A stretch of 64,000 nt of DNA, from contig NZ_CP019791.1 of assembly GCF_002007645.1 (NCBI RefSeq), positions 2,666,001 to 2,730,000 of the forward strand. The letters run 5' to 3'. Each line of letters starts with the position of its first letter. The stretch's first letter is position 1. Shown in pieces: positions 1 to 64,000 of this stretch. This stretch comes from Anaerohalosphaera lusitana. Lineage in GTDB: Bacteria > Planctomycetota > Phycisphaerae > Sedimentisphaerales > Anaerohalosphaeraceae. The position numbers and the translations under genes are program-made. The notes beneath the pieces are model-generated. The model ran no database searches. It was not told the DNA's origin and saw only the letters and a list, made by a program, of their open reading frames with translations.

Positions 1-1325
1 TCATCGCGGCGACGTTTGCTTTGACCTTCCTGCAGGATGCAGTGAGCGCGTTCCAGATCCTGCTTCTTTCCGGTGCCGGTACCGGTGCTATTTATCTGCT
101 CCGCTGGTTCTGGTGGCGGATCAACGCCTGGAGTGAGATCGCGGCGATGGTAGTTGCAACGATACTCGCTTGCTGGGTTGTGCTGGGCGTTGGTGACGAA
201 GGTACACTCAAGTGGTACGTAGATAATTCTGTAGTCGAAGACCAGGTTATGGCGATCCAGGACACTGACCTGGCTGGTGATATCTCGACGACTGTTGATG
301 AATCAAACGAGAAAACCGCCGAGCTCAAAGCTGATGTCGAGAAAAAGGTCGAAATATGGCGTGACGCTCGTGAAGAAAGCAAGCTTGCCAGGGACCGTGC
401 AAGATACAGATATGATGAGGCCCTGGATGCTCAACAGGCACACAAGTCTGAGCATACCACAATGGCACTTGTAAAGGCGGCAGGCGGTTTCAATTATGAC
501 TATTCGGTCAAACCCGCAAGTGAGATCGAAGAGCAGCTTAAAAAAGACGAAGCTACCTATGCAGAGGTGACCGGCAAGTTCGAGCAACTGCAGGATGCGT
601 ACACAGACGCAAACGCTAAACTTGCTGTCGCTGAAGACAAATACGAGGAAGCCTTGTTCTCGGTTGATGACTGGGACGCACCTGTTCTTGTAGAAGCTCG
701 TGACGCTTACAAGCAGGCTCAGAAAGATGCGGCTCAGGCTCGCAAGGATTATGACAGGTATTTCGCAGATTATGGCCAGACGACAGCTATTGCTCAAGCT
801 GATACTGAGATGCCGGCGTGGGGCGAATCGTTCCAGAAATTTGTCAAGGGCCACGGCGACGGCGTCAAAGCTGTCATAAAGAACGGCAGCGTCTATGTAT
901 ACGACTCCGCGATAGAAGGACTCGTATTCTCTGTAAAGCTGCTGTTTGTCGTAATAGTAGTTTCCATTTCGTGGATCATAGCGACGTTCGTTACTCCGGC
1001 AGTAGATAAGGAAACGCTGCGAAGCTTCTACAAGCTATGTCATCCGGGCGGTCCCGGCTGGAAGAAGGTCGTGGAAGATGCTCGTAAGGACGGTGTGGAG
1101 ATCGACGAGGTCAACGCAGTTGGCGACTGGAAGCTGCCACTGCAGATACTTTGTGTATTCCTTGGCTGCGTGGCGATCTACTCATGCCTGTTCTCCGTTG
1201 GTAACTATGTATACGGCAACGTCGTATGGGGCACAGTGCTGCTTGTTGTGACAATCATATCGACGATCATTCTGTTCAAGAGCTTCGGCAAGATGAAGTT
1301 CGAAGTAGATAAGCAGGAAGCATAA
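1..1325 (+). CDS. Sodium:solute symporter family protein, C-terminal part, with coiled-coil insert (5' partial)
   Basis: The reading frame is already open at the window edge (codons from base 3), so the TTG at 21 is probably not the start and the gene begins upstream. Two stretches are signatures of the C-terminal end of SSS-family transporters: LLRWFWWRINAWSEIAAM near the beginning and the FYKLCHPGGPGWKK segment near 1040-1075, each next to membrane helices. In ordinary relatives (family knowledge) these blocks are separated by a short loop and a helix. Here roughly 240 residues (about 200-930) lie between them, rich in Ala, Lys, Glu, Asp and Gln and predicted by eye to be a charged coiled coil. 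Two further hydrophobic helices follow near 1140-1290. It would import a sugar or related solute with sodium; the substrate is unknown. A terminator follows directly. Confidence 0.8.
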   Translation, partial: IAATFALTFLQDAVSAFQILLLSGAGTGAIYLLRWFWWRINAWSEIAAMVVATILACWVVLGVGDEGTLKWYVDNSVVEDQVMAIQDTDLAGDISTTVDESNEKTAELKADVEKKVEIWRDAREESKLARDRARYRYDEALDAQQAHKSEHTTMALVKAAGGFNYDYSVKPASEIEEQLKKDEATYAEVTGKFEQLQDAYTDANAKLAVAEDKYEEALFSVDDWDAPVLVEARDAYKQAQKDAAQARKDYDRYFADYGQTTAIAQADTEMPAWGESFQKFVKGHGDGVKAVIKNGSVYVYDSAIEGLVFSVKLLFVVIVVSISWIIATFVTPAVDKETLRSFYKLCHPGGPGWKKVVEDARKDGVEIDEVNAVGDWKLPLQILCVFLGCVAIYSCLFSVGNYVYGNVVWGTVLLVVTIISTIILFKSFGKMKFEVDKQEA

Positions 1326-1366
1326 CGACCATTTCAGGTACTGCCTGATTATACAGAAAGTTGATG

Positions 1367-1403
1367 GCGGGATCGGACTTGTGTGCCGGTCCCGCTATTT
1401 TTT
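1367..1403 (+). terminator. Rho-independent terminator after the symporter gene
   Basis: A 10-bp stem (1367-1376 pairing with 1386-1395, one G-U pair) with a 9-base loop is followed by TATTTTTT. It lies 40 bases after the symporter stop codon and before the next gene. Confidence 0.85.
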
Positions 1404-1422
1404 GCATGTAAAGGGTTAAGTT

Positions 1423-2646
1423 ATGTCGAACCATAGGGTGTGCGGGCTGATTGTATTTCTAGGTATTTTCGGCTGCCTTTTGGCGGATGATGCGTTTGAG
1501 TTTGATAGGGAGGTAAGGCGATTTGCCGGCAAGAGTACCATATCGTCTGGCCTAGTTGCGCAGTCAGACGATAGTTCCGTTCGTGATGTGTCGGCAGATC
1601 AAAATTCATACCCGCATTGTAGCAGTGAATCTGACGATGCCAGCTCTAAGGTGAGTCCGGCATTTGATCCGAATACTTTCGCGGATAAGCTTGAGTATCT
1701 CGGAGTTGCGGTCGAAGAACCGGGCTGGCATGTATGGGGGACGTCGCCCGTGATGGCGGATGATGGCAAGGTGCATCTGTTCTGTGCGAGATGGCCGATC
1801 TCTGCAAGGTTTGATCCCGGCTGGCGAATAGCGTCGCAGATCGCTCATTATGTCGGCGATGGTCCTGAAGGGCCGTTCAAGTTTTCCGATGTTGCTTTGA
1901 GCGGTACGGGCAAAGATACGTGGGACAAGACCGGTGTGCACAATCCTGCTATACACCGCGTGTGCGATAAGTACGTTCTGCTTTATATCAGTAATACAGG
2001 ATTGGAGGGGCATCCGGCGAATCAATGCATTGGCATGGCTACGGCCGATTCGCCTTATGGACCCTGGCAAAAGGTTGGCGAGGATGGGCTGATACTTGCG
2101 CCTCCGGAGGATGAGAGCTATTGGAATTATGGTTCAGGTTGCGGAGTGAACAACCCGGCGTTTCTGCAACACCCGGATGGGCGGTTTTTCCTGTTCTTCA
2201 AGTCCAGGCCAGGCAACAGAGGCGGTACTAAGATGGGGCTTGCGATCGCAGATAAGCTGGAGGGGCCTTATGTACAAAAACGCAAGCCGATAACTGCTAA
2301 CGATAGGGCGATTGAGGATGGGTATGCGTTCGCTTCTGGCGGCAAGATATACCTGCTGACTACGGATAATCACGGCATGCTCAAAAGAGGCGGCGGGCTG
2401 CTCTGGGTTTCGGATGATGGTGAGAATTTTGAATCCATACCAAGGCCGGGCTTTGATCTTTTCGCGAATTATTTGCCAAGTGAAGACCGCTCTCAAGCAA
2501 AACGCATCTATGGTGGACAGTTAAAATTCGAACGACCTCAGGTTTTGATGATCGACGGGAGACCAGCGTACTTGTATATGCCCAGTGGATTCAATATCAA
2601 GGGCGGCAACGGAACGATCAGTCATGTTTTACGAGTCAGATATTGA
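1423..2646 (+). CDS. Secreted GH43-like five-bladed beta-propeller protein
   Basis: The 407-aa protein starts with a hydrophobic signal peptide (about residues 7-22, ending near Cys17-Ala21), then a Ser/Asp-rich linker to about residue 80. The remainder resembles the GH43/GH117-type propeller hydrolases common in planctomycetes, with blade-like repeats such as DGKVHLFCARWP, GDGPEGPF, HNPAIHRV, ADSPYGPW and NNPAFLQHPDGRFFLFF. The Asp/His/Asn-Pro elements fit a furanosidase-like active site, but I cannot assign the triad with certainty. It probably acts outside the cytoplasm on a plant or algal side-chain sugar. It stands alone between the symporter terminator and tRNA-Ile. It could also be a non-catalytic sugar-binding propeller. 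Confidence 0.7.
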   Translation: MSNHRVCGLIVFLGIFGCLLADDAFEFDREVRRFAGKSTISSGLVAQSDDSSVRDVSADQNSYPHCSSESDDASSKVSPAFDPNTFADKLEYLGVAVEEPGWHVWGTSPVMADDGKVHLFCARWPISARFDPGWRIASQIAHYVGDGPEGPFKFSDVALSGTGKDTWDKTGVHNPAIHRVCDKYVLLYISNTGLEGHPANQCIGMATADSPYGPWQKVGEDGLILAPPEDESYWNYGSGCGVNNPAFLQHPDGRFFLFFKSRPGNRGGTKMGLAIADKLEGPYVQKRKPITANDRAIEDGYAFASGGKIYLLTTDNHGMLKRGGGLLWVSDDGENFESIPRPGFDLFANYLPSEDRSQAKRIYGGQLKFERPQVLMIDGRPAYLYMPSGFNIKGGNGTISHVLRVRY

Positions 2647-2815
2647 TTTGTGGCCCCATTTGGAAGTACGATTGGGATGGAATTGCAGAAGTCCGAAATG
2701 TAATTTTTGTGGGGGATTTTTGGGAAAAACTTGTTTGCGTTTGCCTGCAATTTGGGTATATTAGCAAACCCTGTTGGCTGTGTTTGTACCCTCGTATTGG
2801 ACACTTGTTGACAAA

Positions 2816-2888
<73 letters not shown>

Positions 2889-2908
2889 TAAATGTAACTC
2901 TAGGCCAG

Positions 2909-4185
2909 TCAAGCACTTATGCGTGACTGGCTTTTTTCGTTTTCTCTCAAAACAGGGGTGTGCAACAGATTTGCAACTGAAAACTGCTGCAGAGCCTGCT
3001 TACTTGCACGCCTGGTACGGTCCACAAGGTCGTCAGAAACCGCCAGATAGAACTTCCTGGTGGTCTCAAAACTTGAATGACCTGCCATGTTCATCACGTC
3101 CAGTTCACTCAGCCCTGACCTCAGCCAGTTCGTCAGACACGTCCTGCGCAGATCGTGGAAGGTTGTGCCCTCGATGTCCGCCTGCTTGCAGATTCGCCGC
3201 CATTGTCTGTCAAAGTTGTTCAAGGGGCTGGTCCCATCTGTCTGCGACCAGTCACTGCCAGCACGCTTCTGCTGAATCGTCGCATAACGTTCTTGCGATA
3301 TGAACACATATGGCAGCCCATCGGGACTCTCTTCACGTGCAGTCCCCAGCAGCGTTACAAGCTCCTCAGTTAGAGGCAGGTTGCGTCTCTCGGCGTCTTT
3401 TGGTGTCCATGCCCCCATGCCCAGGTAGAGTCTGTATCGGCTTTCGGGGGGACTGTGGCGGTTTTGGCGTTCGTGTCGATATCCGACCATGTCAGATTCA
3501 ACAACTCGCCTCTTCTCATGGCAGTACCCAGCGCCATGCGGAGCAACAGATCCCAATCCAGTGTGCGACATTCGACAAAACTGTTCGCTGCCCTGAGCAA
3601 CGCGATTATCGCATCGCTGTCGAGTACATTGATCGACTGCGGACTGTATTTCGGCGTTTTGACCCACCTGAAGGGATTATCGTCAAGCTGGCCCCGCTGT
3701 ACGCAGAGCTGAAATATCCGCTTGATGTGCCGGATCTTCTTGGCTGCAGTTGCAGGCGTTTGCCCGTCATCAAGGCAGTACTGCACCAGGCGTTCGCCAT
3801 GTTCGTGACGGACAGACCGGTAGTCAATGTCTCCCACAGCTTTGACCAGGGTTTTCATCGCGCTTTTTGCTATCAGCATGCTGCTTTCCTTTACCTGACT
3901 TTGAGTCCGGGTCTCGTAGTCCTCAAACAGTTCCATCAGTTTCATCGGAAGCGATTGACGATCTCCCATTCTCAAGTGACGTTCGAGTCTGGCCCTTTCC
4001 TGTTCAGCCTTTCGCTTGGTTGCATGGCCGAGAGATTTCTGTCTGCGTTTGCCATCTTCATCGATGTAAATGAGATAATATGTAAAACTTTTGCCGTCTC
4101 TTGTACCCGATCTGCTATTAACGATAAGCTCTGGGTGATTACATCTTGAGCTTCTTTGGAGTCTTATATCACATTGTGACCAGTA
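2909..4185 (-). pseudogene. Tyrosine recombinase (phage-type integrase), frameshifted
   Basis: Two minus-strand reading frames (3370-3975 and 2909-3667) together encode one integrase. The N-terminal part has an AP2-like arm and core-binding domain, followed by the first catalytic Arg (TAMRRGELLNLTW). The second part has HDLRR, the GHSS box and the tyrosine in RKFYLAV, so all catalytic residues survive but in two frames. The break is an exact tandem duplication of CCATGCCC (3407-3414 and 3415-3422). Removing one copy joins STWAW directly to TPKDAERR. The frame also extends upstream of the Met at 3975 to about 4185 with convincing sequence (DGKSFTYYLIYIDEDGK), but I find no ATG, GTG or TTG start there, so the 5' end may be damaged too. 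It abuts tRNA-Ile2. Confidence 0.88.
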
Positions 4186-4423
4186 TTATCACTTTAGGTG
4201 ACAGGTATGGCCTTGAAATGCAATAAAATGCGGATAAGCTAAAAGTTGTGCCACATATCGACTATCACATTCTATTAGCTTTTATCCTATAGGCTGAGAG
4301 ATAAACAAGGTTACGGCAGTCCATTAACCTACTGTAGCATAGTTAAATGTGAGTGTTATTTATATTTCTTTGTGAATATTGTGCCTTCATCAGTAATAGA
4401 CAGGTGAGCAATGGAAATACTAA

Positions 4424-4960
4424 ATGAATAATGATAGCCAAAAAACTAATTCGGAACAATTTGTTGCCTTATTGGTGCCTAATCAGCGAAAGGTCCAGGC
4501 CTTCATCCTGATGTTGGTGCCAAACAAGACAGATGCTGATGACATTTTTCAGGAAACTATCTGTGAGATGTGGAACAAATTCGGCGATTTTCAGCCCGGT
4601 ACCGATTTCACTGCCTGGGCGGTGACAATAGCCAAGTATAAGGTGCTTGCATTTCACAAAAGGAAGAAAAATTCCAAACTGATGTTCAGCTCCAGGGTCA
4701 GTGACTTGCTTGCTTCAGTTGCCAGTACAAAAGTTGAAAGATTGCACGAGCATGTAGATGTTCTGCGGCAGTGTCTTGGCAAATTGTCCAAAAAGGAAGT
4801 GTTTTTGCTCAAAATGCGGTATGAGGATCAGTTGACATTCAAAGAGATGTCAGCACGGACAGGGAAACAGCCATCCGGCCTTCATCGCATGATGGCGACA
4901 ATCCATTCCAGGTTGGCTTTGTGTGTCCGCCGGACCTTGAGGCTTGAGGAGGTTTCATGA
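4424..4960 (+). CDS. ECF-type RNA polymerase sigma factor (module A)
   Basis: The 178-aa protein has sigma region 2 at about residues 20-85 (DADDIFQETICEMW, FTAWAVTIAKYKVL) and region 4 at about 108-168, a helix-turn-helix around LTFKEMSARTGKQPSGLHRMM. It has no region 1 or 3, as expected for extracytoplasmic-function sigma factors of the planctomycete/verrucomicrobial group. The next gene, a FecR-like membrane protein, overlaps by 4 bases (ATGA), so the two are translationally coupled. That is the usual sigma/anti-sigma arrangement. It probably directs transcription of the secreted-protein genes downstream. The ribosome-binding site is weak, so the start is the best available ATG, not a certain one. 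Confidence 0.9.
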   Translation: MNNDSQKTNSEQFVALLVPNQRKVQAFILMLVPNKTDADDIFQETICEMWNKFGDFQPGTDFTAWAVTIAKYKVLAFHKRKKNSKLMFSSRVSDLLASVASTKVERLHEHVDVLRQCLGKLSKKEVFLLKMRYEDQLTFKEMSARTGKQPSGLHRMMATIHSRLALCVRRTLRLEEVS

Positions 4961-6585
4961 GAGCTGATCCAAAATTGATGTACAAGGTCTCTGATCTGAC
5001 CCTCCGATCGTTGAATGGGACGCTGGATGAAAAAGGGTTGAAGTGCCTTGAGGGATTGCTTGAGACCAGTCCTTTGGCCATGGAGTACTATACAGAGATA
5101 GTACTGACGTATGTGGGGTTGGACGATAGCGAGGGTATTCTGGGACTTCAGGAAGCGGACAGGGTTTTTGACCGTGATTTATGGCAGGCCCTGGCTGAGG
5201 AAGAGCAGATCGCTCCTGCCGTTGTTTTAGAAAAGTCGGACAAGCAGACAGAAAAGACTGTTAGACAAGTAAGGCCGGTATCACGAATACATTTCAAGTC
5301 CAGGCGAACTGTGTCGCGGCTTGCTGTCTACACGCTTGCTGCTTCGTTAAGCGCGATCATGCTTTTTATGGTGATGATCTTGTTTACGTCTCCTCAACCG
5401 GATATCGCAGTCTTGACGGATTCGATAGACGCCGAATGGGAAGGATTCGACGGTTTATCGGTTGGTAATACGCTTAGAGAAGGCGAGCTGACACTGGTCC
5501 GAGGATACGCCGAGATTGAATTCAACGAAGGTGCTATAGTCACTCTTGAGGCCCCAGCCAACATAATCCTCGACAGTGAGCGAGAGATTACGGTTAATCG
5601 AGGAAAAGCTTATGCTTATGTCCCACCTGAGGCGGTTGGTTTTTCAGTGAGTACCCCCGCAAGCAGGGTTGTCGACCTTGGTACAGAGTTCGGTGTTGCG
5701 GTAGGGCAGGATGGAACCAGTGAACTGCACGTTTATAAAGGAGAAACTTTCCTTATAGCCGGGCGAGGCGAGGCCAAAAACACCCGCAATCTAAAGGCAG
5801 GCTCTGCAAGCCAGGTTGATTATGCTACAGGGAATGTAGTTGAAATGGAAATAGATGACTCTGCTTTTGTTAGAAAGATAGATTCGCAGAGTAATTTTAT
5901 ATGGGACGGCAGAAACCTGAACCTTGCCGATATTGTCGGAGGTGGTAAGGGATTTGGCGGGGGCAGGTTAAGACACGGCGTACCGCATCCAAAGAGTAAA
6001 ATTAAGCCTGGGCTGGAGGAAGGGTCAGCATATGTTTTGGTCGACAAGAATAATTTGATCGACGGAGTTTTCGTGCCTAACGGCGAAACTCAGATAAGTT
6101 CTACAGGTCTTGTGTTTTACGATTGCCCGCAAACCTCGGGATATGTTTACACTTCGGTCAGCTATGGTATGCCACAGGGAACCAGTGAGGATGATAAAAT
6201 GATGACGCTTAACGGCCTTGACTACGAGACTGAATCAAATCCTGCGATATCTATGCATGCAAACCTTGGTGTCACGTTTGATCTTAACAATATACGAACT
6301 GAAATTGGAAGCTTGGGAATTTCCGGGTTCAAAAGTCTTTGTGGAGTTGCTGACAGGGATGATACGGTAAGAAGTTCAGTTGGTTTCTACGTTCTGGTGG
6401 ACGGTGAAAAAAAATTCCACAAGCTAATTCCAGCGCAACAAGAGATCGCTGAAGTGGACATTGATTTGTCGCCTGATGATCGCTTCCTGACGTTAATAAC
6501 AACTGATGCCGGTGACGGTCAGCCTTCCGACTGGGCAATGTTTGCCGAGCCTGTGCTTGTTTTGGACGCTGAACGGCGAGAGTGA
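4957..6585 (+). CDS. FecR-domain transmembrane anti-sigma-like protein with NPCBM-like C-terminus
   Basis: The 542-aa protein has a cytoplasmic N-terminal helical region (about 1-115), one membrane helix at about 121-143, a FecR domain at about 165-275 (GELTLVRGYAEIEFNEGA, GFSVSTPASRVVDLGTEFG), and a C-terminal region at about 340-540. The last part resembles NPCBM/galactose-binding-like domains (NLGVTFDLNNIR, VLVDGEKKFHK, DRFLTLITTDAGDG). It overlaps the sigma gene by 4 bases. By analogy with FecI/FecR, the cytoplasmic end would hold or activate the sigma factor and the outer part would sense a signal. The carbohydrate-binding-like end suggests a glycan signal; that is inference. Module B carries a close structural counterpart. 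Confidence 0.85.
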   Translation: MRADPKLMYKVSDLTLRSLNGTLDEKGLKCLEGLLETSPLAMEYYTEIVLTYVGLDDSEGILGLQEADRVFDRDLWQALAEEEQIAPAVVLEKSDKQTEKTVRQVRPVSRIHFKSRRTVSRLAVYTLAASLSAIMLFMVMILFTSPQPDIAVLTDSIDAEWEGFDGLSVGNTLREGELTLVRGYAEIEFNEGAIVTLEAPANIILDSEREITVNRGKAYAYVPPEAVGFSVSTPASRVVDLGTEFGVAVGQDGTSELHVYKGETFLIAGRGEAKNTRNLKAGSASQVDYATGNVVEMEIDDSAFVRKIDSQSNFIWDGRNLNLADIVGGGKGFGGGRLRHGVPHPKSKIKPGLEEGSAYVLVDKNNLIDGVFVPNGETQISSTGLVFYDCPQTSGYVYTSVSYGMPQGTSEDDKMMTLNGLDYETESNPAISMHANLGVTFDLNNIRTEIGSLGISGFKSLCGVADRDDTVRSSVGFYVLVDGEKKFHKLIPAQQEIAEVDIDLSPDDRFLTLITTDAGDGQPSDWAMFAEPVLVLDAERRE

Positions 6586-6658
6586 TCTTTTGATGGTGAT
6601 TGCGATGGGACAGTTTGTTGTAATTAAGCAGCAAAACAAAATTTTAGAGGATGTCAAA

Positions 6659-7414
6659 ATGTTCAAGGCTAAAGGATTCACATTGATTGAACTTCTCGTG
6701 GTGATCTCGATTATTGCGCTTTTGCTGGCCATAATGATGCCCGCCCTTGGTATGGTCAAAGAAAAGGCAAAGGATGTGATCTGCCGGACCAATCTGAAAA
6801 ATATCCAGCTCGCATCCTTGATGTATGCACAGAACAATGATGGAAAAATGCCGCCTTACTCTTTTGGAAATGCATTGTGGGTGAACAAACTTGGGGCGTA
6901 CTCGGGCGAAATGGACGAGGTGAGATATTGTCCCTCTACCAAGATTCGCAAAGATACACCGGCCGGGAGCAGTTGGGGAGGCCCCAGAGAAGCATGGGTG
7001 TGGTTTTATGATGGCATGGAAGAACCTGAGCAGGGCAGTTATACGATCAATACCTGGTTTTATTCGTCGGGACGTTTCGGGGCTGACGAAACGCGTAATT
7101 ATAGAAGCCTGGACGATACCCGTCGACCGGGCAATGTTCCCATTTTTGCAGATGGCATATGGATTGACTCCATCGTAGACGATACTGATTATGTTCCGGA
7201 TGATTACAACCTGGATGATCCGACGGAGCGATACGGCGGGAATATGTGCGTTTTCATAACCAACCGGCATAAAGATCATACGAATTTGGGCTTTGCGGAT
7301 GGTTCGCAGAGGCCGGTAGATTTCAGCGAATTGTGGTCGCTGAAATGGCACAAGGAATTTGATACTGTCAAAGAGAAAACCAGGGACGACGGCAGTCCGA
7401 TTTACCAGCCGTAA
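6659..7414 (+). CDS. Type II pseudopilin-like protein (prepilin N-terminal methylation motif)
   Basis: The start is the ATG at 6659, preceded by AGAGG at 6645-6649. The frame is open further upstream but lies inside the FecR gene. The 251-aa protein begins with a short basic leader, then the prepilin peptidase/methylation motif GFTLIELLVV and a hydrophobic helix (about 7-30). The C-terminal globular part ends with the GFADGSQRPVDFSELWSLKWH block typical of planctomycete DUF1559/H-X9-DG-like proteins. It would be processed by a prepilin peptidase and held in the membrane or assembled in a pseudopilus. Its place between FecR and the secreted proteins suggests a surface role in glycan capture (inference). 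A close relative lies at 22170. Confidence 0.88.
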   Translation: MFKAKGFTLIELLVVISIIALLLAIMMPALGMVKEKAKDVICRTNLKNIQLASLMYAQNNDGKMPPYSFGNALWVNKLGAYSGEMDEVRYCPSTKIRKDTPAGSSWGGPREAWVWFYDGMEEPEQGSYTINTWFYSSGRFGADETRNYRSLDDTRRPGNVPIFADGIWIDSIVDDTDYVPDDYNLDDPTERYGGNMCVFITNRHKDHTNLGFADGSQRPVDFSELWSLKWHKEFDTVKEKTRDDGSPIYQP

Positions 7415-7476
7415 AGGTTAAGATGTGGCAGGAATGTGTGTGCAGCAAATATGTTGTTTGCTTCTGGAGAAATGTG

Positions 7477-10400
7477 ATGAAAATGGGTGCTCATTTTTTG
7501 AAGGATTATGTTTTGAAGATGAATTTACATCTGAGTTTGTTTCTTATTTTATGTCTGTTCTGTTCATCCACGCAGGCCTGGGACGATCCGGTGTCGGTTA
7601 CTGCCTCCAGTCAGTACTACGGTGTTGACGGCTTGATTGACGGCAGTGTTGCCAGTTACAGAGATAGTTACGATGCAAATTACTATGGTAACGATGGATG
7701 GTTGTTCGGTGCTAGCTATATGCCTACAAATGCGATTTATGATTTTGGCAGCCCGATCGAACTGCGCAACCTTGTACTTTGGAACTGGAGCGGAGACTGG
7801 TCGGTGGAGACGGATCGCGGTGTGCGCGAGTTCAGTGTTTCGTTTTCAGATGACGGTGCAATTTTTACTGGCGAAACCGTTTTCACTGCTTCTGAGGCAA
7901 TCTCTTCAAATTCGGAGCCTGCACAGGCCTTTGCATTTGATCCAACGGTGGCACGTTATGCTAAGATCACTATTTTATCCAACCATGGTGATAGTGATTG
8001 GGCGGGCATTGGAGAACTGCGTTTCAATGATCCGACAATTGTACGTTCCAGCATGGTTTACCACTGGAACTTTGACGAAGGTCCGGACTGGCACGATGAT
8101 CCGTTTGGGTCCGTCACCGATGCAACTATTACGAAAGACTACGGCAGCGGCGCGGATGCTGAGCTGGTAAACATGGACAGCTCTAACTGGGTCAGCGGCA
8201 GGCAGTTTACAGGCTTGGAATTTGACGGCACGGAAGAATACTTGTCCATCCCCACCGAACTGTCTACCACCCTGGGAGGATCTGCGTCTCTACTGTTCTG
8301 GACTAAAACGACTCAGACCGGTTCGACGGCAGGCTCTTCAAGCCCAGGCTTGACAGGTGTGGTTGATGGTGCGAACGGTACCCAATGGGGGTGGATCGAT
8401 GATCAGGGGCGAATAGCTTTGTCAGTGGGGGCTACCGTTGCGGCGCGATCAGCTGATGCAATAAATGACGATAAGTGGCACCATATTGCGATAGTCAGAG
8501 ACGCTGTCACGGGTGATTGTTCGCTGTATGTTGACGGTGAGCTTTCATCCACGGGAACTGCGGAGGCTGGTGCTGTTACTGCTTCCTTCAGCAGCATTGG
8601 TCGGATTGAGAACACTAGCGGGTCGGATCACTATTTTCAGGGACGGCTGGACCAGGTGTACGTCTTTGATAGCGTCCTCGATGAAGCAGCGATACAGTTG
8701 AACATGAATAACCATGCTCCTAAGGTATGGGAAAGTGAGACTGAGATAGTAAATGACAGAACCTGTTCGACAAGCAGTGTTCTGTTTCACGCATACGATC
8801 CGGAAGTCGACACGCTTTCTGTGGAAGGTTATACGAGCCCTTCAAACGGCACGATAAGCTACAATGGAGATGGCACGTTTGACTACACCGCGAATGCAGG
8901 CTTCGTCGGTCAGGATCAATTTTATGCTTATGTCTCGGACGGCAACGGCGGTTTTGAAATGGCTGATGTTTACGTCGATGTTCGCGAACCTGGGCAAGCT
9001 GATGGACAGAAACGCACAACTAATTTCACCGATTTCCAGGCCATTCAGGCTGACGGAACAGATATAAGTTTGTCAGGAATGCGGGTTCCCAGGGTCATTG
9101 ACTGGGAAAGTGACGGCGACAATGACCTGCTCTTAGGACATGGCGGCTCTGTATGGCTCTATGAAAATATCGGCACATCGGCTTCGCCCATCTTTGCTGC
9201 TGCTGTCAAGCTACAGGCCAACGGGGCGGATATTTCGCTTTCCGGCAGCGTTGCTATTGCCCTTGCTGATATGACTGGTGATGGGGTGGATGATCTGGTT
9301 GCGGTCGATTATTCAAGAAAGATACGAGTTTATCGCAATACGTCTGTTTCGGGTCAAATTCCTGTCTACACAACTGCGACATTTGTTCAGGATGTTGGAG
9401 GCGGCGACTTTGTGTCACCAGACATTCGTTTTGATCTGGGTGACTGGGATAGTGACGGCAGATTAGATATTTTCACTGGCACCTTTTCCGGTACGATGCG
9501 AGTCTATTTGAATGCCGGTTCTGCCGCAAATGCCGCATACGACGCCAGCCAATATGCTGTCCTAGAGTCAGCCAGTTACAACCTTTACCCAAGATATTTC
9601 GACCTGACCCGCAACAACATGCCCGATCTGATTCGCGGGATAAACTGGGGTTCCATCAACTACTGGTTTGATTCATCTTTGCAGACGGGGCTGGGGACAA
9701 ACGGTTCGCTAGTTATTACAGATTCAAGCGGAACATCCGCTAATATCAATGGTTCAACTGACGGAGCTATAGTTGACTTTGCAGATTTTAATGGCGACGA
9801 CGTTTACGACATCCTGATTGGCGGTCATGCATCCGACAATATCTACATCGCTTATGGCGTTGGGAAAACGGTTGCCGATTACATAGCTGACCTCGAGGCG
9901 ATATATGATGCACATCCTGCTGACCTGGGCCTGGCACTGGAAGCGAATGATCAGGCGTTGCTGCAAGAAGTTAGGATTGCCGAGCAGGGCATCATTACCC
10001 ACATGCTGTCTTCTACTCTCGATCAGCGTCAGACGATATTCGACCAGATGGCCGCCCACGTCCAGAAGTATGCTTTCCTGCAACTCGATCAACCGCTCGA
10101 TACTGACTACTATCATCATGTTCCCAGCATTGCGGGTCAGAATCTGATGACCATGCACCACATGCTGCCAGACACACCGACACACAGGGTAAACGTCGCT
10201 GATGCCCTCGGCCTTATTGGTCTCAAGCGTGAGATCTATTTGAAAACCGGTCTGAACGTCGGCGACAATCAGCGGTGTTCACAGGGGCAGTTGGAGTCGA
10301 TCCGTGACTTTATGTCTTACCATCCCAGGGAAGCATTTCCGGACTCGCTTTTAAGCATAGATGCTTACTTTGATTGGGGCGGCGGTGCTACTGTCAATAC

Positions 10401-12189
10401 TTTTACAAGCGGAAAGAATACATTTGGCAGCGAAACCGGATGGGATACTACCGAGTATGCTGCGGATCTGCGAGAACCTATCGCAACTGTCTTCGGAGAC
10501 CTCGCCTACAATGGCGATTATTTCACCCTGGTCATGGCTCATGAAGTGTGCCATTCTCTCGATGGTTACGTTGCCTCTCGGCCAAACAAAGACCTGTATC
10601 GCCGATGGGGCCAGATGCTTGTTTACTGTGCGGGTCCTGATGTCATTGCCGGAGATAACGGCTGGATGGACTGGACCGCAACTAAACAGCATTTTTATGA
10701 TAATGGCTACTGGGACGGTGTCGGAGCGAACTGGCAGGATGACTGGGATGCTTACTGGGCAACCGGGCCGGGGAGTGCATGGAGCTCCCTGACATTTACA
10801 CGCGGGGGTATCGGCTGGTTTTTGAATAGTCCCCAGGAGTCTCTTGCTACTCAGGCAAATCTGCACTGGCCGCATTCCGAAGGCCGACTGGTCGCATCTA
10901 TAGACCGTTACCGCCAAGAAAAGGAAAATGTCGGTCACATGATATCGATCGTCAATGAAGTTGTAACTTTCTTCGATTTCGTATCAGCGGGGCTGAACAA
11001 AGTGGTCATGTACAACACACGCGGTACATCCGACCCCTATCCGCGAGCGACCTATGACATCTCTTATGCTTACCTGGAACGGAATGACAGTGGGTACATA
11101 ACGAAGATTACAGTCGAAGATAGAGTGTATGATTTTACGCTGGATGCCGATGGACGTGTTACAGGCGTACAAACTAATTCTGTAATGGCGGTCGATGATT
11201 CTGCGGTTGTGAATCCCGGTACGAATACTGTGATCGATGTACTTGCCAACGACAGTCACCTAAGCGGCGGGAGCCTGGTGATTTCAGATTTCACTCAGCC
11301 TGCAAACGGCACAGTTACTGATAACAACGACGGAACACTGACCTATCACAGTACCCCGGAGTACAGCGGCAAGGATACCTTCACCTATACCGTAGCAAGC
11401 GGTTCTGCATCGGCGGTCGGGAACGTCGTTGTGAATGTCCTCGATGAGTACGGCACTATTCACCGTTGGAGGCTGGACGATAGCGACGGTACAACTGCCG
11501 AAGATTCAGTGGGTACTGCCGACGGAACCGTAGATGGTGCGTCATGGACGGCTGGCAAGATCGGCGGAGCGTTAATGTTTGACGGCGACGACTCTGTCCT
11601 GTTCAGTACTACTCCATCACTTGAGGGCCAGGTCGATTTCTCTGTTGCTGCCTGGGTTAAGACCTCATCCGCTACCGCTCAAACAGTCGTTCAGCAGCGA
11701 GTGGGCGGTTACAATGGTGAATATGTATTGAATATCAACAGCAACGGTACCGTGAATTTCATGATCTACGGTGACAATGCCTACCAGTTCAATTTCTCAA
11801 CGTACGACACAGTTAATGACGGCCAGTGGCATCATTTGGTTGCTGTTCGTGATGGCAGATACGGTTTCATATTCATTGACGGTGTGATGAAAGGTGCGGA
11901 CCATGGGGACATCAGAAACCTGTCGGCAAACATAGGCGTTTCGGCAGGCAATTCTTTCAATGGGCAAATCGATGATATTCGTATCTGCAGCAAGGCACTG
12001 TCCTCGAAAGAAGTTGGCAAACTATATGACAGACTTATCAAGGAAGGCAAAATGACGGATCTGCAAGTGCTCGCTTCTAACTGGCTCGCTTTAGATTGCG
12101 GTTCCTGCGATGGAGCTGATCTGGACGGTAACAGCAGCGTCGATTTGAGTGACTTAGCTGTCTTAGCTCAGACCTGGTTGGCTCAGTAA
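7477..12189 (+). CDS. Giant secreted multidomain protein: discoidin-like, LamG, VCBS/FG-GAP, HExxH metallopeptidase-like, LamG, dockerin-like tail
   Basis: I place the start at 7477 (ATG with CTGGAGA 7 bases upstream); the frame is open from 7423. The 1570-aa product has a signal peptide ending near QAW, a discoidin-like domain (about 35-185), LamG (about 200-405), a cadherin-like or Ig-like module (about 425-505) and VCBS/FG-GAP-like repeats (about 515-805, Asp-rich DWDSDGRLDIFTG type). A region with HEVCH at 1022-1026 and a candidate third ligand E1121 (SPQESLATQAN) looks like a gluzincin metallopeptidase. A Big/cadherin module (about 1225-1330), a second LamG (about 1335-1510) and a dockerin-like repeat (DLDGNSSVDLSDLAVLAQTW) follow. 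It is probably extracellular and calcium-binding. Peptidase activity is inferred from the motif only. Confidence 0.85.
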   Translation: MKMGAHFLKDYVLKMNLHLSLFLILCLFCSSTQAWDDPVSVTASSQYYGVDGLIDGSVASYRDSYDANYYGNDGWLFGASYMPTNAIYDFGSPIELRNLVLWNWSGDWSVETDRGVREFSVSFSDDGAIFTGETVFTASEAISSNSEPAQAFAFDPTVARYAKITILSNHGDSDWAGIGELRFNDPTIVRSSMVYHWNFDEGPDWHDDPFGSVTDATITKDYGSGADAELVNMDSSNWVSGRQFTGLEFDGTEEYLSIPTELSTTLGGSASLLFWTKTTQTGSTAGSSSPGLTGVVDGANGTQWGWIDDQGRIALSVGATVAARSADAINDDKWHHIAIVRDAVTGDCSLYVDGELSSTGTAEAGAVTASFSSIGRIENTSGSDHYFQGRLDQVYVFDSVLDEAAIQLNMNNHAPKVWESETEIVNDRTCSTSSVLFHAYDPEVDTLSVEGYTSPSNGTISYNGDGTFDYTANAGFVGQDQFYAYVSDGNGGFEMADVYVDVREPGQADGQKRTTNFTDFQAIQADGTDISLSGMRVPRVIDWESDGDNDLLLGHGGSVWLYENIGTSASPIFAAAVKLQANGADISLSGSVAIALADMTGDGVDDLVAVDYSRKIRVYRNTSVSGQIPVYTTATFVQDVGGGDFVSPDIRFDLGDWDSDGRLDIFTGTFSGTMRVYLNAGSAANAAYDASQYAVLESASYNLYPRYFDLTRNNMPDLIRGINWGSINYWFDSSLQTGLGTNGSLVITDSSGTSANINGSTDGAIVDFADFNGDDVYDILIGGHASDNIYIAYGVGKTVADYIADLEAIYDAHPADLGLALEANDQALLQEVRIAEQGIITHMLSSTLDQRQTIFDQMAAHVQKYAFLQLDQPLDTDYYHHVPSIAGQNLMTMHHMLPDTPTHRVNVADALGLIGLKREIYLKTGLNVGDNQRCSQGQLESIRDFMSYHPREAFPDSLLSIDAYFDWGGGATVNTFTSGKNTFGSETGWDTTEYAADLREPIATVFGDLAYNGDYFTLVMAHEVCHSLDGYVASRPNKDLYRRWGQMLVYCAGPDVIAGDNGWMDWTATKQHFYDNGYWDGVGANWQDDWDAYWATGPGSAWSSLTFTRGGIGWFLNSPQESLATQANLHWPHSEGRLVASIDRYRQEKENVGHMISIVNEVVTFFDFVSAGLNKVVMYNTRGTSDPYPRATYDISYAYLERNDSGYITKITVEDRVYDFTLDADGRVTGVQTNSVMAVDDSAVVNPGTNTVIDVLANDSHLSGGSLVISDFTQPANGTVTDNNDGTLTYHSTPEYSGKDTFTYTVASGSASAVGNVVVNVLDEYGTIHRWRLDDSDGTTAEDSVGTADGTVDGASWTAGKIGGALMFDGDDSVLFSTTPSLEGQVDFSVAAWVKTSSATAQTVVQQRVGGYNGEYVLNINSNGTVNFMIYGDNAYQFNFSTYDTVNDGQWHHLVAVRDGRYGFIFIDGVMKGADHGDIRNLSANIGVSAGNSFNGQIDDIRICSKALSSKEVGKLYDRLIKEGKMTDLQVLASNWLALDCGSCDGADLDGNSSVDLSDLAVLAQTWLAQ

Positions 12190-12283
12190 TAGATTAGATT
12201 ATTTGTTAATGGAGGTAATGAAGACTGGTGATTGTTTTTGAGAATTCAACGAAGTTTTTTATTTCATTAATTGAAAGGAAGGT

Positions 12284-14203
12284 ATGATGAAGACAGGTAA
12301 AATGAAAATGTTGTTGGTTGCTGTTCTGGGACTGATGCTCATCAGTCTGCCGGCTCAGGCCTGGGACGATCCGGTGTCTGTCAGCGGTTCGGGTCTTTAC
12401 AGTGTGGAAGGCCTTATTACCGGTGATGTAACTAGTTACAAGGATTATTATGATCATAACTGGTATGGAACTGACGGCTGGCTGTTCAATGCTGGTAGTC
12501 TTCCTCATTCGGCGACTTATGATTTCGGAAGTCCTGTTGAGCTGAGAAATCTCGTACTTTGGAACTGGACCGGTGACGCTGGGGGAGATTATTACGATCG
12601 CGGCGCAAAGGACTTCTCCGTTTCGTTTTCCGATGATGGTACGACCTTCTCCGGCGAGGTTGCTTTCGTAGCACAAAAGGCGATCAGTTCAAATGCTGAA
12701 CCTGCACAGGTATTTCGTTTCGCACCTGTAACTGCACAGTACGCAAGGATTACGGTCAGCTCGAATTATGGACACGCTGACTGGGCAGGCATTGCAGAGG
12801 CTCGTTTCAATGATCCATTCATCCCGGTTGAGCCTGTCAGCCCTGCAGACGGCCAGACTGGTGTTGCACGGGATACCATCCTCGAATGGGCCGTGTATGA
12901 CGAAACCAATATCTCAGGTTACGATGTCTACTTCGGTACCGATCCTAACCAATCCAGTCCCAGCTATGACATAACCAAGATTGTGAGCAATCAGACGGGC
13001 ACTACAGTCGATCCAACTCCGTCGGGCGGACTTCTGGACTATAGCACTACTTACTACTGGCAGGTTGTTCCGGTCAGCAGCGACCCAAATGACGCCGCAG
13101 GTCCACTGTGGAGTTTCGAGGTAGTTGCACCCTCTCCTGTTATCACAGACATCAGCCCGAAGACCGCAGTGGTTGGCACTGGAGAAACTGCTCAGTTTAC
13201 GGTAACCGGTACAAACCTCGAGTTCTTCGAGTGGTACAAAGAGGGCCAGGCGACTCCGCTGACTAACAGCGGCGACATCTCAGGCGCCGATACAGCAACG
13301 CTGACGATCGCCAACTTTGTGGCGGCGGACGAAGGCAATTACTACTGCGTTGTATCTAATTCACTCTCGACAGAGACTGCTCAGTCCGAATCGGCTGTAC
13401 TTATGGCAAAACGTCTGGTTGCGCAATGGGCCTTTAACGGCAGCCTTGCTGACAGTCTGGGTACATGGAATGGCGATTACGCTAATGACTCAGGCGACCT
13501 CGATGATACTCTGGCAACCTATGTCGAAGGTATGGACGGTACGGCAAACGGAGCTATCGCATTTGACGGTACTGCTTTTGTAGACATTCCCGGAAGTGAA
13601 GAGTCTTTCCAGTTCCACACGAGCGGCTTGACAGTGACAGCCTGGGTTAAGAATGTAGCTGATGGTGACAGCGACAGCTATATGAGAGTCTTTTCGAAAG
13701 CACCTGAGTACGAAATTTGTGCCCATGACGGCGGCTACACTTACGCCAACACAGGATCTGGCCCAACCGCCATTCTGGGCGACAATGCCGGACAGTGGCG
13801 GCTTGCTGTTATGACCTATGATCCCGCAGCAGGTGAGCTCAGAACATTCGGTGTTTACCAGAATGACGGTGCGGACGTTGCCGCAGTCAGCAGGAACACT
13901 AGCACGATTACACTGAATGCTGCTGCAACTCCGAATGTAGTAAGGATCGGTGCTTCGAGCGTGCTGAACCAGGGCGGCTGGTGGTATCTGAATGGTTACC
14001 ATGTCGATGACGTTCAAATCTACAACTATCCATTGACTGGCGAAGAAGTTGCTCAGATTTATTACGACGTAACCGGCCTGAATATTTGCACAGACATCAA
14101 TGCAGAGACGCTTATAGGTGACCTCAATGGTGACTGCCAGGTGAATCTTGACGATTTCGCTGTTATAGCCGGTAACTGGCTAAACAGCGAGTTGATGTAC
14201 TAA
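12284..14203 (+). CDS. Secreted discoidin-like / Fn3-like / Ig-like / LamG protein with dockerin-like tail
   Basis: The start has a strong ribosome-binding site (GAAAGGAAGGT). The 639-aa protein has a signal peptide (cut near AQAW) and a discoidin-like domain (about 25-175) clearly paralogous to the N-terminus of the preceding giant protein. These are followed by a fibronectin-like module (about 180-285), an Ig-like module (about 290-370, ending DEGNYYCVVSNS), a LamG domain (about 380-600) and a C-terminal dockerin-like repeat (GDLNGDCQVNLDDFAVIAGNW). No catalytic motif is visible, so an adhesive or glycan-binding role is likely. It follows the giant gene after 94 bases and is closed by a terminator, so it probably belongs to the same transcription unit. 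Confidence 0.83.
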   Translation: MMKTGKMKMLLVAVLGLMLISLPAQAWDDPVSVSGSGLYSVEGLITGDVTSYKDYYDHNWYGTDGWLFNAGSLPHSATYDFGSPVELRNLVLWNWTGDAGGDYYDRGAKDFSVSFSDDGTTFSGEVAFVAQKAISSNAEPAQVFRFAPVTAQYARITVSSNYGHADWAGIAEARFNDPFIPVEPVSPADGQTGVARDTILEWAVYDETNISGYDVYFGTDPNQSSPSYDITKIVSNQTGTTVDPTPSGGLLDYSTTYYWQVVPVSSDPNDAAGPLWSFEVVAPSPVITDISPKTAVVGTGETAQFTVTGTNLEFFEWYKEGQATPLTNSGDISGADTATLTIANFVAADEGNYYCVVSNSLSTETAQSESAVLMAKRLVAQWAFNGSLADSLGTWNGDYANDSGDLDDTLATYVEGMDGTANGAIAFDGTAFVDIPGSEESFQFHTSGLTVTAWVKNVADGDSDSYMRVFSKAPEYEICAHDGGYTYANTGSGPTAILGDNAGQWRLAVMTYDPAAGELRTFGVYQNDGADVAAVSRNTSTITLNAAATPNVVRIGASSVLNQGGWWYLNGYHVDDVQIYNYPLTGEEVAQIYYDVTGLNICTDINAETLIGDLNGDCQVNLDDFAVIAGNWLNSELMY

Positions 14204-14231
14204 GCATATATTAGCTACTAGCTTGATTTGA

Positions 14232-14266
14232 AACCGGCCTGTCATTTTGGCGGGTCGGTTTTCTTT
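14232..14266 (+). terminator. Rho-independent terminator after the discoidin/LamG gene
   Basis: A 12-bp stem (14232-14243 with 14249-14260, three G-U pairs) and a 5-base loop are followed by TTCTTT. It lies 29 bases after the stop codon. Confidence 0.8.
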
Positions 14267-14343
14267 AATTGCTGTGAACAGAGTTGTGACAAAAGGTGGC
14301 TCTTTTGAGAAATGAACGGCCGCATGGGGACGTAGCGAGTTAG

Positions 14344-17802
<3,459 letters not shown>

Positions 17803-18263
17803 AATGTTATGTTCAGAAACACAACAACAACGATGGTTCTGCCGGATAATGCAATCCAATTTTTTTTGCAGACATCTCTTTGTTAGGAAGATTACGTCTA
17901 TGGGGCACAGCACCCTGCTTTTGAGCCAGCGGGCCTGATTTCAATGTGTCGGCTGAAAACATGACACCCGACTTATAGCTGCAAAGGTCTGCATGGCTCG
18001 AAAGCTTCAATTGATCAATGATACGCAAAAGGCCGATTTACTGAGCTAGGATCAAAACTAAAAGATGGTCGGGTATCACAATAAGCAGTTCAGCAATAGA
18101 GGCTGCAGTAATGGAACTCGAAAAAGAACTGGCTGCAATAGGCAAAAATCGTTGAGAGGATGCCAGCCTCAGTATAGGTTAACGCGGTAAAATCGGCTTT
18201 CTTGAAATTGAGTAAACTGCTTTCTGAGTAGTCTCGGATTCAATTATTTGGATTAGTACGTCG
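17803..18263. other. 460-base intergenic stretch without a recognisable gene
   Basis: It lies between converging genes. The plus strand contains a very short frame ending MELEKELAAIGKNR (18111-18155) that looks coding-like but has no intact upstream part. Nothing else is recognisable, and no clear terminator with a T-tract was found. Confidence 0.4.
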
Positions 18264-19115
18264 CTAGAGAATGATCTCCAGATTGGCGTTTCTGAAGTCT
18301 CTTGGCGTCATGCCCGTCTTTTTATGAAATGTTCGTGAAAAGTTCCTCTGGTCATTGAAGCCCAGGCGTACAGTAATTTGTTTGATCGACAGGTTTGTTT
18401 CATTGAGTAGCTTACAGGCGATCTTAAGCTTTCTGTCTATTATGTATTTTTGAAGTGTGGTGCCGGTCGATTCTTTAAAAACTCTGGATAAGTGTTCGCG
18501 AGAGACTTTGAGCGTTCTGGCAATCCCGTTCACACTTATCTTTTCATTAAGTTGGGCATCGATCAGCTTAAGCGTTCGCTGCATAAGTAAGTTACTCTGG
18601 CTGACAGAATTAGCAGAAGTGCTCTCTCCCAGTTCGCAAAGTACATCGAGTACAAGCCTGGAACCCTCGAATGGGGACATCTCGTAAATAACGTCGTTAT
18701 ATGCCCGAAGAAGCTCAAGTCGCTCAATCATCTTTGAATTAAATGTCAATTCATACACAGGCCCAAACCTGTCTAGCAGATCAGATGTCTTATCCCTGGT
18801 GCTGCCGCCGGCAAATCCGAACCAGAGGAATCGCCATGGCTCTTTATGGCCCGGTGGGTACTTGTAGCAAATGTCAGTCGCGCCTGGATAACAAAGCAGA
18901 CAGGAGCCTGGGTTCAGCTCATACTTACCATCCCTGTCTATGAACAAACCTTGGCCTGAATAGGTAAAAAGAATAATTACGTGTTTCTGCTCCTTGTAGA
19001 ATCTGCCTTCGTGGCAGTATGATTCGTCCTCCTGGACTTCAACTTCAACATGGATCGGCACCTCAAAACTTGGCAGATACCTGGTTGTTCGGATGTCTAC
19101 TGACCATTCAATCAC
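18264..19115 (-). CDS. AraC-family transcriptional regulator
   Basis: The 283-aa protein has an N-terminal cupin-like AraC ligand-binding domain (about 15-160; GQGLFIDRDGKYELNPGSCL) and two helix-turn-helix motifs at the C-terminus (about 185-280; EKISVNGIARTLKVSREHLS and LSIKQITVRLGFNDQRNFSR). It is divergent from the Gfo/Idh/MocA gene at 19247 with about 130 bases between them, so it very likely controls that operon in response to a sugar. The intergenic region is AT-rich and holds both promoters. Confidence 0.92.
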   Translation of the reverse strand: MIEWSVDIRTTRYLPSFEVPIHVEVEVQEDESYCHEGRFYKEQKHVIILFTYSGQGLFIDRDGKYELNPGSCLLCYPGATDICYKYPPGHKEPWRFLWFGFAGGSTRDKTSDLLDRFGPVYELTFNSKMIERLELLRAYNDVIYEMSPFEGSRLVLDVLCELGESTSANSVSQSNLLMQRTLKLIDAQLNEKISVNGIARTLKVSREHLSRVFKESTGTTLQKYIIDRKLKIACKLLNETNLSIKQITVRLGFNDQRNFSRTFHKKTGMTPRDFRNANLEIIL

Positions 19116-19246
19116 TATATCACACTTCGCCTGATCTTGTCACTTTTCGACACAGCTAATGCATTGAATTGCATTCATTAGGCCATATAATAACAAATAA
19201 CTGATTCTTATTCAATCACATTATAACCTTAGCTGGGAGTTCAAGC

Positions 19247-21019
19247 ATGGGATTTACAAGTCGAAGAGATTTTTTGAAGTCGACCGGATTATTGACGGCT
19301 GGAATGGCCCTGACTGGCCGTGCAAAAATATTCGGAGCCTCTGCAAGCGATAAGGTCGTAAAAATCGGGATGGTGGGTACGGGTGCTCGTGGTACGAGCC
19401 TGCTTGCCACATTAACTGGTGTTAAAAACATCGAGATAAAGGCATTGTGCGATATTAATAAGAATGCACTCTCCGCTGCCACCAGACTTGTCGAGCAAAG
19501 GCTTGACCAAAAGCCTGACGAATACAGCGGCGATGAACATGCATATAAGAAACTTATGGCCCGGGACGATCTCGATGCTGTCATCATTGCAACCCCATGG
19601 GAATGGCATACGCCTATGGCTGTATATTGTATGAATGCAGGCAAGTACGCTGGTGTTGAGGTTCCCTCCTCATTGACGATAGATGAATGCTGGGAACTCG
19701 TCAACACTTCGGAGGAAACCGGAGTACCATGCATGATGTTGGAAAACTGGAGCTTTCGGCGGGACAACCTTGCGGTCCTGAACATGATTCGACAGGGCCT
19801 GTTTGGGCAGATCGTACACAGCCACTGTGCTCATAGCCACGATTGCATCGACCACTGGTTTTTTGACGCAGCTACAGGCAAGGACAGGTGGCCCGCGAAA
19901 TACCTTTTAGATTACAACCGGGATCAGTATCCGACCCACAGCGTCGGGCCGGTATACAGTTGGATGGATATAGGATGTGGTGATTATCTCGACAGCCTGA
20001 CTTCTACAGCCACTCTCTCCGCAGGGATCAATGATTATTTCAAACATAAATTTGGCCCCGATCACCCAGGAGCCAAACGCGAATACGCCCAGGGAGACAT
20101 CGTCACTACCACAATTAAGACAAAAAAAGGCAAAACGATCATTGTCAATTATGACATGCAGCTTCCACGTCCTTATGACAATCGCTGGATGATCCAGGGT
20201 ACACGAGGCTTGTATGACGAATGTCATAAATCTGTTTACCTTGCCGACCACAGCCCTGGTTATCATCAGTGGGAGCCCTTTGCTCCATACCAGAATGCGT
20301 TTGAGCACAAATGGTGGCAGCAGGAATTTCAGGGCGGTCATGGAGGTACTGATTTTTTGACATTGAAAACTTTTATTGATGCAGTCAGAGATCAGACGCA
20401 AACACCTTTAGACGTTTATGATGCTGTTCTCATGAGCTGCCTTGTACCGCTCTCGGGTAAATCTATCAAGGAAGATTCGAAACCCGTGAAGGTGCCCGAT
20501 TTCACACGCGGCAAGTGGAAGACACGCGAACCCTACTTTGCCATCGACAACCGCAAATTCAAATTGCCCGGCAGCGCTGAGGCCCAGGTCATTACAGAAA
20601 ACGGTATGCCGACTCAAGCTTTTAATCTTGGCAAAGGTAAACTAGAAGTAAAACTTCCTGATGTTTCTGTGAGTTTAGTTGGCAATCCCTCACAGTTTTC
20701 GGGTTGGCCCGGTATTGGCGGCACACCGACTCATTGTCTTTACGGCAACGACTGGGGCATCGATATTTCCGTGCCTCGAAACTCGTCCGGAGTTATATCT
20801 GTTTATGCGTATGACTTCGAAGGGCAAAGAAAACAGTCAGTCACTTTCGAAGATCGCAAGGCTGACAAACTGGAATCTTTCAGCAAGGGTACCTGGCTGG
20901 AGTATCCTTTTACCAAGGCTGACAGTAAAGATGGAAAGCTGCGTTTGCGTTTGAAAAATCTTGGCACCGGCAACTCTGTTTTATCGAAACTCAAAATATC
21001 CATTAGTAATGATGCATAG
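19247..21019 (+). CDS. Tat-exported Gfo/Idh/MocA oxidoreductase, GH109-like
   Basis: The 590-aa protein starts with a Tat signal (SRRDFLKSTGLLTAG), then a Rossmann fold (MVGTGARGTSLLATL, ALCDINKNAL) and the sequence AGKYAGVEVP...TIDECWELV...CMMLENWSF. The last matches the pattern of GH109 enzymes, which cleave alpha-N-acetylgalactosamine by an NAD-dependent redox mechanism. About 130 extra C-terminal residues (about 460-590) form a beta-rich region not present in minimal members. A good ribosome-binding site (GGGAG) supports the start. It is the first gene of an operon under the divergent AraC regulator, and a GH123-like gene sits at the operon's other end. It could instead be a general sugar dehydrogenase; GH109 is the better fit. 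Confidence 0.82.
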   Translation: MGFTSRRDFLKSTGLLTAGMALTGRAKIFGASASDKVVKIGMVGTGARGTSLLATLTGVKNIEIKALCDINKNALSAATRLVEQRLDQKPDEYSGDEHAYKKLMARDDLDAVIIATPWEWHTPMAVYCMNAGKYAGVEVPSSLTIDECWELVNTSEETGVPCMMLENWSFRRDNLAVLNMIRQGLFGQIVHSHCAHSHDCIDHWFFDAATGKDRWPAKYLLDYNRDQYPTHSVGPVYSWMDIGCGDYLDSLTSTATLSAGINDYFKHKFGPDHPGAKREYAQGDIVTTTIKTKKGKTIIVNYDMQLPRPYDNRWMIQGTRGLYDECHKSVYLADHSPGYHQWEPFAPYQNAFEHKWWQQEFQGGHGGTDFLTLKTFIDAVRDQTQTPLDVYDAVLMSCLVPLSGKSIKEDSKPVKVPDFTRGKWKTREPYFAIDNRKFKLPGSAEAQVITENGMPTQAFNLGKGKLEVKLPDVSVSLVGNPSQFSGWPGIGGTPTHCLYGNDWGIDISVPRNSSGVISVYAYDFEGQRKQSVTFEDRKADKLESFSKGTWLEYPFTKADSKDGKLRLRLKNLGTGNSVLSKLKISISNDA

Positions 21020-21097
21020 AATGTTAATCATGCCGTCAGATTCCTGGCTCGCCGCGGTCTGACGGCTTCAGTACTATAAAAGATTGGAGATGTTAGA

Positions 21098-22159
21098 TTG
21101 GTACCACTGGTAGGCTCATTATCTAAAGGCTGGATGGCAAAACACCTCGACGTTAAATTCGATCGCGATTATTACTTTGATCCATACAGACGCCATAAGG
21201 TGGATCTGAGCTGTAATGAATATGCGGCCAAGGAACTTGGCGACCTATGCATCTTCTACACTGAAAGCAACCTTGGACAGCTCGAGCATTTCACCAATGA
21301 TCAGGTACTGGTAGGCGGCATTCAGCCCAATATGATACTTGGCATGCTTATCGGGGCCGAGTTTATAACCAGTGATTCGATGGATGCAGATATTTCAATG
21401 ACTCCGCTTAAAGGTGTAGACCCAGACCGACTGCCTTTGCCTGATAAGATGATCGACCATGAAATTATAAAGCTGTTTGACCAACAGATCAAAGAGATAC
21501 GATCGCAAGGTGATCTCCAGCCCATTCCTCCGTTCTTCTGGGATGCTTCGGGTCGAGCAACGCTGCATGGTACATTGACTACTGCGCAAAAGTTTCTCGG
21601 TGAAAGTGTCTTTATTGATCTGATGATGCAGCCGGAAAAAGTCGCGAAGGTAATGGACTGGATAACGGAATCGTTTATTGTTCTGGTAAAGCATTTTTCG
21701 AAGATCGCGGATCTGCCGATCACTTCGGTTCATATTGGCGAATGTTCAGGCTGCATGGTGAATCCGCAGATGTTTGAAGATGTGGTTGTGCCGCATGCGT
21801 CTCGAATCGCCCGGGAACTTGGACCTTTGAGATTCCATTCTTGCGGAGCAAGCACTCATCTGCTGGAATCAATGAAGCAGATGGATGGATTGCACGCTCT
21901 TGACCTGGGCGGCGACACATCCATATCGAAGGCCAGAGAGTTGTTCGGCCCTGCTTTTCCTATTGATGTAGCTCCCATGCCCGCCGACTTTTCTGTTGAT
22001 ACACCCGAGCCGATCATCAGTTGGGCGAAACAGGTGATCGAAGAAAACGATGGCGGCAGAATGCAAATAATCTATCACCTCGAGCCTGATTATAAGATCG
22101 AGAACATTCGAGCATTGCAGAATTTCCTCAAAAATGCAGAACTTAAGAATGTAAGCTAG
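21098..22159 (+). CDS. Uroporphyrinogen decarboxylase-like (MtaA/CmuA-type) methyltransferase
   Basis: The start is a TTG at 21098 with GGAGA 7 bases upstream; no in-frame ATG fits. The 353-aa protein has the URO-D fold signature of the methylcobamide:CoM methyltransferase branch, including a possible zinc site (HIGECSGCM at about 210-218 and FHSCGAST at about 248-255). It lacks the N-terminal arginine motif of true heme-pathway HemE. It lies in the middle of a glycan operon, 78 bases after the GH109-like gene. Its substrate is unknown. Demethylation of a methylated sugar or cofactor recycling are possible but unproven. Confidence 0.8.
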   Translation: MVPLVGSLSKGWMAKHLDVKFDRDYYFDPYRRHKVDLSCNEYAAKELGDLCIFYTESNLGQLEHFTNDQVLVGGIQPNMILGMLIGAEFITSDSMDADISMTPLKGVDPDRLPLPDKMIDHEIIKLFDQQIKEIRSQGDLQPIPPFFWDASGRATLHGTLTTAQKFLGESVFIDLMMQPEKVAKVMDWITESFIVLVKHFSKIADLPITSVHIGECSGCMVNPQMFEDVVVPHASRIARELGPLRFHSCGASTHLLESMKQMDGLHALDLGGDTSISKARELFGPAFPIDVAPMPADFSVDTPEPIISWAKQVIEENDGGRMQIIYHLEPDYKIENIRALQNFLKNAELKNVS

Positions 22160-22169
22160 GAGTTGGCAA

Positions 22170-22991
22170 ATGCGCAGACCTCGAAAAGACAACGCGTTCA
22201 CTCTTATAGAATTACTGGTAGTAATTTCGATAATCGCATTACTGCTGGCTATCATGATGCCTGCTCTTGGAATGGTCAAGGAGAAGGCCAGATCGCTTGT
22301 TTGTCGCACAAATGTAAGGCAGATGACCTTGGCGATGGCTATGTATGCCGAGGACAACAAGGGCTCGAGCGTTCCCATGATACATTCCGTCGGTGAGTAC
22401 TGGTTTCATCAGATCGCTCCCTATCTTGGAGATAATGATTACAAGGATAACCCCGAGAAGAACATCGAGGGCTCGATGGAAGTAACTTTTTGTCCGTCAA
22501 CTAAAAGGCCATCTAGTGCCGATGCTTACTGGTTTGGCGGCTTGAATAAATCCTGGAAATACCTTGGCGGAGAAGGAAGCTACGGCATGAATCTTTGGCT
22601 TCAATCAGGTAAGAGCGGATCATTCGGAACTAATCCGCCTTTATCGAACTATCCTGGTAACTGGTTCAAAAAATACAGCACAGTGCGTGGCAGTGTGCCG
22701 GTATTCTCAGACTCGGTTTGGGTAGGCTCCTGGCCTTTTGAGCAGTACGAACCCGTCAATGATTTCATGGGAAGCGGCTATGGGACGCCGAACAGTCCCT
22801 CTTTTCCGGATATGGAAACCGCCTACATGGCAAGGTTCTTGATCGATCGCCATAATATGGCTGTAAATGTGGGTTTTACGGATACCAGTGTAGGAACGCT
22901 AAAACTCGATGAGATGTGGTCGGTAAAATGGCATCAGAATTTCAGGACAACCAAATCCATTGATCTGACCAAACCGTACCGGCCGAACTGA
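22170..22991 (+). CDS. Type II pseudopilin-like protein
   Basis: The 273-aa protein has a basic leader (MRRPRKDN), the prepilin motif AFTLIELLVV and a long hydrophobic helix. The helix region is almost identical to that of the protein at 6659 (ISIIALLLAIMMPALGMVKEKA). The globular part ends with GFTDTSVGTLKLDEMWSVKWH, a variant of the conserved C-terminal block. The start has AGGAG, and the gene follows the URO-D gene by 10 bases. It is probably membrane-anchored after cleavage by a prepilin peptidase; its job in this glycan operon is unknown. Confidence 0.88.
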   Translation: MRRPRKDNAFTLIELLVVISIIALLLAIMMPALGMVKEKARSLVCRTNVRQMTLAMAMYAEDNKGSSVPMIHSVGEYWFHQIAPYLGDNDYKDNPEKNIEGSMEVTFCPSTKRPSSADAYWFGGLNKSWKYLGGEGSYGMNLWLQSGKSGSFGTNPPLSNYPGNWFKKYSTVRGSVPVFSDSVWVGSWPFEQYEPVNDFMGSGYGTPNSPSFPDMETAYMARFLIDRHNMAVNVGFTDTSVGTLKLDEMWSVKWHQNFRTTKSIDLTKPYRPN

Positions 22992-23035
22992 TCAGAACTT
23001 TTAAGAAGTGTTGATAAAAAATTTAGAAGGATCTT

Positions 23036-24517
23036 ATGAGTAATTTTACACTTATTGACGGCGGAATAGTTGGGGTCTATATACTCGCCGTAGTGACTAT
23101 TGGTGTCATGGTCAAGCGGTACGTGTCAAAAGTCGATCAGTTTCTTGTGGCCGGCAGAGAGCTCAATATATATCTTGGCATTGCATCGCTCACAGCCTGT
23201 GAATTCGGTATCGTGACATGTATGTACACTGCACAGAATGGTTACGACAAAGGCTTCGCCGGGGCGACTCCCGGCATTTTGCTGGCTCTTGCGATGTTCA
23301 TTGTGGGTGCTACCGGTTTTGGCATAAAACCCCTTCGCAAAGCCGGAGTAATGACAATACCCGAATTATTCGAGAAAAAGTTCGGACCGAAGATCCGCTG
23401 GATGAGCGGTGTAGTGATCGTCCTGGGCGGATTGTTAAATATGGGAATATTTCTGAGAATGGGCGGCGATTTCCTGGTTGCGGTTTGCGGACTTAACCCC
23501 GAATATCTAGAAATCACAATGACCTTGCTGCTGCTCGGGATCGGACTGTACACAATCATGGGCGGGATGATCTCAGTTTTGATAACCGACTACCTGCAAT
23601 TCATCATGATGAGCATTGGATTGTTGATCGTTACGGTACTTATATTCATCAAGGTTGGCTGGGGATCTATGGTCGAAGCCATCCAGATGAATTACGGTGA
23701 AGGTGGTTTCAATCCTTTTGTGCATGAACAAATGGGGGTCATGTATGTAATCTTCAACGCGCTTGTTGCCCTGTCAGTGGTCCTCACGTGGCAGGTAATG
23801 ATCCAGCGAGTTCTTTCCACCAAAGACATCGCAACCGGAGGAAAGATATACAAGGGCACCAGTCCATTTTTCGTCTGCCGGTTCATTTTGCCCGGACTTT
23901 GGGGGGTAGCAGCACTCGCTGTGCTGACTCCGGAGCAGGTCGGCGATAATACCATGCTTGCGATGCCAAAGTTTCTAGGTGGGTTTGTCCCTCCTATAGC
24001 GATGGGAATTACTGTTGCAGCAATGCTGGCTGCTGATATGTCCACCGATGCATCTTACATGCTTACATGGGGCAGCGTAATATACAACGACATCATGGCT
24101 CCTTTCCACAAAGGTAAGTGGTCTCAGAAAAAGGGGCTCATGTGGAATCGCTTCATTATTGCAATGATCGGTGTGTTTCTGCTGGTTTACGGTCTTTGGT
24201 ACAAGATCGAGGGCGATGTATGGACATATCTTGGAGTTACCGGCAGTATTTATCTTTCAAGCATGTCTGTACTGCTGATAGCTTGCTGCTACTGGAAAAA
24301 GGCTAATAGCTGGGGTGCAGCAGCAGCGATCATCGTCGGCTCCGTAATGCCCTTCAGTTTTCTGGTAATGCAGAAAGTACCTGCAACAGAAGAATTGACT
24401 GTGCGAGTTGGACCATACATTTGGGGAACTGCCACATACGTCCTCGTTGCGATTGCAATGGTGACGGGATCTTTGTTGAAATTCAAAGTTAATCCGGGAA
24501 GGGATGAATTGATATGA
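23036..24517 (+). CDS. Sodium:solute symporter (SSS/SLC5 family)
   Basis: The 493-aa protein has about 13 hydrophobic helices along its length and the family features VDQFLVAGRELN near the N-terminus (about 37-48) and GGMISVLITDYLQFIMM (about 178-194), the SSS signature region. The ribosome-binding site is AAGGA. It would import a small sugar or derivative with sodium across the inner membrane. The stop overlaps the start of a 45-aa partner gene by 4 bases (ATGA). Position between glycosidase genes suggests the substrate is the sugar they release, possibly GalNAc. Confidence 0.92.
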   Translation: MSNFTLIDGGIVGVYILAVVTIGVMVKRYVSKVDQFLVAGRELNIYLGIASLTACEFGIVTCMYTAQNGYDKGFAGATPGILLALAMFIVGATGFGIKPLRKAGVMTIPELFEKKFGPKIRWMSGVVIVLGGLLNMGIFLRMGGDFLVAVCGLNPEYLEITMTLLLLGIGLYTIMGGMISVLITDYLQFIMMSIGLLIVTVLIFIKVGWGSMVEAIQMNYGEGGFNPFVHEQMGVMYVIFNALVALSVVLTWQVMIQRVLSTKDIATGGKIYKGTSPFFVCRFILPGLWGVAALAVLTPEQVGDNTMLAMPKFLGGFVPPIAMGITVAAMLAADMSTDASYMLTWGSVIYNDIMAPFHKGKWSQKKGLMWNRFIIAMIGVFLLVYGLWYKIEGDVWTYLGVTGSIYLSSMSVLLIACCYWKKANSWGAAAAIIVGSVMPFSFLVMQKVPATEELTVRVGPYIWGTATYVLVAIAMVTGSLLKFKVNPGRDELI

Positions 24518-24651
24518 TTGAGTATTTCTGGCTGATACTTTCGGTTGGTTGCATAGGGTGGTACCTTGTAATTCTCGGCTATGTGGCTGTAAGGGGCGGT
24601 GCGGATATCAAGCAGATGCTTAAAAGTCTGTCTGGAAAGGAGAATGAATGA
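24514..24651 (+). CDS. Small membrane protein, symporter accessory type (45 aa)
   Basis: The ATG overlaps the symporter stop (ATGA at 24514-24517) and the stop overlaps the next start (ATGA at 24648-24651), so three genes are chained by 4-base overlaps. The product has one hydrophobic helix (about residues 4-28, YFWLILSVGCIGWYLVILGY), then VAVRGGADIKQMLKSL and a charged tail. This matches the pattern of short proteins found beside SSS symporters and called symporter small accessory proteins. The role in transport is presumed from position. The overlaps make it very likely to be translated. Confidence 0.85.
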   Translation: MIEYFWLILSVGCIGWYLVILGYVAVRGGADIKQMLKSLSGKENE

Positions 24652-26456
24652 TTAGTCTCTTAAGAGTACCATTGATAAAGACTCTACTTGTTATAGCATT
24701 AATGTTTTTTGTAACCGGAGATATTTTTGCAGAACAACATCTTTATGGACTGCATCACTCGGCATTTGAGCCATCAGGTGAGGATTTCAAAACTTCAAAT
24801 AAAACAACAAAGGCCGCGGTTCTTACTGGCAATGGACTTCATGGCTCGGTTGGTTCTATTGATCAACGATATGCCAAAGGGCGTCTTCCTGAACTTGAAT
24901 CCCCGACTAATCAATGGTCGGGAACCGCATGGCGTGGCGAACGTGTTTACGCCCAACTTGTTCTTTTTTCAAAAGAACCTGTTAGACAATTGAGAATGGA
25001 GCCTACAGCGATGGTTTCAAAAGACGGCGATAGCTTGGGCGATGGCTCGCTGAATGCGAATTTTGTTCGTTATGTCCTTGCTGCAGAGACCTTGTATCCT
25101 GATATTCTTGATCCTGTCGAGCGACTCAATTTGGCCGCCAACACGACCCGTCCTGTATGGGTAACCATGGAAGTGCCCCGTGACGCAAAGCCAGGCCATT
25201 ATTCTGGAAAGGTGGCTGTCAAAGCGGCGGGAAACGTTCGCCTCGATTTTACTTTCAAACTCGAGGTGTTGCCATTGACCCTGCCTGCGCCGAAAGACTG
25301 GAAGTTTCACCTTGATCTCTGGCAAAATCCCTTTGCCGTTGCTCGCTGGCATCGAGTCGAACCCTGGAGCGATGAGCACTTTCGATTAATGGAGCCATAT
25401 TGGCGGATGCTGGCAGAAGCGGGACAGAAATGCTTGACCGTTTCTTTGTTCCATCATCCATGGGGCGCCCAAGTATACGATGGCTTCGAGGAAATGGTTA
25501 CCTGGACCCGCAAAAGTGACGGGACATGGGAATATGACTTCAGTATTCTGGATAAATACGTGGCATTTGCAGAACGTGTGGGACTTGATGATCAGATTAA
25601 CTGTTATTCTATGATTCCCTGGACCAATTCCTTTCGGTACATTGACGCCAAGAGCGGCGACTGGAAGGACGTTGGGGCCATAGCGGGCAATCCAGCCTAT
25701 GAGGAAATCTGGGGGCCCTTTCTCAAGGCATTAGAGCAGCACTCCAAAGAAAAAGGATGGGGTGGGCGTCTGACTATTGCGATTGACGAGCGGGGTGAAA
25801 AACAGGTGCTCGCTGCAACCGGGATTCTAAAAAAATATGCCCCCTCAATACAACTGTCTTCGGCGTCGAATCATCCGCCCAGCGATTTTACGATCAATGA
25901 CTGGAGTTCTACATTTGGTACTTCTGTAGATCCCAATATGGTTCAAGAACGCAATAGTCGTGGGCTTAAGACAACTTTTTATGTTTGTTGTAATCCGACT
26001 CGGCCGAATACCTTTACCTTTTCCCCACCCGCGGAATCGGCGTGGATGGGATTGTATGCCGCTGCCCAGAATCGATCCGGGTTTTTGCGATGGGCGTATA
26101 ATTCATGGAATGAGAATCCGTTTTATGATACGAAATACTGGCCCCAGGTTTGGGCGGCAGGAGACTGCTTTATGATCTACCCTGGCCCAAGGAGTTCGAT
26201 CCGCTTCGAGAGGCTGCGAGAAGGTATTCAGGATTATGAGAAAATTTATATACTTCGTAAGCTTGCAGCCAAACAATTAAATGACCCAAGAGTCAAAAAG
26301 GCAGTGAAAGAACTTGATGCGGCATTGGCTGTGATTGATCATCAATCCGTTACAAACAACACAGCAGCTTCCGTTCAGGTGAAAGATGTTAATGTGTCTA
26401 TACTGCAGTTAAGTCGGCTAGTGATCTGCCCCAGTTCTTTAGTCCAGTCTTTATGA
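24648..26456 (+). CDS. GH123-like (DUF4091) secreted glycoside hydrolase
   Basis: The 602-aa protein has a signal peptide (about 5-28), a beta-sandwich N-terminal domain (about 30-205) and a TIM-barrel-like region (about 215-560) of the DUF4091/GH123 type. GH123 enzymes are beta-N-acetylgalactosaminidases that use an adjacent Asp-Glu pair; here D380-E381 (AIDERGEK) fits. SWNENPFYDTKYW and RFERLREGIQDYEK are typical of the barrel end and the region after it. It overlaps the accessory protein gene by 4 bases and closes the operon. The last 20 or so residues look unlike the family and a group II intron fragment begins 19 bases after the stop, so the C-terminus may have been altered. Confidence 0.82.
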   Translation: MISLLRVPLIKTLLVIALMFFVTGDIFAEQHLYGLHHSAFEPSGEDFKTSNKTTKAAVLTGNGLHGSVGSIDQRYAKGRLPELESPTNQWSGTAWRGERVYAQLVLFSKEPVRQLRMEPTAMVSKDGDSLGDGSLNANFVRYVLAAETLYPDILDPVERLNLAANTTRPVWVTMEVPRDAKPGHYSGKVAVKAAGNVRLDFTFKLEVLPLTLPAPKDWKFHLDLWQNPFAVARWHRVEPWSDEHFRLMEPYWRMLAEAGQKCLTVSLFHHPWGAQVYDGFEEMVTWTRKSDGTWEYDFSILDKYVAFAERVGLDDQINCYSMIPWTNSFRYIDAKSGDWKDVGAIAGNPAYEEIWGPFLKALEQHSKEKGWGGRLTIAIDERGEKQVLAATGILKKYAPSIQLSSASNHPPSDFTINDWSSTFGTSVDPNMVQERNSRGLKTTFYVCCNPTRPNTFTFSPPAESAWMGLYAAAQNRSGFLRWAYNSWNENPFYDTKYWPQVWAAGDCFMIYPGPRSSIRFERLREGIQDYEKIYILRKLAAKQLNDPRVKKAVKELDAALAVIDHQSVTNNTAASVQVKDVNVSILQLSRLVICPSSLVQSL

Positions 26457-26474
26457 GAGTATTTCCGCCATGGC

Positions 26475-27181
26475 GTGCGGTGCAAAAAGGTGCGTCACGA
26501 AGACGCGGGAGGTGTCGAATGTAGAAACTGAACGTGTCATGCTCCACAGGTGATGGAGGATTTTGGCCCTCCGTCATCGGCCGGTAGGGGCAGGTGACAA
26601 ATCGCCATAGCGCTGCATTGGTAAAGAGCCTTTGTGGTGAGCGGCTATGGAGAAGGCACGGCTTGACTGTGTCAGATGAGCTATCAGGAGACGAACGTAA
26701 GTGAACCATGTGATGAGGCGTCGTAAACCCAGATTGATGTCGAAAGCAGAATCCCTTTTTATTCTGTTATCAGTACAGGCGTTACCTGCATCCGGCCTGT
26801 ACGGCATCCGGCGTAAAGCATGGCGTGACCTGATGGTAGGGGCCTGTGGGGAACGTGAGAACCTGTCGTTCCGATGTCAAGGGAGAAGCACAAGTGGATA
26901 CAACCACGAGTGTGAGAGTACCGATGCGGATCACAGGGGCGGAACATTCCGTAGTAGCGATGAAAGCTTTATAATGAGGTGGAAGCGAAGGGAATGTCTC
27001 ATCCGGTCTTACTGTTCTGTCAACCGGAAACGGAAGGAACAGAATGTGTAAGACAAATTCAAAACCTTTTGTTATTTCCAAGAAGAGTGTATGGCAAGCT
27101 TACCATCTGGTGAAGTCCAATCGTGGCGGCAGTGGCGTTGACAGGGTCTCTTTGAAGGAATTCGAAGAGAACCTTAGAACC
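26475..27181 (+). mobile_element. Group II intron, 5' part only (truncated)
   Basis: The sequence starting GTGCG at 26475 has the layout of a bacterial group II intron: conserved 5' end, GC-rich domain I stretches (for example the GGGGCAGGTGACAA and GACGAACGTAAGTGAACC regions), then the beginning of a reverse-transcriptase/maturase gene. It stops abruptly near 27181. The rest of the maturase and domains V-VI are missing, so it cannot splice or move alone. Confidence 0.8.
27044..27181 (+). pseudogene. Group II intron maturase/reverse transcriptase, N-terminal remnant
   Basis: About 46 codons match the start of LtrA-type proteins (ISKKSVWQAYHLVKSNRGG, SGVDRVSLKEFEENLR). After ENLR the sequence becomes unrelated and stops at 27244. 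All reverse transcriptase motifs after the first are absent. Confidence 0.78.
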
Positions 27182-27237
27182 TTCAGGGTAACCCGTCCAG
27201 CTTCAATGAAAACGCCTGGCAGAAGAAGCGATTTGAT

Positions 27238-27680
27238 AGGGTGAATTGGTAAACCTTTTTCTTGAGATTAGGTTCAGGGACTATGCCGTGATCGTCGAGG
27301 ACTCGTTTTACCGTTGAGCGGGCCACCTTTAGCCCGACATGGGCGAGAACGCCTACTATGCGGTCATAACCTCAGGAGGGGTTTATCTTTGCGACACGCA
27401 AAACCTCTTCGATTATTTCCTGCGAAATGCGAGGGCGACCGGATTTGCATCTGTTCGCAGAACCATCGTACTTTTGAGCCATCAGCTTGCGATACCAGCC
27501 AAGCATTGTGTCCGGCTGAAACAGCGTTGGCACATTCGCCTGAATATGCCTCCCCAGGACAATCCCTTTGGTCGCCAATCGCCGCCTTTGGGAATCAGTC
27601 AGCTTCAGTCGCTTGCAGCCGTAGTGATCCACGAGCTGCTCATGAAGAAGTTTAATAATTGTCGGGTCATTAAAGAATAA
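27238..27680 (-). pseudogene. Integrase-core transposase remnant with internal stop
   Basis: On the minus strand, a helix-turn-helix part (KLTDSQRRRLATKG, DTMLGWYRKLMAQKYDG, SGRPRIS) runs into NPS, then TGA, then GYDRIVGVLAHVGLKVARST and EPNLKKKVYQFT. In relatives the stop position is Trp (NPSWGY), so a single TGG-to-TGA change broke the gene. The catalytic rve domain is missing beyond about 27238. The fragment directly follows the broken group II intron. Confidence 0.8.
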
Positions 27681-27859
27681 ACAAGAATCGTTGAACCTGC
27701 TTTTGGTTTAGTCACTTGCCGGCTTTCAATGTTTCGGTGTTACCAGCTCCATCAGCAGCAAAAATATGCTTGCAGAAACTAAAAATTCCTTTTATTTTAC
27801 TTTTGAATTTTATATTGTCAATGGTCGACAGCTCTTATGCTCACAATTGTGACCTGATT

Positions 27860-29026
27860 ATGCAAAGTTACCCATATGTGCTGGTTTTGCTTGAATCCTC
27901 GCGTGAATACGGTTGCGGGCTGTTGCGTGGAATTGCCACGTATTCTTCCTTGTATGGCCCATGGAATTTGGAAAGAGAGATTCCTTTTTATTTGGCCAAT
28001 GAAAATTCTAGCGAAGACAATGATCCTTGTAGATGGGTTGCGGACGGTATCATCACTCGTGATACTACAAGAGCCAGACAGCTAAATAGATCGCTTACTC
28101 CTGTTATTTTCGCAAGCTATATGGAAGAGCATACAGAATCAGCGGCCAGATTGATGACCAACGACCAATCTGTTGGCAAAATGGGCGCCAAACATTTTTT
28201 GGAACGAGGATTTCGCTCTTTCGGTTACGTCGGCTATAAAAACATGTTCTGGTCTACTAAAAGGGGCGTCTCTTTTTGCGAAGAATTGCAACGAAATGGT
28301 TTTGCAGCGGAATGTTATAGCCAATCTGCGAAGGATAGTGGCAGCGACATGCTAAAAGAGCAGCTTGTGCTTGCGGATTGGCTTAAGTCGCTTGAGAAAC
28401 CATGTGGCGTTTTCTGTTGCAATGATGACCAAGCCCAGCAGGTGGTAAGGGCCTCTCGTCATGCGGATCTCAGAATTCCTGAGGATATCGGGGTGCTCGG
28501 TGTAGATAATGATGAAATTATCTGCACGCTGGCTAATCCGTCAATATCCAGTATAGCATTGAATCTGGAGGCTGCTGGCTTTCAAGCTGCTCAATTGTTG
28601 GATCAAATGATGTCTGGGGAGCAGGTGCCACCAGAAACTATTCGTGTCGAACCGTCCTATGTTGTGACCCGGCAGTCTTCGGATATATCGGCCATACAAG
28701 ATGCGGACGTTGCGGCGGCTGTCTCATTCATAAGAAGGAATTGCAGGAAGCCAATTCAGGTGGATGACGTGCTGCAGGCAGTTTCTGTTTCAAGGCGTTG
28801 TCTATACGAGAAGTTCAAGCGTGAACTCAAGTGCGGTGTTTACGCCTTTATTAAAAAGAAGCGTGTAGAGCAAATTGAGAGGCGGCTAATAGAGACCGAC
28901 ATGTCCATCTGTCAAATCGCTCTTGAGTTCGGCTTTACAAGCACTGACTACATAGCACAATACTTCCGTTCCCAAAAAGGCGTCAACCCTCTTGAGTTCA
29001 GAAAGCAGTTCGGATCGAGCATGTGA
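27860..29026 (+). CDS. XylR-like transcriptional regulator (LacI-type sensor fused to AraC helix-turn-helix)
   Basis: The start is placed at the ATG at 27860 because the protein then begins right at the conserved ESSREYGCGLLRGIATYS segment; an in-frame ATG at 27821 is also possible. The 388-aa product has a periplasmic-binding-protein-like sensor domain (about 5-270; GFRSFGYVGYKN, GVLGVDNDEIICTLANPSIS) and an AraC-type DNA-binding domain (about 285-385). This is the architecture of XylR-type pentose-sensing activators. It precedes the disrupted glycosidase-like and sulfatase genes and probably controlled them. Confidence 0.9.
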   Translation: MQSYPYVLVLLESSREYGCGLLRGIATYSSLYGPWNLEREIPFYLANENSSEDNDPCRWVADGIITRDTTRARQLNRSLTPVIFASYMEEHTESAARLMTNDQSVGKMGAKHFLERGFRSFGYVGYKNMFWSTKRGVSFCEELQRNGFAAECYSQSAKDSGSDMLKEQLVLADWLKSLEKPCGVFCCNDDQAQQVVRASRHADLRIPEDIGVLGVDNDEIICTLANPSISSIALNLEAAGFQAAQLLDQMMSGEQVPPETIRVEPSYVVTRQSSDISAIQDADVAAAVSFIRRNCRKPIQVDDVLQAVSVSRRCLYEKFKRELKCGVYAFIKKKRVEQIERRLIETDMSICQIALEFGFTSTDYIAQYFRSQKGVNPLEFRKQFGSSM

Positions 29027-29412
29027 GCTACAAGGACCTACTTTGGGCAGATATTCGTAGGCTATTTCGTGCTGATTTTTCCCGCTTTAGTTATGGCAAT
29101 CTTACAGTTCAGGAGAGCTGGGCATTGATTTGCACAAAAATGCGGTTTAAAGAAACGAAACTGCGTTTACTTGGCCGGTGACTTTTTGCATAATCATGTT
29201 AGATACTTGTTCTATATTTTTAGTTAATAAGGACTCTAACATTGCCAGCCAATGTGAATGACTTGTCGTGAACCCTGGGCAATACTTTCAAGTTGCGCTC
29301 ATCCAATCATTTGCCAGCCGGGGAAGTGCCGACAGTTGTATTCTGGACACAATTGTGCTTCCTGCAGGGAGATAATAGTAGAGAACGTGTTTTATTGGAA
29401 GGAGTATGGACA
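29027..29412. other. Intergenic region upstream of the disrupted glycosidase-like gene
   Basis: 386 bases without a gene. It should carry the promoter of the gene at 29413 and contains an imperfect inverted repeat at 29138-29168. I see no RNA gene in it. Confidence 0.5.
29138..29168. promoter_or_regulatory. Candidate operator (imperfect inverted repeat)
   Basis: AAATGCGGTTT (29138-29148) and AAACTGCGTTT (29158-29168) form an inverted repeat with two mismatches and a 9-base spacer, between the XylR-like gene and its presumed target. A regulator-binding role is a guess from position and symmetry. Confidence 0.25.
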
Positions 29413-30040
29413 ATGAAAAAGCTTTTAGGTATTGTGTTGGTCTTGGTGATGGCTGGATGTTTGAACGCAGCTGTCATTAACATCGTGAATGGAGATTTCG
29501 AGTCTGGTGATATTTGGGCTACCAACTCAGGGACAGCTCCGGAAGGGTGGGTTGCCAGCGGTTCGTATGTCTCCGGGCAAAGAGTTCCTGGTCTTCCAGG
29601 TATGACCGCTTGCTGGCAGGACAGGGATGGCCTTCGCTATTACGAACAGCAGATCACTTCTTCCGATGCAGGTGACGTTGATGCCGGTACATATTCGCTT
29701 TACGAAGTCACTTTCGATTACGGTTACAGACGTGATTCGTCGACGAATGGCCCGATCAATCTGCTGGTTTCGCTGAGAGACACCACGGAAGACGTAGAAC
29801 TGGCAAGTGAAAACATTATAATTCCGGATCCGGGCAGGGGCACCAATTTCCTGACGACCGCTGTTGTAGTGTTGTATATCGAGGGTACCGCCGGCAATGG
29901 ACTTGCCCTGCGTTTTACAGAAAACGATCCAGGCTCACGTGGGTGGACGGCAACAACCATGATTGATAATATAAGCCTCATCACAAAAGGTGACGTTGCT
30001 TTTTCGCCTTCGCCTGCTGACGGTCTGATACGCATTGTGA

Positions 30041-30613
30041 TTAATTCTCATGCTTAATCCATTCAGTATTGCATATTGAGCAGAACATTTCTGAGGTTAT
30101 ATTGTTCCATGCAACTGTTCCTGCGTTGAATATTTCCTCATAATTTTTGTAAATGCGGTTGCTCAAGTAGTGACTCTTCATATAGGCCCAAAGACGTTCT
30201 ATCGGATTCAATTCCGGACTGTATGCAGGCAGGTGAAGCAGGCTGATATTCTTCGGCACAACCAACTGTTTAGCGATATGCCAACCAGCCTGATCAAGAA
30301 CCAGAACCACATGTACATCTTTGCCTGCCTCCTCGCTTATAAATCTCAGGTGGTGATTCATATAATCAGTGTTAACAGTCGGAGTAATCACAGCCGACGA
30401 TTTGCCATTGACAGGATTGACAGCTCCAAAAATATATACCCAATCATACTCGGTCTGCTTTACTGCTGTAGGCCTGGATCCTTTTGGAGCCCAAACATTG
30501 GTCAGTGTTCCTTGCTGGCCTATTCGCACTTCGTCCTGGAACCAGATCTCAATTTTCTTTTCGGGGTTTTCTGTTCGGACTTTTTGGACAAAAAGGGGGC
30601 TTGCTCCAACCAC
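30041..30613 (-). CDS. IS630-family transposase, second frame (DDE catalytic)
   Basis: The frame carries the three acidic residues of the DDE site: IWFQDEVRIG, VLVLDQAGWH and SPELNPIERLWAY. It is in the -1 frame relative to the DNA-binding frame and overlaps it by 94 bases, so it is probably made as a fusion by ribosomal frameshifting. The nominal start codon of this frame is unlikely to be used alone. Confidence 0.88.
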   Translation of the reverse strand: MVGASPLFVQKVRTENPEKKIEIWFQDEVRIGQQGTLTNVWAPKGSRPTAVKQTEYDWVYIFGAVNPVNGKSSAVITPTVNTDYMNHHLRFISEEAGKDVHVVLVLDQAGWHIAKQLVVPKNISLLHLPAYSPELNPIERLWAYMKSHYLSNRIYKNYEEIFNAGTVAWNNITSEMFCSICNTEWIKHEN

Positions 30614-31089
30614 TGCTGCATTTTTTCCGGATCGTTCTTTCGGTGCTTAGGCCTTGGTTTTAGACATGAAAGCCCCAATCTATGCATTAGATCATAGACG
30701 CCGAAGAGCGAATATTTTACGCCAAATTCTCTTTCAAGAATCCGTCTTATGTCTCTGCCGCGTAGCACACATACACCACCGTCTGAATCGGTTGGTCCAT
30801 CTTGAATTCGCTTGATCAACTCAGGCTCTTTTTTGCGTGGCAGTTTTGTAGGCCTGCCGCTTTGACGTTTTGGTGCGATAGCCTCAATGCCGCCATCACG
30901 GTAGAAATAACACCATCGCTGAACGAAGTTTTTGCTGCGATCAAGTTTTGTCATGATCGCTTTTGTTTGCCATCCCTCCAATGCCAGGGCTACCACCCGA
31001 TATCGATCTCGCTGCTTTGCATTGGTTTCAATCCGAGCTTTTTCTTTTAACTTTTGCAGGTCACCGTACTTGATCTCACTGATGTGCAT
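30520..31089 (-). CDS. IS630-family transposase, first frame (DNA-binding)
   Basis: 189 aa. The N-terminal 140 residues hold paired helix-turn-helix motifs (RVVALALEGWQTKAIMTKL, FGVYDLMHRLGLS) and a GRP linker (RQSGRPTKLPRKK). The catalytic part is in the overlapping -1 frame (30041-30613), so a full transposase needs a -1 frameshift in the overlap. Slippery candidates on the coding strand are a C5T5 run followed shortly by A5. The protein is identical to that of copy 2. Confidence 0.88.
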   Translation of the reverse strand: MHISEIKYGDLQKLKEKARIETNAKQRDRYRVVALALEGWQTKAIMTKLDRSKNFVQRWCYFYRDGGIEAIAPKRQSGRPTKLPRKKEPELIKRIQDGPTDSDGGVCVLRGRDIRRILEREFGVKYSLFGVYDLMHRLGLSCLKPRPKHRKNDPEKMQQWLEQAPFLSKKSEQKTPKRKLRSGSRTKCE

Positions 31090-34075
31090 GCCATATTTCC
31101 TTTCATTTTTTAGGAATTATGACACATCATTAGCGATGGCGCAAGTCTAAAACCGTGGCGCGCGAAAAAATTTCACAATGCGTATGACCGGTGTTGCTCT
31201 GGATACAGATCTCAGCTGGACTGCCCCCGTTGAATATTCACCCGCGACTTATGACGTTTACTTTGGTTCAAGTGAGCCCAATCTTCTTTTGCCGAATTTT
31301 GGTTTGACACAAATTATTGACAATGGTGTTGCAACTACCATTGCCAGTGGTGAGCTTCAGACTGCTTACGGTTCACTGGCCGATGATACGACATATTACT
31401 GGGTTGTGGATTCTTATAATGGTACCGAACTTCATCAGGGCTATTCATGGAGTTTTACAACACTTCCCGCGTCTTCGGCATGGAAAGAGACTCGCAAAGT
31501 TGTATATAAGCCGGACGCTGGAAAACAATTCTTTACTTTAAAGCCCAATGATTCAATCTCTTTATCTATTCCAAAGTCCAACTCCGAAACTGCCGTTCGC
31601 CGGTTTCTTCGGGTTGTGGGCGGGGTTGAAATGCCGCCTCCTTTTCATGGACGCGGCGAAGATAAATTTCGTGATGCAGAGGTCCTTATTGACGACTGTC
31701 TGAACTCCGAAGTTACTAAAAATGAGTCGTACTCACTTTACTTTCGGGGCGATAACGATAAATTCGAACGCCATGCCTATTACAGAATTGCCAACGGAAC
31801 ACTTAAGCCCGGCAAGCTGACTGTCACTTTGCCTGTCTTAAAAAAGAATGATCTGCAGAAAAGCCCTGAAGGGGATTTCGGCATAACGATCGAACTGTTC
31901 AATAAAAAGCCAGGGCGCACCCCGAATGACATCTACGATGAACCGGATAAGATTCTATATATTCCTGTGCCGGAAGGATCTTCTGATTATCAGCAGGTGA
32001 AGAAAACATTTGAATTGCCTGAAAATCTTTCCTGCGTCCTGCTTATAGTGGGCGGGACTGATTTCAGCGGCGAGTGCTGGGTTGAATCGCCAATACTTGA
32101 GCAAGACGGCGAGAGAGCATGCTCCATTCCCTTCACTAAACTTGCTGACAGAAAGGACAAAACCAATTACTGGGTTGGGGTCAATCTTTCGATGCGCAGC
32201 TGGCCCATGTGGAAACTGAAATCTGACGGAAAGACCGTATTCGAGGGTCGTCGCTTTGACAGGGCATCATATGTTGCCGACTTCTTTATCCCGCTTCCTG
32301 ATGATCTGATCGGTGAGGCGACTTTCGAGCTGACTCTACTGAAGGAATCGCATCGTGCCTCGTTTCCATATGAATTGCGGCAGGTGGAACTGATAGAGGA
32401 AACCGCCAGGGATTATGAAGTAATATCTGTTCCGAAGTTCGTGCGAAAACAGGGACCTTTAGGTATTCTGATAGAGACTAATAAGCCCGATATAGAACTT
32501 AGTATCAAAAGTGACGGAGATGTAAAGCCCGGCAGTCGGGAAGTCCGCTTTGAGCAGCCGGGTCTTCATGTGGTGGAGTTCCGTGCAGGAGAGGCCGGGG
32601 TGCCGATACATTTTGAGTTTGATGATGGCCAGAGAGTTGAGAAGGCGGAGGTTGCTCAAGTCATAGCAAAGCCCTCTGAAGAGATCTATCTGTCAAGCGG
32701 TGATGAAATGTACCTGGACAAGGACTACGAACTTTACGACCATTTTTTCAAGTGGTATGTTGCCAATCGAATTGGGAACTGGTACCAGTTTCGCCCTTCA
32801 TATCAGTGGAGCGGCTTTCGAATAGTGGATCCTTCATGGGTCAGGAATTACATCAGTCTGCTGGAAGGTTTGGAAATGCCTTTCGCCTGGCAAGTGGAAG
32901 GACGCACGCTGGCTGGCAATCGACTGAATCCATCATTGAAGACTTTAATGTCACCAATGTTCCGGGGTAAACAGGCCCATGAAAACGATGGTGGTTATTA
33001 TTATTGGCGACATATCAGATATAAGGGTCTATCCTCCGATATAGCAGCTCGGAATTGGCCCTACGGTGGGATATTTGCAAAGCATAGGCCCATTTACACA
33101 GATCATGGCACGTTTGTTCACTATGATCCCGAAGGTGTAAAGGATATGGCAGACGGGGCCCTCCAGTTCGTCGATAATGTTAGGTATTCAAAGGGAGAAA
33201 GTACTCGCCATACAGGTCCTTCGACGCTTTTCAGATATTTGTATCAGGCTGGATACGATTGGCTGGGAGCCGAACAAATGTACGGACCAGAGGAAGTGAT
33301 TCTTTCTTCTTTGAGAGGAGCATCGCGAGCCTATAGCCGTTCTGGTTACGGAACCTTACATGCGATGCAATGGGGATCTCGCGATTTTACTAACTCCAAG
33401 CATGCTTTACGTTTTTACATGTCGCTGGCAGTAGCTTACATGCATGGATCCTCCCAAATGAACACGGAAGATGCGCTTTGGGTCGATGAATATATGAACG
33501 ACAGGTATTCAAAATCCGGCAAAGCGCATATTTTCGCTCAGCACCAGATGCTGGATTTCATCGAAACGCATACCCGCAGAGGTAGTCTGAATAGTCCAAT
33601 CGCTGTTGTACAGGGACGAAATGATGCCTGGAAATGTTTTGGACGCCACAGCCTCTGGTCCCAAAGCGGTCAAAAATGGAAGTTTAACAAAGCTGCACAA
33701 AGCTGGGATCTTCTTAAAGTTTTTTATCCGGAAAATACTTTGAATATGTGCGGCCCTGATGGATGGTTCACTTCCACTCCTTATGGTACGGTTGATATAC
33801 TTCCCATCGAAGCCCCGTTGGACGTGATGAAAGAATACAAGGCCATGATTTTTCTCGGGTGGAACACCTTTGATGAGCATGAGTTTATGCGAATTCGTGA
33901 TTTTGTTTTTGATGGCGGCACCTTGCTCCTGAGCGGAGCGCACCTTAATGTTGAATTGCAACCTGATGCTCCAGTCAAATTCCCCGAGCAGGACGCTGTC
34001 ATCCGCGAGCTCCTGGGGGAGAATTATCGCGAAATAAGCGAAAAGACGACCCGCGAATTTGGCCTTGGAAAAATA

Positions 34076-35375
34076 AGGCCACCTCTAAAAAATCAAGATT
34101 AGCGGCTCACGTATTTAATTAACAATATTTTGAGTTAAAATTGAACTCACTGTTGCACAATTACGATTATTTGTCTCAATATGACGGCATTCAGTACTGG
34201 CGTCAAGCGGCACCGGCTGGCTTTGCAGCCGTAGTGCCGCACCGTTGGCGGCTAAAGTCGAGCCAGCAGGCAGTATCTGTCTATATTATACGCAAGGTTT
34301 CGCATACAAATTTTCGTCTTGGCCCTGGCTATTCCTATAGTTCGAATGATCAAGTTGCCCGCCCGCATCTTCTGTATGCCGAAGACATGCTCAACTCGGC
34401 TGCGAGTTTTCGAACGTTTATAATTAGCTTCTATCTGACGCTGAGTCAGTTTTTTATAACGACAGCCTTTTCGTTGAATCTGGCCGCGGTAGCCTTCTTC
34501 TTTAATGTTATCCCGTTTTTCCGTCGAGCCGTAGGCAGAATCGGCCCATACATCCTTGCTGCTGTTGTTTGCATCAAGCAAGTCTTCAAAGACATTGCTG
34601 TCATGAACAGAGGCAGGCGTTACTTCACAGCTGCGAATAAACTTGTGCTTAACATCAATATCAATATGGTTCTTATAGCCATAGTAGTTTACGCCGTTCT
34701 TCTGCACCCAGCGTGCATCGGTGTCTTTCTGGCGTTTCTTGGTATCGCTCCAGTTTTCGGGAACCTCGCCGTTCTTGATGGATTTATTCTCATCCCTGGT
34801 GTTGCGCTGCTTTGGAACAGCCACAATGCTGGCATCAACGATCTGACCCTTCTTGGCGGAAAAGCCGTTTTTACGCAGAAACTCGTCGAACTGAGTAAAA
34901 AGGTTTTCGACAAGGCCGGCTTCGGTGAGCTGTTCTCTGAAAAGCCATATGGTCTTTGCATCAGGCACTCTGTCGCCAATACCCAGACCGAGAAAACGCA
35001 TGAAGGAAATACGATCCCTTATCTGAAATTCGAGCTGATCGTCGGATATATTGTACAGGGAATCAAGTATCAATATCTTGAACATGAGTATAACATCAAA
35101 GGGTTTTCTGCCTGCGTTGGACTTGCGTTTTTTATCTCTGACAACCTCAAGGGTTTTGCGAAATTGCTCCCAGTCGACTATTTCATTGAGCTTGACAAGT
35201 GGGTCGCCGCTGTTGTCGAGTTGTTCAAAACGAGTCTGCCAGTCGAAAAGTCCTGCTTGCATCATGATCAATCCTTTGATTATGAGTCGAATAACCGTAA
35301 TGTAATTGTCAATGAGCTAATTATAACAAAAGGGCAATAAATTGCACGAATCTAACTGATTTTTAGAGGAACCCT
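34076..35375 (-). mobile_element. IS5-family insertion sequence
   Basis: About 1300 bp. The ends share AGG...CCTCTAAAAA in inverted orientation (34076 onward, and 35375 backward), flanked by TA at 34074-34075 and 35376-35377. One transposase gene lies on the minus strand. The genes on both sides lack their expected ends at this junction, so a deletion probably accompanied or followed insertion. Exact ends are uncertain by a few bases because the inverted repeats are imperfect. Confidence 0.8.
34252..35271 (-). CDS. IS5-family transposase
   Basis: The 339-aa protein has the N-terminal DUF772 region (WEQFRKTLEVV, GRKPFDVILMFKILILDSLY, DRISFMRFLGL) and a DDE-type catalytic domain with IVDASIVAVP, VWADSAYGS and SRVEHVFG. 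Length and motif order are normal for the family and there is no frameshift, so it looks intact and may be active. Confidence 0.93.
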   Translation of the reverse strand: MIMMQAGLFDWQTRFEQLDNSGDPLVKLNEIVDWEQFRKTLEVVRDKKRKSNAGRKPFDVILMFKILILDSLYNISDDQLEFQIRDRISFMRFLGLGIGDRVPDAKTIWLFREQLTEAGLVENLFTQFDEFLRKNGFSAKKGQIVDASIVAVPKQRNTRDENKSIKNGEVPENWSDTKKRQKDTDARWVQKNGVNYYGYKNHIDIDVKHKFIRSCEVTPASVHDSNVFEDLLDANNSSKDVWADSAYGSTEKRDNIKEEGYRGQIQRKGCRYKKLTQRQIEANYKRSKTRSRVEHVFGIQKMRAGNLIIRTIGIARAKTKICMRNLAYNIDRYCLLARL

Positions 35376-35701
35376 TAATATTAAGGCAGGCCGGCAGCCA
35401 AATATTCTCATACTATTTGCCGATCAGATGCATGGCTTTGCAATGAGCTGCATGGCCCATCCTGACGTTAAGACCCCTAATCTTGACTGGCTTGCAAGTG
35501 AGGGTACACTTTTCCGCAATGCATATAGTGAGGCACCGATTTGCACTCCTTATCGATGCTGCTTGTTTACCAGCCGCTATGCTTCACAAACAGGGGTCAT
35601 GACTAATACGCATTGTGAAATTTTTTCGCGCGCCACGGTTTTAGACTTGCGCCATCGCTAATGATGTGTCATAATTCCTAAAAAATGAAAGGAAATATGG
35701 C

Positions 35702-36271
35702 ATGCACATCAGTGAGATCAAGTACGGTGACCTGCAAAAGTTAAAAGAAAAAGCTCGGATTGAAACCAATGCAAAGCAGCGAGATCGATATCGGGTGGTA
35801 GCCCTGGCATTGGAGGGATGGCAAACAAAAGCGATCATGACAAAACTTGATCGCAGCAAAAACTTCGTTCAGCGATGGTGTTATTTCTACCGTGATGGCG
35901 GCATTGAGGCTATCGCACCAAAACGTCAAAGCGGCAGGCCCACAAAACTGCCACGCAAAAAAGAGCCTGAGTTGATCAAGCGAATTCAAGATGGACCAAC
36001 CGATTCAGACGGTGGTGTATGTGTGCTGCGCGGCAGAGACATAAGACGGATTCTTGAAAGAGAATTTGGCGTAAAATATTCGCTCTTCGGCGTCTATGAT
36101 CTAATGCATAGATTGGGGCTTTCATGTCTAAAACCAAGGCCTAAGCACCGAAAGAACGATCCGGAAAAAATGCAGCAGTGGTTGGAGCAAGCCCCCTTTT
36201 TGTCCAAAAAGTCCGAACAGAAAACCCCGAAAAGAAAATTGAGATCTGGTTCCAGGACGAAGTGCGAATAG
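35702..36271 (+). CDS. IS630-family transposase, first frame (copy 2)
   Basis: Identical in sequence to the 189-aa first frame of copy 1. It overlaps the catalytic frame at 36178-36271, where the C5T5 run (36192-36201) and the A5 run (36205-36209) are the visible slippery sites for a -1 shift. Confidence 0.88.
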   Translation: MHISEIKYGDLQKLKEKARIETNAKQRDRYRVVALALEGWQTKAIMTKLDRSKNFVQRWCYFYRDGGIEAIAPKRQSGRPTKLPRKKEPELIKRIQDGPTDSDGGVCVLRGRDIRRILEREFGVKYSLFGVYDLMHRLGLSCLKPRPKHRKNDPEKMQQWLEQAPFLSKKSEQKTPKRKLRSGSRTKCE

Positions 36272-36750
36272 GCCAGCAAGGAACACTGACCAATGTTTGG
36301 GCTCCAAAAGGATCCAGGCCTACAGCAGTAAAGCAGACCGAGTATGATTGGGTATATATTTTTGGAGCTGTCAATCCTGTCAATGGCAAATCGTCGGCTG
36401 TGATTACTCCGACTGTTAACACTGATTATATGAATCACCACCTGAGATTTATAAGCGAGGAGGCAGGCAAAGATGTACATGTGGTTCTGGTTCTTGATCA
36501 GGCTGGTTGGCATATCGCTAAACAGTTGGTTGTGCCGAAGAATATCAGCCTGCTTCACCTGCCTGCATACAGTCCGGAATTGAATCCGATAGAACGTCTT
36601 TGGGCCTATATGAAGAGTCACTACTTGAGCAACCGCATTTACAAAAATTATGAGGAAATATTCAACGCAGGAACAGTTGCATGGAACAATATAACCTCAG
36701 AAATGTTCTGCTCAATATGCAATACTGAATGGATTAAGCATGAGAATTAA
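36178..36750 (+). CDS. IS630-family transposase, second frame (copy 2)
   Basis: Identical to the 190-aa catalytic frame of copy 1, with all three DDE acids present (FQDE, VLDQAGWH, NPIERLW). It is most likely expressed as a frameshift fusion with the first frame. Confidence 0.88.
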   Translation: MVGASPLFVQKVRTENPEKKIEIWFQDEVRIGQQGTLTNVWAPKGSRPTAVKQTEYDWVYIFGAVNPVNGKSSAVITPTVNTDYMNHHLRFISEEAGKDVHVVLVLDQAGWHIAKQLVVPKNISLLHLPAYSPELNPIERLWAYMKSHYLSNRIYKNYEEIFNAGTVAWNNITSEMFCSICNTEWIKHEN

Positions 36751-37930
36751 TCACAATGCGTATAATAATCTTCGGATTCCCAGCGGTGAGCGGACTTTTG
36801 CAGATGCATTTAATGACGGTGGCTATAGAACGTCTTATGTAGGCAAATGGCATTTGGGAGGTACCGGTAATGATCCCGTCCCAGAGTACAATAGGGGTGG
36901 CTTTACTGATTTCATCGGGTATGAAAACTACAATGATTTTATAGATGGCGTTCTGTTCTTCGATGAAAATGGTGATTATACTCCGACCAACGACCATCGG
37001 ACAAAGAAAACAACGGACATTGCAATGGAGCGACTGGCGGGGCTAGTGGATGAACAATTTGCCATGGTGGTTTCGTACGTGAATCCTCATTATCCGGAAC
37101 AGCCAACCCTGAAATATGAAAAGATGTACGAAAATCTTATGCCTACCCGTCGGCCGAATTGCACGACGGATCCGAATTTTGACCCTTATACCCCGATCTC
37201 TGCCGGGACGCATACTGTGACGGATGGGCGTGATGATTACAGGTATGACCTTGATCAGTATTTGCGGCAGTATTACGCCATGATTACTCAACTGGATGCC
37301 AATTTGGGGCGTTTGTTTGCTGAGTTGAAGCGGCTGGGGCTCTGGGATAGTACGGTGATCATCTTTACAGCCGATCATGGTGACATGCAGGGTAGTCACG
37401 GCTTAAAGAACAAGACCGTGCATTGGGAAGAGTCAACCCGCGTTCCATTTATAGTTCGCGCGCCCGGAGGCGTGAAAGGCCAGGTTCTGGATTACCTGGT
37501 CTCGGCTGGTATCGATCCTTTCCCGACATGTCTGGGGTTTGCGGGCCTGCCCCAGGAACCTACTACCGAAGGAAACAATATAGCGCCTTTAGTAATGGGT
37601 GAAAGGCAGCTCGACGCGGTTCCGGTCTTCTCTGAACTTGGCGGCTGGGCAATGATCCGTGAAGGGGATTTCAAGCTGACGGTTTCCAAATCTGATTGGC
37701 AGCCGGACTATTTGTTTGATCTTGCAAACGATCCCTACGAAATGACGAATCTGGTGAACAATTCAGGCTACAGCTCTATTGAGTCGGATCTTTTGGCAAA
37801 ACTCATTGAATGGCGGGACCGTGTAGCATGAAATGAGGTCTCTTACGGAAATCATTTAAACGCTTTTGATGAATCGCCATCTACTGACGCAATGTGATGT
37901 CAGTTCTTTCCGGCTTAATCAGTTTCCCAA

Positions 37931-37962
37931 GGCCCAATCATTTTTATGGTTGGGTCTTTTTT
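37931..37962 (+). terminator. Rho-independent terminator after the sulfatase
   Basis: A 9-bp stem (37931-37939 with 37948-37956, two G-U pairs) with an 8-base loop is followed by TTTTTT. It closes the sulfatase transcription unit. Confidence 0.88.
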
Positions 37963-38428
37963 AATTAACCATTGGTTCTTTCGCTGGTCTCGGTTCAGTG
38001 GTGAGTGATTTAGAGCTAACTGCCACACCTGGTGCCCCAATGGCTATGTATTTTGCAGTATTTTAAAAATGTTCAAGTAAATGTCTGATTTTCTGAATAA
38101 TGTGACTGTTCCATCAAATACTAAAGTGTACCAAAGTTGTTGAACTCTATTATGCTTTGAAAGCAGGTCAGCAGACCTGAATACTGGGTACCAGTCAAAG
38201 TGCTGTGGGCCGAGTCCTGCATCGGTCAACCGGAGTGTGTGTATGAAAAAGCTTGCGGAAGCGATTAGCGGTCATCTTGAAGTCTATCCTCCAAGATTTT
38301 TAATCCGCATGAAGTTCGGCTGAATTGGCCTGCGTGCGATCTGTCGATCGGGGCATTTGTGTTTGTACGCGGGCGATCCTGGGGGTTTCAATTCAAAGCG
38401 GAACAAGGATCTAATTCAGGAGCATGAC
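37963..38428. other. 466-base intergenic region upstream of the metallopeptidase gene
   Basis: No gene is supported. An ATG at 38243 opens a 17-codon frame only. The region should contain the promoter and 5' leader of the gene at 38429; I see no known RNA motif. Confidence 0.45.
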
Positions 38429-38608
38429 ATGTCAAAAAGTGCGCTTTTATCAAAGGTAATGTTTGGGGGTTTGTTGGTACTAGTGCCGTTTCAAAAATAT
38501 AATTTTAACTTTTCCATGATTTAAGACTTGCGCCATGCATAATCTGGTATTATATAGAATGACACGAAGAAATAATTTCACGCTTACAAGCAGAGAAAGG
38601 GATTTCTT

Positions 38609-39103
38609 ATGTGTCTGTACGCCAGAGACCTCAGTACCAGTGAAGGCCAGCAAATTCAGCGGATACTCCGCAGCAGCAAAAGCCGAATCAAGATTCGTCG
38701 CGGCCAAGTCATTCTTGCCTCTAACCAGGGCTATAAAGTTCCTGCTATCGCCGAGCTGGTTCACTATTCGCCGCACCATGTCAGGGCCATCATCAAAGAC
38801 TTTAACCAACGCGGCCTTAAGGCGTTGGAGCCCAAGCCCCGGCCGGGAAGACCGCCGGAGTTTACCGAGGACGACAAGGCCATTATTGCCGAGACTGCAA
38901 AATGTCCGCCCGATCTTCTGGACTGCCCTTTTAAGCGGTGGTCCCTGGAAAAACTGCGTGAATATCTTGTCCAGGAAAAGATCGTTCCTACGATCAGCAT
39001 TGAAACACTCAGGACCATCCTGCGTGAAAAGAAGGTCAAGCTCCGGCGGACAAAGACGTGGAAAGAGTGCAACGACCCCAATCTCAAGTCTAAAAAAAAC
39101 TAA
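38609..39103 (+). CDS. IS630-family transposase, first frame
   Basis: 164 aa with paired helix-turn-helix motifs (GYKVPAIAELVHYSPHHVRA, SLEKLREYLVQEKIV) and the PGRPPEF linker. It ends at a TAA immediately behind A AAA AAC (39094-39100), the classical -1 slippery heptamer. The -1 frame from there reads KKLIRRYVNQPASNGP into the catalytic domain without a stop, so the fusion transposase is probably made by programmed frameshifting. Confidence 0.88.
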   Translation: MCLYARDLSTSEGQQIQRILRSSKSRIKIRRGQVILASNQGYKVPAIAELVHYSPHHVRAIIKDFNQRGLKALEPKPRPGRPPEFTEDDKAIIAETAKCPPDLLDCPFKRWSLEKLREYLVQEKIVPTISIETLRTILREKKVKLRRTKTWKECNDPNLKSKKN

Positions 39104-39114
39104 TTCGCAGATAT

Positions 39115-39648
39115 GTGAACCAGCCGGCCTCAAACGGGCCGACCATATCATTCGACGAGTTCGGACCGCTGGAGATTCGTCCTCAGCCAGGCCGGAATTA
39201 CTGTCATACCGACCATCCCAAGAGGCTGCCTGCGACCTATACCCGCAAACACGGCGTTCAGCACTGGCTGGCGTTTTACGATGTCCATCAGAAAAAGCTC
39301 TGGGGATATGTTCGGCCACGCAAGCGGCATCAGGAGTTCTTGGAAGTTTTGAAACTGACCAGGAAAAAGTATCCTGCGAACCAGCGGATACACCTGATAC
39401 TGGACAATTTCTCGCCGCACCGCAAGGACAAGGTTCTGCGGTACTGTCGCGAGAACAATATTCATCTGATCTGGACGCCGACCAACGCATCATGGCTCAA
39501 CCCTATCGAATGTCAGTTTACCCATGTTAAGGAATTCGTAATACGAGGAACTAATTATCAAAACCATCATGAGCTTAAAACTGCACTGAATAGATACGTA
39601 GCATATCGCAATAAAAAAAATCAGCAAAAGTTAAACTTAGATAATTGA
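39115..39648 (+). CDS. IS630-family transposase, second frame (DDE catalytic)
   Basis: 177 aa from the nominal GTG, but the frame is open from about 39094 and is probably entered by -1 frameshift. The catalytic acids are in ISFDEFGPL, LILDNFSPH and SWLNPIECQF. The motif order is complete. Confidence 0.88.
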   Translation: MNQPASNGPTISFDEFGPLEIRPQPGRNYCHTDHPKRLPATYTRKHGVQHWLAFYDVHQKKLWGYVRPRKRHQEFLEVLKLTRKKYPANQRIHLILDNFSPHRKDKVLRYCRENNIHLIWTPTNASWLNPIECQFTHVKEFVIRGTNYQNHHELKTALNRYVAYRNKKNQQKLNLDN

Positions 39649-42600
39649 AACGGCACTAGCTTTCGGGGGAATGGCTTTGGGTGTGGCGCCAGCCACAATT
39701 ACTCAGCAGGTAAGTGATGGCAATGAAACGATCACCCTTCAGATGACCAAGGAAACTATTCGGGGCAGCTATTTCGAAGTGCTGGTTCAGAATTCATCGG
39801 GGACTTATGATACATATACTGCGGGTGAGGTGCGTACGTATATGGGTACGGTTGACGAGTATCCAGGTGCGATCGCAGCTGGCATCTTGTTGAGCAATGA
39901 TGTGCTCAAGACGAGGGTGTATTTTGACAGGGGCTATACATGGTTTACGTATGGCAGTTCGGTTACCGGCACTCGCGGCGACCTTACATCTACATATGCC
40001 CTGCCTACTACCGATACGATAAGTGCTAACCACGCGGGTACGGATACTTACCTTTTTGACATTGGTATAGACGTCGAATACCGGCATTACAGCGACAGCA
40101 GCCGGGGCGGCAGCAGTGTTGCGAAGTGCCTGGAAAACGTCGAGTTTTCAATGGCTAATATGAAAGCTGTCTATACTAGGGATCTCTTGCTAAGGCCAGC
40201 GCTCGGACGGGTGATCGTCCGTACTTCGCAGACATACTGCCCTTATTATGGTTTGACTGGCGGCAGTATTCTCGACGCGACGAGGGCAGAATGGGAAAAC
40301 AATCAAAGAGGTCAAACAACTTACGACGCTGCTGCTGTGGCATGTGTTGGTGACGTTGGCGGCGGCCTTGCCTGGAATTCAGGTATAGGTTCAAATATGA
40401 GTATGTATTCGGTCAACAATTCTGAGTCTGACGGCAGTTTTGACATTATTTGGCGTCACGAGCTAGGGCACAACTGGTCAGCAAATGATATGCATGGGGG
40501 GCAAGCGGAAGGTAGGACGGTGATGAACGGCAACAAGCTTGGAAGGTTTGGCGCCCCTGCAACAGAGTCCATTTTGAACCATCGTGACGCAAATACGGGC
40601 ATACTTGACAATATTGGAAGCTATACGAGCATCGATGCCCCGCCTTACGCAGCTCTGGATGCATCGGATAATGTCCAGGTGGTCGCTGGTACGCCAGTTA
40701 GCAGGACTTACGACGTGTTGGCTAATGATTATGATGGTAACGGCGATGCTATTTCGATTCTTTCATGTGACAGCACGTCTCAGCAAGGCGGGCAGGTTGC
40801 GATTTCGTCCGGGACCGGTCCTGGTGGTCGAGATGAAATAACTTACACAACTCCAAACAGTGGTTCAGATGGTCTGGATTATTTTTATTACACGATCCAG
40901 GACAGCACTGGCCAGACGGCAACTGGTATTGTGCTAATACCGGTTAGCTTCGTAACATGGGTTGAGACGACCGATGCGGACACTTTTGTGCGAGGCTCTG
41001 ACTCAACTAACTATGGAAGCGAAAATTATTTATTCATCAAGCGGGATTCGGCGGGTGCCACGTCATCGTATACACGCACCGGATGGGTTCATTTTGATAT
41101 AAGCAACAGGCATACATTTAATGCAGCAGAGCTTACCTTTACATGTTATGGCGGTATTTCCAGCAATGAAACCGTTACAGTATGGGGCATCAAGGACGGT
41201 CAGCCTGGCGATGAGCTTGGTGTGGACTGGACGGAATTGACTATAAACAGCACAAATGCCCCTCTGATGCCGGACTTTGCAGAAGACAGCAATACTACAA
41301 TGATAGGGACATTCCAGTCTTCGACTGTTGCGGGAACGACCTTCAAGGTTAAGTCCCCTGAGTTAGATAGTTTCCTCCAGGCTGACACCAACGGAGAGGT
41401 TACATTTCTTCTGGTTAAAGAAATGAGCTCGTATCCACTGGAAGTTTGTTCGAAAGAAAACGGCAGTGGTGCGGCCACTCTGAGCTCGAGTCCGGTGCTG
41501 CCCGCGGACGCTTACGTTCGTGACGGTAGTTCAGCAGATACCAACTACGGCAGTGAGACATTCTTGCGAGTCAAGAGTGACAACACTGGCTACAACCGTC
41601 AAGCTTACTTGCGGTTCGACTATAGCGATGTGACTACTGATAATGTTCAAAGTGCAACACTGAAGCTGACGCCGGTTTCTGTTGTTTCCGGTGTTACACT
41701 GAGGATTCGGCTGGTAGATGATTCTCTAGACGGATGGCAGGAAGATGCCATCACGTGGAACAATCAGCCGACCAGCAGCGGAAGCGATGTTCAGTTATCG
41801 AGCAATAACCTGACGGTGGCTCAGCAGTACAGCATTGACGTTACATCGCTTGTCAATCAGGCGATGAATGCGAATGGTGTTGCGACGTTCCATATAGATT
41901 CACTTACTGCAGGTTCGTCTTACATGATCGACTTCGCATCCAAGGAAGATGCTGCAACTTCTTATCACCCTGTACTTGATGTTACTGCCAATACAGGTGA
42001 TACTACTCCACCTGCTGCGCCTACTGGTCTTGGTGCTACGGCAGGTGACGGTTCGGTCAGCCTTGACTGGACGGACAACAGCGAAGGTGATCTGGAAAGC
42101 TACACTGTTTATCGCAGCACCACGAGCGGCAGCGGTTATGCGGCAGTTGCTCAGGGAGTGTCCAGCAGTGATTACACCGACAACACTGTCACGAACGGCA
42201 CGACGTACTACTATGTTGTCACCGCAATTGATACGAGCAGCAATGAGTCGGGCTATTCCAGCGAGGTTTCTGCAACGCCTCAAGGCCAGCAGACCGTTGA
42301 GATGTATGTCAACTCGATCGTGATGGGTTCGCGGAATGCTGGGCCTAACTACTGGGGTCAGGCGACGGTTCACATCAAAGACGATACGGGTGCGAACGTA
42401 AGCGGCGCGACTGTTTACGGCACATGGTCAGGCGCGTACAGCGGCAGTGTGAGCGGTACGACGGCAGCGGACGGTACGGTATTTTCGAGACGGCGGACAA
42501 GGTCAAGAACGGCGGAACGTTTACGTTTACCGTGACGGACGTGACGGTCAGCGGCAAGACTTACAACGCAACGCTGAAAGTTGAGACCTCGGATTCTATT

Positions 42601-42691
42601 ACAGTGCCTTAGTTTGATATGCGGCTGATTGACCATAGCCAAAAAAACTAAAGCGATACTTATAATTGCAGAGTATGTAATTAATTGTGCA

Positions 42692-42720
42692 GATGGGCCA
42701 GTCTTTTCGGCTGGCCCATC
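42692..42720 (+). terminator. Strong hairpin after the metallopeptidase gene
   Basis: GATGGGCCAG (42692-42701) pairs perfectly with CTGGCCCATC (42711-42720) around a 9-base loop. The following bases are only moderately T-rich (TATGTATTCT), so it may act as a weak or bidirectional terminator. Confidence 0.65.
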
Positions 42721-42785
42721 TATGTATTCTGACAATAAGCAAATCATAAAACGTGAATTGCCTGTGCGATTTGGTTGAACTAACC

Positions 42786-42865
42786 CTCCTCAATCAAGAC
42801 TCGAACCTAAGTCCGGTGGTTAACAGTCTTATGGGTAGATTCTGTGCCCAATTGGTCAGTGCCGA
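42786..42865 (-). pseudogene. tRNA-like remnant (resembles tRNA-Asn 3' half)
   Basis: On the minus strand, GACTGTTAACC (anticodon-loop-like with GTT), then a T-arm TTAGG-TTCGAGT-CTTGA that pairs, then TTGAGGAG like a tRNA-Asn acceptor 3' strand. CAATTGG in D-loop position is also present. The matching 5' acceptor strand is missing and the anticodon stem does not pair. It lies beside an IS3 element. It may be chance. Confidence 0.3.
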
Positions 42866-42954
42866 TCTAAGTGGCTTGACCCCGAAAAACTGTACCGTTG
42901 CTGATTAGAGAGTATCCGTTATAATTTGTTAGTTTTTATGGAAAGGATGCTCTT

Positions 42955-43233
42955 ATGAAACGCAAGAATCACAGTCCCGAACAGATTGTCAAGATGCTCC
43001 GCCAGGCGGATGCTGTAATCGGCTCCGGCGGTACGGTCCAGCAGGCCTGCCGTGAGCTGGGCATCAGCGAGGCGACCTACTACAACTGGCGCAAGCAATA
43101 CGGCCGCATGAAGCTCGACCAGGTCAAGCAGCTCAAGGCCCTGCAAAAAGAGAACGCCCAGCTCAAAAAGCTCGTTGCCGACCAGGCACTGGACAACGCC
43201 ATACTCAAAGAGGCGCTTTCGGGAAATTACTGA
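42955..43233 (+). CDS. IS3-family transposase OrfA
   Basis: The 92-aa protein has a helix-turn-helix (SPEQIVKMLRQAD, QACRELGISEATYYNWRKQY) followed by a leucine-zipper-like helix (VKQLKALQKENAQLKKLVAD) for oligomerisation. It ends in ILKEALSGNY, where relatives shift frame into OrfB. Confidence 0.92.
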   Translation: MKRKNHSPEQIVKMLRQADAVIGSGGTVQQACRELGISEATYYNWRKQYGRMKLDQVKQLKALQKENAQLKKLVADQALDNAILKEALSGNY

Positions 43234-44138
43234 GCCCGGCCCGGAGACGCAAAGCGGCCAGGCATGTTCAAAAGAGTCTGGCCGTATCCGAGCGTCGGGC
43301 ATGCAAGGTGATAGGTCAGCCGCGAGCCAGCCAGCGGTATAAACCTCAGCAGCAGCCAACGAACACGGCACTGACCAGCAAGATAATCGAGCTGGCAAAG
43401 GAACACCAAAGCTACGGCTACAGGTTTATAACGGCCAAGCTTCGTCAGCATGGCTGGCGTGTAAATCATAAACGAGTTCAACGAATATGGCGAAAGGAAG
43501 CATTACAGGTGCCTCACAGACGCAAAGGACGAAAAACGAAAGGCAACAGCGACAACAGCTGCAGCGTGCAAAAAGCCGACTACAAGGACCATGTCTGGAC
43601 GTATGATTTCGTCAGCGACCAGAGCGAGGACGGTCGCAGTCTGAAGTTTCTCACGGTGCTCGATGAGTTCACGCGTGAGTCGCTTACGATAGAAGTAGGC
43701 AGGTCGATCAAGTCGGGCGATGTGGTTGAAACGCTGGAATACCTGTTTGCGGTCCGAGGCGTGCCTGGGTTTATACGTAGCGACAACGGGCCGGAATTTG
43801 TGGCTAGTGCGATCAAGAAGAAGCTCGGCAAAAAGAACGTCGAAACGCTTTATATCGAGAAGGGTCAGCCGTGGGAAAATGGCTTCATCGAATCGTTCAA
43901 CGGCAAGTTCAGAGATGAGGTGCTCAATCGTGAGCTGTTTTATTCGGTTAAGGAAGCGAAAGTGATTGTCGAACAGTGGCGGATGGAATATAATAACCAT
44001 CGGCCGCACAGCGGGCTGGACTACGCGACCCCGGCCGAGTTCGCCGCCACGTGCATTGCTTCCGCTTCGCCTACGGCTCAGCTACAGCAATACACGACAG
44101 ATGAGAAGGACAACTCTCTAACAGTAGCTGGTACATAA
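43224..44138 (+). CDS. IS3-family transposase OrfB (rve integrase core)
   Basis: The coding frame is clear from about 43224 (KLLSPARRRKAARHVQKSL), upstream of any usual start, so OrfB is made by -1 frameshift from OrfA. The HTH_21 region (QSYGYRFITAKLRQHGWRVN) precedes the rve core with the DDE acids in WTYDFVSDQ, IRSDNGPEFV and NGFIESFNGKFRDE. No lesion is visible, so the element may be active. Confidence 0.9.
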   Translation, partial: KLLSPARRRKAARHVQKSLAVSERRACKVIGQPRASQRYKPQQQPTNTALTSKIIELAKEHQSYGYRFITAKLRQHGWRVNHKRVQRIWRKEALQVPHRRKGRKTKGNSDNSCSVQKADYKDHVWTYDFVSDQSEDGRSLKFLTVLDEFTRESLTIEVGRSIKSGDVVETLEYLFAVRGVPGFIRSDNGPEFVASAIKKKLGKKNVETLYIEKGQPWENGFIESFNGKFRDEVLNRELFYSVKEAKVIVEQWRMEYNNHRPHSGLDYATPAEFAATCIASASPTAQLQQYTTDEKDNSLTVAGT

Positions 44139-44479
44139 TTCGGGGGCAGGTCATAAGATCATGAAGGGTGATTTGGGGTTGCCTGCTCTTTTCTGAATGA
44201 CCCTAAAATCCCGCATCAGATTGTTCTGAGTCGGCGAATTAGATGTCTATCCTTTTTGAGCTAGCCGCTTTTGGATGGGTCTGAACCTTGCGGGAGCTAT
44301 GAATGGATACGAGTATCCATCAAGGCAAAACAACACCTGCAGATCGGCCAAAAACTGAGATGTCTGTTCGGTCATCGGGAGGGTGCGTATTACGTGGTCT
44401 TTCGGTTCCCACTCAATAGTAGTTTCAGTCTGAGACTTCGGGGATACAGTAATTTTTTGTTCTCATAATCAATGTCCGA

Positions 44480-44770
44480 CTAGGTGAGATTGAGGATTTC
44501 TTCTATGCGAAGTTTGCTACCATAAGCAATCTGACCGTGCATGATCTTAAGATGCTCTTTTCGGAACAGAGCGAGAGTGACAGGCTTTAGTTTGTTATGC
44601 TTGCTTTCGAGGTTTTGTGTGATTTCTTCTGTGATGTCGGGCGCTGCAAGGAGAATGTGCGGCTTGGGAGAGAATGCGAGGAAGGCTACGAACTTCTCGG
44701 TGTGACCTATAATAAACTGCAAAAGTGCTTTCCCTAAAGAGATCCTTGTCGTATCGACAAATATCGTCAT
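44480..44770 (-). CDS. Hypothetical 96-aa protein
   Basis: The product (MTIFVDTTRISLGKALLQFI...) is not recognised. The start ATG overlaps by 4 bases (ATGA) the stop of a 16-codon frame (44767-44817) that has an excellent AAAGGAGA site. So it is either a coupled two-gene unit or one gene with a frameshift near 44770; the frame also opens upstream to 44833. The protein is mixed alpha/beta in composition with no signal peptide. It lies in the gap between the IS3 element and module B. Confidence 0.45.
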   Translation of the reverse strand: MTIFVDTTRISLGKALLQFIIGHTEKFVAFLAFSPKPHILLAAPDITEEITQNLESKHNKLKPVTLALFRKEHLKIMHGQIAYGSKLRIEEILNLT

Positions 44771-44817
44771 TGTATATCGTATTTGACCGGGTGGGGAGTG
44801 TTTTTTGTGATATTCAT
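44767..44817 (-). CDS. 16-codon leader frame coupled to the hypothetical gene
   Basis: ATG at 44817 is preceded by AAAGGAGA (44823-44830 on the plus strand as TCTCCTTT). It encodes MNITKNTPHPVKYDIQ and its TGA overlaps the next ATG. It could be a leader peptide or the true N-terminus before a frameshift. Confidence 0.35.
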   Translation of the reverse strand: MNITKNTPHPVKYDIQ

Positions 44818-45384
44818 AATTATCTCCTTTCACAATAAGTAGATTAAAATAGCCGTAACAGAAAGTATCCGTTGCGGCTTTTGGTTTTCACAGGAACCGT
44901 ATGCAAGTAGACATTAATAGTCAATCTAAGCCACACACCTAAATTGCTTGGCCTCGGGAGCTCCGAAGGCGGTGATCTATGAAACAAAGCTATTTGACCT
45001 ATATTAACAACACATCTCTCAACTAGAAAGTCAAGTTGAAATCTTGATTGGTAGTTGTATTTTCTTGTATAGTATTCTATTACTTATAAGGCTTTTTGAG
45101 TCGCAGAAATTTATCTTGGAGATAGCGATTATCCTGCACCAACCGTCCAAAGACAAAGTAGCTTCCGCAGCTATTGCACAGTGCTGAATGGATGCAGGAT
45201 CCTGTTTTCGTTGGTGTTTTCAGTTTAGAAGCGGTTTCAAAACTCAGATTTGCCTTTCAGTGGTCATTTTTCCGTTCGTCTGCTTTGATTAACACTGTCA
45301 ATAGAATAGCTATGGCCGATTTTAATCGCTTTGCCGAGGTGAAAAAATGCTCGCCGAGAACCCAAAAGCAGTTTTGAAACAGGT

Positions 45385-45602
45385 TCAAATGTTAGTGGGG
45401 CAGTAATAGCGATTATCCGGGTAGCTATTTAAAGAATGTTCCGGTAAATAGTACACGTCTGATTCCTGGATGAAGATAGGTTTTCCATCGATGCAAGGGT
45501 GGCATTCGGAGATCTCGATCGCGGGGTCGCTGCAAACCAGCTCATGTTTTTGATAGGCAAGTTGACAACCACGGGTTAAAACCCATGGTTGTTAACTGTG
45601 TT
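45385..45602 (-). pseudogene. Unrecognised coding-like fragment
   Basis: About 70 codons without a stop on the minus strand, reading HELVCSDPAIEISECHPC and ESDVYYLPEHSLNSYPDN, and ending at TGA 45385-45387. Codon and residue mix look natural but there is no start codon and I do not recognise the family. It may be the end of a lost gene or chance. Confidence 0.25.
45561..45596. repeat. 36-base near-perfect palindrome
   Basis: Arms of 17 bases (45561-45577 and 45580-45596) around a 2-base centre. The two differences become G-U pairs in RNA. It lies 140 bases before the module B sigma gene and could be an operator, a hairpin or a mobile-repeat remnant. Confidence 0.6.
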
Positions 45603-45736
45603 GACTTGAATAAAATTATGGCTTGTAAACTATTCTCAGCAAAGGATTTAGGATAAATCGTTCAGATTTCTTGTTTAAAATCTCGGGGCATTTTACATAA
45701 GAGATTAGAGAATGACACAGGTTTTGATTGGAAGAT

Positions 45737-46291
45737 ATGGATCAGCAAGGGCAGGACAATTCGGTTCGAGACGAAAAGGGTCGCGAGTTTGTTTCGCTCC
45801 TTACAGCGCAGCAGGCTCGTATCTATAGTTACATACTGTCTATGGTTCCCCGTCTAAATGATGCGGACGATATTCTGCAGGAGACCACAGGTCTAATGTG
45901 GGAAAAGTTCGATAGTTTTGAGCACGGAACCGATTTTCTGGCTTGGGGCAAGAAGTTTGCCTACTATCTTGTTCTTGACTATTACCGCAAGAAAAAGAAA
46001 CGAAATGAGTTCTATTACGACCATCAGCTTATTGCAAAACTGGACCGTAATTTTCAGCGAGTTTCGGACTCGTCTAAGGACTATCAGACATATCTGAAGG
46101 GGTGTGTCAAAAAGCTCAAAGGGCAGGACCGTAAATTGCTTCAGTTGCGTTACTTTGAAAATCACACTGCAAAAAACCTCGCAAGTCGTTTCGGCTGTTC
46201 CGTCCAGTACGTATACCGCAACATCTCTAGAATTCACCAACTGCTTCTTGCTTGCATTCAAAAACAAGTAGCAGGGAAGGAACAATTATAA
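45737..46291 (+). CDS. ECF-type RNA polymerase sigma factor (module B)
   Basis: The start is set at ATG 45737 (a TTG at 45728 is in frame). The protein of about 184 aa has region 2 (DADDILQETTGLMWEKF, FLAWGKKFAYYLVLDYYRKK) and region 4 (LLQLRYFENHTAKNLASRFG, QYVYRNISRIHQLLL). It resembles the module A sigma factor in length and layout but is diverged. Its stop TAA overlaps the following ATG by one base (TAATG), so the FecR gene is coupled to it. It probably drives the enzymes downstream. Confidence 0.9.
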   Translation: MDQQGQDNSVRDEKGREFVSLLTAQQARIYSYILSMVPRLNDADDILQETTGLMWEKFDSFEHGTDFLAWGKKFAYYLVLDYYRKKKKRNEFYYDHQLIAKLDRNFQRVSDSSKDYQTYLKGCVKKLKGQDRKLLQLRYFENHTAKNLASRFGCSVQYVYRNISRIHQLLLACIQKQVAGKEQL

Positions 46292-47967
46292 TGGCCCTGA
46301 GTGCAAAACAAAAAAAAGAAATCATGGATCTGCTGATCCTCTCGCTGGACGACAAGGCGTGCAGAGCAGAATTGGAGTCGCTCAGGAATTTCCTCGAAGA
46401 GTCTGATGAGGCCAGGGATTACTATATTCAGGCTGTCAGTGTAGTTGAGAACATTCGCAAGATGGAGTGGAAGCCTGAGAAGCCCCAAGAATTGCCCAAA
46501 TGCGATGATACGCTGAGCCATGAGGTATGGCAGGCTCTTGCGGAACAGGAAAAGATCGCTCCAACCGTTGAAATTCCAAGTGAAACGCCTGATCCGCATC
46601 TGATCGAAAATGTGGTTTATCCTCCGGCTGAAAAGAAGTCGTTGAGCAAGCTTTCCATTGCTACACTGGCATTTTCAGTAGCGGCGCTTTTGTTTTTTGC
46701 TATTCTCGTCAGACTGCCGGTGAATCGTCAGCTTGAAGTTGCTACGCTGAAGGACAGCATAAACGCACGTTGGGGTGCCAGTGAAACGATTCCCCAAAAG
46801 GGTGACCGGCTGATGACAGGGTCAAGGCATTCTCTGCTGGGCGACGGATTTGTTTCACTGCAATTCGACAGCAATGCAGCAGTTACAATCGAGGGACCGG
46901 CAGAATTTGAAATTATTTCAGATGATCGTATCAAACTACATTATGGTCAACTGTATTCAATAGTGCCGCAGGAAGCGATCGGTTTTTCCGTGGCAACTCC
47001 AAATTCAATGATCATTGACCTTGGTACTCAGTTCGGTGTCGGCGTTGACTTTAGGGGCAACACGGCCTTGCACGTTAACAAGGGCAAGACGATGCTGATA
47101 AGCGGGGAGAATCAGAGCAAGAAAAGTCAGGAAGTACCTGCTGGCCTGGCACGCAAAGTGTCGACCGGTTCTATGGAGGTGTCGGAAATTCCATGTGAAT
47201 CAACATCGTTTGTTCGTCAGATAGATTCAACCACAAATATGATTTGGCGAGGTGAGTCGGAGATCGATCTGACTGACATGTTCTGCGGGGGAAATGGGCT
47301 TGGCACCAGCACTACGGACAAGAGTATAAATCCTGTAACCGGGGAACTGGTAGATTTTATTCATGAGGATCGTAAAGGCAGCGGCGAATATATTTTGATA
47401 CCAGAGAGGCGTTATGTTGATGGTGTATTCGTGCCCGACGGCAACCAAGGATCAGTGGTTGTCTCCTCGGAGGACCATGTTTTCACAGAATGTCCGCCGA
47501 CGAACAATATTTATTATTTCGATATTCATAAGGGTCTGGAGGTGGATCGTCTGTCCTTTGAAGGAGTTCAGCCGGACATGCGGCCCTCCGACAACAGTCC
47601 ACAGAGTATTATGCTGCATGCTAATCTTGGGATCACTTTTGACCTTAGGGCCATCCGCAATGATTATCCGCTGTTGAACATCGACGGTTTCAAGACGTGG
47701 ACCGGGATATCAGAAAACGCTGACCGTCAGGGTAATGCAGATGTCTGGGTGTTGGTGGATGGTGAAATTCGATACAGCAAGAAACAGATCAACGAAAAAG
47801 GACGGCCTTATCAGGTCCAGGTGGAATTGAAGCCATCCGACCGTTTCCTGACCCTGATCGCAACCGATGGAGGTGACAAAGACCTGCCGGTTGTTGAACA
47901 GCGAGCAACTGATTCGGATTGGTGTCTTTTCGTTGAACCAAAACTTATAACGTCGGTGGATGATTAA
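46291..47967 (+). CDS. FecR-domain transmembrane anti-sigma-like protein with NPCBM-like C-terminus (module B)
   Basis: The start at ATG 46291 has GGAAGG upstream; the open frame from 46252 lies inside the sigma gene. The 558-aa protein has an N-terminal helical cytoplasmic part, a membrane helix at about 121-140, a FecR domain at about 165-275 (LQFDSNAAVTIEGPAEFEI, GFSVATPNSMIIDLGTQFG) and an NPCBM-like end (NLGITFDLRAIRND, WVLVDGEIRYSKK, DRFLTLIATDGGD). Domain order is the same as in module A, with clear sequence relation at the FecR and C-terminal parts. It probably senses a glycan outside and controls the sigma factor inside. Confidence 0.86.
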   Translation: MALSAKQKKEIMDLLILSLDDKACRAELESLRNFLEESDEARDYYIQAVSVVENIRKMEWKPEKPQELPKCDDTLSHEVWQALAEQEKIAPTVEIPSETPDPHLIENVVYPPAEKKSLSKLSIATLAFSVAALLFFAILVRLPVNRQLEVATLKDSINARWGASETIPQKGDRLMTGSRHSLLGDGFVSLQFDSNAAVTIEGPAEFEIISDDRIKLHYGQLYSIVPQEAIGFSVATPNSMIIDLGTQFGVGVDFRGNTALHVNKGKTMLISGENQSKKSQEVPAGLARKVSTGSMEVSEIPCESTSFVRQIDSTTNMIWRGESEIDLTDMFCGGNGLGTSTTDKSINPVTGELVDFIHEDRKGSGEYILIPERRYVDGVFVPDGNQGSVVVSSEDHVFTECPPTNNIYYFDIHKGLEVDRLSFEGVQPDMRPSDNSPQSIMLHANLGITFDLRAIRNDYPLLNIDGFKTWTGISENADRQGNADVWVLVDGEIRYSKKQINEKGRPYQVQVELKPSDRFLTLIATDGGDKDLPVVEQRATDSDWCLFVEPKLITSVDD

Positions 47968-48067
47968 AATTGTTCCAGTTATTCATGGTGATGATATGAA
48001 GCGTAAATTAGGTGAGTGATGAATCGTTTTTAGAAATTTGTAACTTTTGTTTTTGGAGGGTATCAAG

Positions 48068-49006
48068 ATGAAGAAGTTTATAATGTTGTTAGTGTTATGT
48101 GCTTGCGCTGCCGGCGTTAATGCTGGGACCGTGGCCTATTGGCGTTTCGAGGACGGTGTCCCAGGTGAGCAGGTCCAGCATGGTGCTGACCCGGCTCAGT
48201 TCAGTGCGGATATTTCGGATGTGTCCGGTAACGGCAATCATCTTTCGGTGTGGGAAACCCAAGGCGGCGGATCGTTCGGTTATCGTGCCGATGTTCCCTA
48301 TTCCACAGTGCCGGGGACAGGAGCTGCCAATGATCTGAGCGTCAAGAACACCGGCGGCTTCCCGGGCATGTTTACTCAGACAGGTTCGCAGATAAGCACA
48401 ATGGCTCCTGGGACGTTTACGATCGAGGCTTCTTTCAAAATTGAGAACGGCAACTATCGAACGATAATTGGCCGTGACTCTTACGGAACTGTTTCTGATA
48501 ACTCGGCACTAGCAGCTTTGTACCTCCAGGCGACGCCGGACAATGCCCTGGCTATCAAGTATTCGGATGTTTCCGGTTTCTGGCACGAGGCAGTTTCAGA
48601 AAATGCCATCTTTGAGTCGTTTGACTTTGGCAGCGACCCAACCGGTTCAAATGTGCCCTGGTACAGCGTTTCTGCTGTGAGCGATGGTTCAACTTTGTCT
48701 CTGTATCTGCGCGAGGCAGGCGCTGGTGTGTGGGACCTGATCGCTGAGACCGATATAGCAGCAAGTGGAAGTGAAGACACTGCTTTGACTGCTGGTGCAG
48801 GTGACGGCGGCGACTGGGACGCCGGTAACTGGACGGTTGCTCGTGGTTTGTACGACGGCTGGCACGGCGACAGGGCCTGGGGCTTTGTTGATGAAGTTCG
48901 CATCAGTGACGAAGCTCTTAGCCAGAGCGAATTTCTGGTACCTGAGCCCGCAACATTGGCATTGATGGGCTTGGGATATATGACTTTGCTCAGAAGGCGT
49001 AAATAG
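48068..49006 (+). CDS. Secreted LamG protein with PEP-CTERM sorting signal
   Basis: The start at ATG 48068 has GGAGG 9 bases upstream. The 312-aa protein has a signal peptide (MKKFIMLLVLCACAAGVNAG), one LamG-like module (about 22-285; AYWRFEDG, SGNGNHLSVW, PGTFTIEASFK, RTIIGRDS, DEVRISD), and at the end VPEPATLALMGLGYM followed by RRRK. That is a PEP-CTERM signal for exosortase sorting. It would be displayed at the cell surface. The same LamG module recurs in the two following genes. Confidence 0.9.
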   Translation: MKKFIMLLVLCACAAGVNAGTVAYWRFEDGVPGEQVQHGADPAQFSADISDVSGNGNHLSVWETQGGGSFGYRADVPYSTVPGTGAANDLSVKNTGGFPGMFTQTGSQISTMAPGTFTIEASFKIENGNYRTIIGRDSYGTVSDNSALAALYLQATPDNALAIKYSDVSGFWHEAVSENAIFESFDFGSDPTGSNVPWYSVSAVSDGSTLSLYLREAGAGVWDLIAETDIAASGSEDTALTAGAGDGGDWDAGNWTVARGLYDGWHGDRAWGFVDEVRISDEALSQSEFLVPEPATLALMGLGYMTLLRRRK

Positions 49007-49096
49007 TGAAGTATGCCGGTTTGGGTTGAATACGGCACAAAGTTTAGTGTGAAATGTAAAGCGTTCTATTTTGTTGTTAAGACCAGGAGATCAAAG

Positions 49097-51703
49097 ATGA
49101 AAAGATTTATGTTGTTGTTAGCAATTGTATGTTTGGCCGGTACGACCGTTATGGCGAATACGGTCGCCTACTGGCGATTTGAAGATGGTGCGGCCGGTGA
49201 ACAGGTCCTGCATGGTGCAGGCAGTGGTGCGTTCGCTGCAGATATTTTGGATGTATCGGGTAACGGCAATGATCTGTCAGTTTGGGATGACACGGCGTTT
49301 GGCTACCGCGATTCAGTGGCCTACGCTACCGTTGCCCAAACCGGTGCTGCAAATGCCCTCTGTCTTAAGAACACAAATGGTGTTCCGGGTATGTTCACTG
49401 AGACAGGTTCACAGATCAGCACGATGGCTCCGGCACAGTTCACCATCGAAGCTACTTTCAAGCTTGAAAATGGTGGATTTCGCTGCATCATAGGCCGTGA
49501 CAGTCAAGGGACAGCGGATGAAAACGGCGACCTTGCAGCTTTGTACTTCCAGGCTCTGCCAGATAATGCATTGGCCATCAAGTTCTGTGACCAGGACGGA
49601 TACTGGCACCAGGCAGTTTCGGCGACAGGTATTTTCCAGTCGTATGATTTTGCCTCTAACCCCAATGGCGACGGGATCCCCTGGTACAGCATGACTGCAG
49701 TTAGCGACGGTCAGACTCTGTCTCTGTATCTGCTCGAGCATGGCACAGATTACGACTATCGTTTGATCGCTCAGACTGATCTGACAGAAAGCGGCAGTAC
49801 GAATACTGCACTTACCGCAGGTGCCGGTGACGGTGGTGACTGGGATGCCGGTAACTGGACAGTTGCACGCGGTCTGTATGGAGGCGGACACGGTGACCGT
49901 GCATGGGGATACATGGACGAGATCCGCATTTCGGATTCGGCTTTGAACCCAACCGAGTTCCTGGCAAGGCCTGCAGGCTTCACGAATGCAGTATCGCCGG
50001 CACGCGATGTATTCCTGTCTACGACCACCTCAGCCACTTATTCGTGGACCGTTGATATCCCACAGGATTCACAATTTGACCGCTATGAGGTATATGTTGC
50101 AGATAACTACGCGGATCTGGCACAGGACACGCCCACAACTTATCTGCACAAATCTGCGGCAATTACAGATGTGGCCACGACCACTTACACCTGGTCCGGT
50201 CCTTATGATTACAACAACGACTACTTCTATCGAATCGATGCTGTAACATATGACCCCAACTATGCGGACGGAACTGCTGTGTATGATTCTACAACTGTAC
50301 ATCCTGGAACTATCAATCGTTTCTTTGGGCCAAGAGCCTGTCCGGATGTAGGTATTTCAGGTGACGTGACTAACGTGCCCGACGCAACAGATCACAGCTA
50401 CACACCGCAGGATGCTGTCTTTATAGCACCCATTACTCGCGGTACAGTCGGTGTCAAGGAAATTACGTGGTACAAGGTAGTCGGTGAGCAGGACAACTTC
50501 GAAACTCCTGATCCCAATGACCCTGCCGACATTATGATAGCCAATGTACCTGGTGATACTGAAGTCACCTATAGTCCTGATGTGACAAATGCAACTGAAA
50601 CAACGCTGACCATTGTTGCTGCCGACAGAGCGGACAATGGCGACTACTACGCATATGTCAAGCTGCTTGACCCAATGGGCAACGGCGATGGCTGTTATGA
50701 CCTTTCGCCTACAGCAAATGTCTTTGCTCACGGCGGTGCAAGTGCATCTACTGACTACCTGGTTCACCGTTATGGTTTCGACGGCGATGCCACGGACTCT
50801 ATCAGTGGTGCACACGGTACAGTAGTCGATAACGGCGATGTGAACTATTCGTTCACTGACGGCAAGATTGTACTCAACAATAGCGGCCTGACCTCTGGTC
50901 CTGTTGAAACGGTTACTGATCCTGCTGATCCCGAGGCCACACGTGACATGCTTTTGCCTGTACAGGGTGCTTACGTAGATCTGCCAAACGGTATTGTTTC
51001 TGCTTTGGGCAAGAGCGCTACTGTCATGGTATGGTTCACATATGATGCTGCTGACACAGGTAACTGGCCACGTGTATTCGACATGGGTACATCTACCGGA
51101 GGCGAAGATTTCGCAACCGGCCTTGATGGCGTCGAGGAGATAAATGGCGAATACTACCTGGCTGATGCACCTGATTCGCAGGAATATATAATGATGAGCC
51201 CGAAGGTTGACGCTGGACCCGCATGGCGGTTTGAGACAGTTCTTAATGGCGGCAGCACCAGCCGAGTAACTCAAAACCCCGACAACTCAGGAGTCGCAGG
51301 TGGTCAGCAGGCTTGCGTTGCATGTACTTTTGACGGTGCAGCCGGCATCCAGAAGCTGTATTACAACGGTATGGAAGTTGCCGAAGACAGTGACTTCTTT
51401 GTAACTCTTGCTGACATCATGGACGTGAACAACTGGATCGGTCGTTCTCAGTTCAACGACGCTATGTTCAGCGGTTCGATCGATGAGTTCCGTATTTATA
51501 ATTTGGCGTTGACCGGCCCATGGGTTGAAGCTTATTACGAGCTTGGCCCAGATGCCTACAATGTCACACCTAACCCATGTGTTGAAGAATTGGGTCAAAT
51601 GGACTTCAACGATGACTGTAACGTAGATATGGCTGACTTCGCTGAATTTGCTGCAGAATGGCTGCATTGCGGCCGTCTCGATACAGTTGATTGTCAACTG
51701 TAG
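49097..51703 (+). CDS. Secreted two-LamG protein with dockerin-like tail
   Basis: The start at ATG 49097 has AGGAGA upstream. The 868-aa protein has a signal peptide, a LamG module (about 20-290) closely related to the previous gene, a Fn3/Ig-like middle (about 295-555; WTVDIPQDSQFDRYEVYVAD, ADRADNGDYYAYVKL), and a second, different LamG domain (about 560-815). A dockerin-like repeat with Cys-rich ends follows (MDFNDDCNVDMADFAEFAAEW). No catalytic motif is seen. It probably binds polysaccharide at the surface or in a complex. A terminator follows. Confidence 0.85.
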   Translation: MKRFMLLLAIVCLAGTTVMANTVAYWRFEDGAAGEQVLHGAGSGAFAADILDVSGNGNDLSVWDDTAFGYRDSVAYATVAQTGAANALCLKNTNGVPGMFTETGSQISTMAPAQFTIEATFKLENGGFRCIIGRDSQGTADENGDLAALYFQALPDNALAIKFCDQDGYWHQAVSATGIFQSYDFASNPNGDGIPWYSMTAVSDGQTLSLYLLEHGTDYDYRLIAQTDLTESGSTNTALTAGAGDGGDWDAGNWTVARGLYGGGHGDRAWGYMDEIRISDSALNPTEFLARPAGFTNAVSPARDVFLSTTTSATYSWTVDIPQDSQFDRYEVYVADNYADLAQDTPTTYLHKSAAITDVATTTYTWSGPYDYNNDYFYRIDAVTYDPNYADGTAVYDSTTVHPGTINRFFGPRACPDVGISGDVTNVPDATDHSYTPQDAVFIAPITRGTVGVKEITWYKVVGEQDNFETPDPNDPADIMIANVPGDTEVTYSPDVTNATETTLTIVAADRADNGDYYAYVKLLDPMGNGDGCYDLSPTANVFAHGGASASTDYLVHRYGFDGDATDSISGAHGTVVDNGDVNYSFTDGKIVLNNSGLTSGPVETVTDPADPEATRDMLLPVQGAYVDLPNGIVSALGKSATVMVWFTYDAADTGNWPRVFDMGTSTGGEDFATGLDGVEEINGEYYLADAPDSQEYIMMSPKVDAGPAWRFETVLNGGSTSRVTQNPDNSGVAGGQQACVACTFDGAAGIQKLYYNGMEVAEDSDFFVTLADIMDVNNWIGRSQFNDAMFSGSIDEFRIYNLALTGPWVEAYYELGPDAYNVTPNPCVEELGQMDFNDDCNVDMADFAEFAAEWLHCGRLDTVDCQL

Positions 51704-51731
51704 TATGTAGGATTACTTGATTAAGATGGAC

Positions 51732-51766
51732 GGGGGTTGTGCCGACTCCGGTGCAACCCCCATTTT
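51732..51766 (+). terminator. Rho-independent terminator after the LamG/dockerin gene
   Basis: GGGGGTTG (51732-51739) pairs with CAACCCCC (51754-51761), and the loop can pair further. ATTTTA follows. It separates the binding-protein genes from the enzyme genes. Confidence 0.75.
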
Positions 51767-51876
51767 AACAGAGGTCAAGATGGACCAGGGTAATCGATCG
51801 TTGTTGGTAGAAATTGATTGTGCAGGTTGGTCTGGGTGCAAATAGCAGTTTTACTGAATTAAAAGATGGATGAATA

Positions 51877-54800
51877 ATGAGTACTAATAAATTTGTTTTG
51901 TTTTATATAGGTTCTATCTTTGTGGTTTTGTTTTTCTGCGGCGGTTTGGTACATGCTGAGCCAACTTATACGAATCCTGTGATACCGGCAGTAGGGCCGG
52001 CAGATCCTACCATCATTTTGCACGACGGCATTTACTACATGTATCCAACGGGGGATAATGTCAGATTTAATGCTTATACTTCATATGACTTAGTGCACTG
52101 GAATTTTGCAGGAGAGGTTTTTCAGCCGCCGTACGGAGTGGCCTGGGCTCCCGATGTTTTTTACCACCAGGCTGACGGTAAATTTTACATGTGGTACACC
52201 TCTGACTGGCATATCGGCCTTGCGATAGCGGACAACCCTTTAGGGCCGTTTATCGATCAGGGTATACGACTTACCGGTTACATCGACGCGCATGTTTTCC
52301 AGGACGACGATGGGCGGTGTTATTTGTACTACACGGATCTGGGCCATATCTATGTTCATCCGATGGACGGCCCAGCTTTTCTGACTGGAACTCCTCGTGT
52401 TATTCTAGAGCCAAGTCAGGATTGGGAGATGCGTACCGGAAGGGTAAATGAAGGACCCTGGATGATGAAACATAATGGTTTGTACTATCTCCTGTATTCG
52501 GGAAGCGCGGCCGATTCAGCGGATTATGCAATTGGTTATGCTACGGCTACAAGTCCAATGGGTCCATTTACCAAATACCCAGGCAATCCGATAATACATG
52601 GCGGCGGAGGAGTACATGGTCCCGGCCATGGAGCTGTAACGAGGGATGCTGCGGGCAACATGTGGCATATTTACCATCAGAAGGTGAACCCCGAACTGAG
52701 TTATGAACGTTTTGTTTGCATTGACCCCATGTGGTTTGACAGGAACGGTGTTTTGCACAGCAGGGCTACCCGCGGAATTGAATTACCTGCACCGGCGAAC
52801 GAAGTTGATCCGAAAATCAGTGCCTACTGGCGGTTTGAGGGTGGTCCCGCTGGAGCTCAGGTGCCAAACCCCAATCCGGGTGGGATTTTTCATTTGTCAG
52901 TTACAGACAGTTCGGGGAATGGAAATGAATTGTCTGTATGGGATCAGGGCAATGGAGGTTATGTGTTCCGTCCGCAAGTACCATCTTCTCTGGTTACACA
53001 GACCGAGGCTGCAAACCATTTCAGCGTAAAAAACTCTGGCAGCTTCCCAGGTATGTGGACAAGTCCTTATGATCTGGTTAGTCGTATTTCTCCGGCTGCG
53101 TTCACTGTAGAAGCAACATTTAAACTTGAAAATGGAGGCTTCAGAACATTGATTGGCAGAGACAGTTGGGGATCCAATACCGCTGGAGATAATCCTAATG
53201 CCGATTTCGCTGCCTTGTACTTGCAGGCTGATCCGGACAACCGCCTTGCGATAAAGTTCTGCGATGTCGCGGGTTACTGGCACGATGCAACTTCTGAGGT
53301 AAATGTTTTTGAATCATTCGATTTCGGTGCTGACCCCGATGGAAACGGGGTGCCCTGGTATAGTGTTGCGGCCGTAAGTGATGGTTCGACTCTGTCGCTG
53401 TACTTGCTCGATCATAATCACAGTGAGTCTGGATATCAGTTGATCGCCCAGACGGATATGACAGCAGTCAATCCCAGCCCGAATACCGCATTGACTGCAG
53501 GTGGAGGCGATGGGCCTGATTGGAATGCCGGAAGCTGGACAGTTGGGCGTGGACTCTATGCTGGAGGTCATGGTGACCGTGCATGGGGATATCTGGACGA
53601 GGTCAGGATCAGTCGTGTGGCTTTGAACGAAACTGAATTTCTTTTCAGCGATCCGAATATCGACACAGTAGCTTACTGGCGGTTCGAAGAGGGCACTATC
53701 GGCACACGCGTCCCACACGGTGGTCTGCCTAATGGCGAATATTATCCGAGCGTTTTGGATATGTCCGGAAACGGCAACCATCTATCTGTATGGTCCGAAA
53801 CACTGGGAGCTTATTTATATCGAAACGATGTGCCGCTTGAGACTGTTCCACAAACACAAGCCAGCAATCAGGTAAGTGTGATGAATGTTGACGGTTTACC
53901 CGGCATGTTCACGTCTTCAGATGACGCTCAGCCCACAGGTGTTGCCATTGATGACTGGCAGCCGCTGGACTTTACCATCGAAGCGTCCTTCAAGCCTCAG
54001 GATGGTGGTCATCGCACTATCGTAGGCCGCGATGGCCTCGGTGTCACCTATGCTGATTATAAGCTCGCTTCATTGTACTTGCAGCTCCAGCCGGATGATA
54101 GTGTCGCGATTAAGTTTGCCGACGTCTCGGGTTTCTGGCATGAAGCTGTTTCTGAGCCTGGGGTAATCGAATATGACAATGGCGGACATTGGTATCATGC
54201 AGCAGCCGTTTGTGACGGAAAAGAACTCCGTCTTTATCTCAATAATACTGATGCCAAAGCTGGTTATCAACTGGTTGCCCAAACGGATATAGCAGCCTCG
54301 GGCAGTCCCGATCTAAGACTGAGTTCAGATTGGACAGTATTTATCGGCAGTGACTGGCATGGCGGCGGATGGACGGTAGGACGCGGGCTGTTTGACGGTG
54401 GACACGAGGACCGTTTCTTCGGTCACATCGATGAAGTTAGAATCAGTGCAAATGCCTTGGAACCCGAAGAGTTCCTTTTCTATTCTGGCATTGATGTTAG
54501 CCCTGAGAATATTCTGGTTTACGAAGATGGAACCACTTCTAGCGATATGTATTTCGCCCTGACGAGTAAGCCAAGCAACGATGTGGTTGTCACGGTCAGC
54601 GAGCAGAATGGACGCGGCCAGCTCACACTCTCTCCATCGTACATGACTTTCAAGCCAAGTAACTGGAGTACTCCGCAGTCGATCCGGATTGCCGCAGTTG
54701 ACGATCTTGACCTGGAGAATGCCATGCATACCGTGCCCCTGGCAATTACATTTTTCAGCTCTGATCCGCAGTATGATGAACTTATCATCGATCCGGTAAT

Positions 54801-54963
54801 GGTTACAGTAGCTGATAACGAGTGCGGTGCATGGGGTTATGCCTCTGGTGATTTCAACAGAGACTGCGTGGTGGATATCAACGATTTGGCTGAAATGGCT
54901 CAATACTGGCTTACATGTTCCGAACAGGGACAAAGCGGATGCAGCGATTTCAGCAGTAACTAA
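51877..54963 (+). CDS. Secreted GH43 glycosidase with two LamG modules, a Calx-beta-like domain and dockerin-like tail
   Basis: The 1028-aa protein has a signal peptide (about 1-27) and a complete GH43 catalytic propeller (about 28-310). The expected triad is visible: base D43 (GPADPTI), pKa-modulating D137 (GYIDAHVF) and acid E192 (VNEGPWM). Two LamG modules of the local type follow (about 315-585 and 590-865), then a Calx-beta-like domain (about 870-985) and a dockerin-like repeat (GDFNRDCVVDINDLAEMAQYW). GH43 enzymes usually release arabinose, xylose or galactose from side chains. The ribosome-binding site is weak. Confidence 0.88.
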   Translation: MSTNKFVLFYIGSIFVVLFFCGGLVHAEPTYTNPVIPAVGPADPTIILHDGIYYMYPTGDNVRFNAYTSYDLVHWNFAGEVFQPPYGVAWAPDVFYHQADGKFYMWYTSDWHIGLAIADNPLGPFIDQGIRLTGYIDAHVFQDDDGRCYLYYTDLGHIYVHPMDGPAFLTGTPRVILEPSQDWEMRTGRVNEGPWMMKHNGLYYLLYSGSAADSADYAIGYATATSPMGPFTKYPGNPIIHGGGGVHGPGHGAVTRDAAGNMWHIYHQKVNPELSYERFVCIDPMWFDRNGVLHSRATRGIELPAPANEVDPKISAYWRFEGGPAGAQVPNPNPGGIFHLSVTDSSGNGNELSVWDQGNGGYVFRPQVPSSLVTQTEAANHFSVKNSGSFPGMWTSPYDLVSRISPAAFTVEATFKLENGGFRTLIGRDSWGSNTAGDNPNADFAALYLQADPDNRLAIKFCDVAGYWHDATSEVNVFESFDFGADPDGNGVPWYSVAAVSDGSTLSLYLLDHNHSESGYQLIAQTDMTAVNPSPNTALTAGGGDGPDWNAGSWTVGRGLYAGGHGDRAWGYLDEVRISRVALNETEFLFSDPNIDTVAYWRFEEGTIGTRVPHGGLPNGEYYPSVLDMSGNGNHLSVWSETLGAYLYRNDVPLETVPQTQASNQVSVMNVDGLPGMFTSSDDAQPTGVAIDDWQPLDFTIEASFKPQDGGHRTIVGRDGLGVTYADYKLASLYLQLQPDDSVAIKFADVSGFWHEAVSEPGVIEYDNGGHWYHAAAVCDGKELRLYLNNTDAKAGYQLVAQTDIAASGSPDLRLSSDWTVFIGSDWHGGGWTVGRGLFDGGHEDRFFGHIDEVRISANALEPEEFLFYSGIDVSPENILVYEDGTTSSDMYFALTSKPSNDVVVTVSEQNGRGQLTLSPSYMTFKPSNWSTPQSIRIAAVDDLDLENAMHTVPLAITFFSSDPQYDELIIDPVMVTVADNECGAWGYASGDFNRDCVVDINDLAEMAQYWLTCSEQGQSGCSDFSSN

Positions 54964-54998
54964 ACTTTCACCGCAAGATTTGATCAAGGGATGATAAA

Positions 54999-57398
54999 AT
55001 GAAGCGAAATATCTATATACTGATCGTGCCGATAGTTCTGCTCTTTTGCATGGCTGATATTTCTCTCGGCTGGAGTTTGCAGGAAGGTAGGTTGATGACA
55101 CGTTGGGCGTATGAAGTCGATCCGCAGAACACTTTGCCCGAGTATCCGCGCCCACAGATGGTACGCAACGATTGGATGAACCTCAACGGCGTATGGGAAA
55201 TGCAGTTCGGCGATGAGGGCGATCCTGTTCCGGCTGGACAGACACTGTCAGGTGACATTCTGGTTCCTTTCCCCGTCGAATCGGCGATCAGCGGTGTGAT
55301 GCATCACAACGACCGTCTCTGGTATCGCCGCGAATTCCAGGTGCCCTCCGAATGGGACGACCAGCGAGTTCTGCTGCACTTTGGCGCTGTGGACTGGGAA
55401 TCGGGAGTTTACGTTAACGGTAACAGCGTCGGTGTTCACAAGGGCGGATACGACCCGTTTTCGTTTGATGTTACTCCTTATCTGAATAGCACGGGCCCGC
55501 AGGAATTGATCGTTCGTGTTTTCGATCCTACGGATGACGGCGGCTATGCTCGCGGAAAGCAGACGCTTTATCCCGGCGGGATAATGTATACTCCCTGCAC
55601 GGGCATTTGGCAGACAGTCTGGCTCGAACCGGTGCCTCAAATTTCTATTGAGGAATTGAAACTCGTCCCGGATATCGACCGTGAGCTTCTGAAAGTGACG
55701 GGTTTTGTTTCCCAAACAGTTCCAGGCCTGACAGTTGAAGCTACCGCATATGATAACGGCACGGTAGCAGGATCCGTGAGTGGCGCTGCGAATGACGAAT
55801 TGTCACTGACAATGAACAATCCGAAACTGTGGTCGCCAGACAATCCTTTCTTGTACGATCTGACGGTTGTCCTCAAGCAGGGCGATACGGTTATCGATCA
55901 GGTGGACAGCTATTTCGGTATGCGAAAGATATCTGTTGAAGAGGTTGACGGCACAAACCGCCTGATGCTTAACAATGAATATGTCTTCCAGATGGGGCCG
56001 CTGGATCAGGGCTATTGGCCGGACGGCATCTATACGGCGCCCACCGATGACGCGCTGCGCTATGACCTCGAAATGACCAAGGCCTTCGGTTTCAACATGA
56101 CTCGCAAACACATCAAGGTCGAACCGGCTCGCTGGTATTACTGGGCCGACAAACTGGGGCTGATGGTTTGGCAGGATATGCCCAGCGTCAATTCCTATAC
56201 CGGCAATCCACAGCCGATCGACCGGGCACAGTTTAAGACCGAACTGCAGCGAATGGTCCAGTCATATCACAATCATCCGTCGATCATTATGTGGGTGATT
56301 TTCAATGAGTACCAGGGCATGCATGATACAAAGCAGCTTTGCGAAATGGTCAAAAGCATGGACCCGAGCCGACTGGTCAACTCTAACAGCGGCGACAATT
56401 CCAATCATGATCATACGATCGGCGATGTTTTCGACATTCACAACTATCCGCCGCCTGCCGTCCCGCACAGTGATATACAGGCCACAGCATGCGGAGAATA
56501 CGGCGGCATCGGTATGGCGGTTACCGGTCACATGTATGATGAAAATTCCTCCTGGGGCTACGGCAGCAATGTGCAGTCAGGTGAAGAACTGGCCGCACGA
56601 TATGATTCTTACACCCAGATGCTGGCTTCGTTCAACACCAACGATGGCCTCAGTGCTGCCGTTTACACTCAGATCACGGACGTAGAGATAGAAGTAAACG
56701 GACTGATGACCTATGATCGGGCAGTTATTAAAGCCGACCCAGATCTGATCAAGGTGTCGAATAAGCAATACACCCGAACTTATGAAGACATACTTCCCAC
56801 TTCGCAGCAAACACCTCAGAGTTGGCGTTACACGACCAGCGCTCCGGCCAATGACTGGTACACGACAGCATTTGATGACTCCGGTTGGAACGAAGGTCCG
56901 GGCGGTTTCGGTACGAGTATGACCCCGGGTGCTGTTGTCGGGACAGAGTGGAGTACTTCTGATATATGGCTGCGCCGGAATTTCGAAGTCGGAACGCTTA
57001 CGGCTGAAGATATGGAAAAGCTCGTCTGGCGTATTCATCATGATGAGGATGTCGAAGTTTATATCAATGGTGTGTTGGCTTTCTCGGCAGCAGGCTATAC
57101 GACCACTTACATGCCTTTACAGGTAAGTGAAACAGCCAAATCTGCTTTGATTGAAAACGGCATAAACACAATAGCCGTTCACTGTCATCAAACAGGGGGC
57201 GGCCAGTACATCGACGTTGGAATGGCTTTGGAAACAGTTGTTATTCCTGAAGATAATTGCGGCGCCTGGGGTTTTTCTCCCGCCGACCTCAACAAGGACT
57301 GCAGCGTTGACCTCGAAGATATGACGATATTTGCAGCAGATTGGATGGAATGTTCCATGCCCGATCAGGTCGGCTGTATCAATCATGTAAATCCGTAA
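54999..57398 (+). CDS. Secreted GH2 glycosidase with dockerin-like tail
   Basis: The start has AAGGGA upstream. The 799-aa protein has a signal peptide, a GH2 sugar-binding domain (about 35-215; LNGVWEMQFG, HFGAVDWESGVYVNG), an Ig-like domain (about 220-310) and a TIM barrel (about 315-600). The acid/base is E437 (WVIFNEYQG) and the nucleophile E500 (ACGEYGGIG). After the barrel comes a 150-residue jelly-roll-like module (about 605-750; SDIWLRRNFEV, WRIHHDEDVEVYING, AVHCHQTGGGQYIDVG) and a dockerin-like tail (ADLNKDCSVDLEDMTIFAADW). The substrate is likely a beta-galactoside or beta-glucuronide. It is 35 bases behind the GH43 gene. Confidence 0.9.
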   Translation: MKRNIYILIVPIVLLFCMADISLGWSLQEGRLMTRWAYEVDPQNTLPEYPRPQMVRNDWMNLNGVWEMQFGDEGDPVPAGQTLSGDILVPFPVESAISGVMHHNDRLWYRREFQVPSEWDDQRVLLHFGAVDWESGVYVNGNSVGVHKGGYDPFSFDVTPYLNSTGPQELIVRVFDPTDDGGYARGKQTLYPGGIMYTPCTGIWQTVWLEPVPQISIEELKLVPDIDRELLKVTGFVSQTVPGLTVEATAYDNGTVAGSVSGAANDELSLTMNNPKLWSPDNPFLYDLTVVLKQGDTVIDQVDSYFGMRKISVEEVDGTNRLMLNNEYVFQMGPLDQGYWPDGIYTAPTDDALRYDLEMTKAFGFNMTRKHIKVEPARWYYWADKLGLMVWQDMPSVNSYTGNPQPIDRAQFKTELQRMVQSYHNHPSIIMWVIFNEYQGMHDTKQLCEMVKSMDPSRLVNSNSGDNSNHDHTIGDVFDIHNYPPPAVPHSDIQATACGEYGGIGMAVTGHMYDENSSWGYGSNVQSGEELAARYDSYTQMLASFNTNDGLSAAVYTQITDVEIEVNGLMTYDRAVIKADPDLIKVSNKQYTRTYEDILPTSQQTPQSWRYTTSAPANDWYTTAFDDSGWNEGPGGFGTSMTPGAVVGTEWSTSDIWLRRNFEVGTLTAEDMEKLVWRIHHDEDVEVYINGVLAFSAAGYTTTYMPLQVSETAKSALIENGINTIAVHCHQTGGGQYIDVGMALETVVIPEDNCGAWGFSPADLNKDCSVDLEDMTIFAADWMECSMPDQVGCINHVNP

Positions 57399-57448
57399 AG
57401 TAGATCGTATCATAATTCTATACAAACGTTGTTATGGAGAAGCAAAGA

Positions 57449-60091
57449 ATGGTCAGGAAGATCGAAGTGAGAAACTGTATTTCGAAATTGGCGAACGGTT
57501 TGCGGACGCGCCGTTCATCTCAAGGACTGCTGATAGCATTGTTGCTGCTGGTAGTAGTTTCCGGCAGCTCTATCGCCGCAGAAGCGCTGCGTCCGCCTTC
57601 GGTGCCTCTTGTGGCCTGTGATCCGTACTTCAGTGTCTGGTCTGCTTCAGACACATTGACCGGCGATATCACGCGTCACTGGACAGGTCGGCCTTACCCG
57701 CTGACGTCACTGATTCGTATTGACGGTAAGGCTTACCGTCTGATGGGTAACAGCCCCGACGGCTTGCCCACGCTGGAACAGAAGTCCCTTAAAGTATTGC
57801 CGACACGTACAATTTACACCATGGAAGGTGCCGGTGTGCAAGTTGAGATGACTTTCATGCAGCCGGCTCTGCCGGACGATATCGATCTGATGAGCCGTCC
57901 GATCACATACCTGACATGGAACTGTACCTCTGCTGATGGAAAGTCTCACGATGTTTCGGTGTACTTCGACGCGGGCATGGAGCTTGTCGTCAATGAGCCC
58001 AGCCAGCTTGTTGAGTGGGGCACTGAAAACATCTCCGGCCTGGAAGTACTCAAGGCCAGCAGCAAATCGCAGAACATACTGGCCCGGAAGGGCGATAACG
58101 TGCGAATTGACTGGGGCTACTTCTATTTGGCATCGTCACAGGAAGATGTCTCTGCCTCTGCAATTCTACCGGCAGACAAAAGCCGGATGAGCTTCGTTGG
58201 ACTAGGCAAATTGAATGAAGGTGTAGACAGCGATATGCCCCGCACCGTAAGCGACAACTCGCCGGTTATGGCTATGCAGTTTGACCTTGGGTCGGTTGCA
58301 GGCAGGTCCGGCGAGTCTTGCCGGGTGATCCTGTCGTATGACGATATTTATTCCGTGCTATATTTCGGCAAGCAACTGCCCGCTTACTGGAAAAAGAATG
58401 GTACAACCATCCAGGATGTAATAACCGACGCCAATAATGATTACAGCTCGCTGGCGAAAAGATGTGAACAGTTCGATAACGAACTCATGCAGGATCTGTA
58501 TGATGCTGGTGGAGAAGATTACCAGATGATCGGCGCACTTGCATATCGACAGGCGCTTGGAGCAAACAAGATAGTTGCTGACACCAACGGAATGCCGCTG
58601 ATGTTCAGCAAGGAAAACTTCAGTAACGGCTGCATGGGCACGGTAGATGTATTTTATCCATTCGCTCCGCAGGTTCTGCTGTTGAACCCGACGCTGGCGA
58701 AGGCTTCGTTCGTTCCGATCCTGGAATACGGCCAGTCCGAACGCTGGCGTTTTCCATTCGCTCCACATGATGTTGGTACGTACCCGCACGCAATGGGTCA
58801 GGTTTACGGCGGCGGCGAACGCAGCGAAGAAAACCAGATGCCCGTTGAAGAATGCGGCAACATGATCCTGCTGGTCGCTGCGGTTGTCGAGGCCGAGAAC
58901 GACATCAGCTTTGCAAAGCAGTACTGGGATATTCTTACTACCTGGGCCGAGTACCTCAAGAGCAAGGGTCTCGATCCTGAGAACCAGCTCTGTACGGATG
59001 ACTTCGCCGGCCACCTGGCACACAATGTCAATCTCTCGCTTAAGGCTATTGTTGCTTTGGGGGCGTATGCCGAGATGGCTGACATGATGGGCGAGACTGA
59101 CACCGCGAATGAATACCGCGAAACCGCTGAAGAATATGTCAAGGAATGGATGGAAATGGCCGACGACGGCGACCATTATCGCCTTGCATTCGATAAGCCC
59201 GGCACCTGGAGCCAGAAGTACAATCTGGTATGGGATCGCCTTCTCGAACTCAACCTGTTCCCCGAATCAGTGGCCAAAAAGGAAATGGCTTACTACAGGA
59301 AGAACCAGAACACCTACGGTCTGCCGCTGGATAATCGCAGCGATTATACAAAGCTCGACTGGATCGTTTGGACTGCTTCGATCACCGGCGAACAGGATGA
59401 TTTCGAGGCTTTGATCGCTCCGATAGTGAAATTCCTGAACGAAACACCTGATCGGGTTCCGATGACTGACTGGTACTGGACGCACAATGCACGGCACCGC
59501 GGTTTCCAGGCACGGCCGGTAGTTGGCGGTGTGTTCATCCGCCTGATGGACGACCGCAAGCTATGGGACAAGTGGGTTGACAATGCTGATTCGGTCAAAG
59601 GCAAATGGTTGAGCATACCCAAGCCGCCGAAGATCGTCAACGTTGTAGATACTGCACTCGACAGGCCCCAGAGATGGTTCTACACATTTGAACGTCCTGA
59701 CGATAACTGGATGAAGCCCGGCTTTGATCCTGCTGCTAACGGATTCAAAAGAGGCCGGTCAGGTTTCGGTACACCAGAAACCCCAGGTTCTGAAATAGGC
59801 ACCAGGTGGGACACTTCCGACATCTGGATTCGCCGCAATTTCAGGATCGACGAGATCAGCCCCGATCTGCACCTCTGGGCTCATCATGATGAGAACGCTC
59901 AGGTTTACATCAATGGCGAATTGATTGCCAATTTGTACGGCTATACCGGTGACTATATGCCGTTCCCGTTGGATGATAAAGCTCGCGACGTTCTGAAAAC
60001 CGGAATTAACACGATTGCTATCTACTGTAATCAGACTACCGGCGGTCAGTACATCGATGCTGGTTTTGTGGAAGTTATCGAACAAAACTAG
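57449..60091 (+). CDS. Secreted DUF4965/DUF1793 (glutaminase-A-like) protein
   Basis: The start is placed at ATG 57449 because GGAGA lies 8 bases upstream; an in-frame ATG at 57434 has none. The 880-aa protein has a membrane/signal segment (about 28-46), a DUF5127 region (about 50-300; PLVACDPYFSVWSASDTLTG), DUF4965 (about 320-500) and a DUF1793 six-hairpin-like domain (about 500-705; DDFAGHLAHNVNLSLKAIVALG). The C-terminal jelly-roll-like module (about 735-880) also occurs in the two neighbouring GH2 enzymes. Fungal relatives were named glutaminase A; in bacterial glycan loci a glycosidase-like role is more plausible. I cannot name the substrate. Confidence 0.85.
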   Translation: MVRKIEVRNCISKLANGLRTRRSSQGLLIALLLLVVVSGSSIAAEALRPPSVPLVACDPYFSVWSASDTLTGDITRHWTGRPYPLTSLIRIDGKAYRLMGNSPDGLPTLEQKSLKVLPTRTIYTMEGAGVQVEMTFMQPALPDDIDLMSRPITYLTWNCTSADGKSHDVSVYFDAGMELVVNEPSQLVEWGTENISGLEVLKASSKSQNILARKGDNVRIDWGYFYLASSQEDVSASAILPADKSRMSFVGLGKLNEGVDSDMPRTVSDNSPVMAMQFDLGSVAGRSGESCRVILSYDDIYSVLYFGKQLPAYWKKNGTTIQDVITDANNDYSSLAKRCEQFDNELMQDLYDAGGEDYQMIGALAYRQALGANKIVADTNGMPLMFSKENFSNGCMGTVDVFYPFAPQVLLLNPTLAKASFVPILEYGQSERWRFPFAPHDVGTYPHAMGQVYGGGERSEENQMPVEECGNMILLVAAVVEAENDISFAKQYWDILTTWAEYLKSKGLDPENQLCTDDFAGHLAHNVNLSLKAIVALGAYAEMADMMGETDTANEYRETAEEYVKEWMEMADDGDHYRLAFDKPGTWSQKYNLVWDRLLELNLFPESVAKKEMAYYRKNQNTYGLPLDNRSDYTKLDWIVWTASITGEQDDFEALIAPIVKFLNETPDRVPMTDWYWTHNARHRGFQARPVVGGVFIRLMDDRKLWDKWVDNADSVKGKWLSIPKPPKIVNVVDTALDRPQRWFYTFERPDDNWMKPGFDPAANGFKRGRSGFGTPETPGSEIGTRWDTSDIWIRRNFRIDEISPDLHLWAHHDENAQVYINGELIANLYGYTGDYMPFPLDDKARDVLKTGINTIAIYCNQTTGGQYIDAGFVEVIEQN

Positions 60092-60391
60092 GCCAATTTT
60101 TCGATTTTGAAACATTTAGTAGTACAGCTTTCAAATCTACCGTCCGCTGACGGTTATTGATAAGTTAATTATGCCGGGACGGACTGTCATACATTGTTCC
60201 GAGTTTTCGGATTGATGTATGCAGTCCGGCATCCCGATATGAGGGATCAAGTAAACACGACAGATCATGCGGGCTTGGCTGAATGGTTGCGGTAAATTGT
60301 TCGGTTGAGAACATAATCAAATAGTGAATATTTTCCAACGAGGTTGGAAAAGCAAATAATTGTGCGGGATTAATTCAGGAAAGGACAGAAA
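60092..60391. other. 300-base intergenic region with a long hairpin
   Basis: No gene. It includes the extended hairpin at 60180-60228 and the promoter or leader of the GH2 gene at 60392. Confidence 0.5.
60180..60228 (+). terminator. Long extended hairpin (possible terminator or processing site)
   Basis: CGGACTG and CATACAT (60180-60194, one T bulge) pair with ATGTATG and CAGTCCG (60215-60228). The loop contains a second small stem CCGA/TCGG. No T-tract follows, so it may be a bidirectional terminator, an attenuator or an mRNA-stability element. Confidence 0.55.
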
Positions 60392-62596
60392 GTGAAACGA
60401 AGAATTTTTGCGCTAATGTTGATCGCGGTGCTATCATGTCAGGTTTTTGCAAAGGACTGGCAGCCTGCTGACGGACCACTGATGACACCGTGGGCCGATG
60501 ATGTGTCGCCTGACAATGTTCTGCCCGAGTATCCGCGTCCTCAGATGGTTCGTGATGACTGGCAGAATCTTAACGGACTCTGGAATTATGCCATAGTTGA
60601 AAAGAACGCCGCAAAGCCTTCCAACTGGGACGGCGAAATTCTGGTTCCCTTCTGTGCTGAGTCTGCGCTTAGCGGGGTCATGAAAAAGGTGCTGCCGGAT
60701 CAGGCACTATGGTACCGCACAACCTTCGACGCTTCTGTTAAAAATGATCAACGCAAACTGCTGCACTTCGGTGCTGTAGACTGGAAGACCACAGCCTGGG
60801 TCAACTGCAAGCTGGTAGGCGAACATGTTGGTGGTTTCGACCCCTTCACGTTCGATATAACCGAAGCACTCAAGAACGGTAAAAATGAGCTGGTCGTTAA
60901 AGTAACCGATCCCACGGACAAAGGTGCCCAGCCGAGAGGTAAGCAGGTGCTCGAGCCGGGCGGAATTTTCTATACAGCCGTTACTGGTATCTGGCAGACT
61001 GTTTGGCTGGAAACTGTATCCGAAAATTACATCGAATCGCTCAAGATCACCCCGGACATTGACAAGGGCGTCGTTAAGGTCATAGTCAACACCCTCGAAG
61101 ATGCGTCTGTATCACTGACTGCCAAAGACGGCAGCAAAACCGTTGCCGCTGCAAAAGGCCGTTCGGGTGACGTAATTGAACTGTCTGTCAAGAATGCAAA
61201 GCTCTGGAGTCCCGATTCTCCAAACCTGTACGATCTTCAGGTCACTCTGCTGGACGGAGCGAAACCGATTGACAGCGTAGACAGCTACTTCGGCATGCGT
61301 AAGATCGAGGTCAAGAAGGACGAGGAAGGCATCAACCGCCTGTTCCTCAACAACGAAGTGGTTTTCCAGTACGGTCCCCTTGACCAGGGCTGGTGGCCGG
61401 ATGGTCTGTTTACCCCACCGACCGAAGAGGCGATGATCTATGACATCGAGCTGACCAAGGATTTCGGCATGAATATGGCACGCAAGCACGTCAAATACGA
61501 ATGTGCTCGCTGGTACTATCTGTGCGATAAGATGGGGCTTCTTGTGTGGCAGGATATGCCTGCAGGCGACACTGGCCGCAACGAACAAAGCAAGGAAAAC
61601 TTCCTTGTTGAGCTCAAAGCCATGGTAGACACTCTCCACAATTTCCCATGTATTGTCATGTGGATACCGTTCAACGAAGGCTGGGGCCAGCATGACACGG
61701 TAGAGGTCGTCGAGTGGATGCAGGAGTACGATCCCACAAGGCCGATCAACGAAGCGAGCGGCTGGCACGATCGCGGCAGCGGCGATGTTTCGGATATGCA
61801 CAATTACCCCGGACCCGGCATGCGTGATGTAGAAGAGGACCGCGTCGTCGTACTTGGCGAATTCGGTGGCTTGGGACTGCCCATCGAGGGGCATCTCTGG
61901 CAGTCGGACCGCAACTGGGGATACATATCCTATAAGAACAAAGAGGAACTGACCGACGCTTACGTTGCACTGCTCACAGCAATGCGGCCGCTTATCGGTA
62001 AGGGTCTCGCAGGTGCCGTTTATACGCAGACTTCCGACGTAGAGATCGAAGTAAACGGACTGGTTACCTATGACCGCAAGGTCATCAAGCTGGACATGGA
62101 TCGCAGCGCAAAAGCTGCAAACAAGCTTTATCTTGCTCCTCCGACGATTGAGCCTCTGGTAAAAACAAGCCAGGAAGCCGAGCAGGTCTGGCAGTACACT
62201 ACCGACAAGCCGGCGGGCAACTGGATGAAGCCCAGATTTGATGCCTCTGACTGGGAAACGGGCCCAGGCGGCTTTGGCACCGCAGGTACTCCAGGTGCTG
62301 TTATCGGCACCGAGTGGAGAAGCTCGGATATCTGGATGCGTCGTACTTTTGAGCTCGATCGTCTTGCTGGCGATGAGCTGGCACTGATGATCCATCACGA
62401 CGAGGATGCCGAAGTTTACCTCAACGGCAAGCTGGTCAAAAAGCTGTCAGGCTATGTCGGCAGTTATACGTTTGTACCTCTGCCCGAGGACGCAAGCAAG
62501 TATCTTAAGAAGGGCACCAACACGGTTGCTGTCCACTGCCACCAGACCGAAGGCGGTCAGTTTATCGACCTTGGCCTCGTTCTTCTTGTAGACTAA
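60392..62596 (+). CDS. Secreted GH2 glycosidase
   Basis: The GTG start at 60392 has AGGAAAGG upstream and begins a clear signal peptide (RRIFALMLIAVLSCQVFA). The 734-aa protein is homologous to the GH2 enzyme at 54999 along its whole length (PEYPRPQMVR, LLHFGAVDWK, FGMRKIEV), with acid/base E429 (WIPFNEGWG) and nucleophile E490 (VLGEFGGLG). It has the same C-terminal jelly-roll-like module (about 590-734; SDIWMRRTFEL, MIHHDEDAEVYLNG) but no dockerin-like tail, so it is probably free in the periplasm or otherwise anchored. The two genes look like a duplication separated by the DUF4965 gene. Confidence 0.9.
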   Translation: MKRRIFALMLIAVLSCQVFAKDWQPADGPLMTPWADDVSPDNVLPEYPRPQMVRDDWQNLNGLWNYAIVEKNAAKPSNWDGEILVPFCAESALSGVMKKVLPDQALWYRTTFDASVKNDQRKLLHFGAVDWKTTAWVNCKLVGEHVGGFDPFTFDITEALKNGKNELVVKVTDPTDKGAQPRGKQVLEPGGIFYTAVTGIWQTVWLETVSENYIESLKITPDIDKGVVKVIVNTLEDASVSLTAKDGSKTVAAAKGRSGDVIELSVKNAKLWSPDSPNLYDLQVTLLDGAKPIDSVDSYFGMRKIEVKKDEEGINRLFLNNEVVFQYGPLDQGWWPDGLFTPPTEEAMIYDIELTKDFGMNMARKHVKYECARWYYLCDKMGLLVWQDMPAGDTGRNEQSKENFLVELKAMVDTLHNFPCIVMWIPFNEGWGQHDTVEVVEWMQEYDPTRPINEASGWHDRGSGDVSDMHNYPGPGMRDVEEDRVVVLGEFGGLGLPIEGHLWQSDRNWGYISYKNKEELTDAYVALLTAMRPLIGKGLAGAVYTQTSDVEIEVNGLVTYDRKVIKLDMDRSAKAANKLYLAPPTIEPLVKTSQEAEQVWQYTTDKPAGNWMKPRFDASDWETGPGGFGTAGTPGAVIGTEWRSSDIWMRRTFELDRLAGDELALMIHHDEDAEVYLNGKLVKKLSGYVGSYTFVPLPEDASKYLKKGTNTVAVHCHQTEGGQFIDLGLVLLVD

Positions 62597-62615
62597 GCGA
62601 AGCTAGATAATAGCT

Positions 62616-62644
62616 GGGTGCGGAGCTCTTTTAGTTCCGCACCC
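62616..62644 (+). terminator. Strong hairpin between the GH2 and GH43 genes
   Basis: GGGTGCGGA (62616-62624) pairs perfectly with TCCGCACCC (62636-62644). No T-tract follows, so termination may be partial, which would set a lower level for the next gene. Confidence 0.6.
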
Positions 62645-62674
62645 GGCAAATACCTGATCCGAAAGATTAGCGAC

Positions 62675-63709
62675 ATGATTCTAAAAAATCATTTACTCGT
62701 GTTACTTGTAACTGGCATGTTGCTTCCTCTGCTGACCTCGTGTTCAGCCGGCAGGCAAATGACGCTTACTTATGAGAATCCTGTATGGAAGGGTTATCTT
62801 GCTGACCCGCACATTCTCTATACGGACGGATCGTACTATGCCGTCGGTACTGGCCAGACCGACGACGGCAAGCACTTTCCTATTCTCAAGTCGGATGACT
62901 TTGAAAACTGGGAATTCGTAGGCGGTGCTTTAGAGCCGCTTAACGAGCCGCAGATGGATTTATACTGGGCGTCCGAGATCGCCGAGCGTGACGGCAAGTA
63001 TTACCTCTATTATGCCGGCGATATGAAGATGCGGGTAGCGGTTGCGGACCGTCCCGAAGGACCTTATAAAGATGCCGGCGTCCTGCTGTTTCCCGACCTG
63101 GAATTCTCGATCGATGGGCATCCATACAAGGATCCGGTCAGCGGGAAGTGGTATCTGTTTTTCGCAAAGGATTTCTTCGATAAAAAACCGGGCACAGCCT
63201 TGGCCGTTGTCGAACTCGGCGAGGATATGATTTCAACTGTCGGCCCCGTACATACAGTCCTGCGAGCATTCGCGGACTGGCAGATCTACGAACGAAACCG
63301 CAACTGGTACGACAAACACTGGCCCGCATGGTACACGGTCGAAGGTCCTGCCGTATTGTACAAGGACGGCAAATACTACTGCTTCTACTCAGGCGGCAAC
63401 TGGCAGACCCCAGAATACGGCGTAGGTTGTGCTGTTTCCGATACGATCACAGGACCCTACAAGGACCCCTGGAGCAGCGAGGGGGCGTCCGTCCTCAGCG
63501 GCCAAAACAATGAGCTTATAGGCCCCGGCCATAACTCTGTAATTACAGCCCCAGACGGTAAGACCTGGTTCATTATATACCATTCCTGGAACAGTGAACG
63601 AACTGCCAGACAAATGTGTATCGATCCTCTCGAATGGACCGCTGACGGCCCAAAAGCTTATCAGCCGTCCAGAGGCGAAAAGACAGTAACGATCCCTTTG
63701 TCCAAATAG
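62675..63709 (+). CDS. GH43 glycosidase, predicted lipoprotein
   Basis: The start is set at ATG 62675, which gives a lipoprotein signal with lipobox LTSC (Cys23); the open frame to 62618 lies over a hairpin. The 344-aa protein is a single GH43 propeller with triad D44 (YLADPHIL), D147 (SIDGHPYKD) and E223 (TVEGPAVLY). Near the C-terminus IGPGHNSVI and YHSWN are typical. It would be anchored in a membrane facing outwards and cleave arabinose, xylose or related residues. It differs from the GH43 at 51877, which is longer and carries a dockerin-like tail. Confidence 0.9.
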   Translation: MILKNHLLVLLVTGMLLPLLTSCSAGRQMTLTYENPVWKGYLADPHILYTDGSYYAVGTGQTDDGKHFPILKSDDFENWEFVGGALEPLNEPQMDLYWASEIAERDGKYYLYYAGDMKMRVAVADRPEGPYKDAGVLLFPDLEFSIDGHPYKDPVSGKWYLFFAKDFFDKKPGTALAVVELGEDMISTVGPVHTVLRAFADWQIYERNRNWYDKHWPAWYTVEGPAVLYKDGKYYCFYSGGNWQTPEYGVGCAVSDTITGPYKDPWSSEGASVLSGQNNELIGPGHNSVITAPDGKTWFIIYHSWNSERTARQMCIDPLEWTADGPKAYQPSRGEKTVTIPLSK

Positions 63710-63730
63710 TCACTTGAAAAGGATATTTGA

Positions 63731-64000
63731 ATGCCTGTCAATGGAACCATAAAACGAGCACGCACATTGGGGTTGCTGGTCATTGTCTTCGCAGTGCAAA
63801 CGTTGGCCGCTGCTGCTGAAGTTTCGGTTGTCGACCGCCCTGATACATCGCAGAAAAATGATCATTACGTCAGCAATCGCGAACCCCTGCTGCCGAGCCA
63901 ATTCATCGAACTGCCGGTCGGTTCCATCAAACCAGAGGGATGGCTGTTAGAGTTCATCGAGCGGCAGCGTGACGGCCTGACCGGCAATCTGGGCAAGATC
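63731..64000 (+). CDS. GH127-like (DUF1680) glycoside hydrolase, N-terminal part
   Basis: The gene runs off the window end; 90 codons are visible. A signal peptide (about 7-25, ending LAAAAE) is followed by NREPLLPSQFIELPVGSIKP and EGWLLEFIERQRDGLTGNL. This is the typical opening of DUF1680/GH127 beta-L-arabinofuranosidases. It starts 21 bases after the GH43 lipoprotein gene, so it is in the same operon and supports arabinose-containing side chains as the target of module B. Confidence 0.78.
   Translation, partial: MPVNGTIKRARTLGLLVIVFAVQTLAAAAEVSVVDRPDTSQKNDHYVSNREPLLPSQFIELPVGSIKPEGWLLEFIERQRDGLTGNLGKI

Follow-up and report, generated by a model that had tools for sequence, protein, structure and literature searches.

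Why does a predicted sodium/solute symporter carry a domain of 251 residues in a loop that is short in its ordinary homologues, and what might this domain do? The question is raised by the first gene of the analyzed window, i.e., the whole stretch of 64,000 nt from Anaerohalosphaera lusitana. The open reading frame (G000:C1:2664713-2667325; 870 aa) is a single frame without interruption and belongs to a genome of one contig, 4.25 Mb and 99.96% complete. Its 5' part (G000:C1:2664713-2666000) lies outside the window, and the features of the 3' part are as follows.

1..1325, + strand: SSS-family symporter gene, 3' part (last 440 codons and stop); open reading frame and SSF PF00474
48..101, + strand: TM11, residues 446-463, last helix of the LeuT-type core; hydropathy, loop charges, AlphaFold2 helix
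138..185, + strand: TM12, residues 476-491, the modelled helix continuing beyond the membrane to about residue 502; hydropathy, AlphaFold2
186..938, + strand: predicted periplasmic insert domain, residues 492-742, 251 aa; loop lengths, conserved ends, charge, topology
939..992, + strand: TM13, residues 743-760; hydropathy, AlphaFold2
993..1133, + strand: predicted cytoplasmic loop with a conserved PGGPGWKK block; alignment of 48 homologues, topology
1134..1277, + strand: TM14 and TM15; hydropathy, AlphaFold2

The family match assigns the protein to the sodium/solute symporters (SSS, PF00474, TC 2.A.21), and sodium coupling is predicted from the family. The Pfam SSF domain spans residues 65-480 (E 5e-31; 108.3 bits versus a curated cut-off of 22.8) and covers positions 1-404 of the 406 of the profile; NCBIfam TIGR00813 matched at 3e-42, yet under its cut-off. 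The relatives found by sequence in the PDB were vSGLT, SGLT1/2 and SiaT. The stretch AAYMSTIGTHLN contains the candidate Ser/Thr at the end of core helix 8, with M-S-T invariant across 38 aligned homologues, and we take these residues to be the Na2 site, assigned through vSGLT numbering. Translation most likely starts at Met31 (MLNGLDL), the position at which homologues begin.

The length of the loop from the end of TM12 to the start of TM13 was measured across 96 aligned homologues. An earlier note on this DNA had placed a long insert at 190-930, followed by a hydrophobic helix, where ordinary members have a short loop. All three points held: the insert was found at 186-938, the helix is TM13, and the ordinary homologues, mostly from Bacteroidota, have 9-37 residues at this site. 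Orthologues with 59–72% identity to the symporter over the transporter core mostly have the short loop. The nearest short-loop relatives have 17-18 residues, e.g., FVGDDAVATGLLDGFTVK, and the net gain is about 233 residues. By eye, the two ends of the short loop resemble those of the insert, and thus the additional residues were probably inserted in the middle of a pre-existing TM12-TM13 loop. A frame or assembly artefact was excluded as its origin, as the insert lies in one open frame of a complete genome and recurs in many other genomes. It yielded no match over the curated cut-off in Pfam or NCBIfam, and the best match to PDB sequences had an E value of only 0.31.

The N-terminus of SSS proteins is outside, and family members have 13-15 transmembrane helices (PMC7918813). 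Together with the count of 15 helices in the symporter, this topology puts the TM12-TM13 loop outside, so that homology and charge lead us to infer that the loop and its insert are on the periplasmic face. The net charges of the inner loops are +2, +4, +1, +1, 0, +1, -1 and +1, and those of the outer segments 0, 0, -1, -3, -1, -1, -21 (the insert) and 0, in agreement with this location, as is a paralogue whose corresponding loop holds a LamG domain. The earlier note had allowed for either side of the membrane; the periplasmic option stood, and the cytoplasmic one was rejected on the basis of the N-out topology and the charge distribution. The gating external loop of SSS proteins is located between core helices 7 and 8 (PMC7918813), and the insert is placed after the ten-helix LeuT core, away from this loop.

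Several SSS paralogues of the same genome were also inspected. The LamG-bearing paralogue (G000:C1:1514393-1517092; L014:1405-4104, + strand) has 900 aa, with Laminin_G_3 at residues 530-691 in the TM12-TM13 loop. It was the only full-length match among the matches listed (248 genomes); homologues with 44–54% identity, likewise among the matches listed, align only outside LamG. Three further paralogues, L007, L008 and L009 (G000:C1:3051691, 703994 and 4076760 regions), have extra segments of about 110-250 aa in other loops, by hydropathy TM8-TM9 in L007 and L009 and TM6-TM7 in L008. The segment of L007 had no Pfam match. In an SSS protein of 895 aa (L006; G000:C1:2173139-2174359 region), the N-terminal extracytoplasmic segment is kelch-propeller-like by eye.

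Alignments and an AlphaFold2 model divide the insert into a conserved base and variable hairpins.

186..263, + strand: conserved N-terminal base (GVGDEGTLKWYVDNSVVEDQVMAIQD), strand b1 at 246-257; two alignments, AlphaFold2
264..479, + strand: helical hairpin 1, helices 264-368 and 381-479; AlphaFold2 pLDDT ~85-96, alignment
516..809, + strand: helical hairpin 2, helices 516-662 and 681-809; AlphaFold2, homology among carriers
864..938, + strand: conserved C-terminal base, beta hairpin b2 (864-881) and b3 (888-905), then xxLxFSVK into TM13; alignments, AlphaFold2

The model covers the 440 residues in the window (residue 431 onward) at a pLDDT of 83.6, with few insert-bearing sequences behind it, and predicts a three-strand base at the membrane and two long hairpins. 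In model numbering, TM12 ends at 72 and is followed by b1 (82-85), the helices of hairpin 1 (88-122 and 127-159), a link (162-175), the next two helices (172-220 and 227-269), a short helix (272-284), b2 (288-293), b3 (296-301) and TM13 (302-330). The link between the hairpins has a pLDDT below 50. A full-length carrier (L051; 767-codon frame, 169-aa insert, 72% identical to the symporter) was modelled with a pTM of 0.86, and its model repeats the same base with one set of hairpin helices. The earlier note had assigned the sequence blocks that flank the insert to the SSS family and had named this as a point at which its reading could fail; in the L051 model both flanks align with SGLT2 (VIA-align Z 31.2, 506 aligned residues, 3.4 Å, model residues 3-720). 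Counting SGLT1, SiaT and vSGLT as well, the matches of this model to either flank reach Z 26-31.

The insert starts with the motif GVGDxGTLKWYVDSSxV..V..I.D and ends with IKGxxIYxYHPxxxxLKFSVQ, and its positions G3, G6, W10, V21, L246 and F248 are invariant across ten sequences. The ends are kept, and the helical middle varies. Three size classes were observed: 87-88 aa, which is the base nearly alone (Kiritimatiellales), 132-176 aa and 223-263 aa. By alignment, hairpin 1 occurs in the versions of 150-180 and 220+ aa; hairpin 2 is present in the planctomycete versions of 249-263 aa and is homologous among L002, L020, L021 and L170 (E 1e-9 to 1e-16). The description in the earlier note as a segment rich in Ala, Lys, Glu and Asp fits the measured values (14% A, 11% D, 10% E and 9% K; net charge -21), but it overlooked the three-strand beta base, and it is the base rather than the helices that is kept. 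Similarly, the proposed antiparallel coiled coil is borne out only in part. The modelled hairpins, whose absence the earlier note had named as refuting, are in favor, but there are two of them, and heptad periodicity is weak: the first helix alone stands out from shuffled sequences (54 of 2000 reached its level), and the other helices do not. A strict coiled coil was rejected on these grounds. Fold comparisons of the insert retrieved F-BAR, HlyD, MexA and CnrX at Z 8-9 (CnrX 8-8.6), which is what any helical bundle gives, and therefore these matches neither establish nor exclude a shared fold.

The profile of the insert matched 14 of 161 genomes from the symporter's order, in several families, with the insert at the same site; it is kept in related planctomycetes, which the earlier note had named as an outcome that would support a function. 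It also matched 8 of 346 genomes from the class of Pontiella and 3 of 288 in a wider sample of Verrucomicrobiota. The cultured Pontiella sulfatireligans has both a long copy (846-codon frame, L146/L175) and a short-loop copy (L069). A tree of the symporters was computed without the insert columns, with carriers defined as proteins with at least 75 residues in the TM12-TM13 loop. On this tree, 22 of 23 carriers fall on one side of a single branch; as its SH-aLRT of 83 is below the 95 mark, a single carrier clade is likely. The remaining protein, from Flammeovirgaceae (L055; 75 aa), was not accepted as bearing this domain and was treated as separate, because it sits elsewhere on the tree and was missed by the insert profile.

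Within the 22-member clade no loss of the base was seen, and the matched insert copies contained no frameshift or stop. Among 13 planctomycete members, the insert switched length class three times or more, and even sister species differ (L024 with 168 versus L170 with 251 residues). Between close carrier pairs, dN of the insert was 3-10 times that of the core. One pair with a 168-aa insert (L025/L162) gave a dN/dS of 0.04 for the insert versus 0.03 for the core, the former value being imprecise because the insert dS of 2.9 is near saturation; in most other carrier pairs synonymous sites were saturated. The insert evolves faster than the core, yet under constraint.

The genes around the carriers were used to address the substrate. 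They include a GH20 beta-N-acetylhexosaminidase (six loci that form a single blastp cluster, of which two were confirmed with Pfam), an epimerase, a glucosamine-6-phosphate deaminase (NagB; an equivalog match over the cut-off in Pontiella) and an APH-family kinase. The kinase presumably resembles N-acetylhexosamine kinases, an identity that no model confirmed. GH20 genes number one to twelve per genome in eight genomes searched, and a GH20 neighbour within 6 kb would by our estimate arise by chance at something like one percent of loci, as an order of magnitude. These genes adjoining its relatives suggest that the transporter imports amino sugars, namely N-acetylhexosamines of the GlcNAc/GalNAc type. 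Of 80 loci with homologues, mostly short-loop, 39 have at least one marker gene of the amino-sugar set nearby, so that amino-sugar uptake looks like a trait of the whole transporter group and does not account for the insert. Since the neighbours of short-loop relatives are of the same kinds, the insert would not define the substrate. No class of neighbour gene tracked the insert rather than the transporter, and no partner was found. A CBM9 protein encoded directly after the gene in four carriers was considered as a partner and rejected, as it has no obvious signal peptide by eye; one CBM9 gene near a short-loop relative weakened this reading further.

The symporter of the window itself is not part of an amino-sugar operon: an S13 carboxypeptidase gene lies upstream and a GH43-like gene downstream. 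Also downstream, an ECF-like sigma factor and a FecR-like gene occupy 4424-6585 (named by eye). Genome G004 keeps this gene order, from the S13 carboxypeptidase before the symporter to the sigma/FecR pair after it. In the comparison with G004, a tRNA-Met gene (2816-2888, + strand) that adjoins a tyrosine-recombinase-like gene in two overlapping minus-strand frames (3370-3975 and 2909-3667) lies between the symporter and this pair. The region 2816-3975 is probably a decayed integration site with an apparently frameshifted recombinase gene.

How might the insert act? The transporter is a 15-TM symporter that most likely carries N-acetylhexosamines across the inner membrane, by what should be the usual sodium-coupled alternating access. 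The clade would have gained an accessory domain in the periplasmic TM12-TM13 loop, outside the ten-helix core. The lengthened ends of TM12 and TM13 would bear the three-strand base, which seats on the transporter, and one or two hairpins would project into the periplasm as an arm that keeps a periplasmic partner, such as a binding protein or glycosidase, close to the transporter mouth. The stalk for a partner protein suggested in the earlier note would be of this kind. We tentatively regard the insert as a docking or tethering domain of this kind, which is a quite possible reading although the docking step itself is one that we infer; it suits best because the base is conserved and the arms are variable. 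The different hairpin lengths of sister species speak against it, as a precise docking arm might not tolerate them. So do the lack of a gene class that tracks the insert, the position of the window's own symporter gene outside an amino-sugar operon, the low-confidence link between the hairpins and the small number of insert-bearing sequences behind the model. A new periplasmic adaptor that links the symporter to one particular partner in the periplasm or outer membrane, joining sugar release and uptake in one assembly with hairpin length as its reach, is improbable in our estimate.

Alternatively, the insert could be a regulatory or sensing domain, with a base that binds a periplasmic ligand or ion or moves TM12/TM13 and thereby tunes transport or signalling. 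It would then correspond, on the periplasmic side, to the STAC-kinase modules that CbrA and CrbS carry in the cytoplasm, and SSS proteins with extra regulatory domains are indeed known (PMC7096432, PMC5715377, PMC7918813). Conservation centres on the membrane-proximal base with its (nearly) invariant G, W, Y and F, as in a functional site, and in the AlphaFold2 model TM12 and TM13 continue into it. However, these two helices lie outside the alternating-access core, STAC, PAS and kinase domains are absent from the symporter (the Pfam/NCBIfam search gave SSF only), and no sensor fold matched above the helical-bundle background, the metal sensor CnrX ranking with F-BAR and HlyD. A regulatory role seems rather unlikely.

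Two further explanations appear less probable still. Packing of the hairpins of two or more subunits, by which the insert would stabilize a transporter dimer or cluster, has against it the weak heptad pattern and a charge of -21 that is unfavourable to self-packing; the fixed base with its long hairpins, which vary in length, would suit it, and some SSS relatives have been solved as dimers (CHT1 and DUR3 structure entries), but we consider it doubtful. Equally doubtful is a tolerated, near-neutral growth of a peripheral loop without specific function. The several-fold higher dN and the repeated changes of length would be expected from it, and short-loop orthologues manage without the insert, including the second copy of Pontiella sulfatireligans, which is located beside a GH20 gene. 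Nevertheless, no loss of the base was seen within the clade, the motifs at both ends are kept over two phyla, the matched copies are free of frameshifts and stops, and constraint was near the core level in the single 168-aa pair with usable dS.

Planctomycetes and verrucomicrobia are known for the breakdown of polysaccharides. A conserved periplasmic domain in a nutrient importer of theirs would offer a handle on the link between sugar release and uptake, and the natural pair of Pontiella sulfatireligans, one copy with the domain and one without, makes its role testable. The SSS/SLC5 family has been studied extensively, and the domain additions that we found described for prokaryotic SSS proteins are cytoplasmic signalling domains (PMC7096432, PMC5715377, PMC7918813). 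No description of such a periplasmic SSS insert was found in the open-access literature, and the domain appears to be undescribed so far.

Compared with known systems, the symporter shares the Pfam SSF domain, the N-out topology and, on either side of the insert, the fold of the SSS/SLC5 sugar symporters vSGLT, human SGLT1/2 and SiaT (Z 23-31); these have no domain between TM12 and TM13, and the substrate of the symporter is deduced from neighbours. The short-loop Bacteroidota orthologues (about 600 aa) are about 57–72% identical to it over the core and, like the carriers, have amino-sugar genes nearby, but their TM12-TM13 loop has 9-37 residues versus 75-263 in the long-loop proteins. CbrA and CrbS (SLC5-STAC histidine kinases) likewise combine an SSS transporter with an added domain; there the addition is a C-terminal cytoplasmic STAC and kinase, whereas the symporter has an internal periplasmic insert and no kinase. 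The LamG-bearing paralogue of the same genome also has a foreign domain in its TM12-TM13 loop, but this is a Laminin_G_3 beta sandwich (4e-17), for which no sequence resemblance to the insert was noted.
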